DNA of 41,037 nt from an uncultured beta proteobacterium (GTDB lineage Bacteria > Pseudomonadota > Gammaproteobacteria > Burkholderiales > Burkholderiaceae_C). The DNA lies in contig CAIYDK010000278.1 in the NCBI GenBank assembly GCA_903924955.1, positions 1 through 41,037 on the forward strand, in the 5' to 3' direction. The notes under the pieces are model-generated. The model did not search any database and was not told the origin of the DNA. It saw nothing but the letters and a program-made list of their open reading frames with translations. Below are positions 1 to 41,037 of the stretch, piece after piece; the stretch's first letter is position 1, and each line of letters begins with the position of its first letter. A program made the position numbers and the translations under genes.

Positions 1-933
1 GAAGATTTCATTGGTTTCATTGCGCTTCTGGTATTCAAAATCGCTCAGCTCCTCAAAGCGGGCCAGACGGGCCTTGCTCTTGGCCTGACGGGCTTTGGGG
101 TTCTGACGCGACCACTCCAGCTCTTTCTTGAGTGCCTTGGCGCGTGACTCTTCGCCCTTTTGCTCGGATTCCAGACGCGCTTGCTTCTGGCTAAGCCAAT
201 CAGAGTAATTGCCCTTGTAAGGGATGCCGGAGCCACGGTCGAGTTCCAAAATCCACTCAGCGGCATTGTCCAGGAAATAGCGGTCATGGGTGATTGCCAC
301 TACAGTGCCAGGATAACGCTGCAAGAACTGCTCCAGCCAGTCGACGGACTCTGCGTCAAGGTGGTTAGTAGGCTCGTCCAGCAACAACATGTCGGGCTTG
401 GACAGCAGCAGACGGCAAAGCGCCACGCGGCGCTTCTCACCACCGGAAAGCACCCCAATATTGGCATCCCATGGTGGCAAACGCAAAGCGTCGGCTGCAA
501 TTTCCAGCTGGTGCTCGGAATCGGTGCCGGCGGTGGCAATGATGGCTTCCAGTTCAGCTTGCTCGGCAGCCAGCGCATCAAAATCGGCGTCTTCGGCGCC
601 ATAGGCGGTATACACCTCTTCCAGCCGCGCTTTGGCCGTAAACACCTTGCCCATGGCCGCTTCGATGCTTTCCCTCACCGTTTGGGTTGGGTCCAACTGG
701 GGTTCCTGGGGTAGATACCCGATATTCAGGCCAGCCATGGGTGTGGCCTCCCCTTCAATCTCCTTATCCACGCCCGCCATGATTTTGAGCAAAGTGGACT
801 TGCCAGAACCATTGGTTCCCAGCACGCCAATCTTGGCGCCGGGAAAAAAGCTAAGGGAAATGTCTTTGAGAATATGCCGCTTGGGCGGCACGATCTTGCC
901 GACGCGGTTCATTGAAAAAACGTATTGGGCCAT
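1..933 (-). CDS. ettA: Energy-dependent translational throttle protein EttA (ABC-F), N-terminal 311 residues
   Basis: This is the N-terminal part of an ABC-F ATPase, cut by the window edge; family members are about 555 aa. EttA binds the ribosomal E site and couples translation to the ATP/ADP level. The ATG at 933 opens MAQYVFSMNRVGK. The first nucleotide-binding domain is complete: Walker A GTNGSGKST at residues 39-47, signature LSGGEKRR near residue 165 and Walker B LLLDEPTNHLD near 190, the form typical of ABC-F proteins. No membrane segments are seen. The Lys/Arg/Gln-rich stretch after the first domain (WSRQNPKARQAKSKAR) matches the linker or arm region. The second ATPase domain would lie upstream of position 1. 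Naming EttA rather than another ABC-F protein rests on the N-terminus and the RQAKSKAR linker. Confidence 0.93.
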   Translation of the reverse strand, partial: MAQYVFSMNRVGKIVPPKRHILKDISLSFFPGAKIGVLGTNGSGKSTLLKIMAGVDKEIEGEATPMAGLNIGYLPQEPQLDPTQTVRESIEAAMGKVFTAKARLEEVYTAYGAEDADFDALAAEQAELEAIIATAGTDSEHQLEIAADALRLPPWDANIGVLSGGEKRRVALCRLLLSKPDMLLLDEPTNHLDAESVDWLEQFLQRYPGTVVAITHDRYFLDNAAEWILELDRGSGIPYKGNYSDWLSQKQARLESEQKGEESRAKALKKELEWSRQNPKARQAKSKARLARFEELSDFEYQKRNETNEIF

Positions 934-1011
934 TGCGAGTCTAGGTTAGGAAATGAGGAAATACCGCATTATCGACTGCGGCGTTCCAAAGCAATTGGCA
1001 ACCAGCGCAGA

Positions 1012-3231
1012 TCAGTTCGCGTCGCCGGGCTTTACCATGTCATTTCTAAGGGCAGCTTGTGCCACCGCATCCAGTGCATTGTCAACAACCCGGCCGTCAG
1101 AAATGAGCCTAATAAGCCCAAGGCCACGCAATCGGTCCATGGTGCGCCGGGACATGGAGTGCGCCATCCCCCCCGAGGAAATGAACATAAACAGTGTTTT
1201 GTGTGGGCTGGCCCAGGTGAGTTGCGCTCGCACCCAGACCCCCCCCAACGCCAGATCAACCCAGGACCCTGTAATCAGGCTATGTGCGCTCCAGGCCCCT
1301 TGGGCCACCGGGTCGATGACCTCATCCTCCTCTATTTCCGGAATCAGTTCGTTAGCTGCTTGCAAAAAGCCCGAGTCCGCCGCCTCGCCCTCTGCCATCC
1401 AGAACTCATCTACGGGAATTCCAACGGCTTCAATGGCAGACATGTTTGCCGCTTCTGCCTTGGCTTCGCTACCCACCACAGGTGTCGGTCGGGCGCCTTC
1501 AAACGCCTGCTCATGAAAAGTGATCAGTTCGTCAAAAAAAACAGGGATCCGCTCTTCTGGGTACGAAATCAGGCTCAGGCCCTGGCGCATTTTGACCAGC
1601 ATGCCTGGAACCATGTCCACCAATCGGGTCCGGTTGCGACGCGCCAGTTTCAATTGCACGCTCCAGATCAGGTTATCCACCAAACCCAGAAATCCATCTG
1701 CATCTGCCGCCCCATCCGCACACCGCAACTGAGACTCTGCCACCACCTGCGCCCAGGGTCCCCGCAGAAAAACCGAAACAATCTCAGGTACTTTTTTGCT
1801 CTTCAGACGCTCCGCAAAGTCTTCTGACAGTCGTTGCGCCAGCAAGTTGCGCTGCTCTGCGTGCAATAACCCGCGTGCTGCGTCCTCGGCGCGCTGACGC
1901 TGCTCGTGCTCCTCACGGCTCCAGGCTTCCTCAAGCCTGCGCACCACGCGCGCAAAACTCTGGGCGTCTGCGCTACTGCCAGTCAACACGCTGACCGAGT
2001 TTTCCAACGCCTTTTGAAATTGGGAATAACCAGGCTGGTCTTCCGAGGTGAAAGCCAGGCTGCGACTGGTAATTTTGTCCATGAACTGCCGCGCCGGATG
2101 CTGACGTTCACTGAAGAAGCGCGCATCCGACTGCGACAGTGCCATCAGCACAGGCTCCAATTGCCTCAGGCTTTTGCGCACGCCGGCCAACATACGGTGG
2201 TCCTGCGTGAGGTTCTCAAGCATCAGACGCACCACTTCTTCTCCAAGTTCCCGTCCCAGCTTTTTAGTCCTGCTTTTTTCCCGCTGAACAGAAGGATCCA
2301 CCGCGCGACCGGCAGAATTGGCCGCCTTGGGGTTGGCCGCCTGGCTGGCGCGCTCGGCCAGACGCTTCATCATGGGCTCCATAAGCTTCATGTCTTCCAG
2401 CGCCACGAACGAAGCTGGAACGGTATGGGTAAAGTCCTTGATATTGCCGTTCAGTGGACCCGGATCCAGTTCACCTGACAGCAGGCGGCGCAATTTGTCC
2501 AGCGTCAGCAGAGTGCGGGTCACCGAGTTTTCAGCTGGCTTGCTGTGTGCCCCCGTCCCACCCGTTGGCATCACGGGACCTATCGGTTCCACCCCTTGTG
2601 AACGCAGCCATTCGGAAATTTCCTTGTAAAGTTGGCGCATGCTGACCCCCAGCATGCCCGCTGTGGGTGTCATGATGGCAGTGCGCGCCTCGTCACGGGG
2701 GATATGCTCCAGCAAACTCTCGCGCAGGGCAAACACAAATGATTCGGGTTTGAGCGGATTGAGGTGCGGCTGCACGGTCATCCAGCCCAACAAGCTGCTG
2801 ACCATTGCGTTGAGCGTGGGCAGCACATCGTCTACCGCCATCGTGATTTCCTGCTGGGTCAGGGCGAATTCGATGTTGGCATCAATCTGCTCTTCCTCGA
2901 GAAACTGAAAATCATCAAAACGCAAGGGCTGACCCTGCGCCCGATGGATATCGCCACCGTACAGCGACGCACGCAGGTTTTTTGAAAAACTGGCTTTGAA
3001 AGCATCAGCGTGCTCAATCAGATAATCAATTGCATCCTTGCCAGCAGGGTTTTGTATGACCTGCATGGACTTGCTACGAACCGCAGAGCGCGACGCCTTC
3101 AACCCGGCGAGTACGTCATTCACCAAGGTATCGCTTTGCTCCAGCACCGCTTCAAGGCAATCCTGCAAGGACGGCTTGAAACTGCCGGGTTCGTGGGCCA
3201 CCCCCAACCGTCGCAACATGAACTTTTTCAT
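1012..3231 (-). CDS. DUF1631 family protein
   Basis: A 739-aa cytoplasmic protein with no signal peptide and no membrane segment. It matches the DUF1631 family of beta- and gammaproteobacteria, whose function is unknown (it is sometimes mislabelled thymidine phosphorylase). The N-terminal half is largely helical. The C-terminal part (about residues 640-720) contains GSWVDLALGGVWVRAQLTW followed by LFMFISSGG, which looks like the PilZ-like beta-barrel found at the end of this family. I did not see the RxxxR and DxSxxG residues needed for c-di-GMP binding, so nucleotide binding is not claimed. The ATG at 3231 gives MKKFMLRRLG. It is divergent from the RNA helicase gene, with a 292-nt gap between them. 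Family assignment is fairly sure; function is unknown. Confidence 0.8.
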   Translation of the reverse strand: MKKFMLRRLGVAHEPGSFKPSLQDCLEAVLEQSDTLVNDVLAGLKASRSAVRSKSMQVIQNPAGKDAIDYLIEHADAFKASFSKNLRASLYGGDIHRAQGQPLRFDDFQFLEEEQIDANIEFALTQQEITMAVDDVLPTLNAMVSSLLGWMTVQPHLNPLKPESFVFALRESLLEHIPRDEARTAIMTPTAGMLGVSMRQLYKEISEWLRSQGVEPIGPVMPTGGTGAHSKPAENSVTRTLLTLDKLRRLLSGELDPGPLNGNIKDFTHTVPASFVALEDMKLMEPMMKRLAERASQAANPKAANSAGRAVDPSVQREKSRTKKLGRELGEEVVRLMLENLTQDHRMLAGVRKSLRQLEPVLMALSQSDARFFSERQHPARQFMDKITSRSLAFTSEDQPGYSQFQKALENSVSVLTGSSADAQSFARVVRRLEEAWSREEHEQRQRAEDAARGLLHAEQRNLLAQRLSEDFAERLKSKKVPEIVSVFLRGPWAQVVAESQLRCADGAADADGFLGLVDNLIWSVQLKLARRNRTRLVDMVPGMLVKMRQGLSLISYPEERIPVFFDELITFHEQAFEGARPTPVVGSEAKAEAANMSAIEAVGIPVDEFWMAEGEAADSGFLQAANELIPEIEEDEVIDPVAQGAWSAHSLITGSWVDLALGGVWVRAQLTWASPHKTLFMFISSGGMAHSMSRRTMDRLRGLGLIRLISDGRVVDNALDAVAQAALRNDMVKPGDAN

Positions 3232-3523
3232 CGTTCTTCAATTCTCCCAGTTGCCGGCCGCAAAGACCAGCCCCTTTGACAGATTGTTACCGCAAGCCCG
3301 TCTGCACAAAACAACTGCGCTATCAGTTTTCAAGCACAACAGGGCACGACGTGCGACAATATACCGAATCGCGGTGCGTCAGTTGCCTGCGGTGCCAGCA
3401 AATTGCTGGGGGCAGGAATGACAAATTTCGCCCCACTTTTGAATCTATCTGCCTTTGACTGAACGGGTGCTGCGGCATCTGTACAGGCCGATATCCCAAG
3501 CGCCCTGGATGGGCGCACAAACC
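3232..3523. other. Divergent intergenic region between DUF1631 gene and rhlE
   Basis: This 292-nt gap must hold promoters for both flanking genes. I see no small gene in it. The only clear structure is a short dyad at 3395-3409, listed separately. The first stretch after the DUF1631 start has a TTGACA at about 3278-3283 on the plus strand but no convincing -10 at the right distance. The long leader before rhlE would allow cold or autoregulatory control, but that is inference. Confidence 0.5.
3395..3409. promoter_or_regulatory. Short perfect dyad upstream of rhlE
   Basis: CCAGCAA-A-TTGCTGG is a perfect inverted repeat with 7-bp arms and a single centre base, about 115 nt before the helicase start. 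The tight centre makes it more like a protein-binding dyad than an RNA hairpin. It shares the core GCAA-N-TTGC with the dyad before valS (11996-12012). Its role is unproven. Confidence 0.3.
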
Positions 3524-5281
3524 ATGAACTTCGAAGAATTGAACCTGGCTCCGGCCATTGTTAAAGCCGTGCGCGAGCAGGGTTACGAGACACCCACGGC
3601 CATTCAGGCGCAGGCGATCCCCCTGATTCTGGAAGGACGCGACCTGCTCGGTGGCGCCCAGACCGGAACCGGTAAAACGGCCGCTTTTACCCTGCCCATG
3701 CTGCACCGCCTGACCATGGCGCGTAGCGCACAGAACAAGTTTGGCGGCACCGGCATTCGCGCCTTGGTGCTGACGCCCACCCGCGAGTTGGCCGCCCAGG
3801 TCGAGGAATCCATCCGGACCTACGGCAAATACCTGCAACTCAGCAGCACGGTTGTTTTCGGCGGTGTGGGCATGAACCCCCAAATTTCAAAGCTCAAAAA
3901 AGGGGTAGACATACTGGTGGCCACGCCCGGTCGCCTGCTGGACCTGATGCAGCAAGGCATGGCGGATCTGGGTCAGGTGCAAATGCTGGTGCTCGACGAA
4001 GCAGACCGCATGCTCGATATGGGCTTCATCCATGACGTCAAGAAAGTACTGGCTGCGGTTCCAAAGGACAAGCAGAGCTTGCTGTTCTCTGCGACCTTTA
4101 GCGACGAAATCCGTGAGCTGGCTGCCGGCCTGCTCAAAGACCCGCAAAGCGTGCAGGTAACACCCCGTAACACCACCGTGCAGCGCATTACCCAGGTGAT
4201 TCACCCGGTCGGCCGTGGCAAGAAGAAGGCCCTGCTGGCCCACATCATCAACGAGCACAACTGGAGCCAGGTACTGGTATTCACGCGTACCAAGTTCGGC
4301 GCCAACAACGTGGCCGAATTCCTGGAAAAGAACGGCATCAGCGCCATGGCCCTGCATGGCAACAAGAGCCAGGCGGCGCGTACCCAGGCCTTGGCCGGCT
4401 TCAAGAGCGGCGATGTGCGCGCCCTGGTGGCTACCGATATTGCGGCACGCGGCATCGATATTGACGACCTGCCACACGTGGTGAACTACGAAATCCCCAA
4501 TGTCAGCGAAGACTATGTGCACCGCATCGGCCGCACGGGCCGCGCTGGCAACGATGGCGCGGCCATCAACCTGGTGTGTCTGGACGAAGAAGGCTTCATG
4601 CAGGACATTGAGCGCTTTACCAAGCAAAACATTCCGGTCCAGATCATTGACGGCTTCGGACCAGAGCCCGGCGAGCAGGGTGAACCCATTGCCATGGGCC
4701 GCCAGACGATTTGGGGCGGTGCTGGCAAACCACCAAGCCGCGATGTCATGCAAGCGGCCGCTCGCGCCGCGCGCACCGAGATGATGCAGCGTGTGCGCGA
4801 GAACAAGGCTGGCCAGGGGGATCGTGGCGGCCAAGGCGCAGGCCGAGGCAACGGTGGCGGCGGTCGTGGTCCCCAGGGTCCCCGCGGCAATGCTGGCCCG
4901 GGTCGCGGCGGTGAGCAAGCACCTCGCCCACAGGCGGGGCGTGGTCCGCAGGGCCAAGGTGGGCAGGGTCCCGGACGTGGACGCCCACCCGTTGGTGACG
5001 CACAACCGCGTAGCCACGAAGGCCGGTTTGCCGGTGGCGGCATGGGTGAACCACGCGCTCCCCGATCGGCACCCGGTGGTCAGCCCGACCCCATGCGCAC
5101 CAGCGTCGATATGATGGCGGAACGCGGCGCACGCCGTGGCGGTGGCGGGTATGGCGGTGGAAACCGCGGTGGATCAGGCAACGGAGGCGGAAATGGCGGC
5201 GGATCACGGTCGGGTGGCTTTGGTGGCGGGGGCAACGGGCCTCGTGGGTCGGGAAATCCTCGCGGCCCTTTTAGCCGATAA
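3524..5281 (+). CDS. rhlE: DEAD-box ATP-dependent RNA helicase, RhlE type
   Basis: A 585-aa DEAD-box helicase that unwinds structured RNA in ribosome assembly or mRNA decay. Visible motifs are the Q motif (GYETPTAIQ, residues 20-28), Walker A AQTGTGKT (45-52), PTRELA, DEAD in [13 protein letters not shown] (about 158), SAT in [10 protein letters not shown] (about 190) and motif [12 protein letters not shown] (about 333-342). After the two RecA-like domains comes a tail of about 165 residues (420-585) rich in Gly, Arg, Gln and Pro with RGG-like repeats, likely an RNA-binding disordered region. I chose the ATG at 3524 ([10 protein letters not shown]), the usual family N-terminus; the frame is open further upstream to 3455. 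The 3' end overlaps the next gene by 89 nt in another frame. Subfamily RhlE is likely but not certain. Confidence 0.92.
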
Positions 5282-5852
5282 GTCCTATGCAGCGGTCCAC
5301 TGTGTGGGCCGACGGCCGTTGGCGCTCAAGCATCCAAAACTCACGTCACACGTGGTGGACTTTGCCGCGATGGCGTCTCTGCCCAAAGTAGATGACTGCT
5401 TCATTGCGCTGGGTACGACTATCAAGGTGGCAGGCAGCAAGGAGGCGTTTCGAGCCGTAGACCTTAAAGCGGTTGAGGCTGTAGCCCTCGCCGTTCGTGC
5501 GTCGGGTGCTACAAAATTAGGAGTTGTCAGTGCCATGGGCGCCAATAGCCATTCTTCGGTTTTCTACAACCGGATCAAAGGCGAGATGGAGCTTTCGCTG
5601 GCACGCATGGGTTTCAAGAGCCTGGTGATTGCGCGTCCTTCGCTCATCGACGGCGACCGTGCAACGCTGCACCAACCCGGACGCTCCGGCGAAGGCTTGG
5701 GCCTGCTACTGGCGCGCGGACTAAGCCCCCTTCTGCCGACCAACTACCGAGCGATCAAGGCCAGCGACATTGCTCATGCACTCATCCGTCACGTAAGAAC
5801 CGGAACACCCGGAGTCGTAACCCTGATGTCGGGCGAGATGCAGGGCAACTGA
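5193..5852 (+). CDS. NAD(P)-binding Rossmann-fold protein (atypical SDR, YbjT/HTATIP2-like)
   Basis: A 219-aa protein with an N-terminal dinucleotide-binding motif GATGLVG (residues 13-19) after a hydrophobic first strand RVALVAG. Later motifs fit atypical short-chain dehydrogenases of the NAD(P)H-binding/HTATIP2 type: [15 protein letters not shown], and [21 protein letters not shown], where YNRIKGE would be the YxxxK equivalent. Start choice: the ATG at 5193 has GGAGG at 5183-5187 with ideal spacing; further in-frame ATGs at 5136 and 5151 would add a Met/Ala-rich extension made of helicase-tail sequence. The first 29 codons therefore overlap the end of rhlE, and the nucleotide-binding loop itself is inside the overlap. 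Translation is probably coupled to rhlE. The substrate is unknown. Confidence 0.82.
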
Positions 5853-5857
5853 GCCGA

Positions 5858-6241
5858 TTACCCCCGCACAAACAATGTGATCAAGGGGTCAATACCTACC
5901 TGGCGACTCCAATGGCCGTGAATGGCGGGGTCAAAAGTTGCACCGTCAGGCAGAACATCGGCCGAATAGAAGTGCTCGCCGGGTTTAAAGATACGCGAGG
6001 TGCCGCCTTGCAACCCAATTTCCATCTGACCACCCAAGACGAAACACCATTGTGGTGCCGTTGTGCAATGGAAATGACTGCGAAAGCCCACTGGACTGGT
6101 TCGCAACTGGTAACCGCCCGAGGCAAACACCTCTGAAAGTCGGGACTGCGGCGAACCCTGATCCAGTGGTATGGATTCCTCGCGAAAGCGCGCACAACCG
6201 TCGGTATCGGTGAACAAAACAACTTGGGTGAAGTGGGTCAT
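5858..6241 (-). CDS. Cupin-domain protein
   Basis: A 127-aa protein with a single cupin beta-barrel. The sequence HFHCTTAPQWCFVLGGQMEI resembles cupin motif 1, with HxH but with Trp where the usual metal-ligand Glu would be, and the later PGEHFY resembles the turn before motif 2. The start is the ATG at 6241 (MTHFTQVVLF); an upstream TTG at 6262 is in frame but less likely. It is convergent with the SDR gene (5-nt gap) and divergent from gloA. The function could be sugar- or metabolite-binding; without the full metal-binding set I do not assign an activity. Confidence 0.7.
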   Translation of the reverse strand: MTHFTQVVLFTDTDGCARFREESIPLDQGSPQSRLSEVFASGGYQLRTSPVGFRSHFHCTTAPQWCFVLGGQMEIGLQGGTSRIFKPGEHFYSADVLPDGATFDPAIHGHWSRQVGIDPLITLFVRG

Positions 6242-6408
6242 AACAGGTCCGCAGGAGTGCAATATCCTGCATTATTCCAGCCCCACCTGCCTCATGCGGC
6301 CACGACCGTGCGACCCGCCTTGTTTTTGCATTGCCAAAACTATGAGTATGTAACTGCGCCACAATGGCGGTAACGAAATCCGCTATTCCACAACACATCT
6401 ACATTGCT

Positions 6409-6807
6409 ATGCGACTCCTCCACACCATGCTGCGCGTCGGCAATCTGGAACGTTCCATCCGGTTTTACACCACCGTTTTGGGAATGAGACTGATCCGTAC
6501 GTCTGAAAATGCCGAGTACAAATACACGCTGGCCTTCGTGGGCTACGGAACCAACCCCGAACATGCCGAGATTGAACTCACCTACAACTGGGGGGTGGAA
6601 TCCTATCAGTTGGGTACAGCCTATGGCCATATCGCCATAGGGGTTGCGGATGCCTATGCGGCGTGTGAAAAGATTAAGGCAACAGGTGGCAACGTAACGC
6701 GTGAAGCGGGACCAGTCAAAGGCGGCAACACCGTGATTGCCTTTGTTACAGACCCAGACGGGTACAAGATCGAGTTGATACAGCGCATCGAAGCGCCGAA
6801 AACCTGA
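6409..6807 (+). CDS. gloA: Lactoylglutathione lyase (glyoxalase I)
   Basis: A 132-aa cytoplasmic metalloenzyme that converts the methylglyoxal-glutathione hemithioacetal to S-lactoylglutathione. With the start at 6409 ([13 protein letters not shown]) the four metal ligands fall at H5, E56, H74 and E122, the same numbering as the nickel-type E. coli GloA; this confirms the start and makes the identification strong. Other family marks are [16 protein letters not shown] and [12 protein letters not shown]. The frame is open upstream to 6364 but that extension is not family-like. It is divergent from the cupin gene and convergent with the CBS gene. Confidence 0.96.
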
Positions 6808-6817
6808 CCGCCGAGCG

Positions 6818-7252
6818 TCACAAACCCGCTTCGCGATAGTGCTCGCGTCGCCGCGCTTCTGAAACAAACTCTTCCAACTGCGGGTCCATTGCATTGCGAG
6901 CCGCAATGATGCCAAGTACCCGATCACCGTCAACCACCGGAACATGCCGAAAGCCGTTTTCCTGCATCAGCAGCAACGCGTGTCCATACGATGTACCGGG
7001 TGCAAGCGTCGCGGGCGCCGCGGTCATGACATCCCGCAACCGCGTGGTAACTGCATCCTGGCCTTTAGCCAACACACGAAACACGACGTCGCGCTCAGTG
7101 AAAATGCCAACAAGCTGCTTGTTGTCGATGACCAGAACCGCGCCGGTGTTTTTGCTGGCCATTAATCCTGCCGCCTCACTGACCGTAGTCTCTGGCGAAA
7201 CCATGATCAACTTATTAGGCTCCATCAGACTTTTAACCGGTAGATCAAACAT
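6818..7252 (-). CDS. CBS-domain pair protein
   Basis: A 144-aa protein made of two tandem CBS domains (about residues 5-60 and 70-130), a module that usually binds adenine nucleotides and regulates a partner. Typical segments are MVSPETTVSEAAGLMASKN, GAVLVIDNKQLVGIFTERDV, and FRHVPVVDGDRVLGIIAARN. There is no attached catalytic, transporter or kinase domain, so the partner is unknown. The C-terminus EARRREHYREAG is charged and probably helical. The ATG start at 7252 is clear. It is transcribed away from pdxH across a 203-nt gap. Confidence 0.88.
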   Translation of the reverse strand: MFDLPVKSLMEPNKLIMVSPETTVSEAAGLMASKNTGAVLVIDNKQLVGIFTERDVVFRVLAKGQDAVTTRLRDVMTAAPATLAPGTSYGHALLLMQENGFRHVPVVDGDRVLGIIAARNAMDPQLEEFVSEARRREHYREAGL

Positions 7253-7388
7253 GCGTTTACCTTATCAAATGTGAAAGCCATGCTAGCCCCTCACCGTGCA
7301 TGGACCTTGCCATAGGTCAAACACCTGTCAAAAGCAACCAGGCAGCCTGACAATGCACGCTTGCCATCCGGCCTCGCACCAGATGGAG

Positions 7389-7405
7389 AGCGGGCGACGC
7401 CCGCT
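7389..7405. repeat. GC-rich hairpin between the CBS gene and pdxH
   Basis: AGCGGGC-GAC-GCCCGCT is a perfect 7-bp stem with a 3-nt loop. There is no T-run on either side, so it is not a canonical terminator; both neighbouring genes are transcribed away from it. It may be an operator, an RNA leader hairpin or a chance palindrome. Confidence 0.35.
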
Positions 7406-7443
7406 GGCATACACCAGGCTGACTAGCCAACGAGAGTCACTTC

Positions 7444-7449
7444 TATACT
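7444..7449 (+). promoter_or_regulatory. Candidate -10 element of pdxH
   Basis: TATACT matches the sigma-70 -10 consensus TATAAT in five of six bases. It ends six bases before the pdxH ATG, so transcription would begin at or next to the A of the start codon. The best upstream -35-like hexamer is CTGACT at 7419-7424 with a long 19-nt spacer, so the promoter is only moderately supported. Confidence 0.4.
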
Positions 7450-7455
7450 GAGCAC

Positions 7456-8094
7456 ATGACCCACCTTGCTGATCTCCGCAAAAGCTACGAACGTGCCGAA
7501 CTCGACGAGGCCGCCTCGCAGGCAGATCCGTTGCTGCAATTCGACCAATGGCTCAAGGAAGCTATTGCGGCTGAAGTTCCCGAGCCCAATGCCATGACCG
7601 TAGCGACTGTAGCCAGCAACCTGCGCCCATCGACCCGCGTGGTGCTGATCAAGGGCTACGACGCACAAGGCATCACCTGGTACACCAACTATGAGAGCCG
7701 CAAAGGCCAGGAAATAGCAGGCAACCCCTATGCTGCATTGCAATTCCACTGGGTTGAACTGGAACGCGTGGTGCGCATTGAAGGTATCGTTGAGAAGGTG
7801 GGTTCGCAGGAGAGCGATGTCTACTTTCATAGCCGCCCGCTGGACTCGCGCCTGGGAGCCTGGGCTTCGCCGCAAAGCGAAGTGATATCCGGGCGCGGTG
7901 TGCTGGTGGCCAATGCGGCTAAATATGCAGCACAGTTTCTGCTACAACCGCCACGCCCTGCCCACTGGGGCGGCTACCGGCTCAAGCCCGACAACTGGCA
8001 ATTCTGGCAAGGCCGCAAGAGTCGTTTGCATGACCGCTTGCGCTACACGCTGGCAGCCGATGGCCGATGGCTGCGCGAGCGGCTGGCGCCCTGA
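7456..8094 (+). CDS. pdxH: Pyridoxamine/pyridoxine 5'-phosphate oxidase
   Basis: A 212-aa FMN-dependent oxidase that makes pyridoxal 5'-phosphate in vitamin B6 synthesis and salvage. Family marks in order are [12 protein letters not shown] at the start, the FMN-binding strand [12 protein letters not shown] (about 56-67), [12 protein letters not shown], a strand with [29 protein letters not shown], and the C-terminal PPHWGGYRL-like segment ([12 protein letters not shown]) with [12 protein letters not shown] carrying the phosphate-binding Arg residues. The length is normal. There is no clear Shine-Dalgarno site, and a TATACT element sits just before the ATG, so the mRNA could be leaderless. The EamA remnant follows directly. 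Confidence 0.97.
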
Positions 8095-8140
8095 TGGCCT
8101 GACGCCTGCACGCCGGTTCATTTACCCTGCAGACGATGCA

Positions 8141-8836
8141 CATATTGGCGTTGGACAGTTCGGACTGCTCTTTGTGGCCATGAATGGTCACATCTCGCCG
8201 GGTCTGGCTTCGCTGGTAATCCAGGTGCAGGTGTTCTTCACGATCGGACTCGCCATGCGCCTGTCTGGTGAGCGACTGCAACTGGTGCAATGGTTAGCGT
8301 TGGCCCTGGCGACCGCTGGTATCGGCACCATCATCATGCACACCGATGGAAGCACCACGCTGCTGGGATTGGGACTCATCCTGCTGGCAGCCATGTCGTG
8401 GGCCGGCGGCAACATGACTTCGCGCCAAGCTGGCCAGGTCAATATGGTGAGTTATGTGGTGTGGTCCAGCCTGTTTGCCGTGCCGCCGCTGGCTGCACTG
8501 TGCCTGGTTGTCGAGGGCTGGGACGTGGTCGCCGCAGGGCTGCGCGGCGCCACGACGGGAACCTGGGCCGCTGTGGCTTGGCAAGCGTGGGGGAACTCAC
8601 TGTTTGGCTACGCAGCATGGGGCTGGCTACTGGCCCGATACCCGGCTGCGACGGTAACGCCTATGGCGCTGCTGGTGCCGCTATTCGGCATGGGAGGCTC
8701 GGCTTTGTGGTTGGGCGAGGGCTTGCCAGGCTGGAAGCTGACTGCCGCCGCGCTGGTGATGGGCGGACTGGCTTTGAATCTGCTGTGGCCGCTCGTGCGC
8801 GCGCGAATGCTTACTTCACCGGCGTCGCATCACTGA
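8141..8836 (+). pseudogene. EamA-family exporter lacking its N-terminus
   Basis: The frame from about 8141 (IGVGQFGLLFVAM) to the stop at 8836 reads as the last three quarters of a ten-helix EamA/DMT exporter: GLASLVIQVQVFFTIGLA, WLALALATAGIGTI, LLAAMSWAGGNMTSR, VVWSSLFAVPPLAAL, MALLVPLFGMGGSALWLGE. Complete members have about 70 more residues with two extra helices before IGVGQFG. Here that place is taken by the end of pdxH and about 45 unrelated bases. No starter ATG with a Shine-Dalgarno site precedes the homology; the first in-frame ATG is at 8180, inside a helix. I infer a deletion that removed the 5' end. A short product from 8180 cannot be excluded. The tail overlaps the convergent DUF3299 gene by 26 nt. 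Confidence 0.72.
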
Positions 8837-9335
8837 TGCGGTAGTACAGGCCATAGGGGTCGTCTTTCAGGACAGCAAACTGTCCTTCCACAACGACGGG
8901 TTCCAGTGAGTACTTGATCGGCGTCTTGGTTTTCACCTCGACCATGCTCTCTGGGCCACCGGGCACACAGAACGAGCAACTCAACGGAACGGAGCTGAGC
9001 AAAAAGTGCTTTTGCTTTTCACCCGGGTCCAGCGGCATCATGAAACCCTGGATGCGCTGGCTCTTTTGGTTAAGCGCCATCACGGGCGTCGAGAAAACCG
9101 GCAGGATGCGGTTTTTCTCGACCCGGGTCTTGACGTCGGTCAGCACCGACCACGGCACCACGTCGGTGCGCTCCTGCAGCGGTGCAAACGGGCTATTGGG
9201 GCTGTGCACGCCAGCGCCGGTGCCCGCGGGTACGCCAGCAACGGGCGAAGCGGACTGAGCCGACACCATAACGGGGAACAGTCCGGCGCACAGTGTGGTA
9301 ACCAGCGTCAAACGGCGAATGGCGAAAAGGGTCAT
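8811..9335 (-). CDS. DUF3299 family exported protein
   Basis: A 174-aa protein with a signal peptide (MTLFAIRRLTLVTTLCAGLF then VMVSAQS). The mature part contains VPWSVLTDV, FMMPLDPGEKQKHFLLSS and CSFCVPGGPESMVEV, the pattern of DUF3299 proteins, which act in the periplasm and carry a CxxC pair (CSFC here). As I recall, relatives are encoded beside ABC ATPase and permease genes in zinc-responsive operons (Vibrio zrg genes, Pseudomonas PA4063-PA4066). The ATG at 9335 has GGAG six bases upstream; the frame is open further up but that part is not exported-protein-like. It is the last gene of the run ATPase-permease-small protein-DUF3299, 23 nt after the small protein gene. The precise role is unknown. 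Confidence 0.78.
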   Translation of the reverse strand: MTLFAIRRLTLVTTLCAGLFPVMVSAQSASPVAGVPAGTGAGVHSPNSPFAPLQERTDVVPWSVLTDVKTRVEKNRILPVFSTPVMALNQKSQRIQGFMMPLDPGEKQKHFLLSSVPLSCSFCVPGGPESMVEVKTKTPIKYSLEPVVVEGQFAVLKDDPYGLYYRISDATPVK

Positions 9336-9358
9336 AGCATCTCCAGAATCGGTTGATC

Positions 9359-9607
9359 TTAATGCTCGTGCTTCATACCGCAAAACTTGCCAATGGCCAA
9401 ACCCTTGCAGGCAGCCAACAACTCCTTGTTGCAGACATCTTCCTTTTTGCCGGATTCCAGGCACCTGGCCGCGCCTTCATGGGCGGCCGCGATGGCGCGG
9501 TGCCTGGCTATATCTTCTTTGGTTTCTTTGTCGCCGTGGGACTCAGCCGCTATACAAACCGTAGCGCTGTACGCAATAACTACGAGGGCTAGAAGCATTT
9601 TTTTCAT
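9359..9607 (-). CDS. Small secreted four-cysteine protein
   Basis: An 82-aa protein with a signal peptide of about 21 residues (MKKMLLALVVIAYSATVCIA then A|ESHG). The mature part is charged and has four cysteines at 49, 59, 67 and 76 (RCLESG, EDVCNK, LAACKG, KFCGM) and ends in HEH. The Cys spacing suggests two disulfides or a metal site. I do not recognise a family. The ATG at 9607 follows a GGAA at suitable spacing. It lies between the permease (51-nt gap) and the DUF3299 gene (23-nt gap), so it probably belongs to the same transcript. It occupies the position where related metal operons have a periplasmic partner, but no similarity to those is visible. Codons 5-20 overlap a weak copy of the 45-bp repeat. 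Confidence 0.7.
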   Translation of the reverse strand: MKKMLLALVVIAYSATVCIAAESHGDKETKEDIARHRAIAAAHEGAARCLESGKKEDVCNKELLAACKGLAIGKFCGMKHEH

Positions 9608-9658
9608 ATGAAGTTCCGTAATACAAACCAACTTGGCGAGCAAGATTGCCATTTTGAC

Positions 9659-10861
9659 CTACCGACCCTGCAAAAGTTCCAAAACGCTGACCCTGTAGGC
9701 ACCCCATGCAGGCAGCAGCGCCGCGCCCAGCGACACGCCCAGCGCCAGCGCTGGCACCACCACGAGCTCGGGCGGCCAAACCATGCCACCAATCAGCAGC
9801 GTGGTGTCCAATTTCAGGAACCAGCCCAGCGCAGCAGCAAAGCCCTGCCCCAGCAGCAAGCCCAGCGCCGCGGCCAGCAGGCCCAGCCAAACGGCCTCAC
9901 ACAACAACAGGGCCGCCACCTTGCCCGGTGGTGCACCCAGCATGCGCAACAGCGCCAGATCGCCACGGCGTTCGCGTACGGCGCTCCACAGGGCAATGAA
10001 CACGCTCAATGCAGCCGTCAACAACAGCACACCTGCAAAGGCACGCAGCACGTCGGTGCCCAGGCCCAACATGTTGAGCAGACGGGTGATCTCCAGCGCC
10101 GGTGCGGCGGCCTGCATTTCGGTGGTGGTGTTGACGAAGCGCGGGAAGCTCAGCGCCGCCATGGGCGTTTTGTAGCGCACCAGGGCCATCGTGACTTCAC
10201 GCTCTTCTTCCATGGCCTTGCGGTCGTCGTCGTCCAGCGCGGTGTAGTCTTCATGCACTTTCCAGACCGATGCGGAGTCAGTCAGAATCAAGCGATCCAG
10301 TACGCTGCCACTGGGCGCCAGAATGCCCACCACGGTATAGGTGCTGTCGCCATGCGCATGGCCGCCCGCCCCTAACCCATGGTTGCCGGCAAAGGTCTGG
10401 CCCAGGCCCGCACCCAGCTTGGCGGCAGCGCTGGCACCCAGCACCACCTGCATCGGCTGGTCCCACAAGCGGCCCTGCGCCAGGGTGGCGCCGTACAGGC
10501 TCAGGTAGTCGTGCGACGTGCCGACGATGCGGTAACTGCGAAAGTTATCCCCCAGGCTGATGGGGATGACGCTGGCCACCAGCGGGTGCTTTTCCAGCGC
10601 ATGCACGGCCTGCAGCGGCACATTGCCTGGTGGCACGTCATTGTGCAGCACACCGCTCAATATGAGTTGCATGGGGCTGCCCTTGGCCCCAACCACCACA
10701 TCGATGCCGGCCAAGTCGCGCTCGAAGGCTTTGGTGAGCTGGTGCCCGACCAGCAAAAGGAAGGTGATGGAAGCCAGCCCCAGACTGAGCAGCAGCACAT
10801 TGAGCGCTGCACCCAACGGACGAGACCACAAGTATCTCCAGGCGAATGCTAGCGTTTTCAT
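9659..10861 (-). CDS. ABC transporter permease, FtsX/MacB-LolC type
   Basis: A 400-aa inner-membrane protein of the type VII ABC group. It has one N-terminal helix (residues about 20-40), a long periplasmic domain, then three helices near 262-290, 310-340 and 368-392, with the FtsX-like VRERRGDLALLRMLGAPP cytoplasmic loop and the C-terminal PAWGAYRVSVLELLQGR. The periplasmic domain carries a short His-rich loop (H161, H168, H170 in GNHGLGAGGHAHGDS) followed by YTVVGIL and SGSVLDRLIL. I recall a His-rich insert at this spot in relatives tied to zinc. It overlaps the ATPase gene by ATGA (10858-10861), showing translational coupling. It may act as a mechanotransmitter with the periplasmic proteins rather than a channel. 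Confidence 0.85.
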   Translation of the reverse strand: MKTLAFAWRYLWSRPLGAALNVLLLSLGLASITFLLLVGHQLTKAFERDLAGIDVVVGAKGSPMQLILSGVLHNDVPPGNVPLQAVHALEKHPLVASVIPISLGDNFRSYRIVGTSHDYLSLYGATLAQGRLWDQPMQVVLGASAAAKLGAGLGQTFAGNHGLGAGGHAHGDSTYTVVGILAPSGSVLDRLILTDSASVWKVHEDYTALDDDDRKAMEEEREVTMALVRYKTPMAALSFPRFVNTTTEMQAAAPALEITRLLNMLGLGTDVLRAFAGVLLLTAALSVFIALWSAVRERRGDLALLRMLGAPPGKVAALLLCEAVWLGLLAAALGLLLGQGFAAALGWFLKLDTTLLIGGMVWPPELVVVPALALGVSLGAALLPAWGAYRVSVLELLQGR

Positions 10862-10890
10862 AGCTGGCTACGCAACAAACACAGGGGCTG
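10846..10890. repeat. 45-bp dispersed repeat, copy at ATPase/permease junction
   Basis: Ungapped hand alignment to the rfbD copy (19958-20002) in the same orientation gives 28 of 45 identical bases, including an identical ATAGCTGG core (10860-10867), the TGCTA near the left end and GGGCT near the right end. It covers the ATPase stop codon and the permease start codon, so it supplies the end of one protein and the start of the next. Confidence 0.5.
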
Positions 10891-11526
10891 GAAGCCGATT
10901 TGTCCATCAGCATCGGGGGGGATTAGCGCCGCCACCCGCGCATCATGTGTGGCAATCACCAGGGTAGCGCTCTGCGCCTTGGCCGTGTCCAGCAGCAGGC
11001 CGACCGCATCAGCCGCGGCCGCATCATCCAGACTGGCTGTTGGTTCATCGGCCAAAATCACCTGAGGTTGCAACAGAACCGCCCGAGCCAGCGCCACGCG
11101 CTGGGCTTGTCCGCCCGAAAGCTGGCCTGGCCTGCGTTGAGCCAAAGCGTCCACACCCAAGGACTGCAAGGCCGCAAAAATGCGGGCAGCATCTTCGACC
11201 TGACCCGCCGCCCACTGCGCCATGGCCAGATTTTGGTACACGTTGAGTGCTGAACTGAGGTAAAGTTTTTGGGGCAAAAAGCCGATAGCCCTCGCCCGCC
11301 ATGCGTCAGCAGCTATTGATTTGAGAGCACCCAGCGGTTGACCGGCTACGCAGAGGCTTCCCGCCGCAGGCGCGACCAGACCCGCAACAAGTGCCAGCCA
11401 GGTGGATTTGCCACAACCGGACGGGCCGCTGAGCAACAGCACAGCGCCCTGCGGGACAATGATGTCGGGAAAGTCCAGCCTTGGCCCATTGCGGTACTGA
11501 TAGCACAGGCCCTGGGTCTGAATCAT
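10858..11526 (-). CDS. ABC transporter ATP-binding protein, LolD-like
   Basis: A 222-aa ATPase of the LolD/MacB class. Motifs: Walker A GPSGCGKST (about residues 34-42), Q-loop GFLPQKLYL, signature LSGGQAQRVALARA (about 139-152), Walker B VILADEPTASLD and the switch His in IATHDARV. It pairs with the permease encoded next, with a 4-nt ATGA overlap. It is the first ABC gene of the operon and begins 29 nt after the hibernation-factor gene, so it may be read from the same promoter. The segment LKSIAADAWRARAIG between Walker A and the Q-loop is encoded by a copy of the 45-bp repeat. The cargo is not shown by the sequence; the context with DUF3299 suggests metal or envelope homeostasis. Confidence 0.9.
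   Translation of the reverse strand: MIQTQGLCYQYRNGPRLDFPDIIVPQGAVLLLSGPSGCGKSTWLALVAGLVAPAAGSLCVAGQPLGALKSIAADAWRARAIGFLPQKLYLSSALNVYQNLAMAQWAAGQVEDAARIFAALQSLGVDALAQRRPGQLSGGQAQRVALARAVLLQPQVILADEPTASLDDAAAADAVGLLLDTAKAQSATLVIATHDARVAALIPPDADGQIGFQPLCLLRSQL
11286..11330. repeat. 45-bp dispersed repeat, copy inside the ABC ATPase gene
   Basis: Ungapped alignment to the reverse complement of the rfbD copy gives 29 of 45 identical bases, with an unbroken match of 11 (TAGCCCTCGCC) at one end and CAGCTAT in the middle. It is read in the opposite direction to the rfbD copy relative to the gene and stays in frame. Confidence 0.6.
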
Positions 11527-11555
11527 CGCCGGACCAAGTGCTCAGGTGCGTCGCT

Positions 11556-11903
11556 TTACTCTTGCGCGGCGCGAATCGTGTCACGCCCGTGGCGGTCTTT
11601 AGCGCGGCCCAACTCGGTGTCGAGCACGCGGATAAGCTTATCGACCGCATCGGTAACAGCTGCGGCCATCTTGTCAGCATCGGCAGTTACAGAAACGGGA
11701 GGCCGACCGGCAACTCGGGCTTCCAGCCGGCAGCGTTTGTCATTGGTGCCGGATTTACCAGCATCCACGTCAGTCAAAAAGGCTTCTACACGGGTAACGG
11801 TTTCCGCAAAACGAGCCAAGCGGGCTTTTACTTCGTCCTGAACCCACTGCGCGAGGGACTCGCCGCCCTGGATGTGGTCATCGGTATGTACTTGTACTTG
11901 CAT
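11556..11903 (-). CDS. Ribosome hibernation promoting factor-like protein (HPF/RaiA, S30AE domain)
   Basis: A 115-aa protein of the S30AE family, which binds the small ribosomal subunit and inactivates or protects ribosomes in stress. The N-terminus MQVQVHTDDHIQGGESLA, the strand ...TRVEAFLTDVDAGKSG and the helix DKMAAAVTDAVDKLIRVLDTELGRAK fit the beta-alpha-beta-beta-beta-alpha fold. It is short, without the long-HPF C-terminal dimerisation domain. An RBS (GGAGAAA) precedes the ATG at 11903. It is more divergent than canonical HPF (it lacks the basic-rich KWHGK-like segments), so it may be a paralogue. It heads the minus-strand run leading to the ABC genes. Confidence 0.78.
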   Translation of the reverse strand: MQVQVHTDDHIQGGESLAQWVQDEVKARLARFAETVTRVEAFLTDVDAGKSGTNDKRCRLEARVAGRPPVSVTADADKMAAAVTDAVDKLIRVLDTELGRAKDRHGRDTIRAAQE

Positions 11904-11995
11904 AATTTTTCTCCGGGTTGGGGTCCGTCACCTGGGTGGGACAGACCGTCTAGCGACAAACCTTTATAGCACGCAGGCCATTGCATTTATTGAGG

Positions 11996-12012
11996 TGGAG
12001 CAAGTTGCTCCA
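11996..12012. promoter_or_regulatory. Perfect 17-bp dyad between the hpf-like gene and valS
   Basis: TGGAGCAA-G-TTGCTCCA is a perfect inverted repeat with 8-bp arms and one centre base in the divergent intergenic region, 93 nt before the hpf-like ATG and about 140 nt before the valS ATG. The one-base centre does not allow a stable hairpin, so a protein-binding site is the better guess. It does not look like a Zur box, which is AT-rich. Confidence 0.4.
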
Positions 12013-12152
12013 GCAAAAATTCGCACATCGGACACGAGCGACTGCCACAACCCCGCGGCGTTGTGCCGGCGAATCAGCCACCAGAACACCAACAGCACGA
12101 CGTACTTCTGCGCCCCGGTAAAATCATGGGCTCTGACCGAACTGACCCCACC

Positions 12153-15071
12153 ATGACCGACACCGCATCCACTCCTCCCCCTACACCGATCCAGCCCGGT
12201 CTGCAGTCCCTCTCCAAATCCTTCGAGCCCGCAGCGCTGGAAGCCCATTGGGGACCCGAGTGGGAAAGGCGTGGCTACGGCGTGGCCGGCTACCGCGGCA
12301 CGCAGGTGCCCCAGTCGGGCCAGCCGTCGTTTGCCATCCAGTTGCCACCGCCCAACGTGACCGGCACGCTGCACATGGGGCACGCCTTCAACCAGACCAT
12401 CATGGACAGCCTGACGCGCTACCACCGCATGCTGGGCGCCAACACGGCCTGGATTCCGGGTACCGACCACGCCGGCATTGCCACGCAGATCGTCGTGGAG
12501 CGCCAGTTACAGGACCAGGGCGTCAGTCGACATGACTTGGGACGTAAGGCGTTTGTGGAAAAAGTGTGGGAATGGAAAGAGAAGTCGGGCAACACCATCA
12601 CCACCCAGATGCGCCGCATGGGCGACAGCGTGGACTGGAGCCGCGAATACTTCACCATGGACGACAAGCTGTCCAAAACGGTGACGGAAACCTTTGTGCA
12701 GTTGTACGAGCAGGGCCTGATCTACCGCGGCAAGCGCCTGGTGAACTGGGACCCGGTGCTGATGAGCGCCGTGAGCGACCTGGAAGTGGAAAGTGAAGAA
12801 GAAGACGGCTCGCTGTGGCACATCCGATACCCGTTTGCCGACGGCCCGCAAATGGTCAATGGCGAGCTGGTCGAAGGCCTGGTGGTCGCCACCACCCGCC
12901 CCGAGACCATGCTGGGCGACGTGGCCGCCATGATTCACCCCGAGGACGAGCGCTATGCCCACCTGATCGGCAAGCACGTCACCCTGCCCCTTTGCGATCG
13001 CACCATCCCCGTGATTGCCGACGACTACGTGGACAAAGCCTTCGGCACCGGTGTGGTCAAGGTCACACCGGCACACGACCAGAACGACTACGCAGTCGGC
13101 CAGCGTCACAAGCTACCCATGATCTGCGTTCTCACGCTAGACGCCAAGATAGACAGCAACGCACCCGCCGCTTATATCGGCATGGACCGCTTTGCCGCCC
13201 GAAAACAGATCGTCAAGGATTTGGATGCTCTGGGCCTGCTGGTCGAAGTAAAAAAACACAAGCTGATGGTGCCGCGCTGCGCCCGCACCGGCCAAGTCAT
13301 CGAACCGATGTTGACGGACCAATGGTTTGTCGCAATGACAAAACCTGGCCCAGCGGGCACTAGCATTGCGCAAGGCGCTATCAATGCAGTAGCAAGCGGC
13401 GAGGTGCGATTTGTACCCGAGAACTGGATAAACACCTACAACCAGTGGATGAACAACATCACCGACTGGTGCATCAGCCGCCAGCTCTGGTGGGGTCACC
13501 AGATTCCGGCCTGGTATGACGAAGACGGCAAGGTCTATGTGGCCCGCAACGAGGCCGAGGCACAGGCCCAGGCACCTGGCAAGACGCTGCGCCGCGACGA
13601 GGACGTGCTTGACACCTGGTACTCATCTGCCCTCGTACCCTTCAGCACCATGGGTTGGCCCAACCAGGGTGACAGTGCCACTGAAGACTACAACCTGTAT
13701 CTGCCCTCCTCCGTGCTGGTGACGGGATACGACATCATCTTCTTCTGGGTCGCCCGCATGATCATGATGACCACGCACTTCACCGGTCGTGTGCCCTTCA
13801 AGCATGTCTACATCCACGGCCTGGTGCGCGACGCGCAGGGCAAGAAGATGAGCAAAAGCGAGGGCAACGTGCTGGACCCGGTGGACCTGATCGACGGCAT
13901 TGAACTGCAACCCCTGCTAGCCAAACGCTCAGAAGGCCTGCGCAAGCCCGAAACGGCACCCCAGGTCCGCAAGAACACCGAAAAGGAATTCCCCGAGGGC
14001 ATTCCCGCGTTCGGAGCCGATGCCCTGCGCTTTACCTTTGCATCGCTGGCCTCACTGGGGCGCAGCATCAACTTCGACAGCAAGCGCTGCGAAGGCTACC
14101 GTAACTTTTGCAACAAACTGTGGAACGCCACCCGCTTTGTGCTGATGAACTGCGAAGGCAACGATTGCGGGCTGGACGAACATGCCACTGCGGCTTGCGA
14201 GGCTGGTGGCTATCTGGAGTTCAGCGCGCCGGACCGCTGGATCGTCTCGCTGCTGCAAAAAGCCGAGGCCGAGGTGGCACAGGGTTTTGCCGACTACCGC
14301 CTGGACAACGTGGCCAACACGATTTACGACTTTGCCTGGAACGAGTTCTGCGACTGGTACCTGGAAATTGCCAAGGTGCAGATTCAGACCGGCAACGCGG
14401 CCCAGCAGCGCGCCACCCGCCGCACCCTGATCCGCACGCTGGAGACTCTGCTGCGCCTGGCCCACCCCATCACACCCTTCATCACCGAAGAACTGTGGCA
14501 AAAAGTGGCACCGGTTGCGGGACGGCAAGGTCCATCGATCAGCATCGCCGCCTACCCGGTGAGTCAGCCGGAGCGCATTGATGCTGCGGCGATTGCCTAT
14601 GTGACCAAGCTCAAGCTTCTGGTAGATGCCTGCCGCAATCTGCGCGGCGAAATGAACGTGTCACCGTCGACCCGTTTGCCACTGTACGTGGTGGCCAACA
14701 CAGCAACCGAGAGCTTGTTTTTGAAAACATCAGCACCGGTACTGCAAGCGCTGGCAAAACTCAACCAAGTGAAGCTGTTTGACGAGCCGGGGGCGTGGGC
14801 TGCTGCGGCACAGGCAGCACCTGTGGCGGTCGTGGGCGAAGCACGCATCTGCCTGCACATGGAAGTGGATGTGGCCGCCGAGAAGTTGCGACTGGGCAAG
14901 GAGGTCACGCGTCTGGAAGAGCAGATCAGCAAGGCGCAGACCAGGCTGGGCAATGAAGCCTTTGTCGCCAAAGCCCCTGCAGCAGTGCTGGAGCAGGAGC
15001 GCAAGCGCATGGATGACTTTTCGGCCACCCTGACCAAGATGCGCGAGCAGTTGGCCCGTTTGGGTTCATAG
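12153..15071 (+). CDS. valS: Valine--tRNA ligase
   Basis: A 972-aa class I aminoacyl-tRNA synthetase that charges tRNA-Val in the cytoplasm. The HIGH motif is [18 protein letters not shown] (about residues 65-80), and KMSKS is present in [18 protein letters not shown] (about residue 565). The editing domain ([28 protein letters not shown]) and the [17 protein letters not shown] block are typical. The C-terminus is the expected coiled coil ([20 protein letters not shown]). The start is taken at 12153 ([10 protein letters not shown]); an in-frame ATG at 12126 would add nine residues. Residues 400-415 ([18 protein letters not shown]) overlap a possible copy of the 45-bp repeat, but similar residues are native to ValRS. 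It is a single gene, divergent from the hpf-like gene. Confidence 0.98.
13351..13395. repeat. Possible 45-bp repeat copy inside valS
   Basis: Ungapped alignment to the reverse complement of the rfbD copy gives 27 of 45 identical bases, with GCGCAA, GCTAT and AGTAGCAA at matching spacing. The encoded residues ([12 protein letters not shown]) resemble native ValRS sequence, so part of this match may be coincidental. Codon use here is less GC-rich than in the surrounding gene. Confidence 0.35.
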
Positions 15072-15103
15072 CCCCCACGTTCGCCCACTGTGTGTGGCTC
15101 ACT

Positions 15104-15118
15104 GCCCCCCGAGGGGGC
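15104..15118 (+). terminator. GC hairpin after valS, within a Comamonadaceae-like intergenic motif
   Basis: GCCCCC-CGA-GGGGGC forms a 6-bp stem with a 3-nt loop 33 nt after the valS stop; a second G/C block (GGGGCGGCCCGG) follows at about 15133-15144. There is no U-tract. It lies between convergent valS and the TusA-like gene, so it may slow or end transcription from both sides. From memory, nearly identical CCCCCCGAGGGGGC...TTGGGGCGGCCCGG blocks recur between genes in related genomes. Confidence 0.45.
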
Positions 15119-15156
15119 CGCATTTCACCTTGGGGCGGCCCGGCGTTGAAACCAAC

Positions 15157-15384
15157 CTAGCGCCTGCGCAGAACGTGGATGTATTCTTCGCCAACGGTTT
15201 CCTGAGCGACCAGTTCATTGCCGGTCTGCTTGGCAAAGGCCTGAAAGTCGCGTGTGGAGCCGGGGTCGGTCGCCACCACTTTCAGGGTTTGCCCGGTCAC
15301 CATCTCGGCAAGCGCTTTCTTGGCCCTGAGAATGGGCAATGGGCAATTCAGGCCCCGGGTATCTATTTCCTTGTCGGCTTGCAT
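15157..15384 (-). CDS. TusA-like sulfur carrier protein
   Basis: A 75-aa protein of the TusA/SirA/YeeD family. The active-site motif CPLP is at residues 14-17 (RGLNCPLPIL), with Cys14 the expected persulfide carrier. The rest (KKALAEMVTGQTLKVVATDPGSTRDFQAFA) matches the two-layer alpha/beta sandwich. The start at 15384 (MQADKEIDTRG) is preceded by AAGGA; the upstream frame extension is not family-like. Members pass sulfur for tRNA thiolation, molybdenum cofactor or sulfur oxidation; the sequence does not tell which. It follows the Nudix gene on the same strand after 48 nt and sits near cysM, so a sulfur theme is possible. Confidence 0.88.
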   Translation of the reverse strand: MQADKEIDTRGLNCPLPILRAKKALAEMVTGQTLKVVATDPGSTRDFQAFAKQTGNELVAQETVGEEYIHVLRRR

Positions 15385-15432
15385 ATCGATTCCTTGAAAC
15401 TCGTGAAAAAGCCCACGCAGGGCCACCCGTGA

Positions 15433-15963
15433 CTAATCCCGCTTGGGAAATTCAATAAAACTGGGCGTGTGACCGCGCGACTTTAGCCAATCAGCAAGCG
15501 CGTAGCCCGTCCCGGCGGGCCAGCATTTAACATTCTGCGGCGCATACAGGCGGTAATCCACCAACTCAGGTGACAAACGCACTTCACCGTGACACACCGC
15601 ATGGTAGGCGATGATGACCTGATTCATACGCTGAAAGTCATAGACACCGATCAAGTCGAGGGACTCGGTCGTCAGACTGGTTTCCTCGGCAATCTCGCGG
15701 GCAATGCCCTCTTGCGGGGTTTCACCCGCTTCCATGAAGCCGGTAATCAACGCATACATCTTGCCGGGCCACGCCGCATTGCGCGCCAACAGGACCTGCC
15801 CGTCGTATTCAATCACCGCGGCGAGCACAGGCACCGGATTGTTCCAGTGCGTGTAATCGCAGGCCGGACAGCGAAGGCGCACCTTTTCGCCCCCGTCTTC
15901 CGCCAGCGTAATGAGAGCCAGTGGTGCGGCGCATTGGGGACAAAATTTAAAGGCCGTTGTCAT
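15433..15963 (-). CDS. Nudix hydrolase with zinc ribbon (NudC-like)
   Basis: A 176-aa Nudix protein. An N-terminal zinc ribbon has two CxxC pairs (C8/C11 and C32/C35), followed by the Nudix fold. The Nudix box runs from G75 to about residue 97 (GFMEAGE, then REIAEET), with the catalytic REIAEE at 89-94. The zinc ribbon plus box resembles NAD pyrophosphatase/decapping NudC, but the N-terminal domain of NudC is missing and I do not see the SQPWPFPxS motif, so the substrate is uncertain. The start at 15963 overlaps the cysM stop by ATGA, showing coupling to cysM. Longer in-frame starts run into cysM and are rejected. Confidence 0.85.
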   Translation of the reverse strand: MTTAFKFCPQCAAPLALITLAEDGGEKVRLRCPACDYTHWNNPVPVLAAVIEYDGQVLLARNAAWPGKMYALITGFMEAGETPQEGIAREIAEETSLTTESLDLIGVYDFQRMNQVIIAYHAVCHGEVRLSPELVDYRLYAPQNVKCWPAGTGYALADWLKSRGHTPSFIEFPKRD

Positions 15964-16862
15964 GCGGGAAATACTCCGGTAGAGAGGTAACGGTCGCCCC
16001 GGTCGCAGACGATGAAAACAATCGTTGCATCCTGCTCCCGGCTGGCAATCTCCTGTGCAACCCAGCAGGCACCCGCGGCCGAAATCCCGCCGAAAATACC
16101 TTCTTCGCGGGCCAGGCGGCGGCACATTTCTTCCGCATCTGACTGACTGACGTACACCAACTCATCCACATTGGCGGGGTCGTATATTTTGGGTAAGTAC
16201 TCTTGGGGCCATTTGCGAATGCCCGGTATGCGTGAGCCTTCGGACGGTTGAGCACCAATGATGCGCACCGCCGGGTTCTTTTCCTTCAAATATCTCGCAA
16301 CTCCAGTGATCGTGCCCGTAGTGCCCATGGCACTGACAAAGTGGGTGATTTTTCCGTGCGTATCGGCCCATATCTCGGGCCCGGTGGTCTCGTAATGGAT
16401 ACGCGGGTTGTCAGCATTGGCAAACTGGTCCAGCACCACGCCCTTGCCATCACGCTTCATCTGCTCGGCCAGATCACGCGCGTACTCCATGCCGCCACTC
16501 TTGGGCGTGAGAATCAACTCGGCCCCAAAAGCCTTCATGGTTTGCACCCGCTCGATGGACAAGTCCTCCGGCATGATCAGCACCATGCGGTAGCCCTTGA
16601 TGGCCGCAGCCATGGCCAGCGCAATGCCGGTGTTGCCCGATGTCGCTTCGATAAGGGTGTCGCCGGGTTTGATCTCGCCACGCTCCTGGGCACGCTGGAT
16701 CATGGACAGGGCGGGCCTGTCCTTGACCGAACCGGCAGGGTTGTTGCCCTCCAGTTTGCCCAATACCACGGTGTTGCGCGCAGTATTTTCGACGGCGCCA
16801 ATGCGCTGCAAAGCCACCATGGGCGTTTTCCCGATCGCGTCTTCAATAGTTGGATATTTCAT
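15960..16862 (-). CDS. cysM: Cysteine synthase B (O-acetylserine sulfhydrylase)
   Basis: A 300-aa PLP enzyme making cysteine from O-acetylserine and sulfide or thiosulfate. The PLP lysine is K47 in NNPAGSVKDRP; the substrate loop EATSGNTGIALAMAAA and the phosphate-binding GTTGTITGVARYLKE are present, as is the CysM-type tail IFIVCDRGDRYLSTGVFPA-like end. Sequence such as KLEGNNPAGSVKDR favours CysM over CysK. The ATG is at 16862, 42 nt from the tRNA-Leu gene, which is transcribed the other way. It forms a two-gene coupled unit with the Nudix gene (4-nt overlap). Confidence 0.95.
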   Translation of the reverse strand: MKYPTIEDAIGKTPMVALQRIGAVENTARNTVVLGKLEGNNPAGSVKDRPALSMIQRAQERGEIKPGDTLIEATSGNTGIALAMAAAIKGYRMVLIMPEDLSIERVQTMKAFGAELILTPKSGGMEYARDLAEQMKRDGKGVVLDQFANADNPRIHYETTGPEIWADTHGKITHFVSAMGTTGTITGVARYLKEKNPAVRIIGAQPSEGSRIPGIRKWPQEYLPKIYDPANVDELVYVSQSDAEEMCRRLAREEGIFGGISAAGACWVAQEIASREQDATIVFIVCDRGDRYLSTGVFPA

Positions 16863-16904
16863 GCCCTTAAATGTGCCATAATTTAGGTCTTGATTTGCAG
16901 CGTC

Positions 16905-16989
16905 GCCCGGGTGGTGGAATTGGTAGACGCACGGGACTCAAAATCCCGCGCCGCAAGGCGTGCCGGTTCGATTCCGGCCCCGGGCACCA
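16905..16989 (+). tRNA. tRNA-Leu (anticodon CAA)
   Basis: An 85-nt tRNA with a seven-base-pair acceptor stem (GCCCGGG at 16905-16911 with CCCGGGC at 16979-16985), discriminator A and encoded CCA (16987-16989). The anticodon stem CGGGA/TCCCG encloses the loop CTCAAAA, giving anticodon CAA. The D-arm has TGGTAGACGC, the T-arm GGTTCGATTCC, and the long variable arm (GCGCCGCAAGGCGTG) is typical of class II leucine tRNAs. A rho-independent terminator follows. Confidence 0.97.
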
Positions 16990-17024
16990 TTTGATACTCT
17001 CAAATGGTTTCAAATAGACTCAAT

Positions 17025-17057
17025 AACCCGCTCTCCCATTGGGACGGCGGGTTTTTT
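17025..17057 (+). terminator. Rho-independent terminator of tRNA-Leu
   Basis: AACCCGC at 17025-17031 pairs with GCGGGTT at 17047-17053, with a smaller inner stem TCCC/GGGA, followed by a run of six T. It lies 36 nt after the tRNA and should end its transcript. Confidence 0.85.
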
Positions 17058-17117
17058 GTTGTCTTACGCATTCTCGCGGGGTAGCATGACATACCGGAAT
17101 AAAGACGGTACTTTTGA

Positions 17118-17200
17118 CGGTATTGGCAATACTGGCGCATGGAATGCACCTACGGAGAAAAACGCAAAATGCTGGCACTTGGCACCTACCCCCGGCACCA
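17118..17200 (+). pseudogene. Tyrosine integrase remnant (N-terminal arm-binding segment)
   Basis: After a stop at 17115-17117, the frame reads RYWQYWRMECTYGEKRKM then LALGTYP. This fits the DUF4102-type N-terminal domain of P4-like tyrosine integrases (pattern W-R-x-K/Y-x-Y-G-x-K-x-K-x-LALGxYP). Only about 24 residues remain; no start codon, catalytic domain or catalytic R-H-R-Y set is present nearby. It stands 128 nt after a tRNA gene, the usual insertion site of such elements. The homology stops at about 17189, where an imperfect copy of the tRNA 3' end begins. I infer a deleted genomic island. Confidence 0.65.
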
Positions 17201-17258
17201 CAGTGGACAGACTGTGACTCAGTTTCCTCGTGTCTCCTTGCCCATCAGAAATAATCCG

Positions 17259-17858
17259 ATGCGGCGTGGGTTGCTCGCCATGGCTCGCCCGTTGTTCATT
17301 TGCACCATATCAATTTTTTCATTAGTTCTAATGGCAACGGGTTGTTCTTCCCTGCTGCCAAGGTCACAAACCGAATCCCCGACATTTCAAAGTTTTGACG
17401 AAGCACGCTTGGCGGTCGAATCACTGATACCCAAGGAGAGCAACCTCGCGAGCCTTGCCGAAAAGGGTTTGACCCCGGCGATACAACCCAACACCTTGAT
17501 ATTGACGCATACCGATATCGTACGCAGAGTCGTCAATGGCAGCGTGCTGGGGAAGGAGGATCTGGACCCCGGAATTGTGACCTGCCTAAACGCACGCGAT
17601 GCCTGCCGGGGCTGGGAACTCAATGTGACCCATATCTCAAAAGCCCGCACAGGCGGTTTTTGGGCAGATTTTGTCAACTTCAAACGCAGGACCGAAACAA
17701 CGGGTTGGCGCTTCAACGCGCTGATATTGCTGGTCAACGATGTGGTGGTCTATCGCGGGTGGGGCGGCCAGCCCGTTATCAACGAGGTTGAGGTCAACAC
17801 CAATCCGCTGGGTCCATTGCAAGAAATGGGGCCTTCCACGGTGACTGGCAATCGCTAG
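17259..17858 (+). CDS. Hypothetical lipoprotein
   Basis: A 199-aa predicted lipoprotein. The signal peptide FICTISIFSLVLMATGC ends in a weak lipobox ATGC followed by SSLL. The mature part has no motif I recognise; it contains CLNARDACRGWELNVTHISK, which offers a possible disulfide, and WRFNALILLVNDVVVYRGWG, probably an exposed beta-rich domain. The start is chosen at 17259 (MRRGLLAMARPLF); an ATG at 17280 is also possible. Upstream the same frame continues into the integrase remnant, which is not part of the protein. It lies just after the tRNA/integrase scar, so it could be cargo of a lost island or the old flanking gene; codon use does not settle this. Confidence 0.7.
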   Translation: MRRGLLAMARPLFICTISIFSLVLMATGCSSLLPRSQTESPTFQSFDEARLAVESLIPKESNLASLAEKGLTPAIQPNTLILTHTDIVRRVVNGSVLGKEDLDPGIVTCLNARDACRGWELNVTHISKARTGGFWADFVNFKRRTETTGWRFNALILLVNDVVVYRGWGGQPVINEVEVNTNPLGPLQEMGPSTVTGNR

Positions 17859-17888
17859 TCGCCAGGATATTGCACGACCCTTGCGGAC

Positions 17889-18338
17889 TCAGTTGGTTTT
17901 CAAGAATCGGGCCAGTACTTTCCCGGCGTCGTCCATCAATACCAGTTGATCTCGATCCAAGCGTGCCTTTCGGGTCAACTCCAGGGCTTTGAAGAACAAA
18001 TCCTCCTGTGATCCGGGCATGCTCAAGCACGCCCGCCCGGTGGAAGCCAAAGGCCCTAGTCGAAGCACTCCTGCTGCGACCGATGCTGGTCCACGAAAAG
18101 GATTGCATCCACCCGTTCCGGCAACCTCGTCTGCACTGGTCCAGCGGAGTCTCGGCTTGGGAGGAGTGACCTCAGGGGCGCCGTCAATGGCAAATGCTAC
18201 CCATTCGGTGCCCGCAAGACTCGCAGAAGTCAGGGCCGAAGCAACCGGCGCCTCGACGCGTGTCGGTAGCGCACAGGCGCTCAGCAGGCCTGCCAGCAAC
18301 AGCGCGAAAAGCTTGAGACCGGAATAGCTGGGTGCCAT
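17889..18338 (-). CDS. META-domain (HslJ-like) lipoprotein
   Basis: A 149-aa lipoprotein with lipobox LLSAC after the signal sequence. The META domain is seen in SLAGTEWVAFAIDG, the GTGGCNPFRGPAS core (family pattern GxxGCNxFxG), LGPLASTGRACLSM and the final DQLVLMDDAGKVLARF. Members such as E. coli HslJ are linked to heat or novobiocin resistance, but the molecular role is unknown. It begins 9 nt after the rfbC stop on the same strand, so it is probably transcribed with the rfb operon. The gene is convergent with the lipoprotein at 17259. Confidence 0.85.
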   Translation of the reverse strand: MAPSYSGLKLFALLLAGLLSACALPTRVEAPVASALTSASLAGTEWVAFAIDGAPEVTPPKPRLRWTSADEVAGTGGCNPFRGPASVAAGVLRLGPLASTGRACLSMPGSQEDLFFKALELTRKARLDRDQLVLMDDAGKVLARFLKTN

Positions 18339-18347
18339 GGGAACCTT

Positions 18348-18896
18348 TCAATCAAAAAACTTGGCGTTTGCCCAGAGTGCACCAGCCGCATCCTTGGCCG
18401 ACAGTTTGGGAGCCTCGCCCAGATCAGGCCACGTGATGTTCAAAAACGGATCGTTCCAGGCAATGCACTGCTCGTGCTCCGGTGCATAGTATTCGGTTGT
18501 TTTGTACAAAAATTCTGCGGCGTCGGACATCACCACAAACCCGTGGGCAAAACCGGGTGGCACCCAGAGTTGCGCCTTGTTTTGCTCTGACAACATCGCA
18601 CCGACCCACTTGCCAAAAGTAGGTGAGGAGCGACGAATGTCGACTGCGACATCAAACACTTCGCCAGCCACCACGCGAACCAATTTGCCCTGCGGTTGTT
18701 GAATTTGGTAATGCAAACCACGCAAGACTCCATGCGCTGAGCGGGAATGGTTGTCCTGGACAAATTGGGTGTCAACACCTGTAGTTGAAGCAAATGCGCG
18801 CTGATTGAAGCTTTCAAAGAAGAAACCGCGTGCGTCTCCAAAGACGCGTGGCTCGATCAGCATCACATCGGGAATCGCGGTAGGTGTGACCTTCAT
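18348..18896 (-). CDS. rfbC: dTDP-4-dehydrorhamnose 3,5-epimerase
   Basis: A 182-aa cupin-fold epimerase, third step of dTDP-L-rhamnose synthesis. Family marks are [46 protein letters not shown] (with the catalytic His), [32 protein letters not shown] and [20 protein letters not shown]. The ATG at 18896 overlaps the rfbA stop by ATGA. It is the fourth gene of rfbBDAC. Confidence 0.97.
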
Positions 18897-19804
18897 GGAT
18901 GGGTACCCTCCTTCAGCAAGCCCAGTAAATACTGCCCGTAACCGTTCTTGGCCAAGGGTTGCGCCAGTTTGGCCAGCTGTTCGCTGCCAATAAAGCCATT
19001 GCGCCAGACAATTTCTTCCAGACATGCAATTTTCAAGCCCTGCCGGCGTTCCAGCGTGGCGATGAACTGCCCCGCCTCCAGCAGACTGTCATGGGTGCCG
19101 GTATCGAGCCAGGCGTAACCACGCTGCATGATCTGCACGTTAAGCTGCCCAAGATCGAGGTAGGCCTGGTTGACGGCCGTAATTTCCAGTTCACCACGGG
19201 CACTGGGTTTGACAGCCTTGGCAATGTCCACCACCTGCTTGTCGTAAAAATACAGCCCCGTCACCGCATAGTTGCTTTGTGGCTTGACAGGCTTTTCCTC
19301 GATGCTGCGCGCCTTGCCTGTTTCATCAAACGCCACCACGCCGTAACGCTCCGGGTCCTGCACATGGTAGGCAAACACCGTTGCGCCTTGCTGCTGTGCA
19401 TCGGCGTTGCTCAGCAAAATTTGCAGGTCATGGCCATAAAAAATGTTATCGCCCAGCACCAGGGCACTGTCGTTGTTGCCGATGAACGCGTCGCCGATGA
19501 TGAAGGCTTGTGCCAAGCCGTCGGGGCTGGGTTGCACGGCGTACTGCAAGTTGACACCCCACTGGCTGCCGTCGCCCAACAACTGCACAAAGCGGGGCGT
19601 GTCTTGCGGGGTGCTGATGATCAAAATGTCGCGAATACCGGCCAGCAGCAGGGTGCTCAGGGGGTAGTAAATCATCGGCTTGTCATACACCGGCAAGAGC
19701 TGTTTGCTCATCGCAAGCGTAGCGGGGTGCAGGCGGGTGCCCGATCCGCCCGCCAGGATGATGCCCTTGCGGGACGTGGAATGGGGTTTATTGGTTGCGG
19801 CCAT
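18893..19804 (-). CDS. rfbA: Glucose-1-phosphate thymidylyltransferase
   Basis: A 303-aa nucleotidyltransferase, first step of dTDP-rhamnose synthesis (dTTP + glucose-1-phosphate). It has the nucleotide-binding [67 protein letters not shown] and [13 protein letters not shown]. The ATG at 19804 lies within the end of rfbD (17-nt overlap). A TTG six bases up is in frame but unlikely. Confidence 0.97.
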
Positions 19805-20717
19805 AGTCAATCTCGTTCAACATGCGTTTTACGCCCTCCTGCCATTGCGGCAAGGAAAGGTCGAAGGTGGTTTGCAGCTTGGTGGTGTCCAGCCGTGAAT
19901 TGTGGGGGCGCCTGGCCGGTGTGGGGAAGGCCGATGTAGGCACAGCCACAATTTCTTTTGCTACTATTTTTATAGCTGGTTGCGCACATTCGGCGAGGGC
20001 TACCACGTATTTGGCATATGCATGCCAGTTGGTGCTGCCGCCTGCAACCAGATGGTAAATGCCAGCCAAGGCCGCATTCCCTGCTGCCTGGCATGGTTGG
20101 ACCTTGCGAATAGCATGCGCGGTTACATCGGCGATCAAATCGGCCCCGGTGGGCGCACCCGTCTGGTCGTTAATCACTTGCAGCGTCTCGCGTTCCTTGG
20201 CTAAGCGCAACATGGTCTTGGCAAAGTTGCCACCGCGGGCAGCGTACACCCAACTGGTACGAAAAATGAGATGCCGTTCGCAACGTGCAACGGCCTTTTC
20301 GCCTTCGAGTTTGGTGCGACCGTAAACACTTAGCGGACCGGTTGCATCACCTTCTTTCCAGGGCTCGGTACCGCTGCCGTCGAATACGTAGTCGGTGCTG
20401 TAATGCACCAACCAGGCGCCCAGGCGCTGTGCCTCATCAGCCAACACCCCCGGTGCCAGCGCGTTCAATAGGCGCGCGAAATCGGGCTCGCTTTCGGCTT
20501 TGTCCACAGCGGTGTGTGCGGCAGCGTTGACGATGACGTCGGGGCGCACCGTGCGCACTGTTTCGGCCAATGCGTCCAACTGCGTGAAGTCGCCGCTCAA
20601 GCCGCCGGGATTGGTGGCGCGGTCCAGCCCCATCACCCACAACTCACCCAGCGGGGCCAGGCTGCGCTGCAATTCCCAGCCGACCTGACCATCGGTACCC
20701 AGCAAAAGTATCTTCAT
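19788..20717 (-). CDS. rfbD: dTDP-4-dehydrorhamnose reductase
   Basis: A 309-aa SDR enzyme, last step of dTDP-L-rhamnose synthesis. The coenzyme loop [10 protein letters not shown] is at the N-terminus; YSTDYVFDG and the catalytic [12 protein letters not shown] follow. The C-terminal [17 protein letters not shown] is typical. Residues about 240-255 ([19 protein letters not shown]) just before [13 protein letters not shown] are longer than usual and are encoded by a copy of the 45-bp repeat, so the gene carries a small in-frame insertion. It overlaps rfbB by ATGA (20714-20717). Confidence 0.97.
19958..20002. repeat. 45-bp dispersed repeat, copy inside rfbD (reference copy)
   Basis: This copy starts TTGCTACTA, has the core ATAGCTGGTTGCGCA and ends CGGCGAGGGCTA. 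It is AT-richer in the first half than the gene around it. Four other places in the window align to it over the full 45 bases without gaps. It lies in frame in rfbD, just before the conserved C-terminal motif. Confidence 0.7.
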
Positions 20718-21790
20718 ACTACGGTTGCGGCGTTGCCGTATTGCGTTTGCACCCAGTCGCGGTAGCCGCCGCTTTGCACGTTAGCCACCCAGTCCTGATT
20801 AGATAAATACCATTGCACCGTTTTGGCAATGCCGGTGTCGAAGGATTCGGCAGGCTTCCAGCCCAGATCACGTTCAATCTTTCTGGCATCGATGGCGTAA
20901 CGGCGGTCGTGCCCCGGGCGGTCGGTCACAAAGGCGATCTGGTCTGCGTAAGGCTTGCCGTCGGCGCGCGGCTGCAAGGAGTCGAGAAGCCCGCAAATGG
21001 TACGCACGATGTCCAGGTTGGCCTTCTCGTTCCAGCCGCCCACGTTGTAGGTATCGCCCAGCTTGCCGGCTTCCAGCACACGGCGTATGGCACTGCAATG
21101 GTCCTTGACGTACAGCCAATCACGGATCTGCTGCCCGTCCCCATATACCGGCAGGGTCTTGCCTGCCAACGCATTGACGATCACTAGCGGAATGAGCTTC
21201 TCAGGAAAATGGTAGGGGCCATAGTTGTTCGAGCAATTGGTGGTCAGCACCGGCAGGCCATAGGTGTGGTGCCAGGCACGCACCAAATGGTCGCTGGCGG
21301 CCTTGCTCGCGCTGTAGGGGCTGTTGGGCTCATATGTATGGGACTCGGTAAAGGCCGGGTCCCCCTTTGACAGCGAACCGTACACCTCGTCCGTTGATAC
21401 ATGGAGAAAACGGAAGTCTTCCTTCTGCACCATTGGCAAGGCACTCCAATAGCTGCGCACCGATTCGAGCAACTGGTAGGTTCCAACAATATTGTTCTGC
21501 ACAAACTCGCCGGGCCCATGAATGGAGCGGTCAACATGCGATTCGGCAGCAAAATTCACCACCGCGCGCGGTTGGTGTCGCGCCAGCAATTCCGGTACCA
21601 GCCCGGCGTCACCAATGTCACCCTTCACAAAGACGTGCCGGGGATCATCTTTCAAACTGGCCAGGTTTTGCAAATTGCCAGCGTAGCTCAGCTTATCCAG
21701 GTTGACCACGGTCTCTTGCGACTGTGCAAGCCAATCCAGCACGTAGTTCGAACCAATAAATCCGGCACCGCCGGTGACAAGAATGGTCAT
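20714..21790 (-). CDS. rfbB: dTDP-glucose 4,6-dehydratase
   Basis: A 358-aa SDR enzyme, second step of dTDP-rhamnose synthesis. It shows [16 protein letters not shown] at the N-terminus, [16 protein letters not shown], the catalytic [24 protein letters not shown] (YxxxK) and the dTDP-sugar region [16 protein letters not shown]. The ATG at 21790 ([11 protein letters not shown]) is preceded by a possible promoter at 21822-21851. It is the first gene of rfbBDAC; all junctions overlap by 4 or 17 nt, so translation is coupled through the operon. Confidence 0.97.
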
Positions 21791-21821
21791 GGAGTGTTCT
21801 ATCCCTGAAATTGAAGCCAAG

Positions 21822-21851
21822 ATAATACCTGTGGCCGATTTTCGCAGACAA
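21822..21851 (-). promoter_or_regulatory. Candidate sigma-70 promoter of rfbBDAC
   Basis: On the minus strand TTGTCT (-35, 21846-21851) and TATTAT (-10, 21822-21827) are separated by 18 nt and lie just before rfbB. The -10 matches TATAAT in five of six bases, the -35 TTGACA in four of six. It overlaps the first codon of the divergent PAP2 gene if that gene starts at 21851. Confidence 0.5.
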
Positions 21852-22588
21852 TGCCGCCACTCCCCACGTCCATGCAAAACCATTTAAGTCAAACTCCATC
21901 CTGGCAGCAAACCCCCGCGCTGTTCTGGTGGATATTGGGTGGATTTGTCGCACTGGCGTTACTACCGACGGCATGGACAGCAATGGATCTAGGTGCTGCA
22001 GCGTTGTTTATTGGGCAAGCCGCGCCAATTGGCGCTGCAAAGTGGTGGTGGGTGGAGTGGATCAATCTGTACATTCCTGCCGCGTTTCGCACGATGGTTG
22101 TAGTAGCACTGTTGGGTTGGCTATTGGTCAATCTGCGGCCATGGGGCAAAAGATGGCGCCTGCCGTTGGCCTTTGTGGTGTTGGCGGGTGCTCTGGGGCC
22201 GGGTTTACTGGTCAACAACGGGTTCAAGGACAACTGGCAGCGTGCGCGCCCCTACCAGGTACAGCCTTTTGGTGGAACGCAGCAATTTACCCGTGCCGCG
22301 GTGATGACCGATCAGTGCAACAACAACTGTTCATTTGTCAGCGGACATGTGGCTTGCGGGTTTTTCTTTGTTTCAATGATGCTGGTCCACCGGCGCCGCC
22401 AACGCATGTGGGCCATTACTGGGGTGACTGCCGGCCTGGTCATTGGCTTTTCCCGCATGGCTGACGGTGCACACTGGCTCAGTGACGTCCTGTGGGCCAG
22501 TCCGATTACGTTGCTGTGCAGCTGGTTTATCTGGAAAATATTGATCCGTTTTTACCCATCTCCGTATGTCGGGACTTCATCGGGATAG
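21851..22588 (+). CDS. PAP2-family membrane phosphatase
   Basis: A 245-aa inner-membrane protein with about five to six helices ([79 protein letters not shown]). All three PAP2 motifs are seen: KDNWQRARP (about 126), [12 protein letters not shown] (about 156) and [13 protein letters not shown] (about 198). Such enzymes remove phosphate from phosphatidic acid, undecaprenyl pyrophosphate or lipid A. Its place beside the rhamnose operon fits lipid-carrier recycling for polysaccharide synthesis, by inference. The start is either 21851 or the ATG at 21872 (MQNHLSQ); neither has a good Shine-Dalgarno site. Confidence 0.88.
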
Positions 22589-22656
22589 CGATCCGGGGGT
22601 ACCTGCGTAAAATCTTTTGCAGTACACAACTTTTTGGTACACCCCAGGACTACACG

Positions 22657-24198
22657 ATGGACTTGATTTTTGCCGACGAAGAGGAACCCACCGCCGACAA
22701 CGCCAAAAAGGCTGCCAAGAAACCATGGTGCATTCTGTTGGTGGATGATGATGCGGAAGTTCATGCTGTAACCCGTCTGGCACTAAAGGGATTTGAATTT
22801 CAGGGAAGCCAACTGGAACTCATCAGTGCAAGCACCGGGCAGGCCGGGCGCGAAGTGTTTCAAAGCAGGGACGACATTGCGTTGGCTATCGTCGACGTCG
22901 TGATGGAAACAGACCACGCCGGACTGGATCTTGTGCATTACGTGCGCAATACGCTGGGAAATCACCGCACACGACTGGTCATGCGCACCGGACAACCCGG
23001 CCAGGCCCCAGAAGACCGAGTTATTCGCGAATACGATATCGACGACTACAAAGAGAAAACAGACCTGACGATACAAAAACTGCGTACTTTGCTTTACAGT
23101 AAATTGCGTGCGTACCGCGACCTGTGCATCATTGAATACCAGCGTGATGGCCTGGCAAGAGTACTGGGTGCTACAGCCATGGTGCAAAGTGCCGAGTCCC
23201 TAACCGTCTTCGCAACGGCCGTGCTGGACCAACTTACCTCACTACTAAACCTGGACCGTTCTGCCCTGTACTGCATCGTCCTGCCCAATCCGGGAAACGG
23301 CGAACACGAATCAAAAACAATTGCGGCTACTGGTGATTTCGTGCAGTACAGCACAGACACCCGGTTCACTGATCTGCCCGAAATCGTTTCACAACGATTC
23401 GATCAAGTACTCGAACAAAAAGCGGCCCAGCATTTTGAAGATGCCTACGTTCTCTACACTGCGTCCAAGAACGGTGGATGCAACCTGCTCTACCTGAAGC
23501 ATGCTGCCGAATTGGAGAAGATGGACCGCCAACTCCTTGAAATTTACACCCAGAGTGTCGCAATAACCTTTGAAAATATTAACCTGCAAGAGGAACTGCG
23601 GGAAACCCAGAAGGAACTGGTCTACACGCTAGCGGATGCTGTCGAAGCCCGTAGCAAAGACACCGGTGCACATGTCAAGCGGGTTGCCCTGATATGTGAA
23701 CTATTGGCGCGCCTCTACGGGTTGCCGGAAGCCCAGGTCATGCTGATCAAGACGGCTTCACCGCTGCACGATATTGGCAAGGTTGCCATACCAGATAACA
23801 TTTTGAGAAAGCCGGGTAAATTGGACGCGGATGAGTGGGCGCTGATGCAACAACATGCCCAATTTGGGCTGGAGATACTGCAACGATCCAATCGCCCACT
23901 CATGAAATTGGGGGCAGAGATTGCCTTGTCTCACCACGAGCGTTGGGATGGCACCGGCTACCCGAGCGGACTCGCCGGAAGTGCCATTCCTGTTTCCGGA
24001 CGCATTACGGCACTCGCCGATGTGTTCGATGCTCTTGGCTCGCGTCGAAGTTTCAAAGAACCTTGGTCGGAAAACATGGTGACGGAGGCGATCCGCGTGG
24101 GTCGTGGCACCCAGTTTGAACCCATACTGGTTGACCTGCTACTGGACAACCTGGCTACCTTCAATGCATTTCGAATAGAGCACCCAGATCAGGTTTAG
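22657..24198 (+). CDS. Response regulator with DUF3369 and HD-GYP domains (c-di-GMP phosphodiesterase)
   Basis: A 513-aa cytoplasmic regulator. The receiver domain (about residues 25-155) has acidic DDD at 30-32, phosphoacceptor D80 in LAIVDVVMETD, MRTGQP and the conserved Lys in DDYKEKTDL. Next is DUF3369, a GAF-like sensor region (about 170-315), then a short helical linker (ENINLQEELRETQKEL) and the HD-GYP domain: LHDIGKVAIPD at about 370 and HHERWDGTGYP at about 426. All catalytic residues are present, so c-di-GMP hydrolysis is likely. Start at 22657 (MDLIFADEEE); the frame is open upstream over the PAP2 end but that is not protein-like. No partner histidine kinase is encoded in the window. 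Confidence 0.92.
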   Translation: MDLIFADEEEPTADNAKKAAKKPWCILLVDDDAEVHAVTRLALKGFEFQGSQLELISASTGQAGREVFQSRDDIALAIVDVVMETDHAGLDLVHYVRNTLGNHRTRLVMRTGQPGQAPEDRVIREYDIDDYKEKTDLTIQKLRTLLYSKLRAYRDLCIIEYQRDGLARVLGATAMVQSAESLTVFATAVLDQLTSLLNLDRSALYCIVLPNPGNGEHESKTIAATGDFVQYSTDTRFTDLPEIVSQRFDQVLEQKAAQHFEDAYVLYTASKNGGCNLLYLKHAAELEKMDRQLLEIYTQSVAITFENINLQEELRETQKELVYTLADAVEARSKDTGAHVKRVALICELLARLYGLPEAQVMLIKTASPLHDIGKVAIPDNILRKPGKLDADEWALMQQHAQFGLEILQRSNRPLMKLGAEIALSHHERWDGTGYPSGLAGSAIPVSGRITALADVFDALGSRRSFKEPWSENMVTEAIRVGRGTQFEPILVDLLLDNLATFNAFRIEHPDQV

Positions 24199-24203
24199 CC
24201 CGT

Positions 24204-25160
24204 TCACGAACCCGAATCCTCCAGCGAGGCCAGGCCACTGAGCACGGTCGGAAAACGCAGTCGCAGACGCAATTCCTGCTTCATTCTGGTGTTGTCCATA
24301 CGACGGGACTCACTCATGAAACTCAGCAGCATCAACGGCAATTGTTCAGTTGCTCCCGCACGTGCAATACGTGGGGGACGCGGCAAACCATACAAGTCCG
24401 CAGCAAGGTCAAAGTAGTCGCCCATTTTCATGCTGCTGTCGTCATTGACGTTGTAGACCCGCTGGGGTGCGCCACGCCATAAGGCAAGACAACACGCGCG
24501 AGCCAGATCGTCAGCTTGTATATGGTTCGTAAAAACATCGTCCTGCTGCTGCAATACCGGTGTCGCTTTCACGAGTCTTGCTCGGGGCGTTCCACCTTCC
24601 CGGTCTTGTGCGTAGATTCCTGGAATCCGAAGAATACTGACACGTGTCGCCGTTGAACGCCCCCAAAATCGAATCCGCGATTCTGCATCCACGCGCCGAT
24701 GCGCGCGTGGCGTATGGGCGTTAACGACACGCGTCTCGTTAACCCAATCCCCGTCGCAATTACCGTACACGCCGCTCGTTGACCCATACACAACACATGC
24801 AGGCTTCTGACGCAAACGCAATGCACACATCAATGCCTCGGTACGCGAGTCAACCCAACCTTCCGATGGCGGAGGCGCAAGGTGTACTACACGGCTAGCG
24901 ATGCCGGCAAGCCGCGTCAATGATGTGCGCTGGTCCAAGTTGCCAAGTAGCGGTGTAATCCCCTTGGATCGCAATTCCCCTACTCGAAGGGAATCGGACG
25001 TGAGCGCCAGCAACCGAACACGATTGCGTAATTGACCTGCCACCCGCAAGCCCACATCGCCACAGCCGACGATCAAAACACGTTCCCGACGAAAACGCGC
25101 GGGCAGGGATCCAAGGGGAGTCAGGTTTGAGGGCAAAATCGTGGTTTGATACAAATGCAA
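24204..25160 (-). CDS. NAD-dependent epimerase/dehydratase-like protein (YeeZ type)
   Basis: A 318-aa extended-SDR-like protein. The N-terminal strand and loop RVLIVGCGDVGLRVAGQL is GxGxxG-like; VVYGSTSGVYGNCDGDWVNE is the YeeZ-type STSGVYG block; LRIPGIYAQDREGG and RVYNVNDDSSM follow. The classical YxxxK is replaced by RAHRRVDAE, so a dehydrogenase reaction is doubtful. There is no ATG upstream of the nucleotide-binding loop; the start is probably the TTG at 25160, which follows GGAA at good spacing. It is divergent from the flavoprotein reductase (22-nt gap). The role is unknown. Confidence 0.78.
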   Translation of the reverse strand: MHLYQTTILPSNLTPLGSLPARFRRERVLIVGCGDVGLRVAGQLRNRVRLLALTSDSLRVGELRSKGITPLLGNLDQRTSLTRLAGIASRVVHLAPPPSEGWVDSRTEALMCALRLRQKPACVVYGSTSGVYGNCDGDWVNETRVVNAHTPRAHRRVDAESRIRFWGRSTATRVSILRIPGIYAQDREGGTPRARLVKATPVLQQQDDVFTNHIQADDLARACCLALWRGAPQRVYNVNDDSSMKMGDYFDLAADLYGLPRPPRIARAGATEQLPLMLLSFMSESRRMDNTRMKQELRLRLRFPTVLSGLASLEDSGS

Positions 25161-25182
25161 GAGTTCCGAGGATACCTACAAG

Positions 25183-26232
25183 ATGACGTCAAGCGAAATT
25201 GCCAGCCCACTTTTTTCAGTTCTGGTGCAGCCCAGCGGGCGCACATTCCATGTCGATGCGGGCGAAGCGGTGCTGACCGCAGGGATTCGCCAGGGAATAG
25301 GGCTCCCGTATGGCTGCAAAGACGGAGCCTGCGGGTCTTGCAAATGCAAACTGCTATCTGGGTCGGTTGTTCACGGAGTTCACCAGAGCAAGGCCCTCAG
25401 TGCAGACGAAGCGAACTCCAACCTGATACTGACTTGCTGCGCCGTACCCCAGTCAGACCTGGTCCTCGAATCCCGCCAGGTTACTGAGATCGGTGCCATG
25501 CCCATTAAGAAGTTGCCAACACGGGTGACGTCCTTGATAAAGAAATCACCCGATGTCATGGCGTTACAGTTGCAACTGCCAGCCAACGACACCTTCGGTT
25601 ACCGCGCCGGACAATACATTGAGTTCATTTTGCGAGACGGGTCACGGCGCAGCTATTCCATGGCCAACGCACCGCATCTGGGCCCAAACATTGAACTTCA
25701 CATTCGGCATATGGTGGGTGGCAAGTTCACAGACCATGTGTTTGGCGACATGAAGGAGAAGGAAATTTTGCGCATAGAAGGCCCGTTTGGCTCCTTCTTC
25801 CTTCGCGAGGACTCCAGCAAGCCCATTATTCTCGTGGCATCGGGCACTGGCTTTGCCCCCATCAAAGCGCTGATCGAGCATATGCAGCACAAAGGAGTGA
25901 ATCGACCCGTCACGCTGTATTGGGGCGCCAGACGACCGGAAGATTTGTACATGCATGACTGGGTACAGGAGCAGCTCAAAAGTCTGCCCAATCTGCACTA
26001 CGTTCCAGTGGTATCTGATGCCACGGCGCAAGACGCCTGGACAGGTCGCACTGGTTTTGTACACCGCGCCGTACTTCAAGACCATCCTGACCTCTGCGGT
26101 CATCAGGTTTACGTGTGCGGAGCGCCCATCGTCGTCGAGTCGGCCAGGGCAGACTTCTCGTCGTTGGCCCAATTACCCCCGGAGGAGTTCTTTGCCGACT
26201 CCTTTACCTCAGAAGCCGATAAGGCACATTGA
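25183..26232 (+). CDS. 2Fe-2S ferredoxin/flavin reductase (CDP-6-deoxy-delta-3,4-glucoseen reductase-like)
   Basis: A 349-aa oxidoreductase. An N-terminal plant-type 2Fe-2S domain has C-x4-C-x2-C in YGCKDGACGSCKCKL, with the fourth Cys in LTCCAVP. An FAD domain follows with RSYSMANAP (RxYSxxN) and an NAD domain with VASGTGFAPIKALIEH and YVCGAPIVVE. It passes electrons from NADH to an acceptor. Many beta-proteobacterial genomes carry it under the name CDP-6-deoxy-delta-3,4-glucoseen reductase, but no such sugar-deoxygenation gene is near, so the true partner is unknown; an oxygenase or another redox enzyme is equally possible. The ATG at 25183 is the natural start. Confidence 0.88.
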   Translation: MTSSEIASPLFSVLVQPSGRTFHVDAGEAVLTAGIRQGIGLPYGCKDGACGSCKCKLLSGSVVHGVHQSKALSADEANSNLILTCCAVPQSDLVLESRQVTEIGAMPIKKLPTRVTSLIKKSPDVMALQLQLPANDTFGYRAGQYIEFILRDGSRRSYSMANAPHLGPNIELHIRHMVGGKFTDHVFGDMKEKEILRIEGPFGSFFLREDSSKPIILVASGTGFAPIKALIEHMQHKGVNRPVTLYWGARRPEDLYMHDWVQEQLKSLPNLHYVPVVSDATAQDAWTGRTGFVHRAVLQDHPDLCGHQVYVCGAPIVVESARADFSSLAQLPPEEFFADSFTSEADKAH

Positions 26233-26236
26233 ACGT

Positions 26237-26956
26237 TTATTCGCCCAGATAAGCGGCCCGCACGCGTGGGTCGTTGAGCATTTGCGCAGCGTCGCCTGAC
26301 ATGGTGACGATACCGGACTCCATAACGTAACCGCGGTTGGCGATAGCAAGCGCCCTGCTGGCATTTTGTTCAACTAACAGCACAGTGACGCCTTGCGCGT
26401 AGACATCACGCACCACTTCAAAAATCTTGTCCACCATGATGGGAGACAATCCCATTGAAGGTTCATCCAGCAACAGTACTTTGGGGCGGCTCATCAGCGC
26501 ACGTCCCATCGCCAACATTTGCTGCTCGCCACCCGACATGGTTCCCGCCAACTGGTCTTTGCGTTCGCGCAGGCGTGGAAAAATGGTAAACATCTTTTCC
26601 ATGTCAGACGCAATGCCATCCTTATCATCACGAATGTAGGCACCCATCTGCAGGTTCTCGATGATGGTCATGCGCGTGAATACGCCACGACCTTCTGGCA
26701 CCATGGCCAAACCTTGCTTGACCAGGTCCCACGGGCCCTGACCCCGAATGCTCTTGCCCAGGTATTCAATGTCGCCCGCATTGATGGGCAGCGTGCCGGT
26801 AATCGCCTTCATGGTGGTGGTTTTACCTGCTCCATTGGAGCCGATCAGCGACACCAGTTCGCCTTCGTGGACCTCAAAATCAACGCCCTTGACGGCCTGT
26901 ATTCCCCCGTAGGAAACCTTTAAACCGGTCACTTTGAGCAAAGTCTGTTTTGTCAT
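26237..26956 (-). CDS. livF: Branched-chain amino acid ABC transporter ATP-binding protein LivF
   Basis: A 239-aa ATPase of the HAAT (Liv) importer. Motifs: Walker A GSNGAGKTTTMKAITG, the LivF-like AMVPEGRGVFTRMTIIENL, signature MSGGEQQMLAMGRAL and Walker B VLLLDEPSMGLSPIM, where the SMGLSP form distinguishes LivF from LivG. The ATG at 26956 (MTKQTLLKV) lies 22 nt after livG. It is the last gene of livHMGF and is convergent with the flavoprotein reductase. Confidence 0.95.
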   Translation of the reverse strand: MTKQTLLKVTGLKVSYGGIQAVKGVDFEVHEGELVSLIGSNGAGKTTTMKAITGTLPINAGDIEYLGKSIRGQGPWDLVKQGLAMVPEGRGVFTRMTIIENLQMGAYIRDDKDGIASDMEKMFTIFPRLRERKDQLAGTMSGGEQQMLAMGRALMSRPKVLLLDEPSMGLSPIMVDKIFEVVRDVYAQGVTVLLVEQNASRALAIANRGYVMESGIVTMSGDAAQMLNDPRVRAAYLGE

Positions 26957-26978
26957 TGTCTTATTCTCCTGAAGCCGC

Positions 26979-27749
26979 CTAGTGGCCGCTAGTGCCCAGA
27001 TACGCTTCAATCACTTTTTCATTGCGCTGCACGTCCGCAGGCGTCCCTTCGGCAATCTGCTTGCCATAGTCCAGCACGGTCACGCGGTCACACAAGCCCA
27101 TGACCAGTTTGACGTCATGTTCGATCAACAAAATGGTGCGGTTGTCCTTGCGAATACGGTCAATCAATTCGCGCAGCATTACTTTCTCGGTAGCATTCAT
27201 ACCGGCTGCTGGTTCGTCCAACGCAATCAACTGCGGATCCGTCGCCAGTGCCCGCGCAATTTCCAGGCGGCGTTGGTCTCCGTAGCTCAGCGTGCGGGCT
27301 TTATAGTCAGCGAATTTACCAATGCCAACGTAGTCCAGTAACTCCTGCGAACGGGCGGCGATAGCGGCCTCCTCGGCCTTGAAACTCGCGGTCCGGAAAA
27401 CTGCACCAAGCAGGCCAGAATGGGTACGGATATGTCGCCCGACCATGACATTTTCCAGCGCCGTCATCTCGGCAAAGAGGCGAATATTCTGAAAAGTCCG
27501 CGCAATACCTGCCTTGGCGACCGCGTGCACCGCCGTTGGCTGGTAGGTTTTTCCCGCCAGCTCGAAACTACCGCTGTCCGGGGTGTAAAGACCTGTCAAC
27601 ACATTGAAAAAAGTGGTTTTACCAGCGCCGTTGGGGCCGATCAAGCCGTAGACCTGCCCACGCTTGATGTTGATTCCAACATCGCTCAGGGCCTGCAGGC
27701 CGCCAAATCGCTTGGAAACGCCGGAGACGTTAAGTACTGTATCTGTCAT
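26979..27749 (-). CDS. livG: Branched-chain amino acid ABC transporter ATP-binding protein LivG
   Basis: A 256-aa ATPase. Walker A GPNGAGKTTFFNVLTGLY, LivG-type GIARTFQNIRLFAEMTALEN, signature LSYGDQRRLEIARAL and Walker B IALDEPAAGMN are present; the AAGMN form is typical of LivG. The ATG at 27749 follows livM by 11 nt. It forms the ATPase dimer with LivF. Confidence 0.95.
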   Translation of the reverse strand: MTDTVLNVSGVSKRFGGLQALSDVGINIKRGQVYGLIGPNGAGKTTFFNVLTGLYTPDSGSFELAGKTYQPTAVHAVAKAGIARTFQNIRLFAEMTALENVMVGRHIRTHSGLLGAVFRTASFKAEEAAIAARSQELLDYVGIGKFADYKARTLSYGDQRRLEIARALATDPQLIALDEPAAGMNATEKVMLRELIDRIRKDNRTILLIEHDVKLVMGLCDRVTVLDYGKQIAEGTPADVQRNEKVIEAYLGTSGH

Positions 27750-27760
27750 GGTGGCTCCGT

Positions 27761-28843
27761 TCAGCTCTTCACGTTTTGCAAGGATTTGCCGTGCTCGGGC
27801 GAAGGCCACAGACCACGCGGACGCAACAGCATGACGCTAATCATGGCCAATGCAATCAACAGTTGACGCAGAATGGAAGCATCGAGTCGCCCGCCAGTCA
27901 TATCCTGCAGCGGGCCCGCAATGTAGCGCAACACCTCGGGCAGTGCCGACAGCAGAACCGCTCCCAGAATGACGCCAGGTAAATGGCCCACACCTCCGAG
28001 CACAACCATCGCCACAATCATCACAGACTCCATCAAGCTGAACGACTCTGGCGAGATGAAGCCCTGAAATGCCGCGAACATGGCGCCAGATACGCCACCA
28101 AACGTAGCACCCATGCCGAAGGCCAACAGCTTCAGGTTGCGGGTATTAATGCCCATGGCTTTGGCAGCGATTTCGTCCTCGCGAATCGCCATCCAGGCAC
28201 GTCCGACACGGGACAACTCCAACCGGTGGCAAATGACGACGCTGACAACGACCAGGGCCAAGAACAGGTAGTAGTACAAGGATACCGACGCGACCTCAAA
28301 GCCCGCTACTACAACTTTTTTACCCAGATCCAAGCCAAAGAAATGCAATGAATCAATCTGGCTAATGCCCTTGGGTCCATTGGTGATGTTGACGGGTTGG
28401 TCCAAGTTATTCAAAAACACGCGAATAATTTCACCAAATCCCAGCGTCACGATGGCCAGATAGTCACCCCGCAATCGCAATGTCGGCGCACCCAGCAGCA
28501 CACCAAAAAGACCCGCCAACCCGGCAGCCATCGGAATCACGATCCACAGCGGCGTATGCAAACCGGAAGGGAACATTTCGGCAATAGCAGGGAAGGTATC
28601 GGTGAGTTGTGGTGATGCCATCAGCCCAAACATGTACGCACCAATGGCGAAAAATGCGACATAGCCCAAATCGAGCAAGCCAGCATAGCCAACCACAATG
28701 TTCAGCCCCAGTGACAGTAGCACGAACAGCAGCGCCATGTCCGCAATGCGCACCCAGGCATTGCCAAAACTTTGCAGCAATAGAGGTAGGACCAACAGGC
28801 CAACGGCTGCGGCCAAGAAGGTAAATATTTTTTGATTCTTCAT
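27761..28843 (-). CDS. livM: Branched-chain amino acid ABC transporter permease LivM
   Basis: A 360-aa membrane protein with about nine to ten helices. LivM marks are GYAGLLDLGYVAFFAIGAYMF near residue 65, LRLRGDYLAIVTLGFGEIIR near 130 and the cytoplasmic coupling segment WMAIREDEIAAKAMGINTR. The start is the ATG at 28843 (MKNQKIFTFLA); LivH ends 13 nt upstream. Partner of LivH. Confidence 0.95.
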   Translation of the reverse strand: MKNQKIFTFLAAAVGLLVLPLLLQSFGNAWVRIADMALLFVLLSLGLNIVVGYAGLLDLGYVAFFAIGAYMFGLMASPQLTDTFPAIAEMFPSGLHTPLWIVIPMAAGLAGLFGVLLGAPTLRLRGDYLAIVTLGFGEIIRVFLNNLDQPVNITNGPKGISQIDSLHFFGLDLGKKVVVAGFEVASVSLYYYLFLALVVVSVVICHRLELSRVGRAWMAIREDEIAAKAMGINTRNLKLLAFGMGATFGGVSGAMFAAFQGFISPESFSLMESVMIVAMVVLGGVGHLPGVILGAVLLSALPEVLRYIAGPLQDMTGGRLDASILRQLLIALAMISVMLLRPRGLWPSPEHGKSLQNVKS

Positions 28844-28856
28844 TTGCGTGTGCTCC

Positions 28857-29786
28857 TCAAGCGCGATCTGCCACCCGCTCACCCAGCAAGCCAGAAGGCC
28901 GCAGCGTCAGCACAATGATCAGGACAATGAACGCAAAAATGTCGGAATAGTGACTACCCAGCACACCCCCCGTAAGGGCGCCGATATAGCCCGCACCGAT
29001 CGACTCGATCAGGCCCAGCAAAATCGCACCAACCACGGCACCAGCCAAATTGCCGATGCCTCCAAACACGGCTGCTGTAAATGCCTTTAACCCTGGCAAA
29101 AAACCCATGGCGTGCTGCGCAGTTCCGTAATTGGACGCGTACATGACACCTGCAATGGCGGCCAGGACGGCACCAATAATGAACGTAGCAGAGATCACCA
29201 CGTCAGGCTTCACGCCCATCAGACCGGCCACGCGCGGATTTTCAGCGGTTGCACGCATCGCACGCCCCAATTTGGTGTAATTCACCAGCCACATCAGGAG
29301 GCCCAGTGAAACTGCCGTGAATCCGAGAATCATGACTTGGGTTGGCGAGATCACCGCACCACCAATTTCGATGGGCGTGTTGGACAACAAGGTCGGATAA
29401 GACTTGAAGTTAGGCTTCCAGATGATCATCGCAAGCGTCTGCAACAGGATTGACATGCCGATAGCGGTAATCAGCGGCGCCAGTTTGGGGCTATTGCGCA
29501 AGGGTCGGTATGCGACCTTTTCAATCGTGAAATTCAGCGCCGCTGCCACGATGCACGCAATCACCAGCGCAATCAACAAAACAATGTACCCGGGAGTTCC
29601 GGGCATGGACTCCTGCATCAGACCAATGATGGTCCAACTGGTCAACGCCCCCACCATCATCACTTCACCGTGGGCAAAATTGATGAGGTTGATGATTCCG
29701 TACACCATGGTGTAGCCCAGCGCAATGAGCGCGTACATGCTACCCAACACCAGACCGTTGATGATCTGCTGTAACAAAATATCCAT
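28857..29786 (-). CDS. livH: Branched-chain amino acid ABC transporter permease LivH
   Basis: A 309-aa membrane protein with about eight helices. Family marks are QIINGLVLGSMYALIALGYT at the N-terminus, INFAHGEVMMVGA, and GRAMRATAENPRVAGLMGV, the ATPase-coupling loop. The ATG at 29786 follows GGAGAACC. It is the first gene of livHMGF; no substrate-binding protein (LivK) gene precedes it in the window. Confidence 0.95.
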   Translation of the reverse strand: MDILLQQIINGLVLGSMYALIALGYTMVYGIINLINFAHGEVMMVGALTSWTIIGLMQESMPGTPGYIVLLIALVIACIVAAALNFTIEKVAYRPLRNSPKLAPLITAIGMSILLQTLAMIIWKPNFKSYPTLLSNTPIEIGGAVISPTQVMILGFTAVSLGLLMWLVNYTKLGRAMRATAENPRVAGLMGVKPDVVISATFIIGAVLAAIAGVMYASNYGTAQHAMGFLPGLKAFTAAVFGGIGNLAGAVVGAILLGLIESIGAGYIGALTGGVLGSHYSDIFAFIVLIIVLTLRPSGLLGERVADRA

Positions 29787-30068
29787 AAGGTTCTCCGAAT
29801 TTTTGGCCGACGTCCAAATCATCCCTCGGTTGCGCAGCCATTTGAAAGTCTGAAGATGCAGCCTAGAGGGCCATACCTGATCATTAGCAAAGAGCTTGCC
29901 ACCATAACTAGGGCGTACGGCAAGTGAAGCGAATTGTAGTCAAGGGCTGGCTTCTGGGGGCTCGCCCTGCATTTGGGTTTACCCCTAGCCACGGTGTCAC
30001 ATCAGCGGAATCTTTCGAAAGTTAGCGCAGCTAATAGTGTGCCGCAGTTTCCCCGACAAGCCCGCACA
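29787..30068. other. Intergenic region upstream of livH
   Basis: This 282-nt stretch lies before livH and after rarA, both on the minus strand, and should hold the livH promoter and perhaps the end of the rarA transcript. I see no gene, no clear hairpin with a T-run, and no binding-protein remnant. A promoter cannot be placed with confidence. Confidence 0.4.
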
Positions 30069-31382
30069 TCAGGACGAAGCATCCGGGACGGGGCGATTCG
30101 CTACATTGAGCGCTTTCATTTGCCGCATCTTTTCCGCGATCCGGATTTCAAGCCCGCGCTCTACCGGACGGTAAAAACACGGTGCGGCCATGCCATCGGG
30201 CAAATAGCGCTCACCCGCCGCAAATCCGTCACGCTCATCGTGCGCGTACCGGTACCCCTTGCCATAGTCCAGCGATTTCATCAATTGGGTCGGTGCATTG
30301 CGCAAGTGCATCGGAACAGGCCGGGTACCCTCCTTCTTGACCAGTGCCCGGGCCTCATTGAACGCCTGGTAAACGGCATTGGATTTGGGTGCCACGGCCA
30401 GATAAACCGCGCACTGCGCCAGGGCCAGTTCACCCTCTGGGCTACCCATGCGCTCGTACACATCGGCTGCGTCCAGCGACAACCGCAATGCTCTGGGGTC
30501 GGCAAGACCAACATCTTCGCTGGCCATGCGAATGAGACGCCGTGCCAGGTAACGCGGATCCGCTCCACCATCGAGCACGCGCACCAGCCAATACAGCGCC
30601 GCATCGGGGTCCGAACCACGCACCGACTTGTGCAGCGCGCTGATGGAGTCGTAGAACTGATCACCCCCTTTGTCATAGCGCCGCATGCGCTCACCCAGGA
30701 CCTTGATGAGCCACAAGTCTGTGATCTGCTCCAGGCGCTCTTGTCTGGCAGCCACAGCCAGGGTCTCCAGCGTGTTCAGGAGGCGCCTTGCATCACCGTC
30801 CGCGTACGCGATCAAACGATCAATCGCTATGCTTTCAATAGCGGGCAACGCACATTCGACGAGGGCTGCGCTCACAATTTGCTTAAGGTCCTGCTCTGTG
30901 AGAGGTTGCAGTACATAAACCGCTGCACGCGAGAGAAGCGCGGCATTCACCTCAAAGGACGGGTTCTCGGTTGTCGCACCAATGAAGGTAAACAGGCCGC
31001 TTTCCACATGCGCCAAAAATGCATCCTGCTGACTTTTGTTGAACCGGTGCACCTCGTCCACAAACACGATGGTCCGCCGCCCGTGCGCCAGTGCCACTTG
31101 CGCCTGCTCCACTGCCTCCCGAATGTCCTTAACGCCCCCCAGGACAGCACTGATTGAAATGAATTGCGCGTCAAACGCGTCAGCCATCAACCGCGCGATG
31201 GTGGTCTTTCCAACCCCAGGAGGCCCCCATAGGATGCAACTATGGGGCTGGCCCGACTCAAACGCCAGTCTCAATGCCATACCTTCCCCCAGCACATGTT
31301 GCTGCCCGACGACCTCCCTCAGGCGCCTGGGGCGCAAGCGCTCGGCCAGCGGTTGGAGGTTGGGGCTTGATGTAGAGGTCAC
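30069..31382 (-). CDS. rarA: Replication-associated recombination protein RarA (MgsA)
   Basis: A 437-aa AAA+ ATPase that acts at stalled replication forks. It has the opening [19 protein letters not shown], Walker [16 protein letters not shown], Walker [21 protein letters not shown], sensor-type [19 protein letters not shown] and the C-terminal tetramerisation part with [20 protein letters not shown] chose the GTG at 31382 ([16 protein letters not shown]), which gives a typical length; an upstream TTG at 31448 and a GTG at 31436 are in frame but not family-like. Residues [20 protein letters not shown] are encoded by a copy of the 45-bp repeat. It is divergent from the CoA hydrolase gene. Confidence 0.94.
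30824..30868. repeat. 45-bp dispersed repeat, copy inside rarA
   Basis: Ungapped alignment to the rfbD copy in the same orientation gives 33 of 45 identical bases, the best pair in the window, including CGCACATTCG and CGAGGGCT with one mismatch between them. Both copies are read in the same frame: rarA gives [14 protein letters not shown] and rfbD gives [14 protein letters not shown]. Confidence 0.68.
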
Positions 31383-31539
31383 TGCACGAAATGATGGGCG
31401 TCTGCCCGAGTTTAAGCGGCCAATCAGGGAACCCACCCTAACTCCCAACGGAATTGATATATGGCAATGTCAGCAAAAACCAGCCCCACTAAAGTCACCC
31501 CGTTCACTGCAATCCAAATTCAATACCTGGAGACAATCC

Positions 31540-33660
31540 ATGCCAACACCCCTGATGATCGATTCCATCGACGCCGCCGTCGACCATGTGCTGGACACAA
31601 CTCCGGGTGACATCGTGTTGGGCATTCCGCTCGGCGTTGGCAAGCCCAACCCGTTTGTCAACGTACTCTACCGCCGTGTAAAGGCCAACCCTGCCCGTCG
31701 TTTAAAGATCATCACCGCGCTCTCGCTGGAAAAGCCGGTAGGGAAAAGCGAACTGGAGCGGCATTTTCTGGCACCGCTAGTAGAGAGGGTTTTCGAAGAC
31801 TATCCCGACCTGGAATACGTCAAGGACCTGCGTGGCGGGGGACTGCCCGCCAACATTGAGGTCTGCGAAGTTTTCATGAAAACCGGTGACTACCTCGGCA
31901 ATGAAGTCGCCCAGCAAAACTACATGTCCACCAACTACACGCATATCGCGCGAGACATGGTTTCGCAAGGAATGAATGTGATGGCGCAGGCCGTGGCGTG
32001 CAAGGAAGACAGCAACGGATTGCGGCTGAGTCTGTCCAGCAACCCGGATGTTGTAATGGAAGTGATGGAGATGTTCCGAGAATCCGGCAAAAAATTCACA
32101 GCCGTGGGCGTTATCAACAATCAGATGCCGTTCATGCCCAATACAGCCGAAGTGAAACCGGCCTTCTTTGATATTTTGGTTACGGACCTGGCAGGCACGC
32201 ACGCAGTTTTTGCCCCTCCCAATAACAAAGTGAGTCTTACTGATTACTCGATCGGCCTGCATGCATCGAGCCTTGTCACCGACGGAGGCACGCTACAGAT
32301 CGGCATCGGGTCACTGGGTGATGCCATTGGTCAAGCTCTGATCGTGCGCGACCGCCACAGCACCGAATACCGGCGAATTCTGGAATCCTTGTGCCCAGAC
32401 GGATTGGCTGGACGCGACTTCAGTCGCTTTGACACCGGCCTGTACGGCTGCTCAGAGATGTTTGTAAACGGCTTTCTCAAGCTCATTGAGGCAGGCATCA
32501 TTCGCCGCGAAGTATTCAGCGACGTTGTGCTTCAACAGCTGCTCAACAAGGGGGTTATCAGCGACGCAACGGTCACACCACAAACCCTTAGGGCCTTATT
32601 GGACTCGGGTCGCGTGCGTTCCCCGGTCGGAGCAGAAGACCTCGCGTACTTACAACGTTTTGGCGTCGTGCGTGCCGATGTAACCCAGGTAGGTGAACTC
32701 CTTGCTATGGGCGAGCTGCAATGTAGCGCCAACCTTCACGAGGACGCTGCCTTCGACTTTGTCTGCCAGCACATGCTGGGCACCCGTCTACTGGGTGGCA
32801 TCTTTATGACAGGTGGCTTCTTCCTGGGACCGCGTGATTTTTATGAGCGCCTGCGAACCATGCCGCCGCATGAGCTGGCCAAGATCGATATGACGCGCAT
32901 CGACTTCATCAATCAGCTCTATGGTCAGGAAGACCTCAAACGCGCCCAGCGACGCAATGCCCGCTTTATGAATACCACCATGATTGTGACCCTCCTGGGT
33001 GCAGCAGCCAGTGATGCACTAGAGTCAGGACAGGTTGTCAGCGGGGTTGGCGGGCAATACAACTTTGTTGCAATGTCGCACGCCCTGACTGATGCACGAC
33101 TCATCATGATGCTGCGCTCCACCCACGACAATAAGGACGGACTCAAGAGCAGCATCGTGTGGAACTACGGCCACGTCACCATTCCCCGCCACCTACGCGA
33201 CATCGTCATCACCGAATACGGCGTAGCCGAACTCCGTGGCCAGCCCGATAGTGAAGTCATTAAGCGTCTGATCGCGGTAGCCGACTCGCGCTTCCAGGAC
33301 GATCTGGTCAAGCAAGCCAAGGCCCATGGCAAGTTGGATGCGCATTATGAGGTTCCCGAGCGATATCGCAAAAACCTTCCACAAGCACTCATCGAAAAGC
33401 TCCGCCCCTGGGCGGAAGCTGGCTTGCTGCCAGACTTCCCATTTGGGACCGATCTGACCAAGGAAGAATTGCACATCGTTAGAGCTCTCAAGAAACTCAA
33501 ACATGCATCTGAGCATCCGACTGAACTGTTGTCACTGGCCCTCAAGAGTTTTTGGGGTGGCAAGGAAATGCCACAGCCGTACCAAGAGCGACTCGGACTG
33601 GCCGATGCGCACAGCTTCAAGGACACAGTGATGCGCCGCCTGTTAGCCGGCAACTTGTAA
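31540..33660 (+). CDS. Acetyl-CoA hydrolase/transferase family protein
   Basis: A 706-aa class I CoA-transferase-like enzyme, which moves CoA between short acyl groups or hydrolyses acyl-CoA. Marks are GDIVLGIPLGVGKPNPFVNVLYRR near the N-terminus, DGGTLQIGIGSLGDAIGQAL, GQVVSGVGGQYNFVAMS and ITEYGVAELRGQPD; in family members the Glu of the EYGVA block is close to the catalytic centre. The start at 31540 (MPTPLMIDSIDAA) follows CTGGAGAC; the frame is open far upstream as an antisense shadow of rarA. It stands alone, divergent from rarA. Substrate preference (acetate, succinate or other) cannot be told. Confidence 0.87.
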   Translation: MPTPLMIDSIDAAVDHVLDTTPGDIVLGIPLGVGKPNPFVNVLYRRVKANPARRLKIITALSLEKPVGKSELERHFLAPLVERVFEDYPDLEYVKDLRGGGLPANIEVCEVFMKTGDYLGNEVAQQNYMSTNYTHIARDMVSQGMNVMAQAVACKEDSNGLRLSLSSNPDVVMEVMEMFRESGKKFTAVGVINNQMPFMPNTAEVKPAFFDILVTDLAGTHAVFAPPNNKVSLTDYSIGLHASSLVTDGGTLQIGIGSLGDAIGQALIVRDRHSTEYRRILESLCPDGLAGRDFSRFDTGLYGCSEMFVNGFLKLIEAGIIRREVFSDVVLQQLLNKGVISDATVTPQTLRALLDSGRVRSPVGAEDLAYLQRFGVVRADVTQVGELLAMGELQCSANLHEDAAFDFVCQHMLGTRLLGGIFMTGGFFLGPRDFYERLRTMPPHELAKIDMTRIDFINQLYGQEDLKRAQRRNARFMNTTMIVTLLGAAASDALESGQVVSGVGGQYNFVAMSHALTDARLIMMLRSTHDNKDGLKSSIVWNYGHVTIPRHLRDIVITEYGVAELRGQPDSEVIKRLIAVADSRFQDDLVKQAKAHGKLDAHYEVPERYRKNLPQALIEKLRPWAEAGLLPDFPFGTDLTKEELHIVRALKKLKHASEHPTELLSLALKSFWGGKEMPQPYQERLGLADAHSFKDTVMRRLLAGNL

Positions 33661-33990
33661 GACCTGAGGTCGTCACATAAAAATGCACTTGCCGTCCTTG
33701 CACCGGATGGACTGCTCGACACCGTGATTCAGGATCTCGAATGGTGTCCAGGCATGGGTCGGCCATTTCTACACCGAACCATTGGGTCGGTGGAGGCAAC
33801 AAACGCCATTGGTGCGTTGAAGTCCAAGCTGGCTTTAGCCCTGGGCAGTTCAGCTAGCCTAAGTGAATACGTCACGAGCAACTATTTGGTGCTGCACGTG
33901 CAGATTGACGAAAATATACACCTGCTGTCGATCAAGCAACACCGCCAGCTTTCGTTTGATTTTGAGGCGCATTGGGGTGCTGGCACTTGA
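33661..33990 (+). CDS. Unrecognised ORF directly after the CoA hydrolase, same frame
   Basis: The frame stays open for 109 codons after the TAA of the CoA hydrolase gene and ends at 33988-33990. The only credible start is the GTG at 33724 (88 aa), with no good Shine-Dalgarno site. The sequence (LEWCPGMGRPFLHRTIGSV, SEYVTSNYLVLHVQIDENI, HLLSIKQHRQLSFDFEAHW) reads like protein, with a strand-rich C-terminal half, but I do not recognise a family. It could be a small gene, a decayed gene or a former extension of the upstream protein. The opposite strand has a similar-length ORF that I judged to be a shadow. Confidence 0.3.
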   Translation, partial: DLRSSHKNALAVLAPDGLLDTVIQDLEWCPGMGRPFLHRTIGSVEATNAIGALKSKLALALGSSASLSEYVTSNYLVLHVQIDENIHLLSIKQHRQLSFDFEAHWGAGT

Positions 33991-34019
33991 ACCCACATAT
34001 CGATACTGACAATCAGCAC

Positions 34020-34046
34020 TCAAGTTCAACCGTTTCCCGTCGATAA
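34020..34046 (+). promoter_or_regulatory. Sigma-28 (FliA) type promoter of the yjfB unit
   Basis: TCAAGTTC (34020-34027), an 11-nt spacer, then GTCGATAA (34039-34046). The flagellar sigma-28 consensus is TAAAGTTT-N11-GCCGATAA; the match is six of eight in the first box, seven of eight in the second, with the exact spacing. Transcription would begin about 28 nt before the yjfB ATG. Confidence 0.75.
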
Positions 34047-34081
34047 AAAGATACGATTGAAGCCGTCTAGAAAGCGCCCCC

Positions 34082-34282
34082 ATGAACATTACCAGTATGT
34101 CTTCGGTACAGGCAGCGGCATCTGCCGCTCAGAGTGATACTGCCGACAGCGTGAACATTTTGGTGTTGAAAAAGGCTCTGGATATGCAGGCCACCACAGC
34201 GATGACATTATTACAAACGCTGCCTCAACCGCCCTTGGCGACCATTGGTTCAGTCGGGACAAAAGTGAATACATTTGCTTGA
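34082..34282 (+). CDS. YjfB-family putative motility protein
   Basis: A 66-aa protein matching the YjfB_motility family: VNILVLKKALDMQATTAMTL in the middle (family pattern VLKKALDxQAxxALxLLQ) and LPQPPLATIGSVGTKVNTFA at the end (family pattern LPQPP...GxxVNTFA). It has no signal peptide or helix long enough for a membrane. Its exact role in motility is unknown, and the family name comes from genomic links to flagellar genes. It stands behind a strong sigma-28-type promoter and 36 nt before the next gene. The ATG at 34082 has only a weak AGAAAG ribosome site. Confidence 0.85.
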   Translation: MNITSMSSVQAAASAAQSDTADSVNILVLKKALDMQATTAMTLLQTLPQPPLATIGSVGTKVNTFA

Positions 34283-34318
34283 AATATTGAGACCGCTGGT
34301 TGTCCACAATAACGCCGT

Positions 34319-34684
34319 ATGAACATTGAATTTCCACTGGCTGCAAAAGTGCGTTTCACGCAAAAGCGTTTGTCCATTTTGACACCGCGCGATAGGCAAG
34401 GTTTAGCGGGGCGCATTGGCATCACGCAAACGGATAGCTCTGTCGTTAGCAAACCAACGGTTTATTTTCCGGCGGATGGCCCCAATCTTGAAATTCGTCT
34501 GTTTCGAGTAGACCCGAGCCACCTTGAACTGGTTGAGCTTCCACCCCATACCGAAATTGCGTCCAGCCTCAACGAAAGTGACACGCACTTTGACGCTCAT
34601 CGCCCTGCTGAGGTCGACGCCACTGTTTCTGCTGATAGCGGCGGCCGTCTTTCCCAGAATGAAATGGACAATTTATTTGATTGA
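34319..34684 (+). CDS. Unknown 121-aa protein ending in a FliM-like CheY-binding peptide
   Basis: I do not recognise the main body: FPLAAKVRFTQKRLSILTPR, RQGLAGRIGITQT, KPTVYFPADGPNLEIRLF and RVDPSHLELVELP suggest a small beta-barrel (SH3- or KOW-like) fold of about 85 residues. Then comes a polar stretch rich in Asp, Glu, Ser and Ala (about 86-108) that looks disordered. The last residues are LSQNEMDNLFD. This is close to the N-terminal peptide of the flagellar switch protein FliM (LSQAEIDALL), which binds phosphorylated CheY. The gene follows yjfB by 36 nt and is probably read from the same sigma-28-type promoter. There is no signal peptide. A link to the flagellar switch is inference. Confidence 0.72.
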   Translation: MNIEFPLAAKVRFTQKRLSILTPRDRQGLAGRIGITQTDSSVVSKPTVYFPADGPNLEIRLFRVDPSHLELVELPPHTEIASSLNESDTHFDAHRPAEVDATVSADSGGRLSQNEMDNLFD

Positions 34685-34702
34685 GACCGCCACACGGACA
34701 TT

Positions 34703-36766
34703 TCAGGCAAGACCAGTTGACAAGCTTATTTGTAGTCCGCTTGCTCTTTTTGACGTTGTGTCAATCGCTAGCCGCAGTAAACCTGGATGGGCCTCAATTA
34801 AGGTAAAGTATTCGCGGGCTCGCGTGATACCGGTGTAGACCAATTCCCTGGTCAGAACCTTTCCACCTCCCTGAGGAAGAACCAATGCCGTGTGTAAAAA
34901 CTCCGATCCTTGGCTCTTGTGAACGGTCATCGCGAATGCTGTTTCTATGTGTGCCAGTCGACTTACACCTACCGAGCGCAGTTTTTCACCGTCCAGGAAG
35001 TAAACACGCAACCCCGCCGATCCCGGCGGACCTTGTAAAGTTACACCCACGTCCCCGTTGAATACTCCCAGTGCCGGGTCGTTACGGGTAACCATGACCG
35101 GGCGTCCGACATACCACTCGCCTCGGGGGTTCAGTAGCCCGGCACGTTCCAAAGCGCGTTGCACTGACTGGTTCAAACTGCGCGTGCCCCAATCCCCTTC
35201 GTGCACCGCACACAGAATGCGGAAGCGATCAAAGGCCAATAAAACACGCTTCACCCAGGCCTCGTGGTCGTCATTCTTTTCCAAGTCTGCTTTGGATCGT
35301 GCATTGACAAGCCGCAAGTAGTCGGCATAACAGGCAGTGGCCCCCGTGCGACCCTGGACGCCAAGCTCCAAAACCGTCGCCACGGTCGGTTGCATCGTTG
35401 ACTGCAGCACGCCTGTGGTGTCGTCTGTAATCAGGTTGTGCGCCCTATCGCAATGGCCCGCATTGACCGCCAGTGCCAGTTGACCTATGAGCCCGCCAAA
35501 GCGACGACTTGTTCGCAACATGACCGTCTGCTGTGACAAAGGGGTTGGATGGGTGCTATCGGCGACAAACTCACTTGGCAGAACCTGGGAGGCTGTAGCC
35601 TTGGCATAACGTGCCGTTTCAACGTTGTAGTTTCCGGCTATTGCATCGCGACACAGGTCGCCCAGTACTGCGCCCGCCTCTACTGAAGCAAGCTGGTCCT
35701 TGTCGCCGAGCAATATCAACTTGGCCCCTGCGGGTAGCGCCTGCAGCAATGCGGACATCATTTCCAGGTGGATCATGGATGCCTCGTCCACGATCAGAAT
35801 ATCGACGTCCAGCAGGTTGGTGGCATTGAACCGGAACTCACGCGTATCGACACGAGCGCCCAACAGAGAATGCAAAGTTCTGGCCGCGCCCATGCGCATC
35901 GTCAGGGAGCCTAGGTCCAGGTCGTCGCCCAGACGCGCGCTCAGCTCTTGAAGTGAGAAGTCAATCGATTGACGCAGTCGGGCGGCAGCTTTTCCCGTAG
36001 GCGCTGCCAACGCCACGCGAAGGCGCTCAGGCGCATCGCTCATTGCAAACAACAATGCAAGTAGCCGGGCCGCCGTATAGGTCTTGCCCGTGCCTGGACC
36101 CCCTGTGATAACTGTCAGGCTCGCGCGCAGGGCAACCGCACAGGCAATCTTTTGCCAATCCACTTCTTTGCCATCCGTTGGAGGCTTGTCATCTGCGTCG
36201 AACAACCGCCCCAGCCATTTGGAGGCCAATGACTCGTCCACTTCCTGGCTGGACGCACAGCGCTGAAGGATTGCATGTGCAACCTGTTGCTCGTGCAGCC
36301 AGTAGCGGCGCAGGTACAGCAATGGCTCGCCATCGGTACCGCTCAGAACCAGGGGCTGCCCGAGGTCACTGGGGTCGTCAAAAGACCGAACCAGGGGGCT
36401 CGCACGCAATGCACTAAGCCATTCATCCAGCCCCCTGGGCAAACCGCTCCAAAGCACTTGCACTTCAGCTTGTGCAAGCGGCGGCCAAGCGAGTACATCA
36501 TCCGGGTTGGTTACCAGCAAGCGCAGCGGCAGACACGTGTGCCCCCGCCCTTCCATCTGTGCGAGAACCGCCGTGCAAACCAGCAGGACAGGTGATGCAG
36601 ACCCATCCAGCTCCTGCATAAAAGTGGCCATGGCGCTGTCCAGCCGACGCAGCCAGCCCTTGTCGGCCCAGGCATGAAGGACTGCCAGGGCGGCAGCAGA
36701 AGGTGTAGTTGCGGATTCGATCATGGGGGCTTCACCAAGTGCGTCTGTATCAATGAGGGTGTTCAT
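34703..36766 (-). CDS. recD: RecBCD enzyme subunit RecD (exodeoxyribonuclease V alpha)
   Basis: A 687-aa SF1B 5'-3' helicase subunit of the DNA repair enzyme RecBCD. Motifs: Walker A GGPGTGKTYTAARLL, Walker B LDVDILIVDEASMIHLEMM, LILLGDKDQLASVEAG and near the C-terminus TVHKSQGSEFLHTALVLP with YTGITRAREYFTLIE. The N-terminal domain is present and the length is near E. coli RecD (608 aa) with some extension. The ATG at 36766 overlaps the recB stop by ATGA. An in-frame GTG at 36787 is less likely. Confidence 0.96.
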   Translation of the reverse strand: MNTLIDTDALGEAPMIESATTPSAAALAVLHAWADKGWLRRLDSAMATFMQELDGSASPVLLVCTAVLAQMEGRGHTCLPLRLLVTNPDDVLAWPPLAQAEVQVLWSGLPRGLDEWLSALRASPLVRSFDDPSDLGQPLVLSGTDGEPLLYLRRYWLHEQQVAHAILQRCASSQEVDESLASKWLGRLFDADDKPPTDGKEVDWQKIACAVALRASLTVITGGPGTGKTYTAARLLALLFAMSDAPERLRVALAAPTGKAAARLRQSIDFSLQELSARLGDDLDLGSLTMRMGAARTLHSLLGARVDTREFRFNATNLLDVDILIVDEASMIHLEMMSALLQALPAGAKLILLGDKDQLASVEAGAVLGDLCRDAIAGNYNVETARYAKATASQVLPSEFVADSTHPTPLSQQTVMLRTSRRFGGLIGQLALAVNAGHCDRAHNLITDDTTGVLQSTMQPTVATVLELGVQGRTGATACYADYLRLVNARSKADLEKNDDHEAWVKRVLLAFDRFRILCAVHEGDWGTRSLNQSVQRALERAGLLNPRGEWYVGRPVMVTRNDPALGVFNGDVGVTLQGPPGSAGLRVYFLDGEKLRSVGVSRLAHIETAFAMTVHKSQGSEFLHTALVLPQGGGKVLTRELVYTGITRAREYFTLIEAHPGLLRLAIDTTSKRASGLQISLSTGLA

Positions 36767-39700
36767 ACCTGTGCCTCCTCTTCGCACAGCATGGCACCCA
36801 GTGCATCCATCAGTGCGATGCTTGCCGGAATCAAACAGACACCACTTTGCGGTCCCTTGATGCCACGCAGGAACAGGTACACCGCTCCCCCAAGATGCTG
36901 CTCGGGGTCGTAGTTAGCGCCGAGTCGAAGTTTGAGCAATCGGTGCAGTGCGAGCATATAGATGGCTGCCTGCACGTCGTACCGGTGGTGCGCCATGGCG
37001 TGCGAAAGTGCATCGCTGCTGTAGGCAGCGTCGTCCTCACCGAGGTAGTTGGACTTGTAATCCAGCACCCAGTATTTGCCCTCGCTCTCAAAGACCAGGT
37101 CTGCAAAGCCCATCAGCATGCCGTGGAGTTGGCGCTCAGCCAGTGCAGGACGATCTACGCCTGCAAGCACGTGCGCGCGGCAATGCGCGTCCATTGCCTT
37201 GGCTTCTATGTGGTCTGCAGGAAGCCAGAACTCCATTTCCGGCAGCACATGCACCAGATCCATCAGCGTCGCGTCGGGTCCGGGCAGCCGGGTTTGAACG
37301 ACTTCGGACAACCAGTCCACTACAACTTGCGCGTGTTTACCCCGACCGGAACGTTCACAGCGACGCTGCAGGCGCTGTGTCAGCGCCTCATTACCTGGCA
37401 ATGCAAAACCTTCAGGAGTCAGCCATTCCAGTTGATCATGCAAGAAGTTACCCGCTTCGGCCCCCTTGGGGAACTTGTGCCAGGCATGCTGGCTGGACGC
37501 AGGGGTACCTTTAGACGACAGTTGTGCGCCTGATGCCTGCGTCGCATCGGGCTCATCATCGGCTGGGCGTGGAGTCTGTAGCAAGGACAGTTCGGAGCCT
37601 GATGGCGTTGTCGAGAGATCCCGGGTCAGTTGGGAGAAGCTCCCAATCTTCCAGTGGCGCTCAAACTCTGCCGTGTAGTCAAGTCTTTTTTGCAAGGCAA
37701 TCACAGCAGTGCCAAGTGATAGTGAAGTGCAAGGCGTGTCCGCTTCTGAGGCTGTGAGCACAATGTTCTTGTCACCAGCCGCGAACTGTTCGAGCGGCTC
37801 CAGCCAGCCAGGGGCGTCGATCGGGCTCGTGCCTCCCAAAAGGTAACCAGCGCCGCTGTTGTGCGAGATACATGCTTCGCTGTTTCCCGTCTTCAGAGCG
37901 GAGAAGCCCACCCATAACGCATGACGGGCGCGTGTCAATGCAACGTAGAGCAGGCGCAAGTCTTCCCGCAATCGGTCGCGGTCGGCCAATGCAAGCTCTG
38001 TTTTGTCAAAGTCCAAACTCAAATGGCGGTTGCCCTCCTCATCAGCCAGATTGACGAATGAGGTGAATCTGCTGTCTTTCTTGCGAAAGCTGGTGGCGTA
38101 AGGCAGACAGACCACGGAGTATTCCAGACCCTTGCTCTTGTGGATGGTGATGACCTTGACCAGATCCGCATCACTTTCCAGGCGAACGACCTGCTCATCG
38201 CCCTGTGCACCGCCCTCGCTGATTTCTGTCTGCAACCAACGGATCAAAGCCTGCTCGCCGTCCAACGTGCTGCTGGCGGTTTGCAGCAACTCGGCCAGAT
38301 GCAGAAAGTTGGTCAACTTGCGCTCACCATCCAGATCTTCCAGCCAGATGCAAGCTAGCCCGAGTTGGTGCAAGGTCTGGCGCAACATGGCCAGCACACC
38401 TTGCGTTTGCCAAACCGTTCGCAATTGGCGCAGCTGCGCACAGCGAGCATCGAAGGCATCGTCATTACTGGCTAACCAGCCTAACTCGTCAAGACTGAGC
38501 CCAATGGTGCCGGTTGCCAGCCCGGCACGCACCCTACGCACGTCCTGCGGTGCTGCGACAGCTCGCAACCAATGCACCAGATCATGGGCCACAACACTTT
38601 CAAACACCGAGTCTTTGTCTGAGAGGTACACGGACGCAATGGAACGCCGTGCAAGCTCCTGCCGCACGGCATCGGCTTCCTTGCCGGTACGCACCAGAAC
38701 AGCTATATCTGCAGGACGTAGCGGCTTGAATGGCCGGTCGGCTCCCACAAAGCCTGCTTGCGAATCGTTGAGCCAGGTGACGATCTGCTCGGCACAGCGT
38801 GCGGCAAAGACTTTGCGGGAACCTTCCGAGTTGCGGATCTCCAGGTCATGCACCAGAGTCATGGCGGGTACTGGGCCGATGGATGTGATGAGCCCTTCCT
38901 TGCGCCCGTTAGCCCGCACTTTGACAAAGGGAAGCGGGTTGACTTCCCCTTGGCGATACATGAACGCGCCCTCAGGACGCGCACCATCAGCGTGTTCAAA
39001 CCAATGGTTGACGACATCGATCAGGGGTTGCGTCGAGCGGAAATTTGTCTCCAGCACGTAGTGCCGCCCGGTCGTCGCCTTGCGCGCTTTCATATAACTA
39101 TAGATATCCGCACCCCGAAATCCGTAAATCGACTGCTTGGGGTCACCAATCAGCAGCAGGGCACTTTGCTTGTCGTTGGATTGCGTCTGGTAGATCTGGT
39201 TGAAGATGTCGTACTGTAGTGGCGAAGTGTCTTGAAACTCGTCAATCAGGACCACCGGGTATTGCGCCAGAATTCGTTCACGCAGTCGAGCACCGTTGGC
39301 GCTGCGCAGTGCCGTGTTCAGTCGCGTGAGCATGTCTGCAAAACCGAAGCTGCCGCTTTGACGTTTCAACAATAGCAAGCGTTTTGCAATATTGGCGGCG
39401 GCGTGTTTGCGCAATGCCGCTGCGACTGTCGGGAGTTTTTCGAGGGCGAACTGCAGGGCGCAAAACTCAGAGAACTCTTTTGGAAACGCAATCATCGGGG
39501 CGCCGGCAATGCGTACTTTTTGCAATCCTTCTGGCGTAAGACGTTCCCACGCTGTCTTGCCCATGGCATCTTTGAGCGAGCCGTCACCTGAGTCCTTCGC
39601 CCATTCTTTGAGTATCCCCAGCCACTTTTCAACGTCGCCTTGTCGCAAGGTGGACCATCCATTGGCCTTGGCGGGCAGTTGACTGATGAGCCAGTCCTGC

Positions 39701-40488
39701 ATGGCATTTGCACGGTCTTCCCAACCACTCTTGAGTTTGCCCAGCGCATCCAGTCGTTCTTCTTCTGCCTTGGCAAGTGCCTCTTCCAGCGTGCCCCTCC
39801 CCGCATCCGCTGGTATGTCCTGGCCGAGGATGGCCTTCATGTCCTCCACGAGCCCGTCCAGGCTGGACCAGACTTCAAGAACTTTTTCCAGAGACTCCAG
39901 TTTTAATGGATAGCAGTTCTGACGCCAATAGTCGTGGGCAGCTTGCAGCCGCATAGCATCTTCATCGGCTACCAATTCCTCGTCAAACAGGCAACCACTG
40001 TCGAACGCATGTTCCTTGAGCATGCGCTGGCACCAGGCGTCGATGGTGTGGACCGAGGCGTCGTCCATGCTCTCTGCAGCCAAGGACAGAAGCCAAGCTG
40101 CATGGTCGCGCGCTTGCCCAAGGGGGTAGGACGACATCAACGATTCCAGGAACGGGTCATTAGGGTCGGAGGGCCGTTGTCCCCGGAACCTCTGCGCTGC
40201 CACGAGCAACCGCTCCCGGATCCGGTCCGACAACTCGCGCGTTGCAGCCCGGGTGAACGTCATCACCAGAATTTCCGAGGGCCGCAAAGGACGGCCAAAG
40301 CCGTGTTCTGCACCATGGCCCAGCACCAGGCGCAGGTACAGTGCAGCAATAGTCCACGTCTTGCCGGTACCGGCGCTTGCTTCGATAAGGCGACTGCCCC
40401 ACAGATCGAAGCTTTCTGCCTGGAGGACCAGACTTGCGTCCAAATCAGGGGATACAACGGTGCCACTTTTCTGGGTCGTGTTGTTCAT
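36763..40488 (-). CDS. recB: RecBCD enzyme subunit RecB (exodeoxyribonuclease V beta)
   Basis: A 1241-aa SF1A 3'-5' helicase-nuclease, the main subunit of RecBCD. Walker A is EASAGTGKTWTIAALYLRL near residue 45; VLIDEFQDTSPLQYDIF and LLLIGDPKQSIYGFRGADIY are the Walker B and motif III regions; VKVITIHKSKGLEYSVVCLP and LYVALTRARHALWVGF are motifs V and VI. The C-terminal nuclease has MGFADLVFESEGKYWVLDYK with the metal-binding Asp and DYK, so nuclease activity is probably intact. It starts at 40488 in ATGA overlap with recC and ends in ATGA overlap with recD. Confidence 0.97.
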   Translation of the reverse strand: MNNTTQKSGTVVSPDLDASLVLQAESFDLWGSRLIEASAGTGKTWTIAALYLRLVLGHGAEHGFGRPLRPSEILVMTFTRAATRELSDRIRERLLVAAQRFRGQRPSDPNDPFLESLMSSYPLGQARDHAAWLLSLAAESMDDASVHTIDAWCQRMLKEHAFDSGCLFDEELVADEDAMRLQAAHDYWRQNCYPLKLESLEKVLEVWSSLDGLVEDMKAILGQDIPADAGRGTLEEALAKAEEERLDALGKLKSGWEDRANAMQDWLISQLPAKANGWSTLRQGDVEKWLGILKEWAKDSGDGSLKDAMGKTAWERLTPEGLQKVRIAGAPMIAFPKEFSEFCALQFALEKLPTVAAALRKHAAANIAKRLLLLKRQSGSFGFADMLTRLNTALRSANGARLRERILAQYPVVLIDEFQDTSPLQYDIFNQIYQTQSNDKQSALLLIGDPKQSIYGFRGADIYSYMKARKATTGRHYVLETNFRSTQPLIDVVNHWFEHADGARPEGAFMYRQGEVNPLPFVKVRANGRKEGLITSIGPVPAMTLVHDLEIRNSEGSRKVFAARCAEQIVTWLNDSQAGFVGADRPFKPLRPADIAVLVRTGKEADAVRQELARRSIASVYLSDKDSVFESVVAHDLVHWLRAVAAPQDVRRVRAGLATGTIGLSLDELGWLASNDDAFDARCAQLRQLRTVWQTQGVLAMLRQTLHQLGLACIWLEDLDGERKLTNFLHLAELLQTASSTLDGEQALIRWLQTEISEGGAQGDEQVVRLESDADLVKVITIHKSKGLEYSVVCLPYATSFRKKDSRFTSFVNLADEEGNRHLSLDFDKTELALADRDRLREDLRLLYVALTRARHALWVGFSALKTGNSEACISHNSGAGYLLGGTSPIDAPGWLEPLEQFAAGDKNIVLTASEADTPCTSLSLGTAVIALQKRLDYTAEFERHWKIGSFSQLTRDLSTTPSGSELSLLQTPRPADDEPDATQASGAQLSSKGTPASSQHAWHKFPKGAEAGNFLHDQLEWLTPEGFALPGNEALTQRLQRRCERSGRGKHAQVVVDWLSEVVQTRLPGPDATLMDLVHVLPEMEFWLPADHIEAKAMDAHCRAHVLAGVDRPALAERQLHGMLMGFADLVFESEGKYWVLDYKSNYLGEDDAAYSSDALSHAMAHHRYDVQAAIYMLALHRLLKLRLGANYDPEQHLGGAVYLFLRGIKGPQSGVCLIPASIALMDALGAMLCEEEAQV

Positions 40489-41037
40489 ACTGCCACCTCA
40501 GCGCTTTCCTCTTGCGTTGCGTGCACCGCGGCTTTGACCTGCTGATTTACCCATTCCAATAGCGGTAAGTAGACGGCCTTAGCCAGTGCGTCAAAGCGGC
40601 CATCTGCCACCAGTGAGTCATAGTCCGGATACACCCGCGCCAGGCATGTGTCTTGGATGTCACCACGGCTCATGTGCCCGCCTTCGTATTGCGTGGCTGC
40701 ATCTTTGTCCGCCACGAAAGCCAGGGCAGTCTTGGGCGGCAATGGGAGTGGCGAGCTCATGCCATCATTCCAAAGCTGCAGCAGGCCTTTGAGCGTGTCC
40801 ACTGCCTTCTCTTGTGGAAAGGGGGGAATTTCCACCACCCCATCGCGGCCCACCAGGACGCCACGGGCTGCTGTTCCGCTGGCGGCGATCGCAAGAGTCC
40901 GCACCCAGGCGCCCAATAGCTTTTCTGGCCGCGCAAAGTATTCCTTACAGACTTTGACCAGCAGGTTGCTGGGTTCCAATTCCAACCATGCAACAGGACT
41001 GCTGAACGCCTCTTCAGCAACAGATTTATGCTGTACA
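40485..41037 (-). CDS. recC: RecBCD enzyme subunit RecC (exodeoxyribonuclease V gamma), C-terminal part
   Basis: The last 183 residues of RecC; the gene continues beyond the window. Readable parts are SVAEEAFSSPVAWLELE at the edge, then NLLVKVCKEYFARPEKLLGAW, LPLPPKTALAFVADKD and DTCLARVYPDYDSLVADG. RecC holds the Chi-scanning tunnel and stabilises RecBCD. The segment is too short to judge Chi-recognition residues. The stop overlaps the recB start by ATGA. The order recC-recB-recD with no ptrA between is that of many beta-proteobacteria, unlike E. coli. Confidence 0.93.
   Translation of the reverse strand, partial: VQHKSVAEEAFSSPVAWLELEPSNLLVKVCKEYFARPEKLLGAWVRTLAIAASGTAARGVLVGRDGVVEIPPFPQEKAVDTLKGLLQLWNDGMSSPLPLPPKTALAFVADKDAATQYEGGHMSRGDIQDTCLARVYPDYDSLVADGRFDALAKAVYLPLLEWVNQQVKAAVHATQEESAEVAV

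Follow-up and report, generated by a model that had tools for sequence, protein, structure and literature searches.

Described CheY ligands and the gene of the window

The motif LSQxEIDxLL has been described as the CheY-binding motif of FliM and as widely conserved, and in Caulobacter the replacement of its Ile/Asp pair was stated to abolish reversals, in the portion of the report cited here (PMC5677366). In CheZ, the main affinity for CheY-P was assigned by the cited excerpt to a short helix at the C-terminus, joined by a flexible tether (PMC1447658), and one common face of CheY is said, in the corresponding part of another source, to serve both CheZ and FliM (PMC3774744). Accessory proteins that act where CheY meets FliM, or on proteins of chemotaxis and of the rotor, have also been described, namely Cle of Caulobacter and CheO of Campylobacter (PMC5677366, PMC9665402, in the parts cited). 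They would resemble the protein reported here in this respect and differ from it in others, as the Cle proteins belong to the CheY-like receivers and bind the switch (PMC5677366) and CheO was found to pull down CheA, CheZ, FliM and FliY, not CheY (PMC9665402); the passages cited mention a FliM-like tail in neither of them.

The window, that is the whole stretch of 41,037 nt that was analysed, was found to contain the following features around an open reading frame (ORF) for a protein of 121 aa with the C-terminus LSQNEMDNLFD.

34020..34046, forward strand: sigma-28-type promoter-like site (-35 element at 34020-34027, -10 element at 34039-34046), matching the consensus at 13/16 letters
34082..34282, forward strand: yjfB-like gene of 66 aa, matching PF14070 (YjfB_motility) with E 1.3e-9, above the cut-off
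34319..34684, forward strand: the 121-aa ORF, stop included, aligned with its relatives as 26 members
34343..34537, forward strand: N-terminal domain, residues 9-73, predicted to be SH3-like (pLDDT about 90, five short strands)
34538..34648, forward strand: acidic linker, residues 74-110, predicted to be disordered (pLDDT below 50 at residues 78-107)
34649..34681, forward strand: FliM-like tail LSQNEMDNLFD, residues 111-121, conserved in the 26 members and resembling FliM by profile

The first-pass annotation had described this tail behind an acidic linker, and the reading of the ORF confirmed it, the net charge of the 37-residue linker of the window protein being -5 with His left out. The same annotation had stated that no protein of this design was described, which did not hold, since a C-terminal CheY-binding helix on a flexible tether is attributed to CheZ in the cited part of PMC1447658. 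An earlier description of such a protein was not found by title in one open-licence library, among the matches listed, and the protein family appears to be undescribed, with a docking peptide that is of a known kind.

A protein search of 61 genomes returned seven carriers of the gene, the own genome included, all belonging to the own genus and all containing FliM (7/7). Profile searches of even draws matched 2 of 299 genomes in the family, 1 of 399 in the order and 1 of 369 in the class, the sole match in the order draw and in the class draw being the own genome. In the own genus, 13 of 103 genomes were matched by the profile and 12 were retained after G030, a marginal homologue matched at E 9.3e-4 over no more than profile positions 8-40, was left out of the counts, and a second genus of the same family was found to carry the gene in 14 of 89 genomes. 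The alignment (A3) contained these 26 members (12/103 and 14/89 genomes of the two genera), the window included. The spread may be wider than found, because the in-depth searches were confined to these two genera.

Domain, linker and tail of the 26 members

The structure model of the window protein was built from the 26 sequences, a model from eight sequences being less confident, and a short helix was predicted within the tail at residues 113-117. The mean pairwise identity among the 26 members was 68% in the tail and 65% in the domain, followed by 22% in the linker, which was barely alignable, varied in length from 18 to 44 residues and was net acidic in 26 of 26 members. The comparison of tail and linker conservation had been proposed in the first-pass annotation as a check on its claim, and the tail was found to be kept by all 26 members while the linker diverged, which argues that the tail is more than a chance sequence. 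The uncorrected pN/pS values, from 44 close and non-independent pairs, were 0.13 in the tail, 0.21 in the domain and 0.67 in the linker.

The tail contained L (25) or M (1) at its first position followed by the presence of S (26) at the second, Q (25) or P (1) at the third, a variable fourth position and D (19) or E (7) at the fifth. The sixth position was occupied by L (11), M (8), T (4), A (2) or I (1), and the seventh by D in all 26; N (19) or other residues were present at the eighth, L (16), F (9) or M (1) at the ninth, F in all 26 at the tenth and D (16), G (9) or N (1) at the eleventh. The change of Q to P was found in one member (L002), which ends in LSPNDIDNLFD. The full motif occurred in 0 of 20,000 shuffles of the window protein, and a chance origin of the tail was ruled out by its conservation across the 26 members.

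The N-terminal domain was found to have only weak structural matches, with 0 Foldseek matches at E of 0.001 or below and best E values of 0.05 and 0.11; the top chains were NdhS, the nitrile hydratase beta subunit, NusG/Spt5 and ribosomal proteins. A weak sequence match of the protein to photosystem I subunit IV (which we take to be PsaE) had an E of 0.44. The likeness to the small SH3-like domains of NdhS, PsaE, the NusG/Spt5 KOW domain and nitrile hydratase beta consists in a predicted five-stranded, barrel-like domain, whereas the difference consists in the lack of a significant fold match and of any Pfam match at E of 10 or below for the window protein.

Neither Pfam nor NCBIfam models matched the window protein (0 matches at E of 10 or below). 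The FliM core domain (PF02154) was found in none of the 26 members at E of 1 or below, the CheZ domain (PF04344) gave no match in the window protein or in the 26 members, and the FQD motif of CheZ was present in 0 of 26, so that membership of the FliM or CheZ family was ruled out by domain content. A lone weak match to FlbD in Pfam (E 0.0044, one of 26 members) was treated as chance. A non-coding ORF was ruled out by the pN/pS values of the domain and the tail given above. The comparison with PHROGs returned nothing better than E 0.014, and 84 pattern stretches were examined in viral contigs with 0 confirmed as relatives; a phage or plasmid origin was rejected with no match among phages or plasmids and no relative in viral contigs. 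The beta-clamp-binding motif is of the Q-x-x-L-F type, and a beta-clamp-binding tail was considered given the ORFs next door in the window, which were named by sight as presumably recB/recD-like, and was rejected with the pattern in 0 of 26 members.

The tail compared with the FliM peptide and CheZ

The FliM of the own genome was found to start with MSESFLSQEEVDALLEG, which includes LSQEEVDALL. At the positions of the FliM motif, S, D and F were conserved in 26 of the 26 tails, L and Q in 25, and the Glu position contained D or E in all 26; the strict pattern L-S-Q-x-[DE]-[ILVM]-D-x-[LFM]-[LF] was fitted by 18. The Ile position contained L, M or I in 20 tails, T in four and A in two, and T or A at this position is the strongest objection from the sequence to a canonical FliM-like fit. 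The likeness is contained in L-S-Q-x-[DE]-x-D-x-[LF]-hydrophobic at a chain end with a flexible connection. The differences are the N-terminal place of the FliM peptide against the C-terminal place of the tail, the missing FliM core domain, the preference for D over E (19 to 7) and the invariant F against the L of FliM. The terminal CheY-binding peptide feature of FliM was in this way present in relaxed form, at the opposite chain end.

Twenty of the 26 tails, and no FliM, went into a tail profile. On this profile, 15 of 17 FliM N-terminal 30-mers (12 of 14 when only distinct ones are counted) scored 9.5-13.6 bits, and the remaining two scored 4.5 and 3.1 bits. The 480 C-termini of non-members from the fetched loci reached a maximum of 5.8 bits, and 4200 shuffled FliM peptides reached 6.6 bits at the 99.9th percentile and 12.6 bits at the maximum. 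These figures belong to the 17 N-termini taken unfiltered, a motif-filtered selection (13 of 17) having given a highest shuffle of 9.5 bits. The FliM N-termini scored lower when placed in stretches of 110 aa, with 6.6-10.0 bits for 15 of them and -0.2 and 1.1 bits for two.

When searched against six whole genomes, the tail profile recovered the gene in each, and FliM was not returned at E of 10 or below. Four further matches at E 0.97-3.3 were chance-like, one of them being LSQNDFDHLL inside an unrelated protein. The motif alone is therefore not diagnostic, and the weight lies on its conservation at the chain end.

Such similar 10-mers inside unrelated proteins could suggest that the protein has no link to CheY, the domain being an SH3/KOW-like nucleic-acid or protein-binding domain and the tail being FliM-like by convergence. 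The weak fold matches to the SH3-like domains of NusG/Spt5, NdhS and nitrile hydratase (E 0.05 or worse) and the many loci without a chemotaxis neighbour are consistent with this explanation. It is considered rather unlikely, as the similar 10-mers are internal and not known as conserved chain ends, the profile ranked 15 of 17 FliM N-termini above each of the 480 non-member C-termini, all 26 carriers contain CheZ, and the beta-clamp-type pattern as well as the FQD of CheZ are absent from 26 of 26 members.

The likeness to CheZ (PDB 1kmi; E. coli tail SQDQVDDLLDSLGF) consists in a peptide at the C-terminus, behind an unstructured tether, with the pattern Q-x-[DQ]-V-D-D-L-L; the CheZ tails of the carriers are exemplified by LKQDDVDDLLASLGF. 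The protein differs from CheZ in having no CheZ domain, no FQD motif and no terminal ASLGF, and in its predicted SH3-like fold. The CheZ tails scored at most 5.9 bits on the tail profile, within the shuffle range, so that the likeness to CheZ lies in layout and a few positions. The protein joins a FliM-like sequence to the layout of CheZ on an unrelated domain.

A CheZ match was found in 26 of 26 carriers against 116 of 192 genomes overall, that is in 12 of 12 carriers against 58 of 103 genomes in the own genus and in 14 of 14 against 58 of 89 in the second genus; two of the carrier matches (G1106 and G1215) were partial. The hypergeometric p of this association, with kinship ignored, was 5.8e-4 in the own genus and 1.3e-3 in the second genus. 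In the second genus it rose with the minimum genome size, to 0.015 for 3.5 Mb or more, 0.13 for 3.8 Mb or more and 0.23 for 4.0 Mb or more, kinship again being ignored, and the association of the gene with CheZ fades once genome size is controlled. The proposal of a flagellar regulon in the first-pass annotation gained from the presence of CheZ in all carriers and lost from the weakening of this signal with genome-size control.

On the sequence evidence, the protein is tentatively proposed to be a soluble CheY-docking adaptor or sink of flagellar chemotaxis, a reading that we hold plausible short of probable. The tail LSQx[DE]xDx[LF]F would fold to a short helix on activated CheY or a CheY paralogue, and the face of CheY occupied by it would be the one used by the N-terminal peptide of FliM and the C-terminal peptide of CheZ. 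The variable acidic linker would serve as the tether and the SH3-like domain would hold a second partner. The occupation or relocation of CheY-P would then leave a smaller, or reshaped, CheY-P pool for the motor. The first-pass annotation had suggested that the protein could compete with FliM or dock on the switch.

The wider notion of an undescribed class of CheY-P adaptors, in which an SH3-like domain, an acidic linker and a FliM-type peptide make a soluble decoy of the receptor that the motor has for CheY-P and link CheY-P to a new partner, is put forward with a little more reserve. If it is true, it would be a third use of this type of peptide in flagellated bacteria, after FliM and CheZ. 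With a tail that binds CheY-P, these bacteria would possess, besides CheZ and the motor, a soluble protein dedicated to the chemotaxis messenger as competitor or adaptor, and the SH3-like domain would point to a further input or target. The natural variation of the 26 tails, which have T, A, M, L or I at the critical position, offers a ready series for learning which parts of the FliM motif are important.

The FliM proteins of the own genus were found in two classes. Class 1, with the Pfam match from position 1, was present in 22 genomes, of which 22 contained CheZ, and class 2, with the match from about position 14, was the only class in 13 genomes, of which 0 contained CheZ. Both classes were present in G008 and G031.

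Upstream elements and gene neighbourhoods

The sigma-28-type site was found to contain TCAAGTTC-N11-GTCGATAA upstream of yjfB, followed by a gap of 36 nt between the stop of yjfB and the start of the 121-aa gene. Its score was counted on a 16-letter sigma-28 consensus, and 0 of 200 shuffles of the upstream 320 nt reached the same score. A 13/16 site together with yjfB was found upstream in three of 26 loci, namely the window, L064 and L065, with both genera represented; the yjfB orthologues in the same place were 80% (L065) and 79% (L064) identical. In the other 23 loci the sites scored 8-11/16 in 22 and 12/16 at -205 in one (L074), and yjfB was not found near these members by tblastn within 1.5 kb.

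The consensus match supports the assignment of the genes of the window, L064 and L065 to the sigma-28 flagellar regulon. The placement of the gene after yjfB and behind a sigma-28-type promoter, given in the first-pass annotation, stood in the window with the 13/16 site and the PF14070 match. The flagellar regulon that it proposed was supported in these three loci and, by a che-cluster location, in one further genome; the sigma-28/yjfB pair was absent from 23 of 26 loci.

The sigma-28/yjfB context of three loci is consistent with a regulator that docks on the C-ring, its tail binding FliN, FliG or FliM of the switch or else a different structural protein of the flagellum instead of CheY, and docking on the switch had been the second option of the first-pass annotation. 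The closest described peptide is a CheY ligand in the cited part of PMC5677366, and no result here indicates a C-ring partner, so that a C-ring target is judged quite improbable.

The element GATGCGATAC was found upstream of the gene in eight of 26 loci of both genera, starting 38-60 nt before the gene. It was exact in L004, L005, L006, L009, L059 and L066 and matched at 9/10 letters in L067 and L072. It is possibly another promoter.

The 23 loci without yjfB contained the gene in many different surroundings, and no chemotaxis neighbour was evident at many loci among the ORFs listed. The neighbour in G013 (L040) was a chemoreceptor. In G031 (L038) the gene was located between a hemerythrin gene and a gene for a CheY-like regulator, followed by the presence of cheB and cheD (Pfam), with fliM about 12 kb away; the ORFs that come next in this locus were named by sight as presumably cheR-, cheW-, cheA- and cheY-like. 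The recurrence of hemerythrin genes beside the gene at several loci seems to reflect shared synteny and not independent events, and for this reason no enrichment statistic is claimed.

The gene directly downstream in G031 encodes a single-domain response regulator and precedes cheB, which would fit a tail that docks on another receiver (a single-domain response regulator, CheB or a hybrid protein), the protein then being an adaptor of another two-component branch. The relaxed Ile position, with T or A in six of 26 tails, might suit a different groove, and neither FliM nor CheZ is related to the N-terminal domain. Of the FliM motif, L, S, Q, D/E and D are nevertheless retained, the 26 carriers are all CheZ genomes, and the response-regulator neighbour was found in one locus; another receiver as the target is regarded as unlikely.

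An ending G-[ST]-[VL]-D-L-F was found to be common to the CheD of L038 (L038:4854-5564, reverse strand) and to ORFs of L012 and L038 that were named by sight as presumably FliK-like.

The same locus was found to contain a 147-aa protein (L038:9642-10085, reverse strand) with no Pfam match, located between cheA/cheY-like and flagellar genes. It contains LQFQDMASQ, comparable with FQDLTGQ of CheZ, followed by the ending TQDEMDAGSIELF. In the scans with the tail profile, where it scored 6.7 and 5.7 bits, it ranked as one of the two best non-members. It is possibly a divergent CheZ-like phosphatase.
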